Below are positions 1 to 49,509 of a stretch of DNA of 49,509 bases, piece by piece. Numbering within the stretch: the stretch's first letter is position 1; the number at the start of each line of letters is the position of its first letter. The stretch comes from Patescibacteria group bacterium (GTDB lineage: Bacteria > Patescibacteriota > Patescibacteriia > 2-12-FULL-60-25): assembly GCA_029004215.1 (NCBI GenBank), contig JAQULH010000006.1, positions 1 to 49,509 of the forward strand. The letters run 5' to 3'. The position numbers were made by a program, and so were the translations under genes. The notes beneath the pieces are model-generated. The model did not search any database and had not been told where the DNA came from. It saw only the letters and a list, made by a program, of their open reading frames with translations.

Positions 1-491
1 AGGGCAAGGAATTCTATGCTTACAAATTGCGCTCGATGTACAAGAAGTTTTCAATCGGACCGCAATTCGCCGGCACGCAAAAAAATCTTGAGCTTGAAAA
101 ACAATTGATAAAGGAAAAGAGCATTAAGAAAGGTCCTGTTTACAAAATTGCCGATGACCCGCGCGTCATGAGGGTTGGCAAATTCCTACGCCGCTGGTCA
201 ATCGACGAATTACCCAACTTCATCAACGTTTTGTCCGGTGACATGTCACTTGTTGGCCCGCGTCCTCACCAGCCGCGTGAAGTTGATAAATACACAGATA
301 TCCAACGCCGCGTTCTGACGATCAAGCCCGGCATCACTGGCATGGCCCAAATCTCCGGCCGCAGCGATTTGATTTTTGACGAAGAAGCCCGCCTCGACAC
401 CTGGTATATTGAAAACTGGTCTCCCCTGCTCGACCTCTACATATTATTAAAGACGCCGTTTGCGGTTATACAGAAGAAAGGGGCGTACTGA
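1..491 (+). CDS. Bacterial sugar transferase, C-terminal part (5' end outside window)
   Basis: The enzyme transfers a sugar-1-phosphate from a nucleotide sugar to polyprenyl phosphate at the inner membrane, starting synthesis of an exopolysaccharide or glycan (Bac_transf family, WcaJ/WbaP type). The frame is open from base 3 and begins inside the family's F-x-x-Y-K-x-R-S-M block, so the start and any N-terminal membrane segments lie upstream. Visible blocks are the Arg/Asp region DDPRVMRVGKFLRRWSIDELP, the GDMSLVGPRP motif, and the C-terminal IKPGITGMAQISGR motif. A TTG at 27 lies within the conserved domain and is not a real start. The stop is followed by a CGAAGCTCGAAGCT-type repeat and a hairpin terminator. 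The glycosyltransferases at 15-17 kb could act in the same kind of pathway, but they are not adjacent. Confidence 0.9.
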   Translation, partial: GKEFYAYKLRSMYKKFSIGPQFAGTQKNLELEKQLIKEKSIKKGPVYKIADDPRVMRVGKFLRRWSIDELPNFINVLSGDMSLVGPRPHQPREVDKYTDIQRRVLTIKPGITGMAQISGRSDLIFDEEARLDTWYIENWSPLLDLYILLKTPFAVIQKKGAY

Positions 492-525
492 TCGAAGCTC
501 GAAGCTGGAATCTCGAATCTCGATC
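490..525. repeat. CTCGAA/CGAAGC-type palindromic repeat
   Basis: Short iterations of CGAAGCTCGAAGCT and TCTCGAATCTCGA directly follow the sugar transferase stop. The same vocabulary recurs at the 3' end of the 176-residue gene (about 2088-2120), inside tsaE (30037-30126) and inside tsaD (30690-30773). Confidence 0.55.
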
Positions 526-537
526 TAAACCCAGTAT

Positions 538-563
538 GTCATCCTCGCGAATGCGGGGATCCA
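538..563. repeat. REP-like dispersed palindrome (GTCATCC...GGGATCCAG type)
   Basis: The sequence GTCATCCTCGCGAATGCGGG followed by ATCCAG matches the common form of dispersed bacterial REP-like repeats, which translate as W-I-P-A-F-A-x-M-T on one strand. A shorter relative (GTCATCCCGACCCCTACGGC) lies at about 35673-35698. Confidence 0.5.
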
Positions 564-576
564 GAAAAATAAATCC

Positions 577-599
577 AACCGCAATGGCCGGTTTTTATT
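577..599 (+). terminator. Intrinsic terminator of the sugar transferase
   Basis: The stem AACCG/CGGTT around a short loop is followed directly by TTTTTATTT on the plus strand, about 85 bp after the stop codon. Confidence 0.5.
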
Positions 600-669
600 T
601 AATGCGGGGCCTTTCTTCCGGGCTTGACCCAATAAACTTTTCATGGTTTCCTTTTTATGGAGGCAAACA

Positions 670-1443
670 ATGGTCAAGTCACTGCTAATCGTTCTTTCAT
701 GTTTCATCATGATGGGTTGCCTATCGAAACGTGAGGAGAAAAACTCCCAACCCGATCAGACGCCAACCGGCTCTCAAATCCCGGACTATTCTAAGGGCAC
801 TCTCCCTCCCGTGGACTTGCCTGAATACAAACAGCAAAGAGAATCTGGAGAAGACGCCTACGAACTTAGCCTGCGCGGCAGCGGCCCTTGGTGGCCACGC
901 TTAGGCAACGTCTCAATTTTCCGTCAAGGTGCCATACAACGCCCGGGAGGTCGTGTCCCGGGTAGCGCAGCGCTCTTGGGCTCGGGCTTCCTATTCTCTC
1001 CCGCACTTCCCTCTCCCATTTCTCAGGACGAACAACCGGGCGGCAGCATGTCCGTCTGGCTCGCCTATGAGCACAAAAACGGACGGACTCCTTGGGCGGT
1101 TCGCTACCATTTCTTTGGTAGGCGCGATGAGGCTTTAGCTATAGCCTGGAGGATCACATCCGCACACGCGACCGAACGGCAACGCGAACAGGAAACGGTG
1201 GCTGGAAACTTTTCCGGAGCGGTATGCAATCCTCCGGATCCTGCGACTTACGAGCTCATCCGTAATGGCAAGGAACGGATCTCCATGGTCCCACTCGCGA
1301 TCAACCCGCAACGTCTATTCTGCCTTGATAGCGCATGCGATGCTCCAATGACTATGTGCCTCTACAAGATCCGCGACTTACCGGATCCCATATACTTAGA
1401 TCTCCCCTCGACTTATCCGCCGTCCAATCAAGGACGACGGTAA
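670..1443 (+). CDS. Putative lipoprotein of unknown function
   Basis: This is a 257-residue protein I do not recognise. The ATG at 670 is chosen because GGAGG ends 6 bp upstream (659-663) and because it starts a clean signal sequence: a Lys, a hydrophobic stretch LLIVLSCFIMM, then Gly-Cys. The Cys at about residue 17 fits a lipobox (M-M-G-C), so the protein is probably lipid-anchored. A charged Ser/Pro/Thr linker follows, then a globular part with paired cysteines near the C-terminus (LFCLDSACDAP, TMCLY). The GC-rich sequence and strong Shine-Dalgarno contrast with leaderless neighbours. A terminator follows 15 bp after the stop, so it is probably monocistronic. Confidence 0.65.
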   Translation: MVKSLLIVLSCFIMMGCLSKREEKNSQPDQTPTGSQIPDYSKGTLPPVDLPEYKQQRESGEDAYELSLRGSGPWWPRLGNVSIFRQGAIQRPGGRVPGSAALLGSGFLFSPALPSPISQDEQPGGSMSVWLAYEHKNGRTPWAVRYHFFGRRDEALAIAWRITSAHATERQREQETVAGNFSGAVCNPPDPATYELIRNGKERISMVPLAINPQRLFCLDSACDAPMTMCLYKIRDLPDPIYLDLPSTYPPSNQGRR

Positions 1444-1457
1444 AGCTCTCTCGAAAG

Positions 1458-1480
1458 CCGTCTCAAAGACGGATTTTTTT
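1458..1480 (+). terminator. Intrinsic terminator after the lipoprotein gene
   Basis: CCGTCT-CAA-AGACGG is followed by ATTTTTTT. It is a perfect 6-bp stem with a U-tract, 15 bp after the stop. Confidence 0.8.
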
Positions 1481-1515
1481 ATTTCTAAATAATCTGCTAT
1501 ATTCATCTAACAAAT

Positions 1516-1938
1516 ATGCCCCAACTCCAGTTATTCAAAGTTGCAATCAGTGCTTTTATTGTAAAAGATGGGAAACTGCTCATCCTTAAGCGCCGTGATG
1601 ATGAAGAATTTTTGCCTGGAGTCTGGGAAGTGCCGGGCGGTGGCGTTGATGAAGGTGAGGCTGTGCCAAATGCAGTCATCCGCGAGACCAAAGAGGAGGC
1701 CGGAATCGATATTGAGGTCAAACAACTGTTTGGCTACTTCGAATATATAGATGGTTTTGGACAAAAAACAGTTAATTTGAATTTTATCGGTGCCATGAAT
1801 AATCCTTTCCAAGAGCCGGATGTGAGTTTAGGAGAAATGGAAAAATTCGCATGGGTCGGGCTTGGTGAATTAAAGGATTATAAGTTGACTTCGGATACGA
1901 TGTTTCGTGCATGCGAGGAAGCGTTAGAGTTGAGTTAA
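1516..1938 (+). CDS. NUDIX hydrolase
   Basis: This 140-residue protein hydrolyses a nucleoside diphosphate linked to another moiety; the substrate (for example an oxidised nucleotide) cannot be told from sequence. The Nudix box is complete: G-V-D-E-G-E about residue 43, then RETKEEAGI, matching GX5EX7REUXEEXGU. Usual MutT-like length, one domain, no extension. A TATATT box ends about 13 bp before the ATG and no Shine-Dalgarno is visible, so the mRNA probably has a very short leader or none. A bidirectional terminator-like hairpin follows immediately. Confidence 0.93.
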   Translation: MPQLQLFKVAISAFIVKDGKLLILKRRDDEEFLPGVWEVPGGGVDEGEAVPNAVIRETKEEAGIDIEVKQLFGYFEYIDGFGQKTVNLNFIGAMNNPFQEPDVSLGEMEKFAWVGLGELKDYKLTSDTMFRACEEALELS

Positions 1939-1943
1939 AGCTT

Positions 1944-1990
1944 ATATAAAAAACAACCGCGTTCTCGAGTGAGTGTGCGGTTTTTGAGAT
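1944..1990. terminator. Repeat copy 1: bidirectional terminator hairpin
   Basis: The stem AACCGC...GCGGTT is flanked by an A-run on the left and a T-run on the right, so it can end transcription on both strands: the NUDIX gene (plus) and the Ro transcription unit (minus). The whole 46-bp block recurs almost identically at 6933-6978, with one substitution and one indel. Confidence 0.75.
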
Positions 1991-2002
1991 ACACAAACAA
2001 AT

Positions 2003-2046
2003 AATCCCCCGAACCAGACGATAATCGTCATCTGCTTTGGGGGAAA
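2003..2046. other. Hairpin in the gap between terminator and 176-residue gene
   Basis: TCCCCC and GGGGGA bracket a palindromic core GACGATAATCGTC. It lies in the 3' untranslated part of the minus-strand Ro unit. No coding potential is seen in 1991-2095. Confidence 0.4.
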
Positions 2047-2095
2047 ACTCACCAATTATTATGCCCGGTGAGAGAAGGGCGAGAATATCGCTTCG

Positions 2096-2626
2096 CTATC
2101 GAGCTTCGAGCTTCTCGAAGTCCTTGGTCAAGCTGGCGATGGCGGATTTGGCCCAGAACGTGCCGTACGGCTCATGCTCCAGGCGATCCTCGGGGCGGAT
2201 GTTTGCGGCGACGTAGGCTTGCAGCCGTTTTGCCCGCGCGTAGTACTCCTCTCCGTACTCCTCGCCTCTTAAGGGGTAGACGGTGAAAGGATGTACGTGC
2301 GTCTCTGGCGGGCGGAACACTGTTACCAAACTCACATATCCGCTCAGGATAGATGAGAAGGAACGATGCATCCGACCCCCTGTAGGGAGCCTCCTCTGGT
2401 AAAAGGAGTGCAGGCTGTGACCCGTGATGACACAGAGACCATGATTCCCGTCCTGTGCTACATCGCCATCCTTGACGTCGATTCGGCTCATCGCTTGCTG
2501 GTAGGTCTGGGACATGCGACGTCCATGCGCGTCTTCGCGCTTACGGAGTGCGGGGACACGCGGGTCAGGCACTCCGAATTCTTCGCGCAACGCTTTTCTG
2601 CCCTGAGCTGAGTTCAAACTCATCAT
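2096..2626 (-). CDS. Hypothetical protein, last gene of the Ro transcription unit
   Basis: This is a 176-residue protein with no family I recognise. The ATG at 2626 is chosen because GGAGG lies 6 bp upstream; the frame stays open 31 codons further upstream, but that part runs through a repeated leader hairpin. The sequence is hydrophilic, has no signal peptide or membrane segment, and ends with a Lys/Glu-rich helix-like tail. Its 5' leader contains copy (a) of an element also found before the Ro gene, so the two genes are probably co-regulated. The last codons overlap a CGAGCTTCGAG-type repeat. It might be a partner of the Ro protein, but only position supports that. Confidence 0.6.
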   Translation of the reverse strand: MMSLNSAQGRKALREEFGVPDPRVPALRKREDAHGRRMSQTYQQAMSRIDVKDGDVAQDGNHGLCVITGHSLHSFYQRRLPTGGRMHRSFSSILSGYVSLVTVFRPPETHVHPFTVYPLRGEEYGEEYYARAKRLQAYVAANIRPEDRLEHEPYGTFWAKSAIASLTKDFEKLEAR

Positions 2627-2668
2627 GGTAGCCTCCTTGGATTGTTTGGATTGAGAAAGAGATTGTCT

Positions 2669-2742
2669 CCTCTTTCGTTTCCGACAAGATGTCAGAATCG
2701 AGAGATGAGGCGCGAGCACAGTGTTTGCTGCTCGCGCCGGAA
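2669..2742 (-). promoter_or_regulatory. Two-hairpin leader element, copy (a)
   Basis: On the minus strand a perfect 10-bp stem GGCGCGAGCA/TGCTCGCGCC (2709-2738) is followed by a second hairpin containing TTCTGACA...TGTCGGAA, and then AAAGAGGAG. The second hairpin is nearly identical to copy (b) and related to copy (c). The gene's own GGAGG lies about 35 bp further on. Confidence 0.6.
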
Positions 2743-2744
2743 GA

Positions 2745-3160
2745 AGTTGTGCGATGCTCCACCTACTCCTGGTGGAGACATTCGTGCCTGCGCACGTCCC
2801 CTGCCACCGCGCTTTGCGCTATCGCGATGACGGAGGTTTGGAAGCCGCGTAAAACTTCCATTTGGCTACTGCCCCGTAGGATTGCGCGTCCTCGGGTCCA
2901 ACAGTAACCGCAATGCTTGGCCGTCGCACCGGCCAAACCCTGCACACAGTCCAGAAGGCACAGTAGCGAAGATGTGCCCTTCCGGGACCGCCTGTGTTTC
3001 CCACTTCGGCGGCTATCGTGGTCCAGGCCGCTACAAGCCTGGAAGTTGGGACGCGATGGTCACTTACGCAGTGACCATCGCCCACGAACTAGGTGACCGT
3101 GTCTCACCCGCCTAGTCATCATATCCCGATTGTTCCGGATAAAATGACTAAACGGGTGAT
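2745..3160 (-). ncRNA. Candidate structured non-coding RNA between Ro gene and 176-residue gene
   Basis: This block of about 415 bases has no convincing ORF and is filled with strong hairpins: a 15-bp helix at 3105-3158 enclosing a smaller stem, a perfect 12-bp hairpin at 3053-3081, and stems at 3023-3042, 2955-2981, 2917-2936, 2783-2796 and 2757-2777. In the 15-bp helix two positions are U-G pairs if read on the minus strand but C/A mismatches on the plus strand, which argues that the RNA is made from the minus strand, the same as the Ro gene. Bacterial Ro proteins are known to bind Y RNAs encoded nearby. I cannot match this sequence to a known Y RNA. Confidence 0.55.
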
Positions 3161-3179
3161 TTATTTTTATGGAACATGC

Positions 3180-3262
3180 CTCCTCTTTCGTTTCCGACAA
3201 GACGTCAGAATCGAGAGATGAGGCGCGAGGGACTTTGTTATCCTCGCGCGAGAGAGTTGAGG
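3180..3262 (-). promoter_or_regulatory. Two-hairpin leader element, copy (b)
   Basis: The 50-odd bases at 3180-3232 are almost identical to copy (a), including TCCTCTTTCGTTTCCGACAA on the plus strand. On the minus strand the GC stem (CTCGCGCGAG...CTCGCGCC) precedes the TTCTGACG/TGTCGGAA hairpin and AAAGAGGAGG. It leads into the structured RNA block, not an obvious gene; the only ORF after AGGAGG is nine codons long and sits too close to it. Confidence 0.6.
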
Positions 3263-3286
3263 TTGGAGGGAGAACGGCCTGACGGG

Positions 3287-3314
3287 GAGCTCGCTGATGT
3301 TATTCAGCGAGCTC
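3287..3314 (-). other. Strong stem-loop just after the Ro stop codon
   Basis: A perfect 10-bp stem GAGCTCGCTG/CAGCGAGCTC, extended by ACGGG/CCCGT, starts about 13 bases after the stop. There is no U-tract on the minus strand, so it may protect the 3' end or mark processing more than terminate. Confidence 0.5.
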
Positions 3315-3327
3315 AACCCGTGCTCGG

Positions 3328-5031
3328 TCATTCCGGCTCATGCAGGGCACGCTTCGCGGGCTCCCAACCGTTGATCAGATCAACCGCTTGGCGTCCGTCC
3401 TCTTCGAGAAGAGGCAGGATCTCAAGCGCTCGTTCAGACCATCCGGCCAGGCATGCCACGCGCCGTTCACTCGGCGGGAACTGAGCTGTCCCGTAACCAG
3501 AGAGATCCACAGAGTGCATGAACACCTGGGGATTCACTGAGCTGCGGTACTTGCGCAATTCCTCAGCCAATGACTCGTTGCGCGCATGACCCCAAAGCAT
3601 GGGATCATGGCCCGAAGCGTAGCACTGCATGTCCGAGATCAGGACGATCCGGTCGACCCGAATCTTCCTTTCCCGGAGATGGCGCACCGGCAGGTACGCG
3701 TTCGTAGAGCCACCATGCACGGCGTTCGAGAGCCGGGCCATGTTTGTGAAGATCGAATCCTTGCGGATGATCGGCACAATGACATGGTCGGTCCCAAAAG
3801 CCGAACAGATGGACTCCTCGCACAACGTATGGCTGACGGCGGCCAACAGGTTGGCTACATCCTTCATCTCCACCGTGCTTCGCTCAGAAAGCGGGTGACT
3901 CATGGATCCGGAATTGTCAGACATGATGAACGTGCGGCCCGGCAAGCGGGGCAAATTCACCAGCGACAGCTCCATGGCCGTGAGGATCGCTTCCAAGACT
4001 TCGGCGCGGCGCGGATGGTTGAGGATGGCCTGGTCCACGACAAAGCATTGCTGCCGCTTGTCGAACCTGTAGCCGGTCTCGATGACCTTGTAGGCCGAGA
4101 AGAAGCGGAATGGCATCTGCCTTGACCGTTGCACATGCTCGGGATTGCGGAACATGGACAACACGCGATCAAGCGCCTGGTCAGCGCCCTTTCGCATGAT
4201 GTTCGAGAGGTTTCGCAGCCCGGCCATGAACGGCAGGAAGCGGAGCGCGTTCCAGACTTCTGCGGTGTTGCCGAACTTGGACGTCAGCACCTCCCACGTG
4301 GCGTGGGCGCGGGCCGCAAGCTCGATGGCTTCGGGATCAAGCTGCTCCTTGCGGAGCAACTCGGCCTTAGCCGCCAGCTTGGGCAGGTGCGTTGCGTTAA
4401 TCTCCTGCTTCACCAAGTACCGGAACAGCGCCGACTGAGCGTCGCTGACCGGCTTGGGGCGGAGAATGCGCAAGGCGTCGCGCAGTTTGACAGCACCATC
4501 GCGGTCATACTTGGCGAACTGGTACTCGTCGAACTGCCCGAGCGCGTCTTGGAGACCGCGCGTGAGCGAGTTCGGCAGAGCATGTTCCTTGCCTTGGGCA
4601 TCGGCCGAGCCGATGCTGCCATGACGCAGGATCCAGTAAGCCAGCGTTTCCGCGATCTCGTCCGCGCGCCGCACAATCTGCGGCGTCCAGCGACGGACGA
4701 AAGGCTTGCAGGCCGGAATGGCCGCAGCCTCGACGAGCAGAGTGACCGGGGTCGAGCGGATGCCTACGACTTGGCGGGTGTAAGCCGCCAGGCGCAGGAC
4801 AAATTCCGGATCAACCTCAGCCGCTTGCCCGATGTCCGAGACAAGTTCGGCGTCGGCCTGGTTGGCCTCGGTGTAGAACTTGTCTTCGCGCATGAGCGAC
4901 GCAACGGCCCAAGTGTAGAGCCGAGTGCGCGGGTCAAACGCGAATGCCAGGCCGCCCTCATGGTTGGCTGTGGCATTGGGATGGGAAACGAGCTGCTGGT
5001 TGATCGAGAGCGCGACGTTGGACTTTGCCAT
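3328..5031 (-). CDS. Ro60-like TROVE/vWA RNA-binding protein
   Basis: The protein belongs to the Ro60 (TROVE) family, ring-shaped proteins that bind Y RNAs and misfolded or structured RNA; the Deinococcus member Rsr works in rRNA and stress RNA processing. The 567 residues have the family's usual two-part layout: an alpha-helical TROVE domain (about 15-355; landmarks RLYTWAVASLMREDKFY, PEFVLRLAAYTRQ, TRGLQDALGQFDEYQFAKY) and a vWA domain (about 365-560) with a complete MIDAS: DNSGSM near 372, Thr in GGSTNAYL, Asp in LISDM. The ATG at 5031 is chosen because GGAGG sits 5 bp upstream; an ATG four codons earlier would overlap it. Both flanks hold structured non-coding sequence. GC-rich compared with many neighbours. 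Confidence 0.93.
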   Translation of the reverse strand: MAKSNVALSINQQLVSHPNATANHEGGLAFAFDPRTRLYTWAVASLMREDKFYTEANQADAELVSDIGQAAEVDPEFVLRLAAYTRQVVGIRSTPVTLLVEAAAIPACKPFVRRWTPQIVRRADEIAETLAYWILRHGSIGSADAQGKEHALPNSLTRGLQDALGQFDEYQFAKYDRDGAVKLRDALRILRPKPVSDAQSALFRYLVKQEINATHLPKLAAKAELLRKEQLDPEAIELAARAHATWEVLTSKFGNTAEVWNALRFLPFMAGLRNLSNIMRKGADQALDRVLSMFRNPEHVQRSRQMPFRFFSAYKVIETGYRFDKRQQCFVVDQAILNHPRRAEVLEAILTAMELSLVNLPRLPGRTFIMSDNSGSMSHPLSERSTVEMKDVANLLAAVSHTLCEESICSAFGTDHVIVPIIRKDSIFTNMARLSNAVHGGSTNAYLPVRHLRERKIRVDRIVLISDMQCYASGHDPMLWGHARNESLAEELRKYRSSVNPQVFMHSVDLSGYGTAQFPPSERRVACLAGWSERALEILPLLEEDGRQAVDLINGWEPAKRALHEPE

Positions 5032-5045
5032 GGCTGCCTCCACGC

Positions 5046-5165
5046 TGCCCCGATTTCATCGGGGAGTAGTTTGGGTTGTAAGTTTCAATCCTCCTCTTCC
5101 ATTCCCGACTTTTGTCAGGACTGGGAGAGGCGGCGCGAGCAAGGTTGAGCCAAGCTCGCGCAAGA
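5046..5165 (-). promoter_or_regulatory. Leader element, copy (c), plus start-proximal hairpin of the Ro gene
   Basis: On the minus strand: stem GCGCGAGC/GCTCGCGC, then a hairpin closed by CCTCT/AGAGG with CCTGAC-AAAA-GTCGGG inside, then a third stem CCCCGAT/ATCGGGG directly before the GGAGG of the Ro gene. The architecture matches copies (a) and (b), though its sequence has diverged. The pyrimidine arm CCTCT can pair with the purine tract AAGAGGAGG, suggesting a switchable ribosome-site-like tract. Confidence 0.6.
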
Positions 5166-5660
5166 GAAACACCAGAGGGAAAAGGCGGATTCGGTTTCTT
5201 GTCGTGACGCCGTATCGCCACAACATCCATGAAGTCTTACGACCCCATAGATTCACTCTTTGCGACCCGGATTGATCCGGGTCCCGACAAATCCTTTTAC
5301 GGAGGACGTCGGTTTGCAGCCTTCTGATTGCGAATAGTACGAAGGAACCGGACCCTACGCCGCTCTGGTGAGATTTTGAGGTTGGGAGAAAGGCCGAATG
5401 GAGTCGTCTGAATATACAATCAGATGATTTTCTTCGAAGTAACTCCACTCTACGCTACCCAATTCCTCGTCACGCCAGACCAGAGTTGATCAAGCAGGAC
5501 GAGGAACCGAGAGGCTCCCCGCAAACCACACGAGGGCTGGTTAATCCCGTTTCACCCGGAACTATGCCGGGTGGCTTTGGATTTAATCAGCTTGCCTAGT
5601 AAGCATCTCTAGGTCGTTTGATGGTGATTGTAAGGTTCTTTTCTCCTGTTCAACCTTCAA
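5166..5660 (-). ncRNA. Structured 5' region of the Ro unit: long leader or separate small RNA(s)
   Basis: No believable ORF is present, but there are many stems: 5264-5283 (GACCCGG/CCGGGTC), 5285-5312 (CCGAC/GTCGG), 5320-5345 (CCTTC/GAAGG), 5399-5447 (TGGAGT/ACTCCA with TCTGA/TCAGA inside), 5463-5506 (TTCCTCGTC/GACGAGGAA), 5595-5613 and an imperfect hairpin of 56 bases at 5536-5591 capped by CACCCGG/CCGGGTG. The promoter-like site at 5669-5697 points into it. By position it is the best place for a Y-like RNA upstream of a bacterial Ro gene. Confidence 0.5.
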
Positions 5661-5668
5661 CGTAAAGA

Positions 5669-5697
5669 ACCCTAGCATGGCTCTAGAAATTTGTCAA
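5669..5697 (-). promoter_or_regulatory. Candidate promoter of the Ro transcription unit
   Basis: On the minus strand a perfect TTGACA (5692-5697) is followed after 17 bp by TAGGGT (5669-5674). The -35 is consensus and the -10 is weak, so other factors may be needed. Confidence 0.45.
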
Positions 5698-5855
5698 GTG
5701 TTACATGACTAAATTCATTACTATTTAACTATTTTGGCTAGTTTTACATAATTTTTTGTTTATTATTAACTTACTTTTAATAAACAAGCACCAAAATTTT
5801 AAGTATTGAAAAATCACCTTTAAAGTCACCAAAATTCATCCCGAGGTTCCGAGTA

Positions 5856-5884
5856 TTGACAAAAAGGCATTTTTCTGTTAGTTT
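5856..5884 (+). promoter_or_regulatory. Promoter of the divergent small transcription unit
   Basis: TTGACA (5856-5861), a 17-bp spacer, TAGTTT (5879-5884). It faces away from the Ro promoter across an AT-rich gap (5698-5855) that holds no gene. Confidence 0.6.
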
Positions 5885-6063
5885 ATCGCGATGGTTTGAA
5901 GAGGTGATTCGTCACCCCTCGGGCCATGCCTACCCTCACTTGCCGTTTAAAACCGACCCAACACCTCCGAAGAATAGTGGAACTAGTGGAACGACGCGAT
6001 CATCAGCATTGACTGTCCTTCGCTCGCGTATACGGTGAAAACCGTTCCACAAAGGAGGCCGCT

Positions 6064-6081
6064 ATGGGTTCCGGACGCTAA
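6064..6081 (+). CDS. Possible five-codon ORF (MGSGR)
   Basis: ATG-GGT-TCC-GGA-CGC-TAA follows AAAGGAGG (6051-6058) with ideal 5-bp spacing and is followed 8 bp later by a strong terminator. The ribosome site is among the best in the window, which is odd for so short an ORF; it may serve ribosome capture or attenuation. Confidence 0.3.
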   Translation: MGSGR

Positions 6082-6088
6082 CGGCAAG

Positions 6089-6124
6089 CCCCCGCCTACG
6101 ACCACTCGTACGGCGGGGTTTTGC
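6089..6124 (+). terminator. Strong intrinsic terminator
   Basis: CCCCGCC and GGCGGGG enclose a loop and are followed by TTTTGCGTTT on the plus strand. No T-tract exists on the minus strand, so it serves the plus-strand unit and not the TrmB gene. Confidence 0.8.
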
Positions 6125-6137
6125 GTTTATAGGCCTT

Positions 6138-6887
6138 TTAATCTAATTTTTTAAACTTGTCAGATGACTGCCAGGCAATATCAAATAATGCTTTCATGGT
6201 CTGAGCGATGCCTTTATTTTCAATAACCACACCCACGACCTTCCCTTTATAAGATGCCAGAGCCGTCTTATCGCCATAAACCAAAACATCACCTTCGAAA
6301 GCGAATTTCTCTTTCGGCAGATGCCTGGCATCCACGCCCTCACGAACAGCCTTGATGTCTCCCGCTAAAAATGCCCGACCCTTGCCCCTGGCTTTTTCCA
6401 TTATCTTATGTGCCGATTCCAAATCATTATAAGTAAATACGTTCTTAACCGCATTAACATTGGTTATTTCGTAGGTCATCTCCGGTTCGCTTGCTACCAA
6501 ATCACTCAAAATCGACTTTATTCCATTCGCCCCTTCAAAAAACTTAATGGTTGGTTTATCGCCCTTACGCAGTGCGTTCAATTCCTCAATGTTTTCAGCA
6601 ATTTCTTTAATTTTAATCTCTAATTCTTTAAGGCGGGTCTGACCAAAATGCAACAATCTTTCAGGCGGTTCTGCCGCGTAAACATTACGTTTGCCTTTTA
6701 AAACAAAACTCATCAAGCCTTTATTAACCAATTGCTCTATTGCCTGGTAAGTTGCTGGACGTGAAAAACCGGAATTCTTAGCTAGAGCCTGGGGCTGAGC
6801 CGGACCGATCTCCAAACTCAATAGATAGATAGCTATTTCACTATCGTTCAGGCCTAAGGGCTTAAAAAGCTTTTTAAAATCAGACAT
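6138..6887 (-). CDS. TrmB-family transcriptional regulator
   Basis: A 249-residue cytoplasmic regulator. The N-terminal winged helix-turn-helix (about 10-75: SEIAIYLLSLEIG, FSRPATYQAIEQLVNKGLM) is typical of TrmB/TrmBL proteins. A coiled-coil stretch (about 80-108) follows, then a C-terminal phospholipase-D-like or effector region ending QTMKALFDIAWQ. Ligand and targets are unknown. On the minus strand TATAAT (6900-6905) lies 12 bp before the ATG, with TTACTT 17 bp upstream of it and no Shine-Dalgarno. Proteins like this are frequent in Patescibacteria and archaea. Confidence 0.88.
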   Translation of the reverse strand: MSDFKKLFKPLGLNDSEIAIYLLSLEIGPAQPQALAKNSGFSRPATYQAIEQLVNKGLMSFVLKGKRNVYAAEPPERLLHFGQTRLKELEIKIKEIAENIEELNALRKGDKPTIKFFEGANGIKSILSDLVASEPEMTYEITNVNAVKNVFTYNDLESAHKIMEKARGKGRAFLAGDIKAVREGVDARHLPKEKFAFEGDVLVYGDKTALASYKGKVVGVVIENKGIAQTMKALFDIAWQSSDKFKKLD

Positions 6888-6899
6888 AAGTCAAAAGTG

Positions 6900-6928
6900 A
6901 TTATAGCAGTCTCATTGAATTTAAGTAA
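6900..6928 (-). promoter_or_regulatory. Promoter of the TrmB-type gene
   Basis: TTACTT, 17-bp spacer, perfect TATAAT, then 12 bp to the ATG. The mRNA would have a leader of only about six bases. Confidence 0.6.
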
Positions 6929-6932
6929 AACA

Positions 6933-6978
6933 ATATAAAAAACAACCGCGTTCTCGAGTGAGTGCGCGGTTTTGAGAT
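6933..6978. terminator. Repeat copy 2: terminator of the radical SAM gene
   Basis: Nearly identical to 1944-1990. The stem starts right after the radical SAM stop and runs into a T-tract on the minus strand. The two copies flank the whole Ro/TrmB segment. Confidence 0.75.
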
Positions 6979-6981
6979 AAG

Positions 6982-8031
6982 TCAGTAGTGAAGACGCTCG
7001 GAGATGGCAATGAGCGGGTGCTCAAGAGCCAAAGCCGGTTCAACGTAGCAGGCCTTGAGGCAATTCTTGGAGCAAGACGAGAAACGTCGCTCGCCGTCCA
7101 AGAGCTTGGGGAGGAGATCAAGGAGCGAATCACTGCCATCAATCCAAGCCAGTCGCTTGGGAAGATGGGGATACTTGATCTCACAAGGATTGAGGACATA
7201 GCCCTCGGGCGAGACGCTCAAGATGCTCGTGGGACGGCAATCGAACAGCTCCCAGTATCGGATGCATCGCAAGTAAGGCAGCGATGACTCGACAGAAGCC
7301 GGTTCGTACCGCTTATCAAGCATTACTCGATCCAGGAAAGAGGCATAGGCAGAGCTGGGCAACCCATCAACCCCCCTGATTATTGCCTCATGGTCACGGA
7401 TGGCCGGCGTAACTGCCAGAGGGATCTCATGCCGTTGGCAAAAACCCAGTACGCCTTCCGCGTCTTGCGCATTGTCAGGCGCCAGCACGCAATTGACCAC
7501 GACTTTGTTGCCGTATTGTTTGGCCACCTTGATTGAGTGGTACACGTTCTCCAAAGCTTTCTTGGCCAGCGTCGCCTGGATGCCAAAGATTTTGGCTGAC
7601 TTGTTCGGATCCATGGAATGCAGGCTGGCAATGGTTACGTCGGCCAGCTCAGGCACCAAAGATCTTTCTTCCAGCAGCGTGGCATTGGTGTTGACGACTA
7701 TCGGGTGGAAGCCCATCAACCTGGCCAGCTTGAGCATGTCTTCGATGCGCTCATGAAGCAGCGGCTCACCGCCGGTCAAATAAAGCGCTGGCGTGACCTG
7801 GCGCAGGCTTCGGAAGATCTGCTCAATCCGAGACCAGCTGACATCGTGTGTCGCCTTTTGCCTGTCATGCTTGCGGCTGCACCAAGCGCAGTTAGCGTTG
7901 CATTTGTAGGTGACGTGGTGGACGGCGATTTGAGGCGGCAGGTATTCGCGCTTCAGGATATTGGCAACAACGAGATTGCTCAGGAACCGCCGCAGATGCT
8001 CGGCGGATGCCTTAACTCTACGGGAGCCCAT
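6982..8031 (-). CDS. Radical SAM protein with C-terminal cysteine-rich (SPASM/twitch-like) region
   Basis: A 349-residue enzyme that would bind a [4Fe-4S] cluster and S-adenosylmethionine to start radical chemistry; the substrate is unknown. The cluster motif C-x3-C-x2-C is at residues 44-51 (CNANCAWC), followed by the GGEP motif in YLTGGEPLLH. The C-terminal third has about seven cysteines, including LRCIRYWELFDC, NPCEIKYP and CSKNCLKAC, as in SPASM/twitch domains that hold extra clusters. No peptide substrate is recognised nearby. A ribosome site AAAGGA is 9 bp before the ATG. A 17-bp-spaced promoter (TCGACA, CATAAT; 8072-8100) lies upstream. guaA is upstream on the same strand, separated by a terminator. 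Confidence 0.88.
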   Translation of the reverse strand: MGSRRVKASAEHLRRFLSNLVVANILKREYLPPQIAVHHVTYKCNANCAWCSRKHDRQKATHDVSWSRIEQIFRSLRQVTPALYLTGGEPLLHERIEDMLKLARLMGFHPIVVNTNATLLEERSLVPELADVTIASLHSMDPNKSAKIFGIQATLAKKALENVYHSIKVAKQYGNKVVVNCVLAPDNAQDAEGVLGFCQRHEIPLAVTPAIRDHEAIIRGVDGLPSSAYASFLDRVMLDKRYEPASVESSLPYLRCIRYWELFDCRPTSILSVSPEGYVLNPCEIKYPHLPKRLAWIDGSDSLLDLLPKLLDGERRFSSCSKNCLKACYVEPALALEHPLIAISERLHY

Positions 8032-8071
8032 GATCTGTGTCCTTTCTATGAAGGTGCGTCGTTAATGCGAG

Positions 8072-8100
8072 ATTATGAACCAAAGCTTAGTTTATGTCGA
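8072..8100 (-). promoter_or_regulatory. Candidate promoter of the radical SAM gene
   Basis: Minus strand TCGACA, 17 bp, CATAAT. Four to five consensus bases in each box. Confidence 0.4.
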
Positions 8101-8103
8101 GAA

Positions 8104-8139
8104 TAAAAAAATCCGCGTCTCGTGAGCGTTGAGACGCGG
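8104..8139 (-). terminator. Terminator of guaA
   Basis: CCGCGTCTC/GAGACGCGG with a nine-base loop, followed by ATTTTTTT on the minus strand, immediately after the guaA stop. Confidence 0.85.
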
Positions 8140-8140
8140 G

Positions 8141-9766
8141 TCAGTGCGGTTCGGTGGTGGAAGGAGGTTTGCCTGTGATTTCGTACGCCACGCGAACGAA
8201 TGGAGTGCCGTCAGGCATCGTGACCTCAGTCACCAGTCGGTGCGTGAGCTCTTCCTGGAACTCCCAGGTCGGGTGAAAGACACCCAGCGTGGAATAGCTC
8301 TCCCTTTGCTGGGCCGTGACCATGCGCACCCAAAGTGCATATCCGATGACGCGTGAGTCGCCGACCAGACCGGTGCTGGGCAACTTAGCCGTAGCCACAT
8401 AGTACTGGCAGGGCCGTTTCTCCGGGTCTGGATAATGCTTGCGCATCACCTCTTCCAGAATGCGGTTGGCGCGGCGCAACGGTTGCGCATCGTCGCGCGT
8501 AAGCCTGCCCCATGTTCTGATGGCCAGACCTGGCCCGGGGAACGGTTGGCGGTGAACGACCTCCCTCGGAAGATCGAGGCAACGAGCCAGCTCCCGGATC
8601 TCAAACTTGTACAGGCCGGCCAGCGGTTCGATGATCGAGACGCCGAGCTTGTCCGGCAAGCCGCCCACGTTGTGGTGCGACTTGAGGCCGGTCTCGGACT
8701 CAATTATGTCCGAGTAGTTCGTGCCTTGGATGAGCGAACCCGGAGCCTGATCCGAGTTTTGCGCGACCGAGAGGAAAGTCTTGATAAATTCTCCGCCGAT
8801 TGCCTTGCGGACCTGCTCGTAATACTTGTACTCACGGTCAGTATCCTTACCTTCTACGGGGTAAGGGATAGCTTCGACCACGTCGTAGAAATCCGAGCTC
8901 GCATCCACGTAGGTGACGCGTTCGTCGCCGAAGTATCCGCGCACTTCCTCGGTTTCGCCCTCGCGGAAGAAACCCGTATCCACGTAAATGCCGCGCAGGC
9001 GTTTGGAGACAGAAGATTCATGAGCGATGGTAAAAGCCACCGATGAGTCCACTCCTCCCGACAGGCCGCAGAGCACTGCACCCGGAGGAGCGGTCAGCTC
9101 AATCCATTCAGCTGCTTGCTGCACGAACTCTTCCGGATCGAATCGGTAATCCTGGGAGCATCTGGCTCTGGTGAAGGCCAAATGCTTCAAGATGCTATGG
9201 CCAGCATGGGTATGGTCCATCTCCGGGTGGAACTGCACGGCCCAGACGTTGTTGTTTCCGACCAGCGCGTACTGGCACCGGTCCGTTGAGCCCACGGTTT
9301 TCCACCCCTGAGGAAGCTCTGTTATCTCGTCGCGATGATTCATGATCGCTTCCCCGCCGCGATATTGCCCAAAGCCCTTAGCCTTCACTTTCACCAGCCC
9401 GAACTCCGCGCGCGCGGCTTTTTCGACCTTGCCACCGGCCAGCTTGGCCAGGAGCTGCGCGCCATAACAAATACCAAGCACGGTTGAGTATTCGGCCATA
9501 GAGCGGTAGAGGTCATCTGGCATGGAAAGCGCACCTGGATCGTAAACGCTCTGGTCGCCTCCGGAGAGGATCACGAATTTGGGTTTGATCACGCGGCCAC
9601 CCCAGTATGCGGGCAGATCCTGCGCCTTGACGATCTGGCTCATCAGCCCGATCTCGCGGCAGAGCTGCGCAATAAGCGGCGTTGATTTGGAACCGAAGTG
9701 GATGATGACGACTTGTGCGTCGTCCTTGGTACCCCATGGGAACCGGAGAATCTTGGATTCTGACAT
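8141..9766 (-). CDS. guaA: GMP synthase (glutamine-hydrolysing)
   Basis: Converts XMP, ATP and glutamine to GMP in the last step of guanine nucleotide synthesis. The 541 residues cover all family domains: a class I glutamine amidotransferase (Cys100 in GICYGAQ, His180 and Glu182 in VQFHPEMD), an ATP pyrophosphatase with the P-loop SGGVDSS (236-242), and the dimerisation domain. The C-terminus ends KPPSTTEPH where the family normally has K-P-P-x-T-I-E-W-E, a small divergence at the usually well conserved tail. The start is supported by AGAGGTG upstream. Monocistronic by its terminator; purC-purE lies divergently upstream, so two purine genes share this intergenic region. Confidence 0.96.
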   Translation of the reverse strand: MSESKILRFPWGTKDDAQVVIIHFGSKSTPLIAQLCREIGLMSQIVKAQDLPAYWGGRVIKPKFVILSGGDQSVYDPGALSMPDDLYRSMAEYSTVLGICYGAQLLAKLAGGKVEKAARAEFGLVKVKAKGFGQYRGGEAIMNHRDEITELPQGWKTVGSTDRCQYALVGNNNVWAVQFHPEMDHTHAGHSILKHLAFTRARCSQDYRFDPEEFVQQAAEWIELTAPPGAVLCGLSGGVDSSVAFTIAHESSVSKRLRGIYVDTGFFREGETEEVRGYFGDERVTYVDASSDFYDVVEAIPYPVEGKDTDREYKYYEQVRKAIGGEFIKTFLSVAQNSDQAPGSLIQGTNYSDIIESETGLKSHHNVGGLPDKLGVSIIEPLAGLYKFEIRELARCLDLPREVVHRQPFPGPGLAIRTWGRLTRDDAQPLRRANRILEEVMRKHYPDPEKRPCQYYVATAKLPSTGLVGDSRVIGYALWVRMVTAQQRESYSTLGVFHPTWEFQEELTHRLVTEVTMPDGTPFVRVAYEITGKPPSTTEPH

Positions 9767-9834
9767 TTATCACCTCTCTTCAATTGGGAAAAATCTGCCG
9801 ACACCTTATCCCAAAGCTTGTAAAAATGCCATAT

Positions 9835-9863
9835 TTGACTATCTAAACAGCTCCCCTTAAGCT
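9835..9863 (+). promoter_or_regulatory. Promoter of purC-purE
   Basis: TTGACT, 17-bp spacer, TAAGCT, then about 38 bp to the ATG with AAAGGAGGG before it. The same -10 hexamer appears before the large secreted protein at 17448. Confidence 0.55.
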
Positions 9864-9901
9864 AGCCCCGTTCCATCACAATCCATTGAAAGGAGGGCAT
9901 C

Positions 9902-11389
9902 ATGCCCAAGCTCCCATCCAGCGTTGTCACCGAACCGATTCCCGGACTCGAGCTCATCAACCGCGGCAAGGTGCGCGACACCTATGCCCTGCCCGGCCAC
10001 TCAGACAAGATGCTGGTAGTTGCCAGCGACCGCCTGAGCATCTTCGACTTCGTGCTGCCTGCCTTGGTGCCCCAAAAAGGCGCCATCCTCACGGCCATGA
10101 ACATCTTCTGGCGCAAGATGCTGGGAGACCAATTCGCTCACGACCTCGCGGCCTACGGCGAAAAGGTCGACGAGTATCTTCCGCCCGAGCTGCACGGCAA
10201 GGGGCTCATGACACAAGCGACCGTGGTCCGCAGGCTTGAGATGTGCGACTGCGAGGCGATTGTCCGGGGTTACCTGACCGGCAGCGGCCTCAAAGCGTAC
10301 AACAAGACGCAAGAAGTCTGCGGCCATCGTCTGCCTCCAGGGCTTCAGGATGGCGACCGCCTCCCCTTCCCCATCTTCACGCCTTCGACCAAGGCCAAGG
10401 AAGGTCATGACGAGCACATCACAGCCGACCGCGTGGCCGAAAAGTATGGCGCGCGGATCGAACGTGCTTCGCTCCAGCTCTACCAAGCCGCCGAGCAATT
10501 TGCCAGCGAAAAAGGCATCATCCTGGCCGACACGAAGTTCGAGTGGGGGTTGGATCCGGAAACAGACAAGCTCGTCCTGGCGGACGAAGTGCTGACGCCG
10601 GATTCTTCCCGGTTCTGGGACGTGCTGGCCTGGCAGAAAATGCAGAAGAGCCAATTCCGATCGAGCCCGACTTCGTACGACAAGCAGCGTGTACGTGATT
10701 GGGGCAAGACACGTGGCATCGACAAGCGCGATCCCTGCAAGCCGGAAGACGTCGAGTACGTCCATGGCCTAGAAGTTCCGGCTGAAGTCATTGCGAGGAC
10801 GACCCAGATCTATCGCTACATCTTCTGGCGGCTCACTGGCATGAAGCTGGAGAAGTTTCAGCTCTACAAAATGAGCCTCGAAGAAGTCTTCTCTCCCCTG
10901 GTCAAGATCGAGGTCATATCCGGCAGCGAATCAGATGTCGGGCAGATGACGTCCGGCCTGGCTGAACTCGACAACGCGCAAAAGGCGGGAGAAGCCCAGT
11001 ATCGGCGCCATGTCATCAGCTGCCACCGCAATCCGGAAGAGCTGGCCAATTACGCGCACAACCTGCCTGACGACGTCATCGTGGTCGCGGGTGCTGGCAT
11101 GGCCGCGGCTTTGCCCGGCGTGCTCAAGGCCCTGCTCGTCAAAGAAGGCAAAGCGCAGATCCCAGTGATCGGCGTGGCCTTCACAGGTAAGACCGAGGAA
11201 GACAATCTGGCCGCGCGCTTGAGCATCGAACGCCTGCCCGGCCAACCCGTTCTCCTCGCGCCTGATGGCAAAGCCTACTTCGGTCCGCTCGGATTCGAGA
11301 ACGCTTGCCTTGCAGCTCTCTATCACGAGTTTCTTCCGGTTGACCCTCCCACCAACAAGCCCGCCCTTTTCGACCTTCCTATCCCATGA
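9902..11389 (+). CDS. Fused SAICAR synthetase (PurC) - AIR carboxylase/mutase (PurE)
   Basis: Two steps of purine synthesis in one 495-residue chain. Residues 1-330 are PurC, which joins aspartate to CAIR: landmarks GKVRDTY, ASDRLSIFDF, VRGYLTGSG and EWGLD with LADEVLTPDSSRFW. Residues 335-480 are PurE, which supplies CAIR: GSESD near 341, SCHRNPEEL, and GAGMAAALPG. The order matches animal PAICS, but most bacteria keep separate genes. The start follows AAAGGAGGG by 4 bp. GC-rich, like guaA. The stop codon is the first part of the terminator stem. The fusion would channel the unstable CAIR intermediate; that is inference. Confidence 0.93.
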   Translation: MPKLPSSVVTEPIPGLELINRGKVRDTYALPGHSDKMLVVASDRLSIFDFVLPALVPQKGAILTAMNIFWRKMLGDQFAHDLAAYGEKVDEYLPPELHGKGLMTQATVVRRLEMCDCEAIVRGYLTGSGLKAYNKTQEVCGHRLPPGLQDGDRLPFPIFTPSTKAKEGHDEHITADRVAEKYGARIERASLQLYQAAEQFASEKGIILADTKFEWGLDPETDKLVLADEVLTPDSSRFWDVLAWQKMQKSQFRSSPTSYDKQRVRDWGKTRGIDKRDPCKPEDVEYVHGLEVPAEVIARTTQIYRYIFWRLTGMKLEKFQLYKMSLEEVFSPLVKIEVISGSESDVGQMTSGLAELDNAQKAGEAQYRRHVISCHRNPEELANYAHNLPDDVIVVAGAGMAAALPGVLKALLVKEGKAQIPVIGVAFTGKTEEDNLAARLSIERLPGQPVLLAPDGKAYFGPLGFENACLAALYHEFLPVDPPTNKPALFDLPIP

Positions 11390-11419
11390 GTCCGGTGACC
11401 TGAACCGGGCTCTTTTTTA
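11388..11419 (+). terminator. Terminator of purC-purE
   Basis: GAGTCCGGT/ACCGGGCTC (one G-U pair), then TTTTTTAT. It overlaps the stop codon. Confidence 0.8.
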
Positions 11420-11424
11420 TTCGC

Positions 11425-11453
11425 TTGACACTCCAACTAGCACCGGTTAAACT
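11425..11453 (+). promoter_or_regulatory. Promoter of the toxin-antitoxin operon
   Basis: TTGACA, 17 bp, TAAACT. The -10 overlaps the first of two palindromic operator candidates. Confidence 0.65.
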
Positions 11454-11476
11454 TAAGTTAATCTTAAAGTTAACTT
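11450..11476. promoter_or_regulatory. Paired palindromic operators of the toxin-antitoxin operon
   Basis: Two perfect 10-bp palindromes, AACTTAAGTT (11450-11459) and AAGTTAACTT (11467-11476), are 17 bp centre to centre between the -10 and the ATG. Phd/YefM-type antitoxins autoregulate through such paired sites. Confidence 0.55.
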
Positions 11477-11485
11477 ATAACAATT

Positions 11486-11710
11486 ATGGACAACGTCATC
11501 GGTCTTAAGGACCTGCGAGAGAACCTCGGCAATTATGAGAAGCTCGTCCAAGCCGGCCGGTCTTTTGTGGTCATGAAACGCTCCAAACCGATTTTTACCA
11601 TCAACCCCATTGATCACGAAGGCTGGGAAACCGTCATTGATTTCACGGCTTTCCGCAAAGGAGGGATGCCGATTGACGACCTGATCACGCGCCTGAAGCG
11701 TTTGGCCTGA
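11486..11710 (+). CDS. Phd/YefM-type antitoxin
   Basis: The 74-residue antitoxin binds operator DNA through its N-terminus and neutralises the adjacent toxin through its C-terminus. Residues 1-45 show the Phd/YefM fold signature: GLKDLRENLGNYEKLVQAGRS, then a VVMKRSKPIFTINP strand pair. The C-terminal tail (DDLITRLKRL) is an amphipathic helix likely to cover the toxin. The toxin starts one base after the stop, so translation is coupled. Paired palindromes overlap the promoter. Confidence 0.85.
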   Translation: MDNVIGLKDLRENLGNYEKLVQAGRSFVVMKRSKPIFTINPIDHEGWETVIDFTAFRKGGMPIDDLITRLKRLA

Positions 11711-11711
11711 T

Positions 11712-11960
11712 ATGGTTGATCGGATAGATAAGGCGTTGTCGAAAATGTCAGGCAAGGAACGCGCGCAGATATTGTCGATTTTAGAATGCATCAAAAAAGG
11801 CCAAATTGCCTCTTTGGATCTCAAAAAATTAAAAGGATTTGAAAGTACATTTCGAGTCCGCAAGGGACGATATAGAATTATTTTTTACATGAAGAGCAAG
11901 GAAGATATCCGCATCATAGACGTAGAACGCCGAACTGATACGACGTACGATAAGTTTTAA
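11712..11960 (+). CDS. RelE/ParE-superfamily toxin
   Basis: An 82-residue protein with the RelE-like core: N-terminal helix hairpin (SKMSGKERAQILSILECI), then the strand block LKGFESTFRVRKGRYRIIFYM and an IRIIDVERR strand. RelE members cleave mRNA on the ribosome and ParE members poison gyrase. The conserved basic strand (FRVRKGRYRI) favours RelE-like ribonuclease activity, without proof. It has no ribosome site of its own and relies on coupling from the antitoxin. Confidence 0.85.
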   Translation: MVDRIDKALSKMSGKERAQILSILECIKKGQIASLDLKKLKGFESTFRVRKGRYRIIFYMKSKEDIRIIDVERRTDTTYDKF

Positions 11961-11983
11961 ACCCGCCTCCGTTAACACGATAT

Positions 11984-13672
11984 ATGGATCCAAAATTTCC
12001 CATTCCAAACAGTGACCCAATTTCCAAAGATAAAACCCTTGCAGAAAAAGATTTGCGCGGACACGTCTCGGAAGAGAGAAGATTGGAAATGGAAAAATAT
12101 GGAAGAACAAAAATTTATGACCAAGTCGCCGAGTATTTGCAGGGAGACAGACAAGGGGCGTTTTCATTGGTTAATCACGCGCTGGCTGTTATTGACGATC
12201 AAATTGACAATGACTCAAACATCGAACACTTGAACAAAGCTAAAGCGATATTAAATAAAGGCTTCAGAGGTGAAGCTACTGAGCTCACCGAAGCGTGGGA
12301 AAAGGATATTTTTAAGTTGGGACAGACGCTATCAAGATTAAGCGGGGATGGTTTTAGCGAGGCTAAAGAAGTTTTTGATGAAGTCGTGAATTATTGGGAA
12401 ATCGAGAAACAGAACCTCGATCGAAAAGGGAAGGCCCTGGGCTCCCCTGATTTAGACGATCTAAATCTCAAAATCGGGAAATCCATAGGCCTGCAATTTC
12501 TTGCCTTATTGTGTCCAGGTTTAGATAAGGAATCAAAAGAATCAATTGCAGCCTCATATGGGCTGGCTATCAAATTAGCTGACAATCTTTCGGATTTGAG
12601 TGAAGATCTTGCACAAGGTTATATTAATATTCCAAAAGAAGGCATTGAAAAATATGGCCTCGATGTTTCAGATTTAAATCAAGGCGATTTGTTATCATAC
12701 AAGAAAACGGAACTCGAAAGAATCAAACAATATTACGAAGAAGCCGACAAGCTCGTCAAAGTTGCCATTGAACATCATCCCCAGCAAGAAAAAGGACTCT
12801 CTATTTTTAGAGATATTGCCCATTCATGGTTAAAACAAGCAGAAGAAGTTTGTTTTGTTGAAGATTTGAGACAATTTGATATCGCGGATCATCCCACGCC
12901 CAAATTTTTATCAAAAACAGCACTTTTAGAAATGGAGGGTGTTTATGGTATCGGTTTATCAGATATTATTGCACTTAGCTACGAACAGGAAGCGAGAAAC
13001 ACTCATCTTGTTAGAGAGAAGGACCCATCTTACAACCCTTACTCCCATGAAAAAACGCCCCAAGCCAACGAGGAGATAAGGGAATTGATCGGTAAATGTC
13101 CAGCAATTCAAGATGTGCTTGATTTAGGATGCGATGACGGGTCCAGAACGACGGAGTTGTTCAAGGGAAAGACTTTGCACGGCATGGAGAGTGTGGCCGA
13201 GGCCACCGAAGAAGCAAGAAAAAAAGGCGTTTTGGCCTATCAAGGTTCAATGATAAGCGACGTCTACAAAGATCCGGCTCATTTGAACGGCAGGGAGTTT
13301 GATTTAGTATCAATTACGGGAGAAATGGTGAATTTCGTCGGGCTGGACACTGATGTGCTATTGGCAAATGCCGTGAAACAAACAAAAGATAAGGGCTATG
13401 TTCTCGTGAGCTGTATGCACTCTAAGTTTGACGAGGCTCAGGAAGGAAATTTTGTTGTCTGGTCATTTACCGAATCAACTAAGGACAAATGGAAACTCGG
13501 AGAAACAAAAATTCCAAGAACCTTTGCCCCTATTTCCAAACAAGGGCTCGCAAAAAGGATGGAGGATGCCTCACAGCAGCAAAACTGTCATCTAATGCTC
13601 AAGGAGGAAAAAAGTATTGATAACTATTATGGAGACATGCAGTTGGGAATCTATATTTTTCAGAAAATATGA
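11984..13672 (+). CDS. Squalene/phytoene-synthase-like domain fused to a SAM methyltransferase
   Basis: A 562-residue protein of two parts. Residues 45-290 resemble head-to-head prenyl synthases: the first aspartate motif is DDQID (71-75) in HALAVIDDQIDND, and the second is in KLADNLSDLSEDLAQGYINI (D200, D204, D208), matching the family's L-x-x-x-N-x-x-R-D-x-x-E-D pattern with Ser where Arg is usual. Residues 375-500 are a class I methyltransferase with the nucleotide motif DLGCDDG (380-386). There is no signal peptide or membrane segment. The deformylase gene overlaps its stop by 4 bases. It may build and methylate an isoprenoid, or the first domain may be a non-catalytic relative; the fusion is not one I know. 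Confidence 0.65.
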   Translation: MDPKFPIPNSDPISKDKTLAEKDLRGHVSEERRLEMEKYGRTKIYDQVAEYLQGDRQGAFSLVNHALAVIDDQIDNDSNIEHLNKAKAILNKGFRGEATELTEAWEKDIFKLGQTLSRLSGDGFSEAKEVFDEVVNYWEIEKQNLDRKGKALGSPDLDDLNLKIGKSIGLQFLALLCPGLDKESKESIAASYGLAIKLADNLSDLSEDLAQGYINIPKEGIEKYGLDVSDLNQGDLLSYKKTELERIKQYYEEADKLVKVAIEHHPQQEKGLSIFRDIAHSWLKQAEEVCFVEDLRQFDIADHPTPKFLSKTALLEMEGVYGIGLSDIIALSYEQEARNTHLVREKDPSYNPYSHEKTPQANEEIRELIGKCPAIQDVLDLGCDDGSRTTELFKGKTLHGMESVAEATEEARKKGVLAYQGSMISDVYKDPAHLNGREFDLVSITGEMVNFVGLDTDVLLANAVKQTKDKGYVLVSCMHSKFDEAQEGNFVVWSFTESTKDKWKLGETKIPRTFAPISKQGLAKRMEDASQQQNCHLMLKEEKSIDNYYGDMQLGIYIFQKI

Positions 13673-14193
13673 TCATCAAGGAACTAGTCCAAATCGGCAA
13701 TCCGCTATTAAAGCGAAAGTCTGAATTTGTCACCAAGGTTGATGCTAAAGAAACGCGACGAGTGATCAAAAACCTGGTTGATTCGGTGCGTCATCATGAT
13801 TTGATTGGAATAGCCGCTTCTCAGATTGGCGAAAAACTCAAAATATTCGTGACCGAAGTGAGAAAAACGAGATATCGAAATTTAGAAAAGGATAAACTGC
13901 GGGTGTATATCAACCCCAAGATTGTTTGGTCATCGAAAAAGCAGGTTGAGATATACGAAGGCTGCGGCAGTGTTGCTTATGGCAAGCTTTTTGCTCCCGT
14001 CAAAAGGCCGGAAAAAATCATTATCGAGGCTTGTGACGAGAAGGGCAACGAATTCAGGCTCGAAGCAGATGGTATGCTCGGCCGGGTCATCCAGCATGAA
14101 TACGACCATTTGAACGGCATCGAATTTACCGAAAGAATCGCTGACATGCGTAAGATAATGAGCTCAGAGGAGTATAGAAAAAAGACTAACTAA
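13669..14193 (+). CDS. def: Peptide deformylase
   Basis: Removes the formyl group from the N-terminal methionine of new proteins. The 174 residues keep all three metal-site motifs: GIAASQIG (motif I, GxGxAAxQ), EGCGS (motif II, usually EGCLS), and QHEYDHLNG (motif III, HExxH). The Cys and both His ligands are present. Motif I lacks its first glycine spacing (IGIAAS). The overlap ATGA with the previous gene indicates coupled translation, unusual since def normally pairs with fmt or map. It may be an accessory deformylase, or one acting on another formylated product. Confidence 0.87.
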   Translation: MIIKELVQIGNPLLKRKSEFVTKVDAKETRRVIKNLVDSVRHHDLIGIAASQIGEKLKIFVTEVRKTRYRNLEKDKLRVYINPKIVWSSKKQVEIYEGCGSVAYGKLFAPVKRPEKIIIEACDEKGNEFRLEADGMLGRVIQHEYDHLNGIEFTERIADMRKIMSSEEYRKKTN

Positions 14194-14198
14194 ATATT

Positions 14199-14570
14199 AT
14201 GAAAGATCATTTCCCAGGATTTCGAGAAGTCCCCAAAGGTGTAGATTTGAGAGTAGTTCCCCCTCAAGGCGATAAACACCATATGATAGGTTTTGATGCA
14301 AAAACTCCAAAGGAGGCACGGGCCTATAACGAAGCGATAGGACACTATCTTGATTCACTAAAAAGTAACAGCAATATCTTCCATCAAGTAGGAGGAGACG
14401 ATGATGCTCTGGGGTATCATGCCTGGGAGATTTGGGATAGAGATATAGATGAGAGCAAATTGGCGGCACTTCTTCCAAAAATCGAAGCCGATGCACAGAT
14501 ACTAATAACTGAAGATGATCTTGATGTTCTTTGGGAAAAAGTCTATAAACGATGGAAGGAGGAAGAATAA
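14199..14570 (+). CDS. Hypothetical protein (123 aa)
   Basis: No family recognised. Acidic and soluble, with Lys/Asp/Glu-rich helices towards the C-terminus (ITEDDLDVLWEKVYKRWKEEE) and a central His/Asp-rich stretch (FHQVGGDDDALGYHAWEIWD). It starts 5 bp after the deformylase stop and is probably the third gene of the same transcript. Confidence 0.6.
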   Translation: MKDHFPGFREVPKGVDLRVVPPQGDKHHMIGFDAKTPKEARAYNEAIGHYLDSLKSNSNIFHQVGGDDDALGYHAWEIWDRDIDESKLAALLPKIEADAQILITEDDLDVLWEKVYKRWKEEE

Positions 14571-14611
14571 AATCGAATTAATCCATAATATTCAATCCTT
14601 AACCTAATCAT

Positions 14612-15100
14612 ATGACCGACGTAAACCAAGAGTGCTGTCCCGAATTTCACCCGGAAAAATGGGATGGTAAAACTCACAATTGGTATAACAAACCTTTCAT
14701 TAAGGAGACCATACCCACGCTCTTCCATATCCCCTTCCCTCCCATGATTGGGCAAAAGATGACCAAGATGTGGAAGATGGTTGAAGGGGCGCAAAAAGCT
14801 GAGCCAGATAAGACCGACACGCTCTTGCTCTTCAGGGATCCAAGCCCATTTAAGTCCGAGATGTATGTCTCGGTCACCGGACCCGTGCCCGAAGCGGATA
14901 ATGTGACGATCTCAGGCGACTTTGTCAGCAAAGTTTTTGCCGGCGCTTACAATGCAGTCCCGAAATTCATAAAACAAATGGATGAATATTTGGCTAAAGA
15001 CGGAAAAAAGGCCAAAGACTATTACATCCATTATGCTTATTGCCCCAAGTGCGCCAAGAAGTACGGCAACAACTACATGATTCTCTTTGCCCAGGTTTAG
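14612..15100 (+). CDS. Conserved hypothetical protein with CxxC knuckles
   Basis: A 162-residue soluble protein that I recall only as an uncharacterised family with the N-terminal signature CCPEFHPEKWDGKTHNW. The C-terminal YAYCPKCAKKYGNNY holds a second cysteine pair, and together with the N-terminal Cys-Cys it could bind zinc. Middle strands (DTLLLFRDPSPFKSEMYVSV) look globular. No catalytic motif can be named. It lies 41 bp after the previous gene on the same strand. Confidence 0.65.
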   Translation: MTDVNQECCPEFHPEKWDGKTHNWYNKPFIKETIPTLFHIPFPPMIGQKMTKMWKMVEGAQKAEPDKTDTLLLFRDPSPFKSEMYVSVTGPVPEADNVTISGDFVSKVFAGAYNAVPKFIKQMDEYLAKDGKKAKDYYIHYAYCPKCAKKYGNNYMILFAQV

Positions 15101-15147
15101 ACTGATAAGTCTTGACACTCCTACCCGACAAGGCTGTGACGGGCATC

Positions 15148-15159
15148 TAAAATACTGGC
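15148..15159 (+). promoter_or_regulatory. -10 box of a leaderless glycosyltransferase mRNA
   Basis: TAAAAT (15148-15153) is exactly 6 bp before the ATG at 15160, with CCGACA 17 bp upstream. The same 6-bp gap occurs at 43297 and 46839. Confidence 0.5.
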
Positions 15160-16350
15160 ATGCCGACCGATGTCCAGAAGATTAAAGATGAATTGGGCAA
15201 GCTGCGCATCGCCTTGGTGCACGATTATTTGGTGCAAGATGGCGGTGCCGAGCGTGTTTTGGCGGCCTTCCAAAGGATCTTTCCCCAAGCTAAAACCCAT
15301 GTCATAGTCCACAACCCAAAATGCACTCACCCGGATTTTAAGGGTAAACAAATCATCACTTCTTTCTTGAATGACTGGCCTTTGGCCAAAAGCTATTACC
15401 AATGGTATTTGCCGGCCTTGCCCGTGGCCGTTGAACACATCGACTTATCGGGTTATGACTTGATCATCAGCTCTTCGAGCTCTTTTGCCAAAGGCGTGAT
15501 CACGCCGGCCGGGTCAAAACACTTTTGTTACTTGCACACGCCGACCCGTTTTCTTTGGGAACAGCGCATTGGCTATCTGGCAGACCTCCCGCAACCCAGA
15601 ATTATCCGCGCCGCCTTGCCTTGGCTCCTCCACCGCTTGCGGCTCTGGGACAAAATGGCGGCCGATCGGCCTGATTATTTGTTTACCAATTCAGAGACCA
15701 GCCGCCGGCGTATCCAGCGCCATTATCGCCGCGAGGCAGAAGTTATTTTCCCGCCGGTAGATATTGACCGCATCCCAATGTCGCGCCACTTGGGCGATTA
15801 TTGGTTGGCTGGCGGCCGACTCGTCGCTTATAAAAGATTTGATTTGATTGTCAAAGCTTTTGCCAAGCTCAATGTGCCTTTAATTATCTTCGGAGTCGGG
15901 CCTGAACTCAAAAAACTCAAAAAATTAGCCGGCCGCCGGACAAAATTCGTGGGAGCTGTCAGCGACGAAGACAAAGTCAAACTTTATAGGCGCGCCATTG
16001 GTTTTATCCATCCGCAGATTGAGGATTTTGGCATCACGGCCATCGAGGCCATGGCAGCCGGGCGGCCGGTCATTGCGTTTGGGCAAGGCGGCGGGTCCGA
16101 AACAATTATCCCGGGCAAGACCGGCAAGTTTATTGAGTGCCAAGCTTGGGAAGATATTGGCGATGCTGTCATCAGGCACAAAGCAGACGATTATCGCCCG
16201 GAAGATATCAGGCAACATGCTGAAAGTTTTTCATTCGCCGCTTTTGAAGAAAAACTTTTGCATCAGATTGCCAGCCGCTTGAATATCCTACCGACTCAAG
16301 AGACCGAAGAAGCCTTGTTAGGCAATGTTTATGGCACGTATTTTGATTGA
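15160..16350 (+). CDS. Glycosyltransferase family 4 (GT-B fold)
   Basis: A 396-residue enzyme that moves a sugar from a nucleotide sugar to a growing glycan at the cytoplasmic face. The N-terminal domain begins IALVHDYLVQDGGAERVL, typical of GT4. The C-terminal domain has the donor site: HPQIEDFGITAIEAMAAGRPVI (the E-x7-E region) and the preceding FVGAVSDEDKVKLYRRA. No signal peptide; SSSSSFAKG marks the family's central part. It overlaps the next glycosyltransferase gene by about 17 bases, so the two act together, plausibly on a cell-surface polysaccharide. Confidence 0.92.
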   Translation: MPTDVQKIKDELGKLRIALVHDYLVQDGGAERVLAAFQRIFPQAKTHVIVHNPKCTHPDFKGKQIITSFLNDWPLAKSYYQWYLPALPVAVEHIDLSGYDLIISSSSSFAKGVITPAGSKHFCYLHTPTRFLWEQRIGYLADLPQPRIIRAALPWLLHRLRLWDKMAADRPDYLFTNSETSRRRIQRHYRREAEVIFPPVDIDRIPMSRHLGDYWLAGGRLVAYKRFDLIVKAFAKLNVPLIIFGVGPELKKLKKLAGRRTKFVGAVSDEDKVKLYRRAIGFIHPQIEDFGITAIEAMAAGRPVIAFGQGGGSETIIPGKTGKFIECQAWEDIGDAVIRHKADDYRPEDIRQHAESFSFAAFEEKLLHQIASRLNILPTQETEEALLGNVYGTYFD

Positions 16351-17389
16351 TGCGCGGGCCTTGGCCGATGAACGCAGTGGCGGCGTGGGACGAGCAGCCA
16401 GATACTGGATACTACAAGTAACTAGTAACGAGTATCGAGTAACGAGTGATAACTTTTTACTAGTTACTAGTTACTCGTTACCGGAGGTCGTTTGCGTCAC
16501 AACCGGCCTTAAGCCATCGCTAGCTGTCCAAGAGTTTTGCGAAGCCAATCATTTTAAATATCTCCATTTGCGTTTACCCAACAAACTTTGGACAGCGCTC
16601 TCACTTTTGCAACTTATCTCTTTATCGCGAGCTGCTGAAAAACGCGTAGGCAAAATTGATCTGGTCCTACTCCCCAATCTCGGTTTTGTCGGCCCTCTCC
16701 ATCGGCCTTATCATCTTTTAATTCATGATTTGTCTTTTTTAATCGAACCACACTGGTTTAGTTTGAGACGCCGCTGGTGGCACAGGCTTATGCCCATCAA
16801 GAAATTGATCGAGGGCGCGGATAAGCTCGATTGCGTATCAGAACAGACGCGACAAGATGCGCTCAGAATTTTTAAACTGGATGAAAATAAAACCAGCGTC
16901 ATCCCACCCATGGATTTTGGTTTGCCAAACATTGAGGCCGTTCGACCAAGCTGGCTGCCAAACTCAATCCAAAAATTTGTACTGTTCTTGGGCGGAGCTG
17001 ACCCGCGCAAAAACATCCATACTGCTTTGCGCGCCATCGCGCTTTACAATGTCGGACATTCAACGTCGCCTTTAGTGCCTATTGTCTTGGGCGGTCAGGT
17101 CAAGTGCAAACGCAACCAGTGTCCCCTATCCCATGTCAAAGCACCCAATCACGTCAGCGACCCAGAACTAAAATATCTTTACCAAAATGCTGCCACTATC
17201 CTCTATCCATCTTGGTATGAGGGTTTTGGCCTGCCTTTGCACGAGGCCTATCACCTGGGCACGCCTATTATCGCCTCAACTGCCGGCGCTTTACCCGAAA
17301 CAGCCCCTCCCAAAACCTTCTTTTGCCACCCAGCCAAACCTCACGAATGGCTGATGGCTTTAGAGGTAATTTTGGGTAGGTCTGCCTAG
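16334..17389 (+). CDS. Glycosyltransferase family 4 with in-frame repeat insertion
   Basis: A GT4 enzyme of 351 residues. The ATG at 16334 (MARILIDARALADE) is chosen over 16325 because it begins the family's first strand. The N-terminal landmark SGGVGRAARYW is followed directly by about 23 residues (29-51, VTSNEYRVTSD...LLVTSYSLP) encoded by a palindromic ACTAGTTACTCG repeat. The C-terminal donor site is YPSWYEGFGLPLHEAYHLGTPIIAS. The insert sits in the loop after the acceptor-side first helix, so the enzyme may tolerate it. It overlaps the preceding glycosyltransferase. Confidence 0.88.
   Translation, partial: ARILIDARALADERSGGVGRAARYWILQVTSNEYRVTSDNFLLVTSYSLPEVVCVTTGLKPSLAVQEFCEANHFKYLHLRLPNKLWTALSLLQLISLSRAAEKRVGKIDLVLLPNLGFVGPLHRPYHLLIHDLSFLIEPHWFSLRRRWWHRLMPIKKLIEGADKLDCVSEQTRQDALRIFKLDENKTSVIPPMDFGLPNIEAVRPSWLPNSIQKFVLFLGGADPRKNIHTALRAIALYNVGHSTSPLVPIVLGGQVKCKRNQCPLSHVKAPNHVSDPELKYLYQNAATILYPSWYEGFGLPLHEAYHLGTPIIASTAGALPETAPPKTFFCHPAKPHEWLMALEVILGRSA
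16418..16486. repeat. Palindromic GTAACGAGT/ACTCGTTAC repeat inside a glycosyltransferase gene
   Basis: Left arm GTAACTAGTAACGAGT and right arm ACTAGTTACTCGTTAC form an imperfect inverted repeat around TTTTTACT. Length keeps the frame open. A relative lies at 27890-27966 between genes. Confidence 0.7.
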
Positions 17390-17424
17390 ACAGAAAGCTC
17401 AGCCTGTGAGTAACCTATTAACGA

Positions 17425-17453
17425 TTGACAAAATCGTCATTTTTTGCTAAGCT
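17425..17453 (+). promoter_or_regulatory. Promoter of the large secreted protein
   Basis: TTGACA, 17 bp, TAAGCT. GAGGAG at 17473-17478 is too far from the chosen ATG to act as its ribosome site. Confidence 0.5.
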
Positions 17454-17516
17454 AACCTATTCTTTAGCTATAGAGGAGCAAAAGATCTTAATATTGTGCT
17501 TAAATTAGCCATATAT

Positions 17517-20500
17517 ATGAAAAACTTACTTAACCGTGCCTTGGTCGTTGCCTTGGCGATCTTGAGCCTGGCTGCTGCCGTGCCTCAAGCTGCTTCGGCA
17601 GATACCGGCCCTTGGCAGTGGTCCGACATTTCGGACAAGCTTATTGTTACCAGCAACCGCCCGGTTTGGGCTATTGCCCGCGCCGAGCCTTATTGGTACC
17701 TGACTGATGGTCAGGAACTTTGGTCTGGTGGCCATGTTTGGCGCACAGATGGCACCGTCATGTCTGACATCACGCTTGAGGTGCGCAATGCCGGCATTTC
17801 ACGCGTTGACGACATCGTCAGCGATGGACAATCAGTAATTTATTTAAAAAATATCACCAGCGGCACCCGTAATTTCGAGGCCCTGGCCTATCGTAACGGC
17901 TCTTATAGCTCTCCCGTTTCTCTTTGGCAGCAATACATCAACTCGGATGAAGGCCTGTCTTCAATCACCGGCAAAGATGGTAATTGGATGATTGTCACCA
18001 ACCACGGAAAAGTATTGAATTGGAACCAAGTTAATAACCAAATTTCCCAGCTCTCATTGCCAAACAATCCGAGCTATTTAAGTTATTCTCCCCAGATCTA
18101 CTCCACCCGCCACGTTTCGCCGGCTGATGGCAACACAAGCTTTATTGTGACCCAAGCTGTGCCGACATCCAATGGATGGATTATTGCTGTCCCGCAGACC
18201 AGCGGCAATTCTTGGCGTGTCTACCAATACAACAATGGCAGCTATTCTGACCTGACCAGCCAAGTCAGCGGCTTGTATAACATCCAAACCTTGGCCAGCA
18301 ACGGCAACCAGGTCCTATTGGTGGGCGGCGATACTTCATACGCTAGCAACCGCGCCTATTCAATTGAAAACGGTTACGTCAAAACTTTATACAACCTTCC
18401 GAGCATTGCCTGGAACAAATCTATTGTCGGCTATAACGGTAAATCCTGGATGATTATTAGCAACAAGGACTTGGTGCGCTTTGATGGCACCAACTTCCAG
18501 ACTTACGGCCAGACGCGCGATTATTTCGTGCAGACCATCGGCAGCGGAAGCGGTACTTACCTTTTGGGAGGTGCTGTTTCTTCGAATGGCCTGGGCACGC
18601 CGTCATCTCCTTTGACAGCCAAGTTGGTGCGCGTTGACGAAGGGACTAGTTATACCAGCCCGAGCGTACCGATCGTCACGACCAATTATACTTATAGCAA
18701 CGAAAAAGTCGGCACTGTTAATGGCATGAAGAACCGCATCACTTATTGGGCTTGGTTAAACCCGAGCTACAGGTACCAGGCCAGCAATACCAAGCCGACC
18801 TATACTGTTGGCGCCCAATCAAATGACGGTATCAAGCGCATTGAACTCTACATCAATGATGTTTACCAAAAGACTTGCTACCCGGGCAATACGAAAAAGA
18901 ACACGCAATGTTCCATGACGATTGATCCGGCTGCTTGGCCGTTGGTTTCCAACGTCGGGTCTTTTGCCAAAATTACCAGCGGCACGAACCGCGTGGCTTA
19001 TGTGCCTGCCAGCATCATCTCCTTTTACGACAACAGCGTCAGCGCCAATATGACGGTTGATAACAACACGCCGTATTTGGTGCGCGGCTCTTCGACTAAC
19101 GTGACCATCAGCGGCAATGCCGGCAATGGCATCAACCGCATCGAGATCTACGTCAACGGCGCCGTCAAACAAACCTGCAACCTCAACAATGTCACTTACG
19201 GCACCTGCAGCGTTGCCTTGAACGGCAATGATTACACAGTAGGCAGCGGCGTGGCCTTCAACGGCCGCGTGATAGCCAGCAACGGCCAAGAAGCTTGGTC
19301 ATGGTTGGGCAACTACACTGTCACTGATTACAACAGCAACTATAATTACAACCAAAACAATTACACCGGAACCAATGGTAACTTGTCAGCTTGGGCTTGG
19401 ACCAGCCCTACTGGCAATGATTTTTCGACCAGCGACAGCAAGACCATCATGTCCCAGGCTAATGCCGGCGATGGTTTGCAGACAATCGAAATAATCGTTA
19501 AAGGCACCGTCAAACAGACTTGCAGCTTTAGCCGCGCTTATGGCACGCAAGCTTGCCAGGTCTCGATCTACGGCAGCAATTATTCCAACAGCACACAGAT
19601 CCCGGTTTATGTGCGCGCCACTGATTATTATGGCCGCCAGGCTACCAGCCAAACGCTGTACCTGAACACCAACTACAACAGCAACTCGAACTCGCTTTCA
19701 ACCTGGATTGACAGCAGCGGGACTAGCAACTTGGGTTACAATGAAACCCGTTCTGTGTCATTTTCCGGCTCCTCGGGCAATGGCCTGCGCCAGTTGGACT
19801 TGTATGCCAACGACAGCTTGATCGGCACTTGCACTTATTCTGACATTTCCAATTCCACGCAGACTTGCAGCCGTTCGATTTACGGCAGCAATTACTCGCA
19901 AGGTACGTATGTCACGCTTAAGAGCAAGGCTACCGACCGCTATGGCTATACCGTGTGGTCAACCACCAACCCGCAGATCTATATCACGAGCAACGGGTCC
20001 AATAATAACACCAATGGCACAGTGACCCTGTCCACGACCGGTGATCGGACTTCGTATGGACGCAATGAGACATTTAGCTTGAATGCTTATGCCAATGATT
20101 CCGATGGCATCCGTAGGATTGATCTGTATGCCAATAATGTCTTGGTAAATTCCTGCACAATCTCCAACACGACTTATGGCAGCTGTTCAGCCAGCGTCCT
20201 TGGATCAAATTATACCGGCAGCTCAATGTCCTTGCCTTTGCAGGCCAAAGTGACTGATTCGAACTACAACACGATTTGGTCAAACACCAAATACGTGCAG
20301 ATCGACAACTACAATAACAACAACAATTACAACACCACGGTCACGTTCTCATATTCGCCGAACCAGACCTCGTTCCAGCGCAACCAGACATTTACTGTCA
20401 CGGCTAATGCAACCGACGGCAATGGCATCCAAAAGATGGAAATCTATGCCAATAGCTCGCTCGTGCAGACTTGCAACTCAAGTTATGGCACATCGGCCAG

Positions 20501-20936
20501 CTGCAGCGCCAGCATTACTGGATCAAGTTATTCAAACCTCAATTCACTGCCTATCCAGGTCAGGGTGACTGACAATAATAGCCAAGCTACCTGGTCAGAT
20601 ACGCAGTACATCCAGCTGACGGACAGCAATTCCAATACCAACACCAATCCGACCCAAAGCGATGTCAAAGGCACACTGACCATTAGCTCGGACGCTGACA
20701 ATGGCTACACTTCTGGCCAGAACATCACGTTCACTGCCAATGGCACTGATGACAATGGCATCGAGCGGATCGAGGTCTATGTCAATGCCAGCTTGGTCAA
20801 GACATGTTATGGCGCCACCACCTGTTCCTACACCGGCGGCCCATACACCTACAATTCATTGACCTATGCCGCCAAGATGACTGACCTCTTGGGTAACAGC
20901 ATCTGGAACGGCTACAAAACAATCTACAAAAAGTAA
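17517..20936 (+). CDS. Secreted surface protein: propeller-like N-terminus and seven Ig-like repeats
   Basis: A 1139-residue exported protein. The ATG at 17517 gives a textbook signal peptide (KNLLNRA, hydrophobic core LVVALAILSLAAAV, cleavage after AASA). Residues 30-400 contain recurring W/G-rich strand motifs (DGNWMIVTNHGKVLNW, NGWIIAVPQ) suggesting a beta-propeller. From about 430 there are seven repeats of about 85-100 residues, each with the core G-x-G-I-x-R-I-E-I-Y-V-N and two cysteines about 10-15 apart (TC...YGTCS), so each repeat could form a disulfide. Asn/Thr-rich linkers join them. No membrane anchor or sorting motif at the C-terminus. Probable role in adhesion or surface layer. 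Confidence 0.8.
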   Translation: MKNLLNRALVVALAILSLAAAVPQAASADTGPWQWSDISDKLIVTSNRPVWAIARAEPYWYLTDGQELWSGGHVWRTDGTVMSDITLEVRNAGISRVDDIVSDGQSVIYLKNITSGTRNFEALAYRNGSYSSPVSLWQQYINSDEGLSSITGKDGNWMIVTNHGKVLNWNQVNNQISQLSLPNNPSYLSYSPQIYSTRHVSPADGNTSFIVTQAVPTSNGWIIAVPQTSGNSWRVYQYNNGSYSDLTSQVSGLYNIQTLASNGNQVLLVGGDTSYASNRAYSIENGYVKTLYNLPSIAWNKSIVGYNGKSWMIISNKDLVRFDGTNFQTYGQTRDYFVQTIGSGSGTYLLGGAVSSNGLGTPSSPLTAKLVRVDEGTSYTSPSVPIVTTNYTYSNEKVGTVNGMKNRITYWAWLNPSYRYQASNTKPTYTVGAQSNDGIKRIELYINDVYQKTCYPGNTKKNTQCSMTIDPAAWPLVSNVGSFAKITSGTNRVAYVPASIISFYDNSVSANMTVDNNTPYLVRGSSTNVTISGNAGNGINRIEIYVNGAVKQTCNLNNVTYGTCSVALNGNDYTVGSGVAFNGRVIASNGQEAWSWLGNYTVTDYNSNYNYNQNNYTGTNGNLSAWAWTSPTGNDFSTSDSKTIMSQANAGDGLQTIEIIVKGTVKQTCSFSRAYGTQACQVSIYGSNYSNSTQIPVYVRATDYYGRQATSQTLYLNTNYNSNSNSLSTWIDSSGTSNLGYNETRSVSFSGSSGNGLRQLDLYANDSLIGTCTYSDISNSTQTCSRSIYGSNYSQGTYVTLKSKATDRYGYTVWSTTNPQIYITSNGSNNNTNGTVTLSTTGDRTSYGRNETFSLNAYANDSDGIRRIDLYANNVLVNSCTISNTTYGSCSASVLGSNYTGSSMSLPLQAKVTDSNYNTIWSNTKYVQIDNYNNNNNYNTTVTFSYSPNQTSFQRNQTFTVTANATDGNGIQKMEIYANSSLVQTCNSSYGTSASCSASITGSSYSNLNSLPIQVRVTDNNSQATWSDTQYIQLTDSNSNTNTNPTQSDVKGTLTISSDADNGYTSGQNITFTANGTDDNGIERIEVYVNASLVKTCYGATTCSYTGGPYTYNSLTYAAKMTDLLGNSIWNGYKTIYKK

Positions 20937-20958
20937 CGCCCTAAACATTTTGGACAAA

Positions 20959-20991
20959 CAAAACCCCTGCCTTTTGGCGGGGGTTTTGTTT
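20959..20991 (+). terminator. Terminator of the large secreted protein
   Basis: AAACCCCTGCC/GGCGGGGGTTT around a TTTT loop, with a T-rich tail (TTTTGTTTT). Confidence 0.8.
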
Positions 20992-21004
20992 TGATGTAGT
21001 ACCC

Positions 21005-21034
21005 TTGACTTTAGGGCCTTTTTGTGTCTATATT
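21005..21034 (+). promoter_or_regulatory. Promoter of the HAD-like gene
   Basis: TTGACT, 18 bp, TATATT. The mRNA then has a GGAGG site before the ATG. Confidence 0.55.
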
Positions 21035-21070
21035 AACTTACAACCAGATCTACCCCAACGGAGGTGAATC

Positions 21071-21685
21071 ATGATTCGAGCCATCCTGACGGACCTGAGC
21101 CAAGTTGTCTGCCTGTATGACCGTGCACGACAGGTAAGTAACTTCATGCAGTTTTGCCCAAACACGGATCCGTTCGACGTCGACGCTGCCCTGTGCGGCC
21201 ACAAAGGTGAAGAACGCCTCAAGCTTTTCAAGCGGGGCATAAAAACCGCAGCGGAGTTCAAACAAGAAACTGAACTCGCACTCGGGCTGCAACCTCTGAC
21301 AAAGCAAGAGTTCTGGACGGCTTACGTGGGCATGCACAAGCCCAACATGCCGGTCATCGAACTCTTGGCAAAGGCCAAGCAGCGCCACCCTCTCGTACAG
21401 CTCGTGGCCATCACCAACTCGGATTCAATGACACTCAAGCACATGATCGAGTTGAGCACCTTGGAGTTTGACCAGGTAATCCCAAGTTCGGTGGATGTCG
21501 ATAAGTCGCAGCCTCAATTCTTCAGGGAAGCTGCCGAACTGGTCGAGGTGCGAGCCGAGGACTGCCTCTGCATAGACGACCAACAGAGGAACCTGAACGC
21601 AGCCCGCATTTGCGGTATGGCGACGCACCTCTACACCACGCCCGCCCTTCTCAACTCCTGCCTCATAACGTTCGGCCTGCTCTGA
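21071..21685 (+). CDS. HAD-superfamily hydrolase-like protein
   Basis: A 204-residue protein of the haloacid-dehalogenase fold, most like the HAD-IA group (phosphatases, dehalogenases). Motif I is DLSQV at residue 8: the nucleophile Asp is present, but the second position (normally Asp or Gly) is Ser. Motif II is TNS in VAITNSDS, motif III Lys is in VDKSQPQFF, and motif IV is the Asp pair in CLCIDDQQRNLNAA. The altered motif I may reduce phosphatase activity or change the reaction. GGAGG sits 6 bp before the ATG; the gene is GC-rich. Confidence 0.8.
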   Translation: MIRAILTDLSQVVCLYDRARQVSNFMQFCPNTDPFDVDAALCGHKGEERLKLFKRGIKTAAEFKQETELALGLQPLTKQEFWTAYVGMHKPNMPVIELLAKAKQRHPLVQLVAITNSDSMTLKHMIELSTLEFDQVIPSSVDVDKSQPQFFREAAELVEVRAEDCLCIDDQQRNLNAARICGMATHLYTTPALLNSCLITFGLL

Positions 21686-21707
21686 TCTTAGACGGGCTCT
21701 TTTTTTA
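21671..21707 (+). terminator. Weak terminator after the HAD-like gene
   Basis: GCCTG/CGGGC (one G-U pair) followed by TCTTTTTTT on the plus strand. Confidence 0.45.
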
Positions 21708-21746
21708 TTGACAAAAAACACCTATCAGGCAAGGTATGGCCTGATT

Positions 21747-22865
21747 ATGGCACGCCTAAAAGCTTCGTTAATTATCGGCCTGATTTTTGCGGCCTGGATG
21801 GTTTGCGCCCCGCTGGCCCGGGCGGCAGAACCTGCTTTGAGATGGACCAACCTCTCGTCTTCGGTTCCGACAACGACCTTAGACCAAACTGCCAGCTATC
21901 CCTTGCTCTCTTTTGCTTCGAGCCGCGGCACAGAATGGCTGGCCGGCAGTCCCAACCAGCTTTTCCAAGTCACATCCAAAGGAAAAATTTTTGACTTGAC
22001 GCCTGACCTAAAAAAATTCGGCTTCCAAAAAATCCGCCAAGTCGCATCTGACGGCCAAAGCTGGTTAGTCATTGGCGACAGCAGCCCCTGGTTTTCCCAG
22101 CCTGACCTGGCCTTTCGCTATGACGGAATTTATTGGAAAAATGTCAGTCCAGTTATGGCTTCCTTACCTCCCCAAGAGTGGGTCGGCCAGATCGTGGGCA
22201 AGCGCGGCTTCTGGATTATCCCAACCAGCCGGAGTTTAATCGTTTGGCAGAGTTCGCTTAAGACTATCGCCAACATTCCTCTGCCGCCCGAAATCGTCCA
22301 GAACCAATACCAAGAAATGATTTTTTATCCTTTGCGCATTGGTTGGCTGATGGATGTCAAAACATCCGCTGGTAGGTGTTTCTATGTTTTTGATGGGCAA
22401 AACTTCAAAAGGGCTGATCGTTCCTTGGGAGCAATAAATCAAACCACAACGCTCGCTTCGAATGGCGCCGCTATCCTTTCGCTAACCGCTTTATCCCCCA
22501 CCATCTCCCCCTTATCTAAGGGGGAGGGAGGAGGGGGTAAGCCTACCATCGTAGCCACTTACTTTGATGGACAATCTTCAAGGCGTCTGGACCAACACTT
22601 CATCAGCTTTGTAGACAACAAAAGAAAAGAAATCTTGTTTTTCCCCGAAGCCGGCATGGTATGGGACGGTAAAAGTTGGTTACTCAAAGACTATCGTAAA
22701 CATTTGATGCTGTTTAACGGACGGGCTCCGGTCTCCAGGCTGCCTGACACTCGCGACACTTTTATTGACTCTGCTTATGGCGCATCAGGCCTGGCTCTGC
22801 ATGTGGGCTATAACAAAAACAGCCAAGGCGACTTAGTGCCAAGGCTGGTCATGACCCAAGAATAA
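21747..22865 (+). CDS. Secreted propeller-like protein, related to the N-terminus of the seven-repeat protein
   Basis: A 372-residue exported protein. The ATG at 21747 begins a signal peptide (ARLKAS, core LIIGLIFAAWMVCAPLA, cleavage after ARA); the longer TTG-started frame would use a TTGACA-like sequence. W-x-x-L-S near the start and repeated G-x-x-W-x-I/V motifs (GTEWLAGSPNQLF, GQSWLVIGDSSPW, KRGFWIIPTSRSLIVW) mirror the 17517 protein's first 400 residues, so these look like paralogues, this one without Ig-like repeats. A palindromic repeat encodes an extra stretch SPTISPLSKGEGGGG. Its 3' end abuts the next gene, on the other strand. Confidence 0.72.
   Translation: MARLKASLIIGLIFAAWMVCAPLARAAEPALRWTNLSSSVPTTTLDQTASYPLLSFASSRGTEWLAGSPNQLFQVTSKGKIFDLTPDLKKFGFQKIRQVASDGQSWLVIGDSSPWFSQPDLAFRYDGIYWKNVSPVMASLPPQEWVGQIVGKRGFWIIPTSRSLIVWQSSLKTIANIPLPPEIVQNQYQEMIFYPLRIGWLMDVKTSAGRCFYVFDGQNFKRADRSLGAINQTTTLASNGAAILSLTALSPTISPLSKGEGGGGKPTIVATYFDGQSSRRLDQHFISFVDNKRKEILFFPEAGMVWDGKSWLLKDYRKHLMLFNGRAPVSRLPDTRDTFIDSAYGASGLALHVGYNKNSQGDLVPRLVMTQE
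22505..22526. repeat. In-frame palindrome CTCCCCCTTA/TAAGGGGGAG
   Basis: A perfect 10-bp inverted repeat with a 2-base centre inside the coding sequence, flanked by more C-rich and G-rich bases. The encoded S-P-L-S-K-G-E-G-G type peptide is a known product of dispersed palindromes in other bacteria. Confidence 0.65.
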
Positions 22866-23543
22866 TTATTCGTCGATCGGCAGTTCCTTTTGCTCGCGGT
22901 AATAAGCCAACTCCTCATCCAAACTTTCGAGAGGGATGTGCTCGCCCTTAAAATAAATCCTATCTTCATAGCTCCTGGCCTTGGTCAAAACTTCTTCAGC
23001 CAAAAGCGATGGCCAACCTTCGGCCAACGCCCGCAACTCGCTTAACTTCTTTTTATAACTTTCAAGTAAGACTTTGCCTTCATCGATCAAAGGCTCCAAT
23101 GATTTGGGATGGCCATTCCAATAATCCTCGCGCAAGTGGTGGCGCACATCTTCGATTTCGCGTCTCTCCTCTTCGTGGAAAGACAAGTCAAAATCATCGT
23201 TCTTTATCATCTCGCCCAAGCTGCGGACGCCGGTAGCCCGCCTGAACCTTTCCATAAGATGGGCCGTTGAATGGCGCACCGCCTGTTCAATCCTGTCCCA
23301 CTCGATCATGGCACCTTCCTCGCTGAAAAAACGGGTGAGCGCGAAACGCGCCGGCCAAATGTCCAAGGACAAAATTTCGGCTTCTTCTGCAATGGCATCT
23401 GTCTCCAAAGTTTGGCCATCATCATAGGCTTGAACCATGGCTTCAGCCCTGGCTTTTATCCTGGGTGAGGCCAAACCGGACCATTCGGACAAGAAGTCAA
23501 CCAGGCCGAGCTTGTCCCTGAGATTTAAAGAAAGTTCCTCCAT
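22866..23543 (-). CDS. Hypothetical helical protein (225 aa)
   Basis: No family recognised. Predominantly charged helices (EEERREIEDVRHHLREDYW, KVLLESYKKKLSELRALAEGW) with no membrane segment or signal peptide. It meets the previous plus-strand gene end to end. The ATG at 23543 has no clear Shine-Dalgarno. A structural or regulatory coiled-coil role is possible but cannot be shown. Confidence 0.65.
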   Translation of the reverse strand: MEELSLNLRDKLGLVDFLSEWSGLASPRIKARAEAMVQAYDDGQTLETDAIAEEAEILSLDIWPARFALTRFFSEEGAMIEWDRIEQAVRHSTAHLMERFRRATGVRSLGEMIKNDDFDLSFHEEERREIEDVRHHLREDYWNGHPKSLEPLIDEGKVLLESYKKKLSELRALAEGWPSLLAEEVLTKARSYEDRIYFKGEHIPLESLDEELAYYREQKELPIDE

Positions 23544-23654
23544 ATGCGGCTAATTATAGCATGTTTTTAGGCCCAAGCCTGATCCTTGCCAAAAAACAGG
23601 TTTACGTGTATTCTTTCGTTACTTAAATTTAGCCCCAAGCGGATAAAATAAGGC

Positions 23655-23712
23655 TCTAAAGCCTAACGCTAGAGGCGCTCAAATGCCCGGCAAAGGTCGC
23701 CCGGCAGGAGGG
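23655..23712 (+). promoter_or_regulatory. Structured leader of the S1 gene
   Basis: TGCC-C-GGC/GCC-C-GGCA at 23682-23704 forms a hairpin with one C-C mismatch, preceded by a GCCT/AGGC stem and followed by AGGAGGG 16 bp before the ATG. rpsA mRNAs are autoregulated through leader structure in other bacteria. Confidence 0.35.
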
Positions 23713-23728
23713 ATAAGCAAATACAGAT

Positions 23729-24838
23729 ATGACGACCGATAATAATACTAATAAAGAGGTTTCTTCAGAAATCGAAAAGCTCTTGCAGGAGAAGGCTTAC
23801 AACTCTTTCCCCAAAGCCGGTGACGTGGTGCACGGTAAAGTCATTGCCGTGGGCCGCAACGAAGTCCGCATGGACATTGGCGGCCTGGCCGTGGGCTTGG
23901 TCCGCGGTCCTGAGCTTGATCCGCAAGCTGTTTTGGCCGTGGGCGATGAGATCGACGCCACTGTCATTGATTTGGATAATGAATTCGGCGAACTCGAACT
24001 GAGCCTTAAGGGCGCCGGCCGCAAAAAGACTTGGGAAAAGATCAAAGAACTTTATACCAGCGGTACTGTGGTCAACGTACGAATCCTCGAAGCCAACAAG
24101 GGCGGCTTGATCGTGCGCTTGGAAGGCGTCTCCGGATTCCTGCCAGTCTCGCAACTTTCACCTGAGAACTATCCGCGCGTCCAAGGCGGTGAAAAGAGCC
24201 GCATCCTTGAAAAGCTCAAGGACATCGTGGGCAAGGACTTGGATGTCAAAGTTATTGACGTCAATGAAGAGGAAGGCAAATACATTGTTTCTGAAAAGGC
24301 TGTCTGGGAAACCAAACAGGAAAGTGTCATTTCAAAATACAAGATCGGCGATACAGTGGAAGGCACTGTCACAGCTGTCACTGACTTCGGCGCTTTCGTC
24401 AAATTTGACGCCAACCTCGAAGGCTTGGTGCACATCAGTGAAATCGCATGGCAGCGTATCGACCACCCGCGCGACGTGCTCAAGGTCGGAGACCGCGTGC
24501 GCGCCGAGATCATCAACATGGAAGGCTCAAAAATCTTCCTCTCAATGAAAAAGTTGATGGAAGACCCATGGTTGAGCGTTGGCAATAAGTACCAGGAAGG
24601 TCAGTGGGTCAAGGGCCGCGTGCTCAAGATCAACCCGTTTGGCTTATTCGTTGAACTGGACCCTGATATCCATGGTCTGGCTCACATCAGCGAATTGGCT
24701 GATAAGCCGGTCAAGGATGTTAACGAGGTGGCGCGCGTGGGAGATGAATTCGACTTCAGAATCGTCTCGATTGAACCGCAAAACCACAGGCTTGGCCTCT
24801 CGCTCAAGAAGGCGAAGGTCGAACCAGAAAAGAAATAA
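23729..24838 (+). CDS. rpsA: Ribosomal protein S1 (four S1 domains)
   Basis: Binds mRNA on the 30S subunit and helps start translation of structured messages. The 369 residues have four S1/OB domains: about 30-96 (GDVVHGKVIAVG), 108-190 (SGTVVNVRILEANKGGLIV), 205-275 (GDTVEGTVTAVTDFGAFVKF, GLVHISEIAW) and 290-363 (GQWVKGRVLKINPFGLFVEL, GLAHISELAD). E. coli S1 has six; four is common in short-genome lineages and Gram-positives. The last two are the most canonical RNA-binding domains. A terminator follows at once. Confidence 0.93.
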   Translation: MTTDNNTNKEVSSEIEKLLQEKAYNSFPKAGDVVHGKVIAVGRNEVRMDIGGLAVGLVRGPELDPQAVLAVGDEIDATVIDLDNEFGELELSLKGAGRKKTWEKIKELYTSGTVVNVRILEANKGGLIVRLEGVSGFLPVSQLSPENYPRVQGGEKSRILEKLKDIVGKDLDVKVIDVNEEEGKYIVSEKAVWETKQESVISKYKIGDTVEGTVTAVTDFGAFVKFDANLEGLVHISEIAWQRIDHPRDVLKVGDRVRAEIINMEGSKIFLSMKKLMEDPWLSVGNKYQEGQWVKGRVLKINPFGLFVELDPDIHGLAHISELADKPVKDVNEVARVGDEFDFRIVSIEPQNHRLGLSLKKAKVEPEKK

Positions 24839-24850
24839 AGTTGAAAACAC

Positions 24851-24885
24851 AAAAAACGTCCCACAGTCTTGCGGGGCGTTTTTTA
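24851..24885 (+). terminator. Terminator of the S1 gene
   Basis: AAAAAACGTCCC/GGGGCGTTTTTT with a 10-base loop and U-tract. Confidence 0.85.
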
Positions 24886-24902
24886 TAGGCAGCTTTTCAG
24901 AC

Positions 24903-24930
24903 TTGACGGACTCGCCAAACTTGATAGACT
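24903..24930 (+). promoter_or_regulatory. Promoter of ftsH
   Basis: TTGACG, 16 bp, TAGACT, then 16 bp to the ATG; no Shine-Dalgarno is visible, so the leader is very short. Confidence 0.5.
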
Positions 24931-24946
24931 TTATGAACTAAACACT

Positions 24947-26788
24947 ATGAGCCAAACAGTAAGAAACATCATCATTTTTGCCGTGACCATGGTCGTTTTG
25001 GGTGCTATTTTGGCAACAGCTTCGCTGGATTCGACCAAAAGGACGGATATCGCGACTTTGGCCGGCGAGGTGCAAAAAGGCAATGTAGCCAGCCTGGTGA
25101 TCAGCGGCAATGAAGTTGAAGCGACTTATAAGGACAGCTCCAAAGCCAAAGCCGAAAAGGAACCGGGCGACTCTTTACCGACTGTCTTCAAAAATTACGG
25201 TGTGGATGCCGATAGGATGCGCATCATCCCAACTGAGATAAAGGAAGCCGGCGGTTTCAATTATTGGGTTTCCCTCCTGGCACCAACTCTTCTGCCTTTA
25301 ATCCTGCTCGTTGCCATCATGTGGTTCTTTTTAAGGCAGGTCCAGGGACAAAATAACAAGGCATTGTCTTTTGGCCAGAACGCCGGGCACGAAATATCTA
25401 AAGACGCCAAGGATAAAGTAACCTTCAAGGACGTAGCCGGAGTCAAAGAAGCCAAACATGAACTCATGGAAATCGTTGAATTTTTAAAGACACCGGAAAA
25501 ATTTGCGGCCTTTGGCGCTAAGATACCCAAAGGCGTGCTTTTGATGGGAGCGCCGGGCACAGGCAAGACACTGCTCGCCAAGGCCATTGCCGGCGAAGCT
25601 GATGTCCCGTTCTTTTTCATGAGCGGCTCTGAATTCGTTGAAATGTTCGTAGGCGTAGGCGCCTCGCGCGTGCGTGATCTTTTCGCCAGGGCCAAAAAGA
25701 ACGCCCCGTGCATCATATTCATCGATGAAATTGACGCAGTTGGCCGCCAGCGCGGATCAGGTATGGGCGGCTCACATGACGAACGCGAACAGACTTTGAA
25801 CCAAATCCTGGTTGAGATGGACGGCTTTGAACCTAATGCCGGCGTAATCATGATTGCGGCCACCAACCGCCCTGACGTGCTCGACCCTGCCCTCTTGCGG
25901 CCGGGACGTTTTGACCGCCGTATCATGCTCGACCCGCCTGATATTGATGACCGCGAGGCCATCTTGAAGATCCATGCCAAAAATAAACCTCTGGCCAAAG
26001 GCGTTTCGCTCCGTAAACTGGCCGAAAGGACTCCGGGCTTTTCCGGCGCCGACCTCATGAACTTGATGAACGAGGCCGCTATCCTGACCGTCCGTAGGAA
26101 CAAGGCTTCGATCGGTGAGGACGAGCTGCTGGAGTCTATTGAGAAAGTCATGCTGGGACCGGAGCGCCGCGGCCGCGTTATGAACGAGGAAGAACGCAAG
26201 ACAACCGCCTACCACGAAGTCGGACACGCTTTGGTTGCGCATTTGCTGCCGCATACTGACCCGGTGCAAAAAATCAGCATTATCTCTCGTGGCCGCGCTG
26301 CCGGTTATACCATCAAAACGCCGACTGAAGACCGCCACATGAGAAAACGCGAGGAATATCTTGAGGACCTGGCTGTCTTGCTCGGCGGTTATGCTGCGGA
26401 ACAGATAATCTTTAACGACATTACGACCGGCGCCTCGAGCGACATGAAAAACGCCACTCAAATTGCCAGAGACATGGTTACCCAATGGGGCATGAGCTCA
26501 GCGCTCGGGCCTAGGGTCTATGGCGAACGCGAGGACATGATTTTCTTAGGTCGACAAATCCATGAGAACCGAGATTATTCGGAAAAGATTGCTGAAAAGA
26601 TTGATGTTGAAATTGACCACCTCATTTCCGAAGGCCTGGAAACAGCCAAGCGACTTATCAATGAAAACCGCGAAGCAATGGAACGAGTGGCCGTCGCTCT
26701 TCTGGAAAAAGAGACAATGGAGCGCAATGCTTTCTTGGAAGTAGTCCAATTACCGGACGCCAATCTGGGCAACCAACCGAAAAAATAA
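24947..26788 (+). CDS. ftsH: ATP-dependent zinc metalloprotease FtsH
   Basis: Membrane-anchored AAA+ protease that degrades misfolded membrane proteins and regulators. The ATG at 24947 is chosen because it gives the usual N-terminal membrane segment ([18 protein letters not shown]); longer frames run through the upstream terminator. 613 residues: periplasmic part (30-105), second membrane segment (105-128), AAA domain with Walker A GAPGTGKT (201-208), Walker B IIFIDEID (257-263) and SRH ([20 protein letters not shown]), then the zinc site HEVGH (423-427). Full length for the family. A long hairpin terminator follows. Confidence 0.97.
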
Positions 26789-26796
26789 CCGTTGTA

Positions 26797-26839
26797 AACA
26801 AAGTAGAGACACAAGATTTTGTGTCTCTACTTTGTTTTT
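26797..26839 (+). terminator. Long hairpin terminator of ftsH
   Basis: ACAAAGTAGAGACACAA pairs with TTGTGTCTCTACTTTGT (17 bp) and is followed by TTTTG. GTAGAGAC-type stems also occur as dispersed repeats in many genomes. Confidence 0.85.
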
Positions 26840-26843
26840 GTGC

Positions 26844-26857
26844 TATAATTCGGCCAT
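26844..26857 (+). promoter_or_regulatory. -10 box of a leaderless mRNA (membrane protein)
   Basis: A perfect TATAAT ends 8 bp before the ATG. There is no room for a ribosome site. Confidence 0.6.
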
Positions 26858-27877
26858 ATGCTTAAAAGCAAATCGATCATTCATCATGACCGTCCGGTTT
26901 ACCGCGAGGTCATACCGCAAGCTCTTAAAATCGCCTGGAAACATCCTCATTATTGGATCTTGGGCATTTTCGCCGCTGTCTTGAACAGTGGCAGCGCCTT
27001 GGATGCCTGCTGGAAATTCTTTAATGCCATCCAAAACCAAGGCAGTGAGTTGTTCATAGGCAATGTAGCTGTCCAAATCTGGCAGGTCGGCGCCGGAGCC
27101 GGCTTTAGGGCTCTACCCTTTTTCCAAGCCCTGCTCGCGCTTTTTGCCTTGTGCGTCATCCTCTTGGCCGTTGCAGCCTTTTCCTGTATCAGCCAAGGCG
27201 CTTTAGTACACAATATCGGATCTTGGAAAGACGGGGTTGGTGCGCGCTTAAAAGTAGCTTTGAAAGTTGGCAGCAGGGCCTTAGTACCGATCGCTGTCCT
27301 TAACCTGACAATCCTGGCCGCGGTTTGGCTGACACGCTTCTTTGTCTCGCTCCCATTAGCATTGATCCTTGGCCGAAACAGTGGTTTGTTTGTAGCTGTT
27401 TACCTCGTATCATTTATTGTTTTCTTTGCCCTGGCCCTTGTCTTGAGTATTTTGCAGGTCTACGCGCTTAATGCCATGATCCTGCAAGGCGCTTCCCTGG
27501 CCCAAGCTTTTGGCCGCGCCTGGCTGGTCTTCAAACAGCACTGGTTGGTGACCATCGAGACCGCCTTGCTCCAAGCCGTGGTTGTCCTGATTTTGACTAT
27601 TGTGGCCTTGGTAATCTTCATGTTCCTCTGCCTGCCACCAGCCATCTTGTATATCTTGGCAGTCTTCAGACAGAATTTCGCGCTCTTCCAACTAAGTTCC
27701 GGCGTCTTCATTGGCCTAACCTTCCTTTTCCTGGCTATATTTACCGGCTTCACCGTCACCTTCCAATACGCTTTGTGGACGTTGATGTTCCGCAAATTCG
27801 GCGAGGGTGGGGTTGTTGCCAAAATCCATCGCATCTTCCGTTTTGTAACCCATCGCACCAAAGTCCCGCAATCCTAA
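26858..27877 (+). CDS. Polytopic membrane protein of unknown function
   Basis: A 339-residue inner-membrane protein with about six hydrophobic helices (for example ALLALFALCVILLAVAAF, YLVSFIVFFALALVLSILQV, AVVVLILTIVALVIFMFLCL). The short cytoplasmic N-terminus (IIHHDRPVYREVIPQALKIAWKHPHYWILGIFA) and the paired loops around AFGRAWLVFKQHW recall families with a repeated amphipathic helix, such as DUF975/DUF4013-like proteins. No enzyme motif is present. It stands alone between ftsH and pilB. Confidence 0.75.
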   Translation: MLKSKSIIHHDRPVYREVIPQALKIAWKHPHYWILGIFAAVLNSGSALDACWKFFNAIQNQGSELFIGNVAVQIWQVGAGAGFRALPFFQALLALFALCVILLAVAAFSCISQGALVHNIGSWKDGVGARLKVALKVGSRALVPIAVLNLTILAAVWLTRFFVSLPLALILGRNSGLFVAVYLVSFIVFFALALVLSILQVYALNAMILQGASLAQAFGRAWLVFKQHWLVTIETALLQAVVVLILTIVALVIFMFLCLPPAILYILAVFRQNFALFQLSSGVFIGLTFLFLAIFTGFTVTFQYALWTLMFRKFGEGGVVAKIHRIFRFVTHRTKVPQS

Positions 27878-27885
27878 CTTCGCTT

Positions 27886-27966
27886 CGCTCGTCAGTAACG
27901 AGTAATCAGTAAAAAGTAAAAAGTTATTCATTACTCGTTACCCGTTACTCGTTACTAGTTACTGAA
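27886..27966. repeat. Intergenic palindromic repeat GTAACGAGTAA/TTACTCGTTAC
   Basis: It belongs to the same family as the insert in the glycosyltransferase at 16418-16486: CAGTAACGAGTAATCAGTAA on the left and TTACTCGTTACTAGTTACTG on the right. It fills the gap between the membrane protein and pilB. Confidence 0.65.
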
Positions 27967-27968
27967 TT

Positions 27969-29864
27969 ATGAGTCCTGCTCCTGCACGCAAGCCCAAAAC
28001 ACCATCCATTGAAGATTTGCTGAAGAAGCCGGCTACGACTTCGGTTATTTCGGGTGTTTCTACGCCCGGAACTTTTAAAGGCGCCAAGAAACTTGCAGGA
28101 GTGGCAGTCAAAAAAACCAAAAGCCCTTCGGAAATGTCTCAAATTGAACTTCTGGAATATAAGATGAAGCAGATAGAGACATCTGAAATCGAACGACAAG
28201 CCCAACGCGAAGCCGCCCAGCATTCATTGCCTTATATCAACTTAAAAGGCTTCCCTATTTCCCCGGAAGCTTTAAGCCTGCTCTCTAAAGAACAAGCTGA
28301 AGCCTCTAAAACGATTGTTTTCCTAAAAGTTACGGATGAAATCAGGATCGCCACATCCCAACCCAGTGACGCGGTTTTTGAATTGGCAAAAAAACTGGCC
28401 GAGGACCAGGCTTCTGACATCCAAGTCTATTATTGCTCGGAAAACAGCTTTCAATTCGCGCTAGCGCTCTACGAAGCTTTGCCCAAAACCATCGAAGTTG
28501 TCTACGGCGTGAGGATTTCAACCGAAGACCTGCAAAAATTCGAAAAGGAAATATCCAACTTCAAAGACTTGCAGGAAAAAATCAAGAAAGTTTCTACCAC
28601 TGATACTTTAACTTTGGTTATTGGTGCCGCCTTAAAGGGCAATGCCTCGGACGTGCACATCGAGGCCGAAGAAGACGGCATCAAAGTCCGTCTGCGCATC
28701 GATGGCATCTTGCATGATGCAGCCGTCATACCCAGTGCCCAATGGAAACTTATTATTTCGCGCGTCAAACTGCTTTCGGGCATGAAGATCAACGTTGATA
28801 CGGTGCCTCAGGACGGGCGCATCACCATCTATCTGACCAATGAAAAGATAGAAATCCGCGTTTCGACTTTACCCACGGCTTATGGCGAATCTGTTGTCAT
28901 GCGTCTCTTGCGTCCCAAATCGATTTCCCTGGATTTCGAGCAATTGGGTATCGAGGGCTTGGCATGGGAAAGGCTTAAGAAAGAAATTGAGAGGCCAAAT
29001 GGCATGATTGTGACCACTGGTCCGACCGGGTCAGGTAAGACCACGACCCTCTACGCCATATTGAAGAGGCTGAATACTCAGGAAGTCAAAATCATTACCC
29101 TTGAAGATCCTGTTGAATATAAGTTGGCTGGCATCAACCAAAGCCAGATCGACCATTCCAAAGATTACACTTTTGCCAAAGGCTTGCGCTCAATCCTGCG
29201 CCAAGACCCTGACATCGTAATGGTCGGCGAAATCCGTGATACTGAAACTGCCGAAATCGCTGTTCAGGCAGCTTTAACAGGCCACTTGGTCATCTCTACC
29301 ATTCATACCAACAATGCGGCCGGCGCTATCCCCCGTTTCCTTTCCATGGGCGTCAAACCGTTCTTCCTGGCTCCGGCTTTAAACTGCGTCATTGGCCAAC
29401 GTCTGGTTCGCCGCTTGTGCCCAGAATGCAAGCAGCCGGTTAAGTTAGACGCGACCATGCTGGAACAGGTAAAAAAAGAGTTAACAGACTTGCCCAAGTC
29501 AGCCAATATCAAAATAGACATGGAAAAGTTGGAGTTCTTTGGCCCTTCGGAAAAGACCAAAACCTGCCCCAACTGCAACGGCTTGGGATATAAGGGGCAA
29601 ATCGGTATCTATGAAATTTTTACCATGAACAAGGATATCGAACACATGATTTTGGGCGCTTCTGTTTCGGAATATGACATGTTGGCCATAGCTAAGAAAT
29701 TCGGCATGATTACTATGACCCAGGACGGGTTGCTCAAGGCCTCGCGCGGATTGACTTCGGTTGATGAAGTCTTGCGTGTGGCCGGTATTGAAGTTGAAGA
29801 CGAAGAAGAAAAAACAGACGAAGCGTCGGCTAAAGCTGACAAACCGCCGACAGAAATAAAATAA
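27969..29864 (+). CDS. pilB: Type IV pilus assembly ATPase (PilB/GspE family)
   Basis: Cytoplasmic hexameric ATPase driving pilus extension or secretion. The 631 residues comprise an MshEN-like N-terminal part (about 90-200), N2 domain (205-330; ASDVHIEAEEDGIKVRLRIDG), Walker A GPTGSGKT (351-358), Walker B/Asp box (DPDIVMVGEIRD), His box (STIHTN) and the tetracysteine zinc site (CPEC, CPNC) before GQIGIYEIF. The first 60 residues are a Lys/Pro/Ser-rich linker. Patescibacteria usually keep type IV pili for host contact. Other pilus genes are not in this window. Confidence 0.94.
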   Translation: MSPAPARKPKTPSIEDLLKKPATTSVISGVSTPGTFKGAKKLAGVAVKKTKSPSEMSQIELLEYKMKQIETSEIERQAQREAAQHSLPYINLKGFPISPEALSLLSKEQAEASKTIVFLKVTDEIRIATSQPSDAVFELAKKLAEDQASDIQVYYCSENSFQFALALYEALPKTIEVVYGVRISTEDLQKFEKEISNFKDLQEKIKKVSTTDTLTLVIGAALKGNASDVHIEAEEDGIKVRLRIDGILHDAAVIPSAQWKLIISRVKLLSGMKINVDTVPQDGRITIYLTNEKIEIRVSTLPTAYGESVVMRLLRPKSISLDFEQLGIEGLAWERLKKEIERPNGMIVTTGPTGSGKTTTLYAILKRLNTQEVKIITLEDPVEYKLAGINQSQIDHSKDYTFAKGLRSILRQDPDIVMVGEIRDTETAEIAVQAALTGHLVISTIHTNNAAGAIPRFLSMGVKPFFLAPALNCVIGQRLVRRLCPECKQPVKLDATMLEQVKKELTDLPKSANIKIDMEKLEFFGPSEKTKTCPNCNGLGYKGQIGIYEIFTMNKDIEHMILGASVSEYDMLAIAKKFGMITMTQDGLLKASRGLTSVDEVLRVAGIEVEDEEEKTDEASAKADKPPTEIK

Positions 29865-29868
29865 CTTT

Positions 29869-30372
29869 TTAAAAAGAAATACGCACCTCGATGGGGTGCT
29901 TTTTCGATAACCAAGACCTGATATTCTCCGGCCACTCAATAAGTACGACTGTTCCTGGCTCCATGAGTTCTTCATCTAGATCTAGTACGACCAAATCTTT
30001 CACGTCTTCAATCCTATAAGCATCAACATGAACTAAACGTCGAATATCGAATTTCCGCTTCGCTGAATCTCGAATCTCGGTTTTTCTATTTCGAGATACG
30101 AGTTTCGAGATACGAGTTTCGAGTTTATAAATCCGCATCAAGGCGAACGTCGGTGAGATGGCTCTTTTGGGGGCGTCTAGAGTTTTTGCGAGGTATTGCA
30201 CCAAGGTCGTTTTGCCAGCTCCCAGTGGACCCGAAAGCGCGACGATTGTTCCGGGTTTTACCAAACGCACTAAGGCCTTTGCTACGTTTTGCCAGTCGTC
30301 TACTTTATGGACAACGAAATGGCTGGCGGTCTTGCCGGATTTAATTGTGACTTTGCGAGTTTGCGAGGTCAT
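29869..30372 (-). CDS. tsaE: tRNA threonylcarbamoyladenosine ATPase TsaE, with in-frame repeat insertion
   Basis: TsaE is the P-loop ATPase that drives the TsaBD complex making t6A37 in tRNAs. 167 residues with Walker A GPLGAGKT (about 48-55), ISPTFALMRIY and HVDAYRIED followed by LIEWPE. Between ISPTFALMRIY and LVHVDAYRI about 30 extra residues (83-112) are encoded by a CTCGAATCTCGA palindrome; the family has only a short loop there. The same repeat is in the upstream tsaD. The start codon overlaps the tsaD stop (ATGA), so the two are co-translated. Confidence 0.93.
   Translation of the reverse strand: MTSQTRKVTIKSGKTASHFVVHKVDDWQNVAKALVRLVKPGTIVALSGPLGAGKTTLVQYLAKTLDAPKRAISPTFALMRIYKLETRISKLVSRNRKTEIRDSAKRKFDIRRLVHVDAYRIEDVKDLVVLDLDEELMEPGTVVLIEWPENIRSWLSKKHPIEVRISF
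29883..29904 (+). terminator. Terminator of pilB inside the convergent tsaE end
   Basis: GCACC/GGGTGC around TCGATG, then TTTTTC on the plus strand, within the last codons of tsaE. Confidence 0.55.
30037..30126. repeat. Palindromic repeat inside tsaE
   Basis: The left side reads CGAATTTCCGCTTCGCTGAA and TCTCGAATCTCGG, and the right side reiterates GAGATACGAGTTTC. It encodes R-K-T-E-I-R-D-S-A-K-R-K-F-D-I-R on the minus strand, nearly the same peptide as the insert in tsaD at 30690-30773. Confidence 0.8.
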
Positions 30373-31598
30373 AAGTCCTTATCAGGTTCAGCATCTAATG
30401 CTTGCCAGCGAAGAGCCTTTTTATGCTTTATGATTTTCCAAAGCCCGGCAGCGGCTATCATGGCGCCATTATCAGTAAACAAACCTCTAGCCGGAGCCAA
30501 GAGTTTGATGCCCGGGCAATTCTTTTTTAACGCGGCCTTGAGATCGGCTTTGAGTTTCGGGTTGGCTGACACGCCGCCGACAACTGCTACGGCGCGAGGC
30601 CTGACTTTAACTGCGGCTCTGACCGTCTTAGCGACCAGAGTCTCGACGATCGCCGCTTGGATACTGGCGCACATGTCCTCCAACGTGCCGCCTCGAATCT
30701 CGAATCTCCGCTTCGCTGAATCTCGAATTTCGATTTTTCCGTCCCGAGCTTCGAGATACGAGCTTCGAGCTTCGATAAGTTGTCTGACAGCTGTTTTGAG
30801 ACCCGAAAAACTGAAATCCAACGAAGGGTCGTGGATCATGGGTCGCGGTAAGACGAAAGCTTTGGGATTGCCTTTCGATGCCAGTTGTGAAAGTTTAGGG
30901 CCACCAGGATATCCCAGGCCCAAGAGCTTGGCGGTCTTATCAAACGCTTCACCAGAAGCATCATCCCGTGTGCGACCTAAAACTTTATACGATCCAAAAT
31001 CTTTCATCAGCACCAGCTCAGTGTGCCCGCCGGATACAAGCAAAAATAAAATCGGAAACTTCCAATCCTGGCGATTAGCCGGTACCAGCCAGGCCGAGGC
31101 TAAGTGCCCCTCAAGGTGGTTGATGGGTAACAATGGTTTGTTATAAGCCCAGGCAAGAGTTTTAGCCGCTTCAATGCCGACTCTCAAGGCAGTCGCCAGA
31201 CCAGGACCCTGCGTAACGGCGATGGCGTCAAAGGTTTCTTGTGACTCGTGACTTGTGACTCGTGACGGGTCCGAATCAACGTGTCGCGTATCGCGTGTCA
31301 CATTGTGCGACCATCCCAATGTCTTCTCGAGAAGTGAGATGACCTCTGCCACGTGCGTCCTGGCTGCAATTTCCGGCACGACTCCCCCATATCGCGCATG
31401 AATCGGGATCTGCGTGGAGATCAGATGCTTCTCCAACCGTACATCGTACTTCGTACCACATACAACGTTATTTTTCGATCGCGGTACGTTGTACGTTGTA
31501 CGTTGTACATTAAGTAGCGCCACACTGGTTTCATCACAGCTGGTTTCGATGCCTAAAATCCTGATGGTTGCGCTATTTTTTTGACACCTTTGAAGCAT
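30369..31598 (-). CDS. tsaD: tRNA threonylcarbamoyladenosine transferase TsaD, with three in-frame repeat insertions
   Basis: TsaD moves the threonylcarbamoyl group to A37 of ANN-decoding tRNAs. The family's metal site is intact (HLEGH at 161-165), with GIETSCDET near 16-24, VSGGHTEL at 188-195 and VVGGVSANPKL near the end. At 409 residues it is about 70 longer than usual, and the excess maps to three insertions encoded by palindromic repeats: 30-54 (NVQRTTYNVPRSKNN...), 98-121 (HNVTRDTRHVDSD...) and 276-303 (EARDGKIEIRDSAKRRFEIR). All fall between secondary-structure blocks. tsaE follows with a 4-base overlap. Confidence 0.95.
   Translation of the reverse strand: MLQRCQKNSATIRILGIETSCDETSVALLNVQRTTYNVPRSKNNVVCGTKYDVRLEKHLISTQIPIHARYGGVVPEIAARTHVAEVISLLEKTLGWSHNVTRDTRHVDSDPSRVTSHESQETFDAIAVTQGPGLATALRVGIEAAKTLAWAYNKPLLPINHLEGHLASAWLVPANRQDWKFPILFLLVSGGHTELVLMKDFGSYKVLGRTRDDASGEAFDKTAKLLGLGYPGGPKLSQLASKGNPKAFVLPRPMIHDPSLDFSFSGLKTAVRQLIEARSSYLEARDGKIEIRDSAKRRFEIRGGTLEDMCASIQAAIVETLVAKTVRAAVKVRPRAVAVVGGVSANPKLKADLKAALKKNCPGIKLLAPARGLFTDNGAMIAAAGLWKIIKHKKALRWQALDAEPDKDL
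30690..30773. repeat. Palindromic repeat 3 inside tsaD
   Basis: CTCGAATCTCGAATCTCCGC, CTTCGCTGAATCTCGAATTT, then CGAGCTTCGAGATACGAGCT: same family as the tsaE insert. Confidence 0.8.
31236..31307. repeat. Palindromic repeat 2 inside tsaD
   Basis: Iterations of GTGACTCGTGAC and CGTGTCGCGTATCGCGTGTC face each other around GGGTCCGAATCAA. A different sequence family from repeats 1 and 3. Confidence 0.7.
31437..31511. repeat. Palindromic repeat 1 inside tsaD
   Basis: ACATCGTACTTCGTACCACA on the left and GTACGTTGTACGTTGTACGT on the right, around TTATTTTTCGATCG. A third sequence family built from GTACGTT units. Confidence 0.7.
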
Positions 31599-31742
31599 AT
31601 TCGCAGTTCCCTCATGCTACCTTAAATCTTAGATATTTTCAATCATCACCTCTCAAATAACTATCCCCAAAGAAAAACCCTTAACTGTGCTATTATTTGC
31701 CTATAAATTAATTTAGATTTTTAGTTTTTATCAGCTCTATTT

Positions 31743-34184
31743 ATGACAACTGACACAAAATGGTCAGTGCGTGCCGGGATCGTGAAGTCCGCTTTGGGCT
31801 TAATAGTCGGCGTATGCGCGGCTTTTATTTTTTTGGCCTGGCAAATCCACCCAGCCATGGCTGCTACTTGCACCTTTTCCAGGACTGTCAGCGATGACTG
31901 GAATACTGCCACTAATTGGGATTGCGGCGGCGGTTATGGCACTGGCCGCGTGCCTTTGGCCACTGACGATGCCACGATTGATGCAACAAGCACAGTCGTT
32001 TCCGCAACGTCTTATGCCAAAACCGTTACGATAGTGAATGGAGGCAGCTTGTCCTTAGGGGCAAATACACTGCATGTGAACGGCGATTGGGTACATGCGA
32101 ATTTTGATGGCACCTTTGATCCAGGTACGAGTACGGTGATTTTTGAAGGCACTGCCGATCAGGCAATAAGTGAAGAAAATATGAATTTTTACAACGTGAC
32201 TATAAATAAGCCCTCCGGAATTGCAACTATCAACCGGGCAGGCATGGATGGAGCCTTATATGTCTCAAGCAATAGCCATCTTACAATTACCGGTCGTATC
32301 GATGCCCAGACTACAGCATTGGTTGATTTGGGAAGCGTCGTGACATCGACGGGAAACGTCCAGCTATGGGGGGAAGTGACCAATAGAGGCAGCCTAATGG
32401 TACCGCCGGACGCAGATCCAAGCGCTGGTTTTACCTTCAATGCCTCAACTACAAATACAGGCTTAATAAATGCGGGCAGCGGCGCTTTGCACTTTTTAGA
32501 CTTATTTCATAACTACGGAACCCTGAACGGCGGATTGGGCGTGGTTGAATTTAAAAAGCTAGTTAGCCCGAGCGGAACTTTCATCCCAGGAACATCTGAG
32601 GTGCAATTTACAGGCACAGTATCCCAGGATCTACCTTATGATTTGTTTTATAAGCTGACCATAAAACAAAGTAGCGGGACTATAACAATGGTAAGAAATG
32701 CGACCACGACCAACAATTTTTCATTGAGTGGTAGCGGCGGAGGACCAGTTGGAGTAGCTGGAGTTTTGCGATCAAAGACGGTTAGAATAGCCATTGATGG
32801 CGGCCCCGGCGGTAGTACTCAAGTTTTTAGCGTGGGGGCGCACTCTCTGGCAGTTGTAGGCACTGTAACGATCAGTGCCGGCACGCTCAACCTTGGTACA
32901 GGCAGGATGTTTGTGGGTGGTAATTGGTTACGCGATACCGGAAGTTTTTCTGGGCAAAGCGGCTTGGTGAGATTTAACAAAGCCGGCGACCAGGTTATTG
33001 CTGAAAACGGCCCTTTTGGAAACCTTGAGATTTATAATACAGGTGGAACAGCTACTTTGTTTGCAAGTACCTCTTCGACCGGTGATTTTGTAGTCGCCCC
33101 TAATAGCGCCTTTGCCCTGAACGGGGTTGGGCCGACGGGGAGTACTTATACTGCCTTTGGTCCCAATTACACCAATCATGGTTTAGTCACATTGGGAGAA
33201 GGCGGCAAAATCATCCACGCCTTTGACTCGGTACAAGTTACTGATAGCTCCGGTACTCCGGTCACCTCAATCACTTCTCCTGGATCTTTCTACTTCACGG
33301 TGGTTGATAAGGACTGGAACTTGAACGGCGCAGTAGTTGAAACGGCCTCTGTATCAGTAGTAGCCAACGCAGCCGCCGGTTCTGACAGCGAAACCCTAAC
33401 TCTAACCGAAACTAGTGCTGATTCCGGTATCTTTAGGAATGCTACGGCCTTAGCGGTAATAAGAGATAGAGTGACTACCGGTGATCATATCTTAGAAATT
33501 GCCGACGCTGGCATTGGAACCGGTACTTACACTGATACCCAAGATACTGCAGATACAGGAAGTGGATCCGTGAACTTGCTTGTCCCGACAGCGGTCACTC
33601 GTAACGGAGGCGGAGGCGGAGGATATTATTCTTTGCCCGTAACCACCAACTACCAATCCGGCACAAATGACCCTGACAGGGATCAAAACCTTTTGAACCT
33701 GATTCAGATCAATGTTAAGCCCAATGACCTGGTTAAGTTGCAGGATGATGGCAACCTAAACACCCAAGAAGATTCAGCCGTCTATTACATCGGGGCAGAT
33801 GGCAAGCGTCATGCCTTCCCCAACTCAGGCATCTACTTCTCTTGGTATAAAGATTTCTCAAATGTTCAAATCATCAGCCTTGATAAGCTAGCTTCCATTC
33901 CTCTCGGCAAGAATGTCCGTTACAAGCCCGGTTCTGTGATGCTCAAGTTCACGACTGATCCCAAAACCTACCTCGTGACTAGCGGCGGCATAATGCGCTG
34001 GATTAAGACAGAAGCTATCGCCAAAACTTTGTATGGTGCTGATTGGAATAAGTTCATAGTTGACCTGAACGACACTCAGTTCGCCAGCTATACCATCGGC
34101 GAGCCCATCAATGCAGCCACAGACGTTGACCTGGCTGCCATCAAGGCTTCGGTTCTGACCATAAGTGATGATCTGCATCTGTAA
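31743..34184 (+). CDS. Large secreted beta-rich surface protein with Patescibacteria-type C-terminal module
   Basis: An 813-residue exported protein. The signal or anchor segment ALGLIVGVCAAFIFLAWQI ends before PAMAA (cleavage near 40). Residues 45-600 are Gly/Thr/Ser-rich strands with recurring phrases (GGSLSLGANTLHVNGDWVH, TVIFEGTADQAISE, VQFTGTVSQDLPYDLFYKLT) typical of parallel beta-helix or adhesin modules. A Gly-rich linker (NGGGGGGYYS) leads to the C-terminal module (about 680-800): YYIGADGKRHAFPN, SWYKDFSNV, NVRYKPG, SGGIMRWIKTE, ALYG-like TLYGADWN. This module is one I associate with Patescibacteria surface proteins. Function unknown, likely surface structure. Confidence 0.82.
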   Translation: MTTDTKWSVRAGIVKSALGLIVGVCAAFIFLAWQIHPAMAATCTFSRTVSDDWNTATNWDCGGGYGTGRVPLATDDATIDATSTVVSATSYAKTVTIVNGGSLSLGANTLHVNGDWVHANFDGTFDPGTSTVIFEGTADQAISEENMNFYNVTINKPSGIATINRAGMDGALYVSSNSHLTITGRIDAQTTALVDLGSVVTSTGNVQLWGEVTNRGSLMVPPDADPSAGFTFNASTTNTGLINAGSGALHFLDLFHNYGTLNGGLGVVEFKKLVSPSGTFIPGTSEVQFTGTVSQDLPYDLFYKLTIKQSSGTITMVRNATTTNNFSLSGSGGGPVGVAGVLRSKTVRIAIDGGPGGSTQVFSVGAHSLAVVGTVTISAGTLNLGTGRMFVGGNWLRDTGSFSGQSGLVRFNKAGDQVIAENGPFGNLEIYNTGGTATLFASTSSTGDFVVAPNSAFALNGVGPTGSTYTAFGPNYTNHGLVTLGEGGKIIHAFDSVQVTDSSGTPVTSITSPGSFYFTVVDKDWNLNGAVVETASVSVVANAAAGSDSETLTLTETSADSGIFRNATALAVIRDRVTTGDHILEIADAGIGTGTYTDTQDTADTGSGSVNLLVPTAVTRNGGGGGGYYSLPVTTNYQSGTNDPDRDQNLLNLIQINVKPNDLVKLQDDGNLNTQEDSAVYYIGADGKRHAFPNSGIYFSWYKDFSNVQIISLDKLASIPLGKNVRYKPGSVMLKFTTDPKTYLVTSGGIMRWIKTEAIAKTLYGADWNKFIVDLNDTQFASYTIGEPINAATDVDLAAIKASVLTISDDLHL

Positions 34185-34206
34185 AAACTAAAAGTCTAAA
34201 CGTCAA

Positions 34207-34229
34207 AAGTCCCCTACTCGGGGATTTTT
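34207..34229 (+). terminator. Terminator of the surface protein
   Basis: TCCCC/GGGGA around a five-base loop, then TTTTTG. Confidence 0.65.
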
Positions 34230-34247
34230 GATGTGCATCCTATCCGT

Positions 34248-35597
34248 TCAGTACATCGCCAACTGCCCTTCTTCGTCCAAATATTCGACTTCCGGAGGCT
34301 GGTTCAAAACTTCATTAAAATAATAAGCCAGATGGTCATTAGGTTTGAGCTGCCATGAGGTTATGGGCTTGATGAGGCTTAAGCCTTCCAAAGTCCGACA
34401 TCGGCTTAAAGCTACGTAGATTTGACCGGCCGCAAAAGCTCCCCGGCCCAAATCCAAAGTCACCTTATCAAAAGTCTTGCCTTGGCTTTTATGGATAGTG
34501 ACTGCCCAAGCTAGACGTAACGGAATTTGTTTGAAACTGCCGATTGGCTCCTGTTCCAAATTGCCTGTTTTGCGATTGAACTTAGTGCGATGGATATTCC
34601 AGGTATATTGCTCAATAACTGTCGGCTCGCGGGCGTCATCCAGTTGAACCATTACATTTTGCTCCCCCTCAGTATCATTGATGGCAATCACCCAACCCAA
34701 ACTGCCGTTCACAAATCTATCTTTTGAGTCATTGGCCACGCACATGACACGAGCGCCGACTTTAAGGACCAAAGCAGGGTCAGTCGCCATGTCTTTTTCT
34801 TTAAATTTGCCTTCAACCACTCCTTCAATGATGTGCCTCGGCGTACCGAGTTTTGCCAATTTAGTTTGGTTGATGGCATCGGCCGCTTCATTGGTGGGTG
34901 TCAGCACAATCGAGTCCTCGGGAGGCGGAGTTTGGATGATACGTTGGTTGATCTTGGCAAGCTGCTCACAATTTGTCTCGCGATTCCGGATAGCATTTAA
35001 AAGTTGGATGAAATCCTGGTCTTTTTGGCGATAAATTTTGACCAACTCCGTAAAATCAATTTGTCCGGCGGCGTGAAGACGGCGATAAGCAGTCGATGAG
35101 AAAAAATATGGCGTCTTGTATTTTTGCGAGAATTCATTTTGGTCAGAAGTCGTGACCACGGGCGGAAGTTGGTACAAATCGCCGATGCCAATGACGCGCA
35201 CGCCGCCGAACGGACGCTTGTCATGGCGTATAATTTGCAAAAAAATATCCATGGCATCCAAAAGGTCTGCCCTGACCATGGACAGCTCATCAATAATCAA
35301 GACTTGTATCTGGCGATAGATTTCCGGCTTTTTACGGTTCTCGGCTTCCATGCGCGCCACTTGTGCATCAACCGAAGGCGGAATTTTAAAGAAACGATGG
35401 ATCGTTTCACCCTGGACGTTCAACGCCGCCACGCCAGTTGGCGCGAGAACCGGAGCTTTAAGCTTGCCCTGCTCGACAAAATGACGAAGCAGCGTGCTTT
35501 TGCCTGTCCCAGCGCGGCCTGTAATAAAAACAAAAGCCTTGCCGTTTTCCATCTTTTGCAAAGCTTCTTCAAATTCCGGCGTTCTCTCCAACTTCAT
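34248..35597 (-). CDS. PIF1-family DNA helicase
   Basis: A 449-residue SF1B 5'-3' helicase that unwinds structured DNA. Walker A is GRAGTGKS (about 27-34), then APTGVAALNVQGETIHRFF (motif Ia), Walker B IIDELSM, GDLYQLPPV (motif III), and the C-terminal WAVTIHKSQGKTFDKV (motifs V) and YVALSRCRTLEGL (motif VI). All PIF1 signature blocks are present and no extra domain is attached. PIF1-like helicases are common in reduced Patescibacteria genomes that lack RecBCD. Convergent with the surface protein and divergent from the PLP enzyme. Confidence 0.93.
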   Translation of the reverse strand: MKLERTPEFEEALQKMENGKAFVFITGRAGTGKSTLLRHFVEQGKLKAPVLAPTGVAALNVQGETIHRFFKIPPSVDAQVARMEAENRKKPEIYRQIQVLIIDELSMVRADLLDAMDIFLQIIRHDKRPFGGVRVIGIGDLYQLPPVVTTSDQNEFSQKYKTPYFFSSTAYRRLHAAGQIDFTELVKIYRQKDQDFIQLLNAIRNRETNCEQLAKINQRIIQTPPPEDSIVLTPTNEAADAINQTKLAKLGTPRHIIEGVVEGKFKEKDMATDPALVLKVGARVMCVANDSKDRFVNGSLGWVIAINDTEGEQNVMVQLDDAREPTVIEQYTWNIHRTKFNRKTGNLEQEPIGSFKQIPLRLAWAVTIHKSQGKTFDKVTLDLGRGAFAAGQIYVALSRCRTLEGLSLIKPITSWQLKPNDHLAYYFNEVLNQPPEVEYLDEEGQLAMY

Positions 35598-35731
35598 TAT
35601 GGTCTATTGTGTTGGCAGGGAGGGTTGGTGTCAATGTATTGACGAAGAAGGCAAAAAATGATAAAGAATTGGCGTCATCCCGACCCCTACGGCAGGGAAA
35701 GCCGCTGACCTTTTCATGCGAGGCATGTCCC

Positions 35732-36679
35732 ATGGAACACACCATCTCACGTCCTGCGGAGTGGCGGGACATTGATGCGCTGATCGGCAACACCCCGCTC
35801 ATCAATATCTCTTACATACTCGGCCTTCCGGGGCCTCTCTACGCCAAGTGCGAGTTCAAGAACCCGACGGGCAGCCATAAGGTCCGGCCTTATGCTGCCA
35901 TGCTCAAGGCAGCGGAGAAATCCGGAAAACTCCGCCCTGACTCGGAAGTTGTAGACTACACGACAGGCAACGGCGCAGCTGCCATGGCTTGGCTCTGCTC
36001 CCTCCGGGGATACCGTTGCACGGCTGTGATGCCTGACGGCTTGCCCGAAGCGCGCTATGAACAAACGCGGAGTTACGGCGCGTCGGTCATCAAAGCTGAC
36101 GGGCCAGGAACCAATGTAGCCGCTGCTCGCGCTCGCGCCGAAGCGTATGTCACCGAGAATCCGAGCGGACGTATCCTCCTCAATCAATCCGACAACCCTG
36201 AGAACGCGATTGCGTTCGAGCAGCTCGGACTTGAGATATATGAGCAGCTCAAAGGGAAATGGCCGCCGCTCGCTACGTTCATTTGCGGATTTGGCACAGG
36301 CGGTGCGCTCACCGGGACGTGCCGAACACTTCGTAACGATTTCTCGACAATTCGGACGGTTGGCGTCGAAGTCGATCGCTCAGCCGTACTGTGGGCGTCA
36401 CGCGAAGGTCGGCCGGCGTCACCCGAATTCCACAACATCATCGGCTTCAGTCCGGGAGCGATCGCACCGATTATGGACGTATCCTTCGTCAACGAGTCTG
36501 CTCTCGTGAACGAGGAAGAAGCTGCGATCTGGACACGGATCATCCGGGAACGCACCGGCTACTGGGTCGGAACGAGTTCCGGAGCCAGTGTGGCTGTCGC
36601 CGCTCGTCTGCTCAAGAAACGTCCCAATACCGCACCCTGCCTCACCTTCCTCTGGGATGTTGGCTGGAAATACGTCTGA
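35732..36679 (+). CDS. PLP-dependent cysteine-synthase-like enzyme
   Basis: A 315-residue fold-type II PLP enzyme of the CysK/cystathionine beta-synthase group. The ATG at 35732 is chosen because the family begins shortly before LIGNTPL; the frame runs further upstream over a REP-like sequence. The PLP lysine lies in NPTGSHKVRP, the Asn-loop equivalent in TTGNGAAAMAW, and the phosphate loop is GFGTGGALTG. The family normally reads S-x-K-D-R-x-A after the lysine; here it is K-V-R-P-Y. The C-terminal serine loop GTSSGAS is present. Substrate (O-acetylserine or another beta-substituted amino acid) is unknown. GC-rich. Confidence 0.85.
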   Translation: MEHTISRPAEWRDIDALIGNTPLINISYILGLPGPLYAKCEFKNPTGSHKVRPYAAMLKAAEKSGKLRPDSEVVDYTTGNGAAAMAWLCSLRGYRCTAVMPDGLPEARYEQTRSYGASVIKADGPGTNVAAARARAEAYVTENPSGRILLNQSDNPENAIAFEQLGLEIYEQLKGKWPPLATFICGFGTGGALTGTCRTLRNDFSTIRTVGVEVDRSAVLWASREGRPASPEFHNIIGFSPGAIAPIMDVSFVNESALVNEEEAAIWTRIIRERTGYWVGTSSGASVAVAARLLKKRPNTAPCLTFLWDVGWKYV

Positions 36680-36693
36680 CCGCACCAAACCAA

Positions 36694-36738
36694 GAAACCG
36701 CCCTGCGGATTCCGGTCTATGGCTGCGGTTTTTTTATT
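36694..36738 (+). terminator. Terminator of the PLP enzyme gene
   Basis: AAACCGC...GCGGTTT with an inner GGATTCCGG arm, then TTTTTATTT. Confidence 0.7.
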
Positions 36739-36752
36739 TCTTCATAAAATGC

Positions 36753-36771
36753 TATAATAATTAGTAATAAT
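36753..36771 (+). promoter_or_regulatory. -10 box of the next gene
   Basis: Perfect TATAAT 13 bp before the ATG at 36772, no ribosome site. Confidence 0.55.
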
Positions 36772-39003
36772 ATGAAAAATCGGAAGCCCCCATTCAAAAA
36801 TTTCAAATATATTTTTGGGATTTCAGCGATTATTCTTTGCGCTTTGATTGTCTGGGTGGCCGTTCAAGTCAAAGCTTCTCCGGATGGCACTGACACTTTG
36901 ACTTTCGTTAAGCATTATCGAATTGAGGACTGGTCATCAGCCAGGGGTATTTCGCAAACCAAGGACGGCGGCTATATTTTTACCGGTGAAAGCCTCACTG
37001 ACAAACTGGGAGTGCTTTCCGATGAAGATGCTTTTATCACTAAAGTCGATGCCAAGGGCAATGTGCAATGGACCAAGCTTTTTCAGACATCCCATTCAGT
37101 CAGCATTGATAAAAGTTACGCCGGAGCCGCCAAAAAGGGTCAAGAATTTGGCCGGGATGTGATTGAACTTGAAGATGGCAGTTTCTTGATGGCCAGCCAA
37201 GGAGCGGGATTTGTTGACAAAAACTATTTGAAACAAAAAGAGAGGTGGGATGATATCTTTCTGACTAAGTTCGACAAGCAAGGCAACCAACTCTGGACTA
37301 AAATGATCGGCGATTATTCCACTGACCGCGTCTATAAAGTTTACGCCACAAAAGATAGTGGTTTTATATTTTCCGGTTACTTTACCCAAACGGGTTATGG
37401 CACTAAAACCGCCCCAATTTATTTTGTGCTGGCTAAATTTGATAAAGACGGGAAGAACAAATGGTCGCAGAAGATGGAAATGAACAATGTTGACGTTGAA
37501 CCATTGGCAGATGGTAGTTTTATCGCTTTAGGTAGCGTCAAAACTGAAGGTAGAGAAAGTGGCCCAACTGAAAAGTTTGAGGATTCGGCCATACCGATCG
37601 TCATTAAATTCAGTTCTAATCTTGGGATTGAGTGGGCAAAAAGCCTGGAGATAGTCCCTCTGGAAGAATCCATCTACACAACCGGGGAAGACGGCCATAC
37701 CAAAATGCATTACAGGACAAAGCGAAGTGCGGCTGGAAAATTTTACGCCATTCGGCAAACGTCTGACGGCTATATGGCCTTAGGTTTTCTTTCTCCGCTT
37801 TTATCTGCCGGTTCCATCTGGTCGACTCCGGCCGGGAAATATTCATTGGCGGCCGTCAAAATCAATAATTCCGGCGAGCTGCAGTGGGCCAAGGCAATAA
37901 AATTAGGCCTGCAATTTGGTGATAACATAAACGAAGCGAAAATAATCAAGACCAAAGATAACGGTTTTGTTTTTAAAGTGGATTATCTCCCACCTCCCAG
38001 AAGCGACCACGAAAATAAGGCGGCGGCTATAGACGAAGAATTAAAATACTTTGACGATTTGTGCGCAAGCAAACATCGAGAAAAAGACTGCGACAACGGT
38101 AAAATAACCGATGACCCGGCCTTGCTTTTGGCCTGGGAAAATTATGTTAAAACTGCAAAGACTTTTGATAATCGCTTGAATAACGGCCTCCTGCTTGTAA
38201 AAACAGACGCTGATTTTAACCCGCAATGGTCAAAAAAGATCAGCCTGGAGGATTATGTTTATGGTTACGGGGTAGCGCCAACTTCAGATAACGGCTTGAT
38301 GATTGCCGGCAGTTACAACACATCAATTCTAAATTATACTTACAGCATGGGACAAGGCTATTTCCAAGACGCCTTGCTGATTAAATTAGATGCCAATGGC
38401 AACGCAGCCAATAACCAAGGCATGATTTCAGACTTTACCGACCTATCCGTCAAAGATGAAGGCCCATTCCTTGCCCTGAGAAATTTTACGCCAGTAATAA
38501 AGAGTTTATCTTTAAAAATCGATAAGAAAGTTCAACCAAAAACGCCGGCTTATAAAACGAAAGTTATCAATATTTACGCCGCGGCTCTCACCCAAGTGGT
38601 GCCAATCACCTCTTCTTTGCCAAGAATTTCCCCTCCCCAGATCCCGCCTAAAACAAAAACCTGGGCGGAAATAAATTATGAGAACGCACCGGAGACTGTA
38701 GAGATAAATCCGATGTACAAATCCGCTGCTCAAATTCATCAAGAGCTCTTACCCATCCTTAATCAAGTATTCGCCAACGAAGTAAAATTAAATAAAGATG
38801 TTTCCGGAGGTTTGGAGTATCTTTTTGGACGGTTGATGACCGAGAGTGATAAAACAGCGGTGCAGCACTACCTTGAAGGGCTGGGCTATAAGACATATCT
38901 ATCCGAAGGTGAAGAATTGGTGATGATGAAAATTGGTCGGACGCTCACCCTGACTTTTTCTTTCAGAGATAAAACTAAAGGGACTTTATTTGTGACTTAC
39001 TAA
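36772..39003 (+). CDS. Secreted repeat protein (delta-60/PQQ-like propeller) with unknown C-terminal domain
   Basis: A 743-residue exported protein. The N-terminal segment FGISAIILCALIVWVAVQV is a signal or anchor. Residues 40-560 repeat the pattern K-D-G-G-Y-I-F-T-G ... F-I-T-K-V-D-A-K-G-N-V-Q-W-T-K (for example 60-100, 160-200, 355-400, 500-545), typical of propellers built from delta-60-like repeats. After a Pro-rich linker the C-terminal 110 residues (QIHQELLPILNQVFANEV) look helical and may be a separate binding domain. No catalytic motif. A strong hairpin follows the stop by 25 bp. Confidence 0.75.
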   Translation: MKNRKPPFKNFKYIFGISAIILCALIVWVAVQVKASPDGTDTLTFVKHYRIEDWSSARGISQTKDGGYIFTGESLTDKLGVLSDEDAFITKVDAKGNVQWTKLFQTSHSVSIDKSYAGAAKKGQEFGRDVIELEDGSFLMASQGAGFVDKNYLKQKERWDDIFLTKFDKQGNQLWTKMIGDYSTDRVYKVYATKDSGFIFSGYFTQTGYGTKTAPIYFVLAKFDKDGKNKWSQKMEMNNVDVEPLADGSFIALGSVKTEGRESGPTEKFEDSAIPIVIKFSSNLGIEWAKSLEIVPLEESIYTTGEDGHTKMHYRTKRSAAGKFYAIRQTSDGYMALGFLSPLLSAGSIWSTPAGKYSLAAVKINNSGELQWAKAIKLGLQFGDNINEAKIIKTKDNGFVFKVDYLPPPRSDHENKAAAIDEELKYFDDLCASKHREKDCDNGKITDDPALLLAWENYVKTAKTFDNRLNNGLLLVKTDADFNPQWSKKISLEDYVYGYGVAPTSDNGLMIAGSYNTSILNYTYSMGQGYFQDALLIKLDANGNAANNQGMISDFTDLSVKDEGPFLALRNFTPVIKSLSLKIDKKVQPKTPAYKTKVINIYAAALTQVVPITSSLPRISPPQIPPKTKTWAEINYENAPETVEINPMYKSAAQIHQELLPILNQVFANEVKLNKDVSGGLEYLFGRLMTESDKTAVQHYLEGLGYKTYLSEGEELVMMKIGRTLTLTFSFRDKTKGTLFVTY

Positions 39004-39027
39004 TACATCCAAGGGGAGTCCGCTCGA

Positions 39028-39075
39028 AGTACCAAATACAAAATCCCGCTTGTGCGGGATATTTTGTATTTGGTA
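39028..39075 (+). terminator. Long hairpin terminator after the propeller protein
   Basis: TACCAAATACAAAAT and ATTTTGTATTTGGTA with CCCGC/GCGGG at the tip form a stem of about 20 bp. Its right arm runs into the att-like TTGGTAGCCC. Confidence 0.7.
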
Positions 39076-39079
39076 GCCC
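39070..39079. repeat. att-like core TTGGTAGCCC, left copy
   Basis: Identical to 49384-49393 at the tRNA-Glu 3' end and one base different from 42560-42569 at the end of the first recombinase. Each copy follows a hairpin. It could mark the left edge of the accessory island. Confidence 0.45.
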
Positions 39080-39480
39080 ATGTGGGTGCGCGGTGGAATG
39101 AGCTTGTTTCCGAGCTGGAACGCTGGCATGAATTTGGTAAATCGAGGGACATGGCTCAAACATTGGCGTAAACTTGGCGGAATTCGTCTCGATCTAGGAC
39201 TGCCATAAGGGATTGAAATAGTTTTATCCGTCTTAGAGAGGAGGGCTTGGGGATTGGTTAATGCCTATTCTTGGAATCATACGGACGCCGCGCGATTTTT
39301 TTGAGAGTACCAAAAACGGAACAGGTGATAAAAATTGCGTCGCTAGCTTTAGCCAAATCCTAGGTTTTTAACCTAGAAAACCTAGCCTTGTTTTAGCCAA
39401 ATTTTAGGTTCTTAGGTTTTCGTACGCGGTTCTCAACCTAGCGGAGTTTTGGGTTTTTGGGTTTTCGAATCACTCTGGAA
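39080..39480. other. Intergenic stretch with CCTAG/AACCTAG iterations
   Basis: About 400 bases without a believable ORF. From about 39350 there are repeated phrases (TTTAGCCAAAT twice; CCTAGGTTTTTAACCTAG; TTAGGTTCTTAGGTTTTCG; GGGTTTTTGGGTTTTCG). No promoter or RNA gene is recognised. Confidence 0.5.
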
Positions 39481-40713
39481 TTATGTGCCAACAGAAATCA
39501 TTTCTTGTAACTGAGGCAGAGTCTGTTGAATGTCACCCCTAACTAAAACGTCTTCATCTCCGAGATACGATGGTTGATTCAAATTAAGTGCAACAATTTT
39601 TCCATTTGGATTATGTTTCTTGTACCAAGCCAAAAAACCTCGATCATCGAAACTCAGCCCGGCAGTTATCACGACGTCGATGTCCTTTAGCCAGCTCTCT
39701 TGTACATTCTGCTTGAGCCATGGGCCAGTTACATGCGTCGCCTTGATTCCAGCTCTTTCCTGAAGTCGATCAACATTTTCAGTGAATACTTTTCCCTTCA
39801 TTCTTGTTGCGAGCGATGCCAAAGCTAGGTGAGCAGGCGTTGCAGGACTTTCAAATGCGGCCTTCGTAAATTTCTCCCAAGAGGCTATAACTTCATCCGG
39901 ATTAGTAGCTGCTCGTTTCAATAACCCATCAATCTCCGACGAAAAATCAATCTGCAATTCTTTTTCAAGCTCAGCCATGCTATGAACGCCACTTGCCATG
40001 GAAATGCCCGCCCCCGTGTAAAATAGGATTCTCTTAGATTTCAGAAACTCTGCAATTCGATCAACACCCATCTCCTTTGGTCTTGGCATTAACACTTCTT
40101 TTGCGTGTGTCCGTAACTCATCAGACGCTTCTTTCGAAAATGCGATCAAAATCTTTCGAGCAGACTCTCGGTCTTTCTTTTGAACCGCTGAGAAAAGCTG
40201 TTCGACAGATTGAGCAACTTCTGACTGATTTTTACCTGACTGTTTAGCTAATATTGCAATCGCAACTTCCTTATTCCCATCGTCTCCAAAAAATCTTTCA
40301 AGAACACCCTTTTCAAAATCCCTCTCTGGAAAAACACGGTATTCTTCATTTTGATTTTCGTCAGTCGCCCCTTCTTCATTTGGTTCCGCTTCTTTCTTGG
40401 ATGGGATGGTTCCGTGACTCAAAACGTAAGCCGTTCGCTCCTTACCGTCGACGATTCTTATTTCTGTTTTGAATTTCTGCTTCTCACTTTCACTAAGTCC
40501 ATCGGGGAGGGAATCGTAACATGCGATTTCTACAAAAGGACTACCGTCTTTGTGACCCAAATAATACCTTCGCGAGTCCGAAGAAAATGAAAAACTCAGT
40601 TCACCTTCTTGCTTCCGTTCTTCTTCAGGCGATACCAACTCAGGCTCTTGTAGCAAAGGGTTGGTTTTCTTCAGCTCGGTTTCAACAAAGTGGGATTCGC
40701 CAGTCATATTCAT
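39481..40713 (-). CDS. SIR2-domain protein with unknown N-terminal domain
   Basis: A 410-residue protein. The ATG at 40713 is chosen because TTGGAC/TATAAA (16-bp spacer) ends 7 bp before it, an arrangement seen at other leaderless genes here. Residues 1-220 are charged and unlike any domain I know. Residues 225-400 are sirtuin-like: GAGIS (234-238), TENVD (311-315), the catalytic-type His in KATHVTGPW (His327), GLSF and ALNL. The zinc-binding CxxC pairs of deacetylases are absent, as in SIR2 domains of defence systems that consume NAD. It is a cargo gene next to a recombinase, so phage defence is a reasonable inference. It could also be an ordinary deacylase. Confidence 0.8.
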   Translation of the reverse strand: MNMTGESHFVETELKKTNPLLQEPELVSPEEERKQEGELSFSFSSDSRRYYLGHKDGSPFVEIACYDSLPDGLSESEKQKFKTEIRIVDGKERTAYVLSHGTIPSKKEAEPNEEGATDENQNEEYRVFPERDFEKGVLERFFGDDGNKEVAIAILAKQSGKNQSEVAQSVEQLFSAVQKKDRESARKILIAFSKEASDELRTHAKEVLMPRPKEMGVDRIAEFLKSKRILFYTGAGISMASGVHSMAELEKELQIDFSSEIDGLLKRAATNPDEVIASWEKFTKAAFESPATPAHLALASLATRMKGKVFTENVDRLQERAGIKATHVTGPWLKQNVQESWLKDIDVVITAGLSFDDRGFLAWYKKHNPNGKIVALNLNQPSYLGDEDVLVRGDIQQTLPQLQEMISVGT

Positions 40714-40720
40714 GCAAAAG

Positions 40721-40748
40721 TTTATACTTCGAACCGTGGCATGTCCAA
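40721..40748 (-). promoter_or_regulatory. Promoter of the SIR2-domain gene
   Basis: Minus strand TTGGAC, 16 bp, TATAAA, then 7 bp to the ATG. Confidence 0.55.
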
Positions 40749-40867
40749 CGTAATTATTTGCAAAATACCTAGAAGTAAGCAAACAAATGGGCTTGTATGC
40801 AGCTCTCTTTTGTTAGGCGTGTGAATAACGCCAACTCGCCGCGCAAGCCATTCGATAGGCTTGTCGC

Positions 40868-41056
40868 ATGCTCACACTCGAGCAATGCCGTCGCATCGAT
40901 CCCGACCTCACCGATCTCCCCGACGAGGAGCTTTTGGCTTTGCGCGACAAGCTCTACGCCGTGGCAAACACGGCTTTGGACTCACTTGGCCGTCACGAAG
41001 CCTCAAATCCGGCTCACGCGCCCGCTCTGCTCCCCGAAGGTGGCAAAGTCGCTTAA
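40868..41056 (+). CDS. Small acidic ORF preceding recombinase 1
   Basis: 62 residues, MLTLEQCRRIDPDLTDLPDE then a helix ELLALRDKLYAVANTALDSL. It ends 9 bp before the recombinase start on the same strand. Proteins of this shape (L-T-x-E-x-C-R ... D-E-E-L) recur before serine recombinases in Patescibacteria, as far as I recall; a directionality factor or recombinase partner is possible. Confidence 0.65.
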   Translation: MLTLEQCRRIDPDLTDLPDEELLALRDKLYAVANTALDSLGRHEASNPAHAPALLPEGGKVA

Positions 41057-41065
41057 CTGATACGT

Positions 41066-42730
41066 ATGCCTGAAACGAGCCTCAAGGCGTGCGTCATTTA
41101 TTGCCGTGTATCCTCGAAGGAGCAAGTCGAGGGCACGAGTTTAGATAATCAGGAGCGGCTTTGTCGTGAGTACGCCGAACGAAATGGTTTAGCCGTACTC
41201 AAAGTGTTTGTTGAAATGGGCGAATCGGCAAAGACAGCCGACCGTACAGAATTCACCAAGGCGATTGCGTTTTGCACCCACAAGAAAGGTCGCGTTCACC
41301 AATTCATCGTTTACAAGATTGATCGCTTTGCTCGCAACCAAGATGACCACGTTGTTGTCCGGAGCTTGCTCAAGCGAGCTGGCACCGAGCTCCGTTCTGC
41401 CACGGAAACGTTTGATGAAAGTGCGATGGGGAGAGCTATGGAAGGGATGCTGTCCGTCTTCGCAGAATTCGATAACAACAACCGTCGCGAGCGTTGCAAA
41501 AGCGGGATGCAGGCGCGTGTACGCGAAGGTCTCTGGTGTTGGGCGGCACCGCTTGGCTATCACAGACCGGTTAAGGGCAAGAAAACAAACATCGTGCCCG
41601 AACCGGAACGCGCTCCGCTCATCCGTTTGGCGTTCGAGCTCTATTCAAAAGGCACGTATACATTCAAAGCATTGGCTCGACTATTGGGTGATCGCGGATT
41701 ACGCACGCGCGAGGGGAAATATCCGATTCAGCAAACGCTCGAGAAAATCATCACAAACCCCGTGTATTGCGGTCGAATCAAGGCGTTCGGGGAGATGGCG
41801 AAAGGCAATTTTGAATCCATCGTCGATGAGGCGTTGTTCGCTCAATGCCAAAATGTGAAGAGCGGACTTCACCTCAAAGGCAAGCCGCGTGCGTTCAACA
41901 ATCCTGCTTTCCCGTTGCGGCGGTTCGTTGTTTGCCAGCATTGCAATCAGCCACTTACCGGAAGCTTTGCTCGTAGCCGCAGAGGCAAACGCCATCCGTA
42001 CTATCACCATGGTAGCAAGAAGTGCGCGCATTCAAAATCCATTCAAAAGGGTGTATTCGAACAAAAATTCGTTCAGCTCTTGGAAACTATCGAGCCGGAC
42101 ACGAAGTACGAGAAGCTGTTCAAGGCCGTCGTGCTCGATGCGTGGCAGGAACGATACAAGAAATTTGATGAGACGAATGCCCGCGTTCGGAAGGATATCG
42201 AGAAACTCGAGCACGAACGTCAGACCATTTTCGACTTCCACCGCAACGGTAAATACACCGATGATGAATTCGTGACCCAAAAACACCTCGTCAACGAGCG
42301 GATCGACCAGAAACGCCTACTACTCCAAGACGCGCGGCAAAAAGAGTTGGATATGGAAATGGCTTTGAATTATTGTTTTCATTTCATCCGTAACGCTTCG
42401 AAGGTTTGGATGGATTTGGCTGACGATTATGAGGCGCGGATCAACCTCCAGCATTTGATTTTCGCAAAGCCGCTCATGTTTGATGGTGATTCTTTTGGAA
42501 CCCCCGAATTGTCGCTAGTCTTTGCACAAAAAAAGACTTCTCCTGATGAGAAGTCTTTTTTGGTAGACCAACCTGCTAATTTTTGGAACCAGCTGGTTGA
42601 GGAGCTAAAACAGCTCCATGCCATTGGTTTTGAGGTAAGACAAGGTGTTATTAATGGGAATAAACACTACCAGAGAGGAGTGGAAATAGAAAAAGAACAC
42701 CCCAGCAGCTACGCATGGGGTGTTGAGTAG
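41066..42730 (+). CDS. Large serine recombinase 1
   Basis: Site-specific recombinase of the large serine integrase family, 554 residues. The resolvase domain has the nucleophile in YCRVSSKEQ (Ser16), with YKIDRFARN and the Arg-rich RRERCKSGMQ helix. The recombinase DNA-binding domain (about 150-265; APLGYHR, ALARLLGDRGLRTREG) is followed by the zinc ribbon (CQHC ... HHGSKKCAHS) and a coiled coil (about 355-440). After FGTPELSLVFAQKKTS the frame crosses a hairpin and the att-like TTGGTAGACC and runs on for about 50 residues with no likeness to the family, so the C-terminus was probably created by insertion. Confidence 0.93.
   Translation: MPETSLKACVIYCRVSSKEQVEGTSLDNQERLCREYAERNGLAVLKVFVEMGESAKTADRTEFTKAIAFCTHKKGRVHQFIVYKIDRFARNQDDHVVVRSLLKRAGTELRSATETFDESAMGRAMEGMLSVFAEFDNNNRRERCKSGMQARVREGLWCWAAPLGYHRPVKGKKTNIVPEPERAPLIRLAFELYSKGTYTFKALARLLGDRGLRTREGKYPIQQTLEKIITNPVYCGRIKAFGEMAKGNFESIVDEALFAQCQNVKSGLHLKGKPRAFNNPAFPLRRFVVCQHCNQPLTGSFARSRRGKRHPYYHHGSKKCAHSKSIQKGVFEQKFVQLLETIEPDTKYEKLFKAVVLDAWQERYKKFDETNARVRKDIEKLEHERQTIFDFHRNGKYTDDEFVTQKHLVNERIDQKRLLLQDARQKELDMEMALNYCFHFIRNASKVWMDLADDYEARINLQHLIFAKPLMFDGDSFGTPELSLVFAQKKTSPDEKSFLVDQPANFWNQLVEELKQLHAIGFEVRQGVINGNKHYQRGVEIEKEHPSSYAWGVE
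42534..42562 (+). terminator. Hairpin at the 3' end of recombinase 1
   Basis: AAGACTTCT/AGAAGTCTT with loop CCTGATG, followed by TTTTTT, inside the annotated frame and just before TTGGTAGACC. Confidence 0.65.
42560..42569. repeat. att-like core TTGGTAGACC, middle copy
   Basis: One mismatch to the left (39070) and right (49384) copies; it lies directly after the recombinase 1 hairpin, where the family C-terminus should end. Confidence 0.5.
42692..42726. terminator. Hairpin at the recombinase 1 frame end
   Basis: GAACACCCC/GGGGTGTT around a loop of about 12 bases. No U-tract on the plus strand. Confidence 0.4.
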
Positions 42731-42750
42731 GATTGCCCAAACTCCGTATT

Positions 42751-42990
42751 CTAGTTTTCGGTATCCTTGACTTCAGACTCATTTCCAAAGCTATCCTTGC
42801 TACGGATCTGGCCTTTGAGATTATGGGTCATGAGTTCGCACTCCAGCTTCTTAGCAATCAAACGACCTGCATTTTCTGCAGCTTTTTGAGTATGATGCTG
42901 GGACACTGGAGCTTTTTTACCTTCTATTTTTACTGCCCAGGGCAAGGCGTCACTCTTTGTTGTAACGACATGCACATTCTTTTTAGCCAT
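42751..42990 (-). CDS. DUF2188-family small protein
   Basis: 79 residues, start at 42990 (MAKKNVHVVTTKSDALPWAV). The pattern H-V-V-x6-W-A-V-K-x-E-G ... A-A-x-x-A-G-R-x-I-A-K and the basic-acidic C-terminus (GQIRSKDSFGNE) match DUF2188, small proteins common on mobile elements with no known function. Convergent with recombinase 1. Confidence 0.8.
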   Translation of the reverse strand: MAKKNVHVVTTKSDALPWAVKIEGKKAPVSQHHTQKAAENAGRLIAKKLECELMTHNLKGQIRSKDSFGNESEVKDTEN

Positions 42991-42999
42991 AACGAACAA

Positions 43000-43250
43000 T
43001 GTTCAACCCTGTTTCGCGATACGAAAGCGAAACAGAGCACGCGAGTACCGCCATAAAGGGACGAACGGTTAAGGGTAAAGCCCTATCCCTATCTCCGGCA
43101 AGTATGATATAGTTTGGTTACATCTGCTACGATGTACCTCGACCTTTCGACTGTATTATGCCGCCGGAATAGGGGTATAGGAGCCATCCGAAAAGATGGC
43201 TCCATTATTTTCGCATAGTTAGGTTCTTTTGTCAAAAGAATAATACAAGC
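43000..43250. other. Intergenic stretch with a terminator-like hairpin
   Basis: About 250 bases without an ORF. It holds a TACATC/GATGTA hairpin near 43121-43138 and a stronger hairpin at 43179-43212. A TATGAT box near 43103 could drive a short RNA of about 100 bases ending at that hairpin. Confidence 0.4.
43179..43212 (+). terminator. Terminator upstream of the XRE gene
   Basis: GGAGCCAT/ATGGCTCC around CCGAAAAG, then ATTATTTT. Confidence 0.65.
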
Positions 43251-43261
43251 AATGTATGCCA

Positions 43262-43290
43262 TTGACATACAAGAGCCCTCACTGTATTGT
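43262..43290 (+). promoter_or_regulatory. Promoter of the XRE/ImmA pair
   Basis: TTGACA, exactly 17 bp, TATTGT, then 6 bp (AAATTT) and ATG. The mRNA should be leaderless. Confidence 0.75.
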
Positions 43291-43296
43291 AAATTT

Positions 43297-43605
43297 ATGC
43301 CTCGGACAAAAAATGAAAGGATGGACTTCTATCGTTCAATGGGAAACACGATACGTGCAAGACGTAATGAACTTGGTTTAAGTCTTGAAATTTTGGGTCT
43401 AAGGGCAGGCGGCTTAACACGTGCGACTATTTCAGGCATTGAAAAGGGCCGCCAACGACTAAGTGCTTATCAATTACATCTTTTTGCCAAAGTATTAGAT
43501 ATGACAACGGATGACTTGATACAGAAGGCCTTGGCGCAAGAAATCAGCTCCATACAGTTTGTCAAAAAAGGAAAAAGAGACGAGACGGCGATCAATAATC
43601 TATAA
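43297..43605 (+). CDS. XRE-family HTH transcriptional regulator
   Basis: 102 residues; the ATG at 43297 is set by the promoter 6 bp upstream. The HTH (about 15-70: IRARRNELGLSLEILGLRAGGLTRATISGIEKGRQRLSA, split here between helices) is lambda-repressor-like. The C-terminal tail (SIQFVKKGKRDETAINNL) is short. It sits 4 bp before an ImmA-type protease gene, the layout of the ImmR-ImmA switch in ICEBs1, in which the protease cleaves the repressor to induce the element. Likely represses island genes; target sites not identified. Confidence 0.88.
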   Translation: MPRTKNERMDFYRSMGNTIRARRNELGLSLEILGLRAGGLTRATISGIEKGRQRLSAYQLHLFAKVLDMTTDDLIQKALAQEISSIQFVKKGKRDETAINNL

Positions 43606-43609
43606 ATTT

Positions 43610-44158
43610 ATGTCATTATCTGTAACAAGGGCTGCAAAAAAAGCCGCAAGCGAGTTATTGGGACAGACCAATAGAGCAAGGTATAGCCAAGTTGATGTAA
43701 AAAAAATTGCTGCAGCATTAAATATCGATGTCATAGAGGGTGAGTTTAGGGTAGAAAATGGAAAGGACGTTTCTGGTTTAATCAAAATGTCAGGAAAGAA
43801 TGGAAGGCCAGTGATTGCCGTTAATACCAAAGAAAAGCCTCAAAGAAAACGTTTCACCATAGCTCATGAAATTGGACATTTTATGCTTCATGGCAATGAG
43901 CAACTGCATATAGATCAAGATTTTGAATTTGCGGCCTTTCGAGACTCCACATCATCTTTAGCGACCAGTCTAAAAGAAATACAGGCGAATCAGTTTGCAG
44001 CTGAGCTACTGATGCCATCTGATGAAATACAAGAAATAATACGAAGTAATTTTCCAAAGAAAGATATTACCGAGATCATCAACGAAATATCAAAAACTTA
44101 TAATGTAAGCTCTTTAGCCGCCACGATAAAAATAAGCGCATTGCTAGGCAACGCATAG
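43610..44158 (+). CDS. ImmA/IrrE-family metallopeptidase
   Basis: 182 residues. The zinc site is HEIGH (about 85-89) in FTIAHEIGHFMLHG, with the third ligand Glu in EIQANQFAAELLMP. ImmA-type proteases cut a cognate XRE repressor after DNA damage or host signals. It starts 4 bp after the XRE stop, so the two genes form an operon. The ATG at 43610 is preferred to a TTG at 43559 that would overlap the regulator. Confidence 0.92.
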   Translation: MSLSVTRAAKKAASELLGQTNRARYSQVDVKKIAAALNIDVIEGEFRVENGKDVSGLIKMSGKNGRPVIAVNTKEKPQRKRFTIAHEIGHFMLHGNEQLHIDQDFEFAAFRDSTSSLATSLKEIQANQFAAELLMPSDEIQEIIRSNFPKKDITEIINEISKTYNVSSLAATIKISALLGNA

Positions 44159-44176
44159 ATTTTTACCTTTCTTAAT

Positions 44177-44614
44177 ATGTGTGGCTTAAAAATTGGACGC
44201 CATCTTTTTGATGGCAAAAACTCCTCCTCTGTCCTCCAGAAATTAGAGGAGGCTTTTGCATTAGGTTCAACCGACCAAGAAGCCTGTGTTTATGCTGATA
44301 TTTCGCCCTCTGCGCTATATGAATACCAAAGGAAGAATACGGGGTTTCTGGAGCGAAAACAGGCTCTAAAAAGCTCGCCAGTGCTCAAGGCTAGAATGAC
44401 AGTAGTCAGAAGCCTGGAAAACGACCCAAAAGTGGCCATGTGGTATTTAGAGAAGAAACGAAGGAAAGAGTTTGGTAATCAAGCTCAAGAGGATTTAGAT
44501 GAACCTAGACCGCGTTTAAGTGAGCACACGGTCAACCTAATCGAAAAATATAACCCTGAGGCAGCTCTGAGATGCCGAATGCAATATGGCTATACTCAAA
44601 CAAAAAATACCTAA
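44177..44614 (+). CDS. Terminase small-subunit-like HTH protein
   Basis: 145 residues. The first part (FALGSTDQEACVYADISPSALYEYQRKN) is a homeodomain-like HTH as in phage terminase small subunits and related recombination proteins, followed by helical repeats (KARMTVVRSLENDPKVAMWYLEKKRRKEFG), a pattern of that family. No large subunit, capsid or portal is present, so it may be a phage remnant or a repurposed DNA-binding protein. It starts 18 bp after the ImmA gene. Confidence 0.7.
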   Translation: MCGLKIGRHLFDGKNSSSVLQKLEEAFALGSTDQEACVYADISPSALYEYQRKNTGFLERKQALKSSPVLKARMTVVRSLENDPKVAMWYLEKKRRKEFGNQAQEDLDEPRPRLSEHTVNLIEKYNPEAALRCRMQYGYTQTKNT

Positions 44615-44631
44615 TTATTCAAATTTGCTCT

Positions 44632-45369
44632 ATGCTGATACTGGCTCCTATTCTAGTCGAGGCTGCAACAAAGCGGTTTTCTACATTTGAGCCTATCAAA
44701 AAAAGACAGGCTCAGCTTTTATCAAGAAGATTTCAAGAGTACCTTTTGTTGCTGGAAATGCGATTTCGCGAACTTGATTTAGCAAATTATGAACTTGCAA
44801 ATAACCCAGAACTTGTTGGCGCTACTAGATCATTGCAAGATATTCAATTTTCGTTTTTAGAACGCACTGAAGCATTTCATGAACAAGTTTACGCTTCTCT
44901 AGCCTCCTTTACTTCTTTCCTAAGCGATTATCTTGGGCATGAAGATAGACGCGGTAGCCATCTCGGTTCGAGTATAGGTAAGTTTTTGAAAAGCGCCGAG
45001 AATCTGATCAGTGAGCCTTATAATAGGGATGCTTTGGTTACTTTAGATGCCTCGAGATCATTCCGTGATAAATACATTATCCATCCACAGCTTCATGCTA
45101 GACATGACTGGATGACTCATGGTGATGGTTACAACACTACGCTTATTTATTTTACGATTGACTATACGAAAATCGATCCTAAAGATGATGGTCTTCCTGT
45201 GTTATTTGCTCTAGCTCCCCCCAAAGGAACTGTTTTTTGGGATTTGGAATATAGACAGTTTCTTCAAGCCTCTTATCCTTGGCTCGGGGATGTTTATATA
45301 CCTCCCTTTTATAAGGAAGTCTATGAAGCCATTCGATCAGTTATTGCCGATATTGTGACGCACAAATAA
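44632..45369 (+). CDS. Hypothetical protein (245 aa), island cargo
   Basis: Not recognised. The ATG at 44632 is preferred because the longer frame overlaps the previous gene by 43 bases. Starts with a short hydrophobic segment (LILAPILVEAA), then helical charged regions (LSRRFQEYLLLLEMRFRELDLANYEL) and a C-terminal part with His-rich stretches (IHPQLHARHDWMTHGDGY). The AbiV- or Cap-like look of the helices is weak, and no active site can be named. Confidence 0.6.
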   Translation: MLILAPILVEAATKRFSTFEPIKKRQAQLLSRRFQEYLLLLEMRFRELDLANYELANNPELVGATRSLQDIQFSFLERTEAFHEQVYASLASFTSFLSDYLGHEDRRGSHLGSSIGKFLKSAENLISEPYNRDALVTLDASRSFRDKYIIHPQLHARHDWMTHGDGYNTTLIYFTIDYTKIDPKDDGLPVLFALAPPKGTVFWDLEYRQFLQASYPWLGDVYIPPFYKEVYEAIRSVIADIVTHK

Positions 45370-45376
45370 TATTTTA

Positions 45377-45976
45377 TTATTGAATAATCTCACAATCCAT
45401 AATCATCACATTCCCTAGAGTTTGCCCTGAGCCTTTGCCCCTAACTACAATGTTCTGGCCTTTTTTCAACGTAGCAGCCTTGCTTTGCTCTGAATCCTTA
45501 AGGAAACATTGAACCGATCCAAACATGACTTGTGTTTTTAAGGTTATGTATGGGTTATCCAAAATATCTTTAGCGATGTTGTCTATTTTGCCACTCACCT
45601 CAAGTATTTTGCCCTTATAAGCATTATCCGCTGCAACTTCATTGGCCTCATATTCACTGTAAAGCTGGTCGGCTGTGATTTTGATGACTGCGGGTTCCGC
45701 AGGCTTAGGGGTCGGCTTAGGGGTCTTAGTGGTTTGTGTTGACGAAGAGGTGGGAGATTGTGATTGAATCGGTTTTGTACCCCCTTTGTCCATTGCACTC
45801 CCAAAAAGGCCGATTACAAATAATATAAGTATCCCCGTTATGATCTTATGACGTACAAACCAATTGCGAAGGTCGGCTCCGCAATGTTTGCACTTATTTG
45901 CGGAAAGTTGAATATCTTCTTTGCATTTGGGGCACTTTTTTGATTGCTCTGCTGCATTCTGACTCTGCGTACTCAT
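45377..45976 (-). CDS. Zinc-ribbon membrane protein with OB-fold (tRNA_anti-like) domain
   Basis: 199 residues in three parts: a zinc ribbon (CPKC ... CKHC, about 15-32), one membrane helix (IITGILILFVIGLFGSAM, about 45-62), a Ser/Thr/Pro-rich linker, and an extracytoplasmic OB-fold (about 100-199: YEANEVAADNAYKGKILEVSGKIDNI ... VVRGKGSGQTLG), like the tRNA_anti-like family. Such proteins occur widely on mobile elements with unknown role. It lies opposite to the preceding gene, whose stop is 7 bp away. Confidence 0.82.
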   Translation of the reverse strand: MSTQSQNAAEQSKKCPKCKEDIQLSANKCKHCGADLRNWFVRHKIITGILILFVIGLFGSAMDKGGTKPIQSQSPTSSSTQTTKTPKPTPKPAEPAVIKITADQLYSEYEANEVAADNAYKGKILEVSGKIDNIAKDILDNPYITLKTQVMFGSVQCFLKDSEQSKAATLKKGQNIVVRGKGSGQTLGNVMIMDCEIIQ

Positions 45977-46015
45977 ATTAACAAAAATAGTTAATTATTT
46001 AATTGTAAGTTATGA

Positions 46016-46573
46016 TTATTTTGTCAGTTGATTTTCTTTTGAGTATTGCCAGAGCGCCTTGTCTATTGTTCGTATTGGCAACCCCGTATTTTTGGCGATT
46101 GAGCGGATACGGATGCAGTAAGTATTCCAATAATCAAAGTCGTAATTTTTTGTATTCTCCCAGCCGAGCGACCATAAGGCTCGGAAATCTATAATCGGAT
46201 ATATATCAGGAAAAGCGAAATGCAGGATCGCAGACGCAAGAGGATAAGAAACGCCATGTATCACCTGAAGCAATTCGATACGCAATAACTCATTTTTTGT
46301 ATTAAAACAATAATCGCTCAATTCTTTTAGTGTTTGGTCGTCATTGTATTTGCTCAAATAATGTTTGATGGGGCGTGGGGACTTCCAGCGAGCGATTTTT
46401 AAAAAAGTTTCACGATCTAGGTAGTGATGTGTCAAAAACCATTCTTTAGCCTCGGCCTCATCCAGCGCGTCTTTTTCTTTGTACCTGGCATCGTATTTTT
46501 GAGCCCAAAAGCAAATCTGCTCATTTGTGAGCTGGATCCGTGAAGTTGATAAGCCCTGCGATGTAGTATCCAT
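46016..46573 (-). CDS. Hypothetical protein with HhH-GPD-like motif
   Basis: 185 residues from the ATG at 46573. The frame extends 45 codons further to 46708, but the recognisable part starts with LTNEQICFWAQKYD. A central stretch LLQVIHGVSYPLASAILHFAFPDIYPIIDFRALWSLGW has the helix-hairpin-helix-plus-Asp look of HhH-GPD DNA glycosylases (G-V-x-x-x-x-A-x-x-L ... P-x-I-D). The full glycosylase fold and its catalytic residues are not evident. The longer start is possible. Confidence 0.55.
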   Translation of the reverse strand: MDTTSQGLSTSRIQLTNEQICFWAQKYDARYKEKDALDEAEAKEWFLTHHYLDRETFLKIARWKSPRPIKHYLSKYNDDQTLKELSDYCFNTKNELLRIELLQVIHGVSYPLASAILHFAFPDIYPIIDFRALWSLGWENTKNYDFDYWNTYCIRIRSIAKNTGLPIRTIDKALWQYSKENQLTK

Positions 46574-46803
46574 AATGGTAATTGGCAGAGGCTTGATAAA
46601 CACAAAGCCCGCCGCCAGCGGCAACCTTTCGGTCGCCCATATCTCTTTCGAGACATGACCATACAAGTAGTGCTGAACGACGGGTTCAGTATCTTGTATG
46701 GGTTTCATGCCATGCCCGTGCCAAGGCGCGAGTTTAGGCGGGTTTAAATTGTGTCATCATAGTACCCAAATCTACCCAACCTGTGAAGATGTTGCTTTTC
46801 CCC

Positions 46804-46832
46804 TTGCACTAAACCTTACACTGATGTATAGT
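46804..46832 (+). promoter_or_regulatory. Promoter of the MerR-like regulator
   Basis: TTGCAC, 17 bp, TATAGT, then 6 bp and ATG: same geometry as 43262-43297. Confidence 0.7.
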
Positions 46833-46838
46833 TTAATA

Positions 46839-47645
46839 ATGAATGAAAAGCCTTCTCAAAACTTCTTCATCCCCCGTGGAGATGCATTTGACATTGATTT
46901 TGCAAAATACGAAAACGACGATTCTTATCAAGAAATCAGAGAATTGATGAGTGATCGTCGCTTTACTGTTGGAAAAACTGATATATCATACAGAGTAATT
47001 AATCATTGGGATCAATCTGATATTTTGCCTGAAGGGTCAAAGAGTGACGGCGGTTGGCGGAAATTTACTTTTCCTGAAATAGTTTGGTTACGCGCCATAG
47101 CAAGATTGCGTAAGTTTGGTTTATCCTTGGAAAAGATTGAGCGTATAAAAAAACAAGTAATGTTCTATCATTTAGAGAGATATCCGTACTTTGAGTATTA
47201 CCTCGTAAAGGCATGGATCAGCGAATCTGACTCTTTTATTTGTACTCTATCCGACGGAGAGGCGGAAACCGCCTTTCCTCATGAATTGGAGGCTAGCAGA
47301 ATGATTAACGGCAATTTTGACGTACTTTTAGTTTCATTGAAATCAATTTTAGAGGCAATGGGTATGAATACAGCCGAGGCAAAACGCCTTTTTGGTTTAT
47401 CAGATGAGGAAATAGAACTTTTGGCCTCGCTTCGTTTGGAAAGAAATTCCGAGATTAATGCGAAGATGAACTCTAATGGCGAAATCGCAGAAATCGAAAG
47501 TACAAAAACGTTTAATCAGCCTCTCGATTATCAAATTCGTAATCAAATCAAAAAAGGAAAAATGTTCGGAAAGGCAATAACTCAATACGAAGACGGAATT
47601 CCGAAATCAATAAAGGTAACGAAGCGGCAAAAATTCAAAAAATAA
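46839..47645 (+). CDS. MerR-like winged-helix regulator
   Basis: 268 residues. The ATG at 46839 is set by the promoter 6 bp upstream; the longer frame back to 46698 overlaps the divergent gene. Near 45-105 a MerR-type HTH is visible: ISYRVINHWDQSDILP, then WRKFTFPEIVWLRAIARLRKFGLSLEKIERIK. The C-terminal half is helical with a Lys/Arg-rich end (IKVTKRQKFKK). The effector is unknown. It probably regulates island genes. Confidence 0.75.
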   Translation: MNEKPSQNFFIPRGDAFDIDFAKYENDDSYQEIRELMSDRRFTVGKTDISYRVINHWDQSDILPEGSKSDGGWRKFTFPEIVWLRAIARLRKFGLSLEKIERIKKQVMFYHLERYPYFEYYLVKAWISESDSFICTLSDGEAETAFPHELEASRMINGNFDVLLVSLKSILEAMGMNTAEAKRLFGLSDEEIELLASLRLERNSEINAKMNSNGEIAEIESTKTFNQPLDYQIRNQIKKGKMFGKAITQYEDGIPKSIKVTKRQKFKK

Positions 47646-47732
47646 TTTGCTATCGGGAAAAACCGAGGCTCTAACAAACAATGATATGTGTTATCAACAA
47701 AAACTGAAACCTTGCCGCAACCATGAAATTAC

Positions 47733-47894
47733 ATGGTCGAACACGAATCGCTCGCGGCCAAACTCCGAAAGGAATTTGACCGTTTGCAAATCACGGACGA
47801 GACAACCAGAAATGCCCTTACAACCGAACTGAATCAAATTGCCATACTCCTGATTGAATCTTGTCCGCATGATCCAACAGAAGTCAAAATGTAA
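47733..47894 (+). CDS. Small ORF preceding recombinase 2
   Basis: 53 residues (MVEHESLAAKLRKEFDRLQI ... LLIESCPHDPTEVKM), ending 22 bp before the recombinase start. It is helical and analogous in position and size to the 62-residue ORF before recombinase 1, although the sequences differ. Confidence 0.5.
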   Translation: MVEHESLAAKLRKEFDRLQITDETTRNALTTELNQIAILLIESCPHDPTEVKM

Positions 47895-47916
47895 CCGTAC
47901 ACATTTCCCGCTAAAT

Positions 47917-49425
47917 ATGTCGCCCAAACATGTCATCGGATATTGTCGCGTCAGCACCACCGAACAGGTGCGTGAAGGCGCGAGTTTGGACGTGCAGGAG
48001 CGCATCCTCCGCGAGCACGCGGCGCGGCAAGGTTGGGAAATGGGTAAAGTGTATGTCGAAAAAGGCGAAAGCGCTAAAACCACCAACAGAACCGAACTGC
48101 AAGCAATGCTCCGGCACTGTAAAGAAAATCCGAAGAAGGTTGATGCAGTGCTCGTTTATAAGATAGACCGTTTGACCCGAAATACCGAAAACTACTATCA
48201 GCTCAAAGGTTTTTTTACGGCGCTTGGGATCGAATTGGTATCAGTCGGCGAACCCGTGGAAAATACTCCCGTTGGCCGTTTCGTGGAAGGTATGTTTGCA
48301 AATGTGGCACAGCTTGATAATGACATGCGCTCGGAACGTTGCCGTAACGGAATGAAAGAAGCTGTCCGTAATGGCCGCTACGTATGGAAGGCGCCACTCG
48401 GCTATAAAAATGTGACCGTGAATGGCAAAAAGAATATCACCCCAGAAGAACCGCAAGCTGCGTTTATCGCTCGCGGCTTCAACTTGGTGGACAATGGATA
48501 CACGCCCACCGAGGCGCTCCGTGTTTTAGAAAAAGACGGTTTTCGCCAGCGGAACGGTAAGCATGTCGCGTTTACCCATTGGAGCAAGCTGCTGCGCCAC
48601 ACGCTCTACGCTGGCCATATCAGCGCGTTCGGTGACGTTGTGAAGGGTAGCTTCACTCCGATTGTGGATACAGTTTTGTTTGAGCGCGTCCAGCAAACAC
48701 TGCGGGGTAACAGCGCCAAGCTTCCCGTCTACCGCAAGCAACGTGACGACTTCCCATTGCGCGGTTTGTTTGTCTGTACCTGTGGCAAACATCTCACGGC
48801 GAGCTGGTCACGCGGGCGTCATGGCAAACGCTATCCGTTCTACCATTGCGCCAAGTGCAAGGGCGTAAGGCGGCGCAAGGACGATCTGGAGGCCGAATTT
48901 TCGAATCTATTGGCAGACAAAAACATGGACGAGAACCTTGCTACGTTGCTTCGCATTGCCATCGCGGAAAACCTCAAAATCAAGCTGGAAGACAACGAAA
49001 AACGCAAGCGTGAGATCGAGCATCGCATTTTGGAGCTTGAGGACGAGCAGGCGCACATCGTAAAGAAAAACATCGCAGGGACATTCAACGATGAAATGGC
49101 AAAACGGCTCACGGAAAAAGCCGAGGCGGAGATCAACGAACTACATCAGGAACTCGCAACCATCCCTACGACAGCGGAACGCGTGGAACATTTTGTAGAA
49201 TACGGTTTACTTGTTATGCGTGACGTTCAAACCGCATGGCAAACCTTTCCATTATTACAAAAACAGCGGTTCCAATCATTTCTTTTTCCCGAAGGCGTGC
49301 CGTTTGACCACGGAAAATTTGGAACCCCTAAAACTGCGCTAGTATTAGAAATAAAAACAACCTTCCGTGATGGAAAGTTGCTTTTGGTAGCCCCAAGGGG
49401 AGTCGAACCCCTCTTAACGGCTTGA
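47917..49425 (+). CDS. Large serine recombinase 2, reading into tRNA-Glu
   Basis: 502 residues; the ATG at 47917 gives MSPKHVIGYCRVSTTEQ, with the nucleophile in CRVST (Ser13). The resolvase domain (YKIDRLTRN), recombinase domain (APLGYKN ... GFRQRNGKHVAF), zinc ribbon (CTCGKHLTASWSRGRHGK ... CAKCKG) and coiled coil (about 350-420) are complete. After FGTPKTALVLEIKTT the frame crosses a hairpin, the att-like TTGGTAGCCC and 41 bases of the antisense tRNA-Glu gene; the last residues VAPRGVEPLLTA are tRNA complement, so the true C-terminus is set by the integration site. Confidence 0.93.
   Translation: MSPKHVIGYCRVSTTEQVREGASLDVQERILREHAARQGWEMGKVYVEKGESAKTTNRTELQAMLRHCKENPKKVDAVLVYKIDRLTRNTENYYQLKGFFTALGIELVSVGEPVENTPVGRFVEGMFANVAQLDNDMRSERCRNGMKEAVRNGRYVWKAPLGYKNVTVNGKKNITPEEPQAAFIARGFNLVDNGYTPTEALRVLEKDGFRQRNGKHVAFTHWSKLLRHTLYAGHISAFGDVVKGSFTPIVDTVLFERVQQTLRGNSAKLPVYRKQRDDFPLRGLFVCTCGKHLTASWSRGRHGKRYPFYHCAKCKGVRRRKDDLEAEFSNLLADKNMDENLATLLRIAIAENLKIKLEDNEKRKREIEHRILELEDEQAHIVKKNIAGTFNDEMAKRLTEKAEAEINELHQELATIPTTAERVEHFVEYGLLVMRDVQTAWQTFPLLQKQRFQSFLFPEGVPFDHGKFGTPKTALVLEIKTTFRDGKLLLVAPRGVEPLLTA
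49359..49384 (+). terminator. Hairpin at the 3' end of recombinase 2
   Basis: AAC-C-TTCC/GGAA-A-GTT around GTGAT, then GCTTTT, directly before TTGGTAGCCC. Same architecture as at 42534-42562. Confidence 0.5.
49384..49393. repeat. att-like core TTGGTAGCCC, right copy (tRNA-Glu 3' end)
   Basis: Complement of the last bases of tRNA-Glu (GGGCTACCA plus A). Identical to 39070-39079. The tRNA 3' end is the probable chromosomal target of the elements. Confidence 0.55.
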
Positions 49426-49459
49426 AAAGCCGCTGTCCTAACCGATAGACGATGGGGCC
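49385..49459 (-). tRNA. tRNA-Glu (anticodon TTC)
   Basis: 75 bases on the minus strand, with encoded CCA. Acceptor GGCCCCA/TGGGGCT (first pair G-U), D-arm around TCTATCGGTTAGGAC, anticodon stem GCGGC/GCCGT with loop TTTTCAA, and T-arm AGGGG-TTCGACT-CCCCT. The anticodon TTC reads GAA/GAG. The 3' part overlaps the recombinase 2 frame on the other strand. Confidence 0.95.
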
Positions 49460-49509
49460 AAAAGTGCGGCTATTCTAGCCAAGGATGGAGCGGATGTCAA
49501 GATGCATTC

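What the first reader, a model, noticed from the sequence alone, without database searches (positions are those of the whole stretch)
1944..5697. Candidate bacterial Ro ribonucleoprotein locus
A complete TROVE/vWA Ro60 protein is embedded in a single-strand transcription unit in which about 900 bases are non-coding and hairpin-rich, followed by a small unknown protein and ended by a strong terminator. Seen: gene order, MIDAS, hairpins, promoter-like site, terminator. Known: Ro60 proteins bind Y RNAs, and in bacteria these are encoded close to the Ro gene. Inferred: one or both structured blocks are Ro ligands, and the 176-residue protein belongs to the same system. None of the usual RNA-repair or nuclease partners (RtcB, PNPase) is adjacent, so the arrangement may be new.
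Basis: partly seen in the sequence, partly recalled or inferred. Interest (0 to 1): 0.85.

Follow-up and report, generated by a model that had tools for sequence, protein, structure and literature searches.

The report
Ro protein with tandem Y RNAs
A tiny-genome Uhrbacteria-type bacterium makes a Ro60-like RNA-binding protein from one transcript with two Y RNAs, one of a new multi-helix type, and the pair sits as an exchangeable unit inside a wider, unreported kind of operon packed with structured RNAs.

Summary
A complete Ro60/Rsr protein (best start ATG 5031, to 3328, minus strand) lies between two strongly folded non-coding blocks (z -7.9 and -8.9). Relatives split the locus into two parts with different histories.

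(1) The 3' part of block 1 (5462-5170) is two tandem Y RNAs: a short one, and a multi-helix one with no tRNA-like arm. A covariance model built without the window finds the second at E = 7.7e-17, with strong covariation. In 381 genomes it occurs only in four Ro genomes, plus one whose contig ends where Ro would start. A stem descriptor derived from these RNAs also finds Y RNAs beside unrelated Ro genes of archaea, phages and proteobacteria.

(2) The 5' RNA, block 2, the 176-aa gene, three SD-hairpins, the TrmB regulator and a divergent five-codon 'minigene' RNA (MGSGR*) are not Ro-specific. A congeneric genome without Ro keeps them and has another gene exactly where Y-a, Y-b and Ro sit.

So one block, not both, is a supported Ro ligand. 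The 176-aa protein is not Ro-linked. The arrangement is new: Ro plus Y RNAs as a swappable unit in a TrmB/minigene operon. Binding, expression and function remain untested.

The parts
3328..5031 (-). Ro60/Rsr protein (TROVE + vWA with MIDAS), about 567 aa; ATG 5031 preferred over GTG 5043
5382..5462 (-). Y-a: short Y RNA stem (outer stem, asymmetric internal loop, inner stem, GUUACUUC motif)
   Evidence: same architecture next to unrelated Ro genes
5170..5370 (-). Y-b: 201-nt Y RNA with the same lower stem (GUUCCUUC motif) and a multi-helix module, no tRNA T-arm
   Evidence: held-out covariance model hit 5172-5368, 65.7 bits, E 7.7e-17; covariation; Ro-only distribution
5489..5661 (-). 5' structured RNA at the start of the transcript, not Ro-specific
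   Evidence: promoter plus this stretch (window 5787-5489) aligned 70% to G033, which lacks Ro; alifold z -5.6, 7 compensatory pairs
5669..5697 (-). sigma70-type promoter of the Ro operon
   Evidence: TTGACA-N17-TAnnnT layout also in other Ro loci
5086..5164 (-). SD-containing double hairpin, copy 1, before Ro
   Evidence: model R2 built without the window: 60.8 bits, E 5.7e-12
3175..3254 (-). SD-containing double hairpin, copy 2, before block 2
   Evidence: 57.3 bits, E 3.7e-11
2741..3174 (-). block 2: highly structured RNA, platform component, not Ro-specific
   Evidence: z -8.9; conserved with covariation in G033 without Ro, z -12.6; no Y motif
2663..2740 (-). SD-containing double hairpin, copy 3, before the 176-aa gene
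   Evidence: 51.3 bits, E 9.7e-10
2096..2626 (-). 176-aa protein of unknown function
   Evidence: no family match; 53% identical homologue in G033 without Ro, none in Ro genomes G006/G010
1948..1987 (-). intrinsic terminator of the operon; core duplicated at 6941-6964
5856..6122 (+). divergent minigene RNA: promoter TTGACA 5856-5861 / TAGTTT 5879-5884, strong SD, ORF MGSGR* 6064-6081, terminator about 6090-6122
   Evidence: MGSGx* minigenes beside close TrmB orthologues
6138..6887 (-). TrmB-family regulator
   Evidence: Pfam TrmB 7e-10; the Ro-adjacent TrmB is the best match in 10 of 11 Ro genomes

Best explanation
The locus makes a Ro ribonucleoprotein. One sigma70-type transcript starting near 5661 carries a structured 5' RNA, two tandem Y RNAs (Y-a 5462-5382, Y-b 5370-5170) and the Ro mRNA. 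Ro binds the shared lower stem of each Y RNA (outer stem, asymmetric internal loop, inner stem, then GNUHCWUC). The upper part of the RNA, a hairpin in Y-a and a conserved multi-helix module in Y-b, gates Ro's RNA-binding surface and/or tethers a partner, as the Deinococcus Y RNA tethers Rsr to PNPase. The RNP would then sort or feed structured or damaged RNA to a nuclease. Output is set by the adjacent TrmB regulator acting on a divergent promoter pair and, for translation, by the SD-containing hairpin before the genes. Ro plus its Y RNAs is one exchangeable cargo in a wider operon type whose other parts (TrmB, minigene RNA, 5' RNA, block 2, 176-aa gene) also occur without Ro. Shown: RNA structure, covariation, co-occurrence with Ro, gene neighbourhood, absence of the Y RNAs where Ro is absent. 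Inferred: binding, processing, regulation by TrmB, partner nuclease, cell function.
For: Held-out model finds Y-b. Y-b occurs in 5 of 381 class genomes: four with Ro, plus G458, where TrmB, promoter and Y stems are present and the contig ends inside a further Y stem. Covariation: 21 of 42 pairs with double changes against a shuffle mean of 11.8; 89.6% of cells paired against 33-48% when partners are slid. The motif is 41 sense vs 7 antisense in 12 Ro-type leaders, expected 5.3, and near background in leaders without Ro. The same descriptor finds Y stems by Ro genes in Haloarcula, Natribaculum, Methylosinus (overlapping RF02553 YrlA matches) and several phages, mostly on the Ro strand. Sister genomes G599/G750: leader RNA z -19, 36 compensatory pairs. 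In G033 (no Ro) the window segment 5488-3268 is replaced while both flanks align. PNPase-like gene in the genome. Deinococcus precedent: PMC4726728.
Against: No binding, structure or transcript data. Rfam's YrlA model does not hit the window and there is no tRNA-like arm. The descriptor came from these loci and has background hits in GC-rich coding DNA; it found none in six of the eleven Patescibacterial loci at the threshold used, where only the motif supports Y stems. No PNPase-domain hit in six of the eleven Ro genomes, so PNPase may not be the common partner.
Confidence: 0.78

Rival explanations
1. One reading: both blocks are Ro ligands and the 176-aa protein is a Ro partner.
For: All lie in one apparent transcription unit and both blocks are strongly folded; the same double hairpin precedes Ro, block 2 and the 176-aa gene.
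Against: Block 2 has no Y motif and survives with covariation beside the 176-aa gene in G033, which has no Ro; the 176-aa protein is absent from Ro genomes G006 and G010.
Confidence: 0.08
2. The leader RNA is a cis-regulator (riboswitch, attenuator or autoregulatory site) of Ro expression rather than a free Y RNA; Ro may bind it to control its own mRNA.
For: It is a leader co-transcribed with Ro; several relatives have an intrinsic-terminator-like hairpin between RNA and Ro (G599/G750, G701); SD-containing hairpin before Ro.
Against: The same stems lie upstream or downstream of other Ro genes as separate RNAs; several stems in one leader are more than a switch needs. Not exclusive: both could hold.
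Confidence: 0.12
3. The hairpins are a chance product of GC-rich sequence or a repeat unrelated to Ro.
For: GC-rich DNA gives background descriptor hits.
Against: z -7.9; held-out E 7.7e-17; covariation reached by 0 of 500 shuffles; Ro-only distribution.
Confidence: 0.02

Closest known systems
rsr-yrlBA-rtcBA operon (Salmonella; Methylosinus L040 here) with YrlA/YrlB RNAs (RF02553)
   Same: Ro homologue with adjacent Y RNAs on the Ro strand; same lower-stem architecture and motif class (UACAUYG against UACUUCG)
   Different: Here no RtcB/RtcA/RtcR seen beside it; the regulator is TrmB-family; Y RNAs precede Ro as its leader; Y-b carries a non-tRNA multi-helix module; the Rfam YrlA model does not hit
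Deinococcus radiodurans Rsr-Y RNA-PNPase (RYPER)
   Same: TROVE/vWA Ro with a Y RNA encoded next to it; a PNPase-like gene exists in this genome (PMC4726728)
   Different: PNPase not adjacent; no PNPase-domain hit in six of the eleven Ro genomes; two or more Y stems per transcript
Phage and haloarchaeal Ro loci with multiple Y RNAs (Arthrobacter phage Atuin L039, Haloarcula L036)
   Same: Several Y stems with (G)NUACUUC or UUCCUUC beside Ro
   Different: Those lie among tRNA genes and some contain tRNA-like T-arm sequence; here one long leader without T-arms
Bacterial minigenes (axe-txe mini-ORFs, PMC8708949)
   Same: SD plus an ORF of a few codons with a likely regulatory role
   Different: Here a separate divergent RNA conserved beside a TrmB regulator, with MGSGx* ORFs, not a leader of a toxin gene

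Membership tests
Ro60/Rsr protein family | TROVE domain | tested here: met
   PF05731 E 7.1e-34, over cut-off
Ro60/Rsr protein family | C-terminal vWA domain with MIDAS (DxSxS) | tested here: met
   vWA_Ro60 over cut-off; DNSGS in the translation
Ro60/Rsr protein family | Relatedness to solved Ro60 and TROVE proteins | tested here: met
   9l5y/9kop 3e-25, RO60 9nen 1e-5; NCBIfam Rsr equivalog found but far below its cut-off
Bacterial Y RNA | Encoded next to a Ro gene | tested here: met
   5462-5170, just upstream of Ro, same strand
Bacterial Y RNA | Conserved lower stem with Ro-type motif | tested here: met
   Descriptor shared with unrelated Ro loci incl. YrlA sites; motif enrichment
Bacterial Y RNA | Binds Ro | not testable with these tools
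   needs a binding assay
YrlA subfamily (RF02553) | Match to the Rfam model, with tRNA-like module | tested here: not met
   No hit in the locus even at E 10; no tRNA call in the locus
rsr-yrl-rtcBA RNA repair operon | RtcB/RtcA/RtcR adjacent | tested here: not met
   Neighbours examined are TrmB, radical SAM, GMP-synthase-like and NUDIX-like frames; RtcB elsewhere in the genome not searched
RYPER (Rsr-Y-PNPase) | PNPase in the genome | tested here: met
   G000:C49, 26.8 bits, over cut-off
RYPER (Rsr-Y-PNPase) | Y RNA tethers Ro to PNPase | not testable with these tools
   no interaction data

The most novel reading that the evidence does not exclude
Uhrbacteria-type Patescibacteria carry a previously undescribed operon class: a TrmB regulator and a divergent minigene RNA (ribosome-loading RNA with MGSGx* ORFs) control a long transcript of large structured RNAs and small cargo genes, many announced by a shared SD-containing double hairpin. 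Cargo is exchanged between strains, and Ro with its large Y RNAs is one cargo. The system may be an RNA-based stress or conflict island coupled to ribosome state.
Probability: 0.45. Interest if true: 0.9.

Novelty: new variant of a known kind. Interest (0 to 1): 0.78.

Why it matters
It places Ro RNPs in reduced-genome Patescibacteria, gives a new Y RNA subtype with a covariance model and a conserved non-tRNA module, and suggests one lower-stem motif shared by Y RNAs of bacteria, archaea and phages, which makes Y RNA discovery and Ro-binding tests direct. It also exposes an operon type rich in large structured RNAs in some of the smallest bacterial genomes, where long non-coding RNA is unexpected.

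Tried and rejected
Rfam scan of the window: nothing in the locus. Viral-contig scan with Ro: nothing. Block 2 as a Y RNA: no motif. Block 2 by sequence search in the Ro loci: only the boundary hairpin matches. Y-b in TrmB loci without Ro: no convincing hit; one 17-bit partial match of 30 positions in L112. Structure of the 176-aa protein: pLDDT 47 with two sequences, not usable. RNAalifold's own inner-stem pairing for Y-b was replaced by the pairing seen in Y-a; helix 2 remains one of the less well supported helices. The key paper on bacterial Y RNAs (10.1261/rna.047241.114) is not held, so its published motif could not be compared. Integron-like cassettes were considered for the double hairpin; not tested, and the exchanged segment does not start at a hairpin.
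Full report
Observation. The window is from a Patescibacteria genome of about 1.2 Mb. Its nearest named relative with the same Ro is a Candidatus Uhrbacteria MAG, JACRQE010000005, 71% identical Ro. Ro has TROVE and vWA_Ro60 domains, an intact DNSGS MIDAS, and relatives among solved TROVE and RO60 proteins. Both blocks beat all dinucleotide shuffles. No Rfam family matches the locus at its gathering score.

Relatives. Ro is sporadic: 3 of 41 genomes of the order and 10 of 381 of the class, with one more found in a related order. Eleven Ro loci including the window were read. In each, a TrmB-family gene lies next to Ro with a long region between them that has no obvious protein gene; in L028 TrmB points the other way. 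The Ro-adjacent TrmB is the best match of the window's TrmB in 10 of the 11 genomes, each of which has 2-9 TrmB matches; in G575 the adjacent copy is split or truncated.

Y RNAs. The leaders share hairpins ending in a (G)NUACUUC-like motif. A descriptor (outer stem, asymmetric loop, inner stem, motif) finds two in the window (5462-5382 and 5370-5170), with a mean of zero in shuffles. The descriptor was drawn from these loci, so independent tests were made. (a) Applied unchanged to Ro loci from other lineages, it finds stems beside Ro in Haloarcula, Natribaculum, Methylosinus (at sites Rfam scores as YrlA below its gathering score), Arthrobacter, Gordonia, Thermus and crAss-like phages and others, mostly on the Ro strand, with some background in coding DNA. 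(b) A covariance model of the longer RNA, Y-b, from three other genomes with the window held out finds window 5368-5172 at E 7.7e-17. (c) In 381 class genomes it is found only in four Ro genomes and G458. In G458 TrmB and the promoter are present and the contig ends inside a further Y stem, so Ro's absence there is probably a truncation. (d) Six Y-b sequences give 21 of 42 pairs with double changes, reached by none of 500 shuffles, and slid controls collapse; six sequences is few, and the alignment is fitted to the model. (e) Sister leaders of G599/G750 give z -19 with 36 compensatory pairs. (f) The 8-base motif occurs 41 times sense and 7 antisense in 14.6 kb of leader, 5.3 expected, and near background in leaders without Ro.

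Y-b is a new subtype. Its module has a GGARCGAAAGYUCC hairpin, a long hairpin with strong covariation, and a GUACGG-loop hairpin; the window copy has lost much of the first. There is no T-arm, unlike YrlA.

What is not Ro-specific. G033, same genus, has no Ro but keeps TrmB (80% identical), a minigene (MGSGG*), the promoter and 5' RNA (window 5787-5489, 70% identity), and block 2 plus the 176-aa gene and terminator region (window 3267-2005, 62%). Between them is a different 171-aa frame instead of Y-a, Y-b and Ro. Block 2 covaries between the two (z -12.6, 29 compensatory pairs, best shuffle 27), as does the 5' RNA (z -5.6), while the coding control does not (z -1.2). The three SD-containing double hairpins in the window are found by a model built without it, and the same element occurs in G033, G007 and G009, which lack Ro.

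Minigene RNA. In all eleven Ro loci the TrmB-to-Ro interval has a strong SD followed by an ORF of a few codons, often Gly-containing; such ORFs are much rarer elsewhere in the same loci. In the window it is MGSGR* at 6064-6081 on the plus strand, with its own promoter and terminator. Seven close TrmB loci of the order, with or without Ro, all carry MGSG-type minigenes (L063-L069). The G599/G750 copies are structured (z -6.7). Minigenes are known as cis-acting regulators (PMC8708949); a role here is conjecture.

Mechanism. Established knowledge: bacterial Rsr binds the lower stem of Y RNAs, and the Deinococcus Y RNA tethers Rsr to PNPase (PMC4726728); Salmonella's rsr operon answers to RtcR and tRNA damage (PMC7790460). 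By analogy the Patescibacterial Ro should bind Y-a and Y-b and use the Y-b module as gate or tether. The genome has a PNPase-like gene, but six of eleven Ro genomes gave no PNPase-domain hit, so the partner may differ. These steps are inference.

Limits. All genomes are draft or MAG assemblies without transcript data. No paper found in the held library describes this arrangement, but the library lacks most subscription papers, including the main bacterial Y RNA survey, so novelty is judged with that gap.

Noticed in passing
window 46620-46740, minus strand: LOOT RNA (RF03000), 79.9 bits, over its gathering score.
   Followed up: no
window 1952-1975 and 6941-6964: Identical terminator cores bracket the TrmB-Ro locus, no other copy in the window; possible trace of insertion by recombination.
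   Followed up: partly
L061 (G033), L093 (G007), L094 (G009), L096 (G016): TrmB plus MGSGx* minigene plus divergent promoters followed by long structured-looking RNAs and small unknown genes, without Ro: apparently a general operon type of this family.
   Followed up: partly
L003 1860-3870: The closest Ro relative has a 2-kb leader with a 67% identical internal duplication of a Y-a/Y-b pair and a further short Y stem right before Ro.
   Followed up: partly
L036 (Haloarcula plasmid) 2428-2880; L043 2532-2860: Apparent haloarchaeal Y RNAs next to a TROVE gene (in L036 beside a tRNA array); no Rfam Y RNA match in L036, L043 not scanned.
   Followed up: partly
L093 about 1500-1960 downstream of the TrmB end: RNA with a hairpin like block 2's GGCCGGUGCGACGGCC, suggesting block 2 belongs to a wider RNA family.
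   Followed up: no

Follow-up and report, generated by a model that had tools for sequence, protein, structure and literature searches.

An apparently new large structured RNA in a TrmB-linked locus of Patescibacteria, with Ro as an optional neighbour

The window, that is, the whole stretch of 49,509 nucleotides analysed here, belongs to a Patescibacteria genome (Ca. Uhrbacteria) of 1.2 Mb and 95.6% completeness. At positions 2745-3160, between a Ro gene and a gene for a 176-aa protein, its minus strand encodes a structured RNA unit of about 415 nt, referred to below as the M-type RNA. Given its fold, the covariation found in three genomes, the lack of a conserved reading frame and the lack of any Rfam match, this RNA is real, minus-strand and new. 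We consider it somewhat probable that it is a stable non-coding unit of an RNA-array operon in which Ro would be an optional passenger or chaperone.

Structure, strand and conservation of the M-type RNA

The minus strand of 2745-3160 folded with a minimum free energy (MFE) of -216.3 kcal/mol (z -10.5; shuffles -155.1 +/- 5.8, 0/100 as low), while the plus strand reached -180.6 kcal/mol (z -6.5). The minus strand is therefore clearly the better one for the RNA, as the initial annotation had predicted from U-G pairs in a long 5' helix; read on the plus strand, these pairs do turn into A/C mismatches. All the stems of the hairpin chain named in that annotation were present in the computed fold. 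The RNA begins with a 5' hairpin, P1 (3159-3104), the long helix, for which the MFE fold gives 17 nested pairs in the outer part, U-G pairs among them. P2 (about 3103-3095 with 2951-2943) closes a multibranch domain, within which a perfect 12-bp hairpin at 3053-3081, also named earlier, was recovered in the minus-strand MFE fold (GCGAUGGUCACU-GCGUA-AGUGACCAUCGC, reading from 3081 to 3053); six of its 12 pairs are changed on both sides among three genomes. The hairpin P6 (about 2943-2908, loop GUGCGA) follows, and the hairpin chain then runs to the 3' end.

A homologous RNA was found in a genome of the same genus (G033), in a syntenic locus and upstream of its homologue of the 176-aa gene. This non-coding stretch of 400 nt folds at z -9.0 and shows about 60% identity to the window RNA when aligned, the 3' half aligning less well than the 5' half. 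When the MFE structure of the window sequence alone was imposed on it, 93 of 128 aligned pairs were standard and 24 were changed on both sides, against about 36-54% paired in slid controls; RNAalifold gave 100 common pairs for the two sequences, 25 of them compensatory. A third copy is present in a genome of another genus (G007, L078:4192-4432). It was matched at 56.9 bits (E 2.4e-13) by a covariance model trained on the window and G033 only, and this match is therefore an independent test of the structure. The three genomes were aligned by MAFFT on sequence only, and the structure applied to them was that of the window sequence by itself. In this alignment 82.7% of cells were paired, compared with 34-46% in slid versions. 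Changes on both sides affected 30 of 91 pairs, compared with a shuffled mean of 13.3 (0/500 shuffles) and 4-8 in slid versions. These compensatory changes strongly support the earlier proposal of a non-coding, multi-stem RNA read from the minus strand. A further candidate copy in G007 (4666-4875; 12.8 bits, E 0.08) is not claimed. The M-type RNA was found in 3 of the 41 genomes of the order, so its known range is narrow.

Six-frame comparison of the M-type RNA with both homologues revealed no conserved protein, and indels of 1, 4, 5, 7, 10 and 16 nt between the homologues break every frame. A protein-coding alternative for 2745-3160 is ruled out, as no frame is conserved and the gaps do not come in threes. 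The earlier statement that the segment holds no ORF is correct in essence: ORFs of 60-88 aa can be called mechanically, but none is conserved as protein. Of the two outcomes that the initial annotation had named as refuting it, lack of covariation and conservation as protein, both were looked for and neither was seen.

Searches of 2745-3160 against Rfam, at gathering and at permissive thresholds (cmscan up to E 10), assigned it to no family. With its long covarying fold and no conserved frame, the M-type RNA belongs to the generic class of large structured bacterial non-coding RNAs, and in size and complexity it is most like the ornate RNAs GOLLD, ROOL and OLE, which also have several hundred nucleotides, extensive covarying structure and no coding capacity (PMC12286853). 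It differs from them in that it matches none of their covariance models and that its surroundings are a chromosomal locus of Patescibacteria made up of tandem units, in which a double hairpin recurs. In the literature searched, whose coverage was incomplete, no description of it was found, and both this large structured RNA and its arrangement are apparently new. Elsewhere in the window, another structured RNA, LOOT (RF03000), was located at 46620-46740 on the minus strand (79.9 bits); it lies 43 kb from 2745-3160, which does not match the LOOT model. Two serine-recombinase-like ORFs were also recognised by eye (41066-42730 and 47854-49425, plus strand), the second of which ends in a tRNA-Glu (49385-49459), suggesting integrated elements.

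Double hairpins and layout of the TrmB-linked loci

On the minus strand the locus consists, in this order, of a gene for a TrmB-family regulator (6887-6138; Pfam 7e-10), a promoter-like site (5697), non-coding sequence, Ro, the M-type RNA and the 176-aa ORF. On its upstream side the array has the TrmB gene as a conserved neighbour, and relatives of this gene were found in 27 of the 41 genomes of the order. The putative promoter (5669-5697, minus strand; TTGACA-17-TAGGGT) has a weak -10 box and was not recovered in a scan with a stricter consensus; its distance from TrmB is the same as in five relatives. Promoter spacing and TrmB neighbour are common to G000, G033, G006, G007, G009 and G016. 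In G007 and G009, whose loci share this layout, TrmB is followed some 440-510 nt on by a promoter that reads TTGACAAAT with a 17-nt spacer, then by a series of structured units without coding capacity and finally by a small ORF. Across the loci with this promoter spacing, the structured non-coding sequence downstream of the promoter is extended.

The first of these units in the window is a large, structured leader RNA of about 500 nt (5165-5660, minus strand; z -12.1 for the region 5720-5040). Its first 210 nt or so are 75% identical to G033, with 48 of 61 pairs kept, and its segment 5433-5470 matches L005:3406-3443. G006 has two paralogous RNAs, each about 700 nt long; 151 of 222 pairs are conserved between them, 15 of which are changed on both sides. 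The array of G016 (L114) comprises, about 450-3100 nt after TrmB, some 2.5 kb of strongly structured sequence with internal repeats behind the same promoter. In addition, L119 (G029) and L122 (G035) carry promoter-proximal structured RNAs of another type, 65% identical to each other, in which pairing is preserved through some 20 changes that are compensatory or affect one side. The interval from TrmB to the promoter of the array contains a tiny divergent ORF, MGSGR* (6064-6081, plus strand), with a Shine-Dalgarno sequence and followed by a terminator-like hairpin; the form MGSG[SRGQ]* is kept in G033, G006, G007, G009, G016 and G011. A terminator-like sequence of 41 nt occurs twice, at 1944-1984 and 6933-6973, with 98% identity and 5 kb apart.

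The units are separated by a double hairpin, A+B, consisting of a GC-rich hairpin A and then a hairpin B with a 17-pair stem and three regularly spaced mismatches; a 53-nt repeat that flanks the M-type RNA is part of it. Neither its copies nor the leader RNA upstream of Ro had been described in the initial annotation. The window has three copies on the minus strand, one before Ro (5090-5161, between leader RNA and Ro; 69.1 bits with model R1, and compensatory changes with respect to other copies), one before the M-type RNA (3179-3249; 74.7 bits) and one before the 176-aa gene (2666-2739; 75.3 bits). Nine copies were found elsewhere, G006 and G033 having two each. Seven copies aligned showed 91.6% of cells paired and a covariation of 0.286, against 0.143 in shuffled alignments (0/500). 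Model R1 also found copies on which it had not been trained, two in G009 (60.3 and 45.4 bits) and three in tandem in G007 (42.5, 35.8 and 27.9 bits). In a scan of 333 genomes of the class, six matched, all from the same family, and nothing outside the family of the window was found at E 0.001. Ahead of ORFs of 110 and 113 aa in G007 and G009, a Shine-Dalgarno sequence lies within the 3' arm of hairpin B.

The A+B signal is strand-specific and includes U-G pairs (75 vs 35 bits with R1), which argues that these elements act as RNA. Their interpretation as attC-like recombination sites was rejected on the same ground. This also bears on the proposal that the array is phage or mobile cargo, its RNAs being kin of the ornate RNAs of phages and its hairpins marking cassette boundaries. 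The contents of the array do vary between close genomes, relatives of Ro are abundant in phages (173 records, one of them inside a tRNA island), and GOLLD and ROOL are likewise encoded close to phage tRNA islands and to clusters of stable-RNA genes (PMC12286853). However, besides the strand-specific signal expected of RNA, the hairpin B pattern was absent from viral contigs, no Rfam match to GOLLD, ROOL or OLE was obtained and TrmB is a fixed chromosomal neighbour in many genomes, and we regard this origin as very unlikely.

The flanking genes: the 176-aa protein and Ro

The gene downstream of the M-type RNA (2096-2626, minus strand) encodes a 176-aa protein with no Pfam, PHROG, NCBIfam or PADLOC match and no relatives in viral contigs; its AlphaFold model (pLDDT 46) was unusable. 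PADLOC likewise gave nothing for the Ro and 110-aa proteins, and a weak match (E 0.013) for a DUF6847 protein. A hairpin sequence, CCCCC...GGTTCGGGGG, lies downstream of the 176-aa gene at about 1990-2075 and is kept in G033, where it is repeated some 1.3 kb on (L013, about 8460 and 7150).

The main rival to a separate stable RNA is that the M-type RNA could be a cis-acting leader or untranslated region controlling the 176-aa gene. It draws on the fact that RNA, A+B and the 176-aa gene (51-53% identity between the two proteins) remain linked both in the window and in G033, even though the gene upstream changes from Ro to that of the DUF6847 protein. The explanation is weakened by G007, in which the RNA has other neighbours, namely a further structured stretch and an unrelated-position ORF distinct from the 176-aa gene, and by G008, which has a distant homologue of the 176-aa protein without the M-type RNA. 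Moreover, the RNA is a chain of stable hairpins in which no terminator or Shine-Dalgarno switch was seen. On balance, we think that control of the 176-aa gene in cis is unlikely.

The Ro gene (3328-5031, minus strand) encodes a protein of 567 aa from the ATG at 5031. Since both the TROVE domain (Pfam 7e-34) and the vWA_Ro60 domain (7.5e-8) are present, it is a Ro/TROVE protein. It scored 36 bits against a cut-off of 900 for the Rsr equivalog (NF041674) and is not assigned to Rsr. Other matches were PHROG 850 (8e-54), PDB TROVE chains (6e-24) and Rsr 2nvo (6e-6); the match to PHROG 850, a phage family, is the better one, and the protein resembles the phage-type Ro. No close relatives were found in viral contigs. 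In the Arthrobacter phage Atuin (L135), a Ro-like gene is surrounded by clustered tRNA genes, of which there are more than 20.

Ro genes are rare in these bacteria. They were found in 3 of the 41 genomes of the order (that of the window, G006 and G010) and, in a separate phylum-wide sample, in 1 of 379 genomes, that of the window itself. Each of these three genes has a TrmB-family gene upstream, from which it is separated by structured non-coding sequence; this measures about 0.6 kb in the window, while G006 has 2.2 kb of it and G010 has 1.1 kb. A search for close relatives of the window Ro gave one genome, G006 (71% identity). The orthology of the G010 locus is uncertain, because its Ro and TrmB proteins are only 28 and 41% identical to those of the window.

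The initial annotation had implied a tie between the RNA and the Ro gene. This stands in so far as the Ro genes of the order were found solely in such loci, and fails in so far as no Ro gene was found in G033 and G007, which both carry the M-type RNA; therefore, the M-type RNA does not seem to be a dedicated Ro partner. Ro is optional in the TrmB-linked RNA loci and loosely tied to them. The same observations bear on the possibility of a giant Y-RNA-like partner that would tether or gate Ro to PNPase, in the manner of the RYPER complex of Deinococcus (Ro-Y RNA-PNPase). Ro and the M-type RNA have one orientation, the RNA coming immediately after the gene, and PNPase is encoded in the window genome (PF03726, 26.8 bits, 797-aa frame). 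Yet the M-type RNA occurs without Ro, and it was not found in the Ro-bearing G006. It is also several times the length of Y RNAs, for which about 100 nt is usual. Human Y RNAs measure 83-112 nt (PMC4030889). Bacterial Ro genes often adjoin their Y RNAs (PMC7790460). In the window, the position of the M-type RNA is like that of Y RNA or YrlA with Rsr (PMC4726728, PMC7790460), whereas its much greater length, its occurrence without Ro and the lack of Rfam matches, with no Y-RNA-type family among those up to E 10, set it apart. By the tests run here, which concern Rfam matches and co-occurrence with Ro, the M-type RNA is not a Y RNA, and a Y-RNA-like partnership with Ro seems to us quite improbable. 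The locus also differs from the rsr-yrl-rtcBA RNA repair operon, as RtcB (PF01139) was not found in the 95.6% complete genome; a link of the window Ro to RtcB was accordingly discarded.

A different candidate contact for Ro is suggested by the motif G[AG]GGAUACU..AAC, which was spotted post hoc and is given as a lead only. Four copies are found in the leader RNAs of G006 (two exact and two with one mismatch) and two exact copies in the leader of G010, 2899 and 3323 nt after TrmB (L117), so that it is common to two Ro-bearing loci. No mismatch-free copy was found in the loci without Ro, and the window has degenerate copies only.

Proposed function of the array and its significance

In the reading that we favour, a minus-strand operon transcribed from a promoter near 5697 would comprise the leader RNA, Ro, the M-type RNA and the 176-aa gene. 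The A+B hairpins would most likely be sites at which the primary transcript is cut or at which 3'-to-5' decay stops, and as a consequence the M-type RNA would accumulate as a separate stable RNA, which may act in trans as a scaffold or a decoy. When an ORF directly follows A+B, as in G007 and G009, the arm of hairpin B with the Shine-Dalgarno sequence could also restrain translation. Where Ro is present, it may bind and stabilise the array RNAs, probably the leader RNAs and not the M-type RNA. What the analysis establishes is the conserved fold and its strand, the lack of a conserved frame, the shared order of units, the recurrence of the hairpins and the occurrence of the RNA with or without Ro; the processing, stability, trans action and Ro contact of the array RNAs are what we infer. 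A more ambitious version, in which the array is modular, with each unit behind a processing hairpin pair, and Ro is a dedicated chaperone recruited through the G[AG]GGAUACU..AAC motif, is put forward tentatively and with considerable doubt.

Few products of bacterial genomes are as puzzling as large structured RNAs without an assigned function. In this case, genomes of Patescibacteria that are otherwise stripped down devote a locus of 1-3 kb to structured RNAs. In several of them it adjoins the same regulator gene, and this locus is the sole kind of Ro site found in the order. It makes two questions testable, namely which RNA is the ligand of a bacterial Ro that is not Rsr and how large RNAs arrayed in this way come to be cut into separate units. 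If the modular array and the reading of the motif as a Ro site were true, structured RNAs would be organised here in a new way and Ro would have ligands of a new class.

Follow-up and report, generated by a model that had tools for sequence, protein, structure and literature searches.

In-frame heptad repeat arrays in the tsaD gene of a Patescibacteria genome and the differing repeats of its relatives

How does an essential protein gene come to carry three blocks of repeat DNA without losing its reading frame? The question is raised by a gene on the minus strand at 30369-31598 of a 49,509-nt stretch (the window) of contig JAQULH010000006.1, from the Patescibacteria group bacterium assembly GCA_029004215.1. 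The product, of 409 aa, is tRNA N6-adenosine threonylcarbamoyltransferase (TsaD), as identified by an NCBIfam scan (TIGR03723, 348 bits against a cut-off of 296). The Pfam TsaD family matches it as well, and its predicted structure gives target TM-scores near 0.9 against solved TsaD chains. An initial annotation, made from the sequence alone, had described the gene as about 70 codons longer than usual, with the excess in three repeat blocks that keep the frame. The blocks do lie at the positions given there, all within a single open frame, and the extra length is real: TsaD of the congener G003 has 347 aa, and 61 of the 62 additional residues fall at the three sites (17+23+21). Solved TsaD chains of 327-354 aa, among the best eight matches, break in alignment at the same three places.

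Several kinds of bacterial repeat are candidates for comparison. Rickettsia palindromic elements (RPEs) are described, in excerpts of PMC2229807 and PMC10969869, as stem-loop DNA repeats of several families and 105-146 bp that occur between genes and in frame within protein genes, including conserved ones, and reference titles in PMC2229807 point to palindromic coding repeats in Wolbachia and Methanocaldococcus jannaschii. Excerpted accounts of bacterial heptanucleotide arrays name the units GGACCGG, MTYCTGA (Geobacter), GGGAATC (Xanthomonas), GGGGA(T/C)T (Nostoc) and TAACTGA (Beggiatoaceae). At the microdiversity loci of Escherichia coli, Staphylococcus aureus and Streptococcus pyogenes, related strains carry different short segments; according to an excerpt of PMC2884548, 35-55% of these loci are intragenic with the frame kept, and homology-assisted illegitimate recombination or fragile sites were proposed to account for them.

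All three tsaD inserts, on the minus strand like the gene, are built of 7-nt units. Site 1 (31438-31514) follows the residues CDETSVALL, is of the GTACGTT type with GTACAAC heptad arms around a loop, would encode the peptide NVQRTTYNVPRSKNNVVCGTKYDVRL and adds 17 aa relative to G003. Site 2 (31236-31310), of the GTGACTC type with GTGAC/GTCAC heptads and the predicted peptide SHNVTRDTRHVDSDPSRVTSHESQET, adds 23 aa and is absent from G002, the sister species, and from G003. Site 3 (30691-30781) follows SGLKTAVR, adds 21 aa, is of the TCGAATC/CGAGCTT type with TCGAAGC and GAGATTC heptad arms, and has the predicted peptide EARSSYLEARDGKIEIRDSAKRRFEIRG. At a lag of 7 nt the best match was 20, 18 and 17 of 21 positions for sites 1, 2 and 3, with only 5-11 matches at the control lags of 6 and 8. 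Inverted arms matched at 17/20, 14/20 and 16/20 positions, and the number of shuffled sequences that folded as well as the insert was 2/200 for site 1, 79/200 for site 2 and 10/200 for site 3. Inverted repeats are plain at sites 1 and 3, and palindromy is weak at site 2. The description of the blocks as three palindromes of different families thus stands for the repeats at every site and for palindromy at sites 1 and 3, but not for strong palindromy at site 2. A BLAST search of the sampled genome for dispersed copies returned six further matches for site 3, two for site 1 (both at one place in L056) and none for site 2; pattern searches recovered further copies of all three families, and copies were found in frame inside other protein genes.

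These arrays belong to a class that occurs throughout the sampled genome, for which repeat scans covered 436,009 bases (the window and 20 further stretches). Tandem runs with at least 12 matches numbered 14 at period 7 and nine at period 14, with 0-3 at each of the remaining periods between 2 and 30; because periods 7 and 14 dominate the genome's tandem runs in this way, the tsaD repeats exceed what chance would give. A looser scan yielded 51 array clusters, the lowest-scoring few of which (for example L053:2687 and L057:4590) are probably chance. Their cores, with families named by reading the sequences, are TCGAA, GTAAC, GTGAC, CGTAC, AATTA and ACAAG, each with two variable bases. The units consist of a 5-nt core plus two variable bases or of a 4-bp palindrome plus three, frequently arranged as a pair of inverted arms flanking a short loop: arms matching at 16/20 positions or better were present in 19/51 clusters, as compared with 0/51 in a mirror control, 4/51 in a complement control and 2/150 random windows. 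In G002 this signal was weaker (11/47 clusters against 3/47 in each control). Three further arrays in the window illustrate the class. A GTAAC-type palindromic array (16398-16494, plus strand) lies in frame inside a glycosyltransferase gene (16343-17389), where G002 has other repeats; a second (27885-27979) lies between genes and runs up to the next gene, whose start is at 27969; and a TCGAA-type array (483-530) begins at the stop codon of a gene that ends at 491.

Gene calls by our own dicodon caller (coding fraction 0.906), which misplaced the start of tsaD and so wrongly scored site 1 as a gene edge, assigned 22 clusters to gene interiors, 20 to gene edges and nine to intergenic DNA. Edges and intergenic DNA thus hold 29/51 clusters, though non-coding DNA makes up about 9% of the sequence; a higher density outside genes is the expectation if selection removes most coding insertions. 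The class is patchily distributed: the unit CNNGTNA in triplicate was found in 15/41 genomes of the family and 62 times in this genome, its reversed-pattern control giving 0 hits here, nine in G005 and seven in G008, and a GTAACNA triple was found in 8/286 genomes of the phylum sample. A single repeat family common to all congeners was considered and rejected, as the families differ among congeners. The CATG-type heptad CATGNNNCATGNNNCATG, encountered as a reversed control, occurs 99 times per strand in G006 and 40 times in G005, and is a further abundant heptad family in those two congeners.

Within genes, the arrays behave as translated sequence, judging from reading frames. Stop triplets were counted in 17 intragenic arrays (1,181 nt), comprising 16 of the 22 intragenic clusters plus tsaD site 1; the clusters L053:2687, L053:14042, L056:5834, L066:2245, L067:1 and L070:14608 were left out as weak, outside a domain or at the end of a stretch. 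Phases 0, 1 and 2 held 0, 16 and 21 stops, and it is for this distribution that we take the arrays as probably translated, phase 0 being empty by definition of an open frame and the weight resting on the arrays that lie inside Pfam matches. Such arrays occupy aa 189-206 within a KsgA-type match (16-266), aa 125-153 within a class II aaRS-like match (4-328), aa 89-114 within a TruB_N match (28-189) and aa 334-355 within a Mur ligase C match (245-392). Length differences between this genome and G002 were multiples of 3 in 12/12 intragenic comparisons, with tsaD site 1 counted as intragenic, and in 5/11 others. The same repeat class is present in other essential genes, namely tsaE, tmk, truB, a trmA-like gene, ksgA and metG. 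The idea that the element is an encoded peptide unit with a fixed coding phase was discarded: the TCGAA loop reads DSAKRRF in tsaD and tsaE and EIQRSGD in L067.

If the inserts were ancestral domains, relatives should carry conserved, non-repetitive sequence of equal length at these positions. That pattern was looked for and not seen, and ancestral TsaD domains are ruled out by G003 and most family members, which lack the extra length. Eight genus members with tsaD were compared (this genome, G001-G006 and G008; G007 had no match). By length thresholds, at least one site is enlarged in seven of the eight, the exception being G003, and in 12/33 proteins of the family sample and 3/17 of the class sample. 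Interior inserts of at least 7 aa, with cases at sequence ends set aside, were found among 50 TsaD proteins at site 1 in nine, site 2 in 11 and site 3 in eight; a fourth loop, at G003 residue 133, has inserts in five of the 50, and four single cases lie elsewhere. The residue-133 inserts all come from class genomes (c44, c46, c52, c53 and c55, at L027, L042, L043, L044 and L022), or 5/17 of the class proteins, and some are repeat-like. Three inserts in one TsaD had been thought remarkable, but this genome is not unique in that respect, G005 and G014 being enlarged at all three sites.

The congeners differ at these same three sites, as an insertion history would lead one to look for. For sites 1, 2 and 3 in order, this genome has GTACAAC, GTGAC and TCGAA; G001 has AATTAAC, CCCCCTT..AAGGGGG and GTACAAC; G002 has CCCCCTT..AAGGGGG, no insert and a CCCCTCTCC type; and G005 has CGCGCAA at all three. 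The GTACAAC family thus sits at site 1 in one species and at site 3 in another. Non-heptad palindromes occupy TsaD loops of G002 (site 3), G014 (sites 2 and 3), G020 and c53, and site 1 of G004 and of G008 is enlarged without a clear repeat. Because related species hold different repeats in the same loops, the TsaD loops appear to be places where small repeat DNA has landed repeatedly and been tolerated.

An AlphaFold2 model of TsaD, computed from 30 sequences, has a mean pLDDT of 90 and renders the inserts as a beta-hairpin extension and two low-confidence loops. The model draws site 1 out into a long beta-hairpin with strands at 23-41 and 44-62 (pLDDT 91-97 in blocks of ten); this is a prediction from one sequence, since none of the 29 others was chosen for sharing the inserts. 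Sites 2 (residues about 95-119) and 3 (about 281-300) are low-confidence in the model.

Other genes show comparable variation. The adjacent tsaE (29869-30372, minus strand, 167 aa) has its own insert at 30040-30136 on the same strand, which belongs to the site 3 family of tsaD (47 nt at 91% identity) and is 21 nt, or three heptads, longer than that of G002. The site 3 family is present in tsaE of both this genome and G002; the tsaE of G001 has a GTAC-type insert instead, and that of G003 lacks one. As compared by eye, tmk carries a GTGAC array here, a family of G005's own in G005 and little or nothing in most others; one loop of the trmA-like gene holds differing inserts across this genome, G002, G001, G005 and G006; and truB differs among this genome, G002 and G008.

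Array by array, a position in the G002 sample could be assigned to 23 of the 51 clusters, and 13 of these 23 faced a G002 heptad array, one of them in a loose 1.1-kb interval, as compared with 34 of 3000 random places that had no array in this genome. By eye, the 23 pairs comprised six of the same family, eight of different repeat families, seven with no repeat in G002 and two undecided. In the clearest pairs, near-identity of the flanks extends to the array or to the surrounding native loop; in several pairs native loop bases beside the array also differ, which blurs the insertion boundaries. Inspection of the pairs by eye revealed no target-site duplication. Opposite the array at 16398 in the window and L069:12970, the G002 loci L184 and L167 have longer non-heptad palindromic repeats, which we take to resemble repeats of other phyla. 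The array L069:8963 and its G002 partner have equal length and register and different units, and the loop bases of L057:12057 appear to be shared with its G002 partner, the arms being GTGAC in the former and GTAAC in the latter. Each of these two pairs may represent a single old array with units that changed in concert and no exchange, and both exchange and unit-by-unit change may lie behind family differences at the same site.

The reading that we consider probable is that the tsaD inserts are non-autonomous palindromic heptad repeats that work like RPEs, are tolerated in loops and are turned over in place. Small 7-nt arrays, often with two inverted arms, occur throughout the genome, and one that lands in a gene would be read as protein, surviving only if its coding strand has no in-frame stop, its net length leaves the frame intact and the protein loop is tolerant. 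TsaD would offer three such loops, which would gain, lose or exchange elements over time, each species often drawing on families common in its own genome. The inserts would be tolerated rather than useful, and actually translated, as far as open frames can indicate. The arrays are presumably mobile, given their dispersal and their differences from site to site; mobility is read from these two features because no agent of movement was found and the pairs with G002 showed no target-site duplication to the eye. The least secure step is the spread itself, which may proceed by copying or repair at hairpin-prone DNA, through homology-assisted illegitimate recombination, with no part played by a RAYT-type transposase. 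Y1_Tnp (PF01797) had no match in this genome, which is 95.6% complete, and one match each in G001 and G006; on the Y1 family, the one searched, a RAYT/Y1 transposase was set aside as the agent.

Other readings share some of this evidence. Certain loops might be standing exchange points, where hairpin breakage and repair swap the resident repeat for another genomic repeat, always in frame, so that sites persist over long periods and contents change; we hold this as a tentative possibility and would not rely on it. Concerted evolution of old arrays at fixed sites, their units homogenised or replaced by slippage and hairpin-templated copying with no insertion at all, fits the unchanged register of the L069:8963 pair, the apparently shared loop bases of the L057:12057 pair and the tsaE difference of exactly three heptads. 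It is nonetheless unlikely, as two kinds of site require gain, loss or exchange: those that are repeat-free in G002 (tsaD site 2 and tmk), and loops occupied in a congener or relative by an unrelated non-heptad palindrome (G002 site 3, G014 sites 2 and 3). The repeats could also be maintained as targets of a DNA-binding protein or as DNA uptake signals, with translation incidental. Core-plus-spacer units at a fixed 7-bp spacing and the crowding of clusters at gene edges and between genes suit that proposal, but selection against coding inserts would give the same extragenic excess, and the prevailing families differ by congener, which is not expected of a conserved reader protein; we regard it as improbable.

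Selection for useful loops that tune TsaD, in binding TsaB, TsaE or tRNA, seems more doubtful yet: sequences, families and lengths vary freely among species, G003 has none, and unrelated enzymes carry the same repeats, even if their recurrence at the same three loops and the insert in neighbouring tsaE are what such tuning might produce. Inserts that ribosomes skip, or that are removed, have precedents in byp elements and inteins, and hairpin-forming inserts within an essential gene invite the comparison. Removal at the RNA or protein level, or skipping, is extremely improbable given 0 in-phase against 37 out-of-phase stops, a frame kept in every intragenic comparison and no splicing domain in Pfam and NCBIfam scans of TsaD. 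We give hardly any credence to an assembly artefact of metagenome bins. Most of the genomes compared are draft assemblies in many contigs, but the repeats are in frame across many genes and species, including G001 with its four contigs, and arrays lie at matching places in two species.

How the arrays relate to described repeats can now be stated. The initial annotation had drawn a parallel to RPEs, and the likeness in apparent mode of action stands: the arrays are small repeats of several families that occur between genes and in frame within unrelated protein genes, conserved ones included, where they would be read as protein. Set beside RPEs by description alone, they form a broad class of 7-nt arrays, with many families among the members of one genus, a change of family within a given loop between sister species, inserts of 75-91 nt in TsaD against the 105-146 bp given in the RPE excerpts, and a host phylum, Patescibacteria, in place of Rickettsia; sites 1 and 3 fold better than most shuffles, as stem-loops should, and site 2 does not. 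As 7-nt tandem units above chance, the arrays are heptanucleotide tandem repeats, and they share with those in the excerpted accounts a mixture, in some, of fixed and variable positions; the units differ, and inverted coding pairs that differ by family at one place are not described in those excerpts. REP/BIME sequences, mobilised by RAYT, are likewise short dispersed palindromes, but the present arrays are not confined to extragenic DNA (22/51 clusters lie inside genes by the dicodon calls) and their genome is without a Y1_Tnp match. Of MITE features, the arrays show inverted arms (19/51) and, by eye in the G002 pairs, no target-site duplication. The dimorphic and polymorphic microdiversity loci, as excerpted, differ from them in that the differences here are between species and the segments are repeat elements. 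In the open-licence library searched, we found no report on TsaD inserts or on palindromic or heptad repeats translated in Patescibacteria, and six peptide motifs also had no match there.

Elsewhere in the window, a LOOT RNA (RF03000) was detected at 46620-46740 on the minus strand (79.9 bits; gathering score, 46.4). Two large plus-strand ORFs, 41066-42730 and 47854-49425, read like serine recombinases from their translations; a tRNA gene at 49388-49459 lies near both, and together these are possibly an integrated element.

For the biology of these bacteria, the observations extend translated palindromic elements, reported for Rickettsia in the excerpts cited above, to Patescibacteria, whose genomes are small and in which surplus DNA is unexpected, and sister species hold different repeat families at fixed sites. 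Peptides of this kind in these proteins should be annotated as repeat DNA and not as domains. If the exchange-point reading were true, TsaD, TsaE, the TrmA-like protein and TruB would be continually re-tagged with new peptides. TsaD itself, with three loops and about a dozen unrelated inserts among related species, provides a set of natural experiments on new protein segments.
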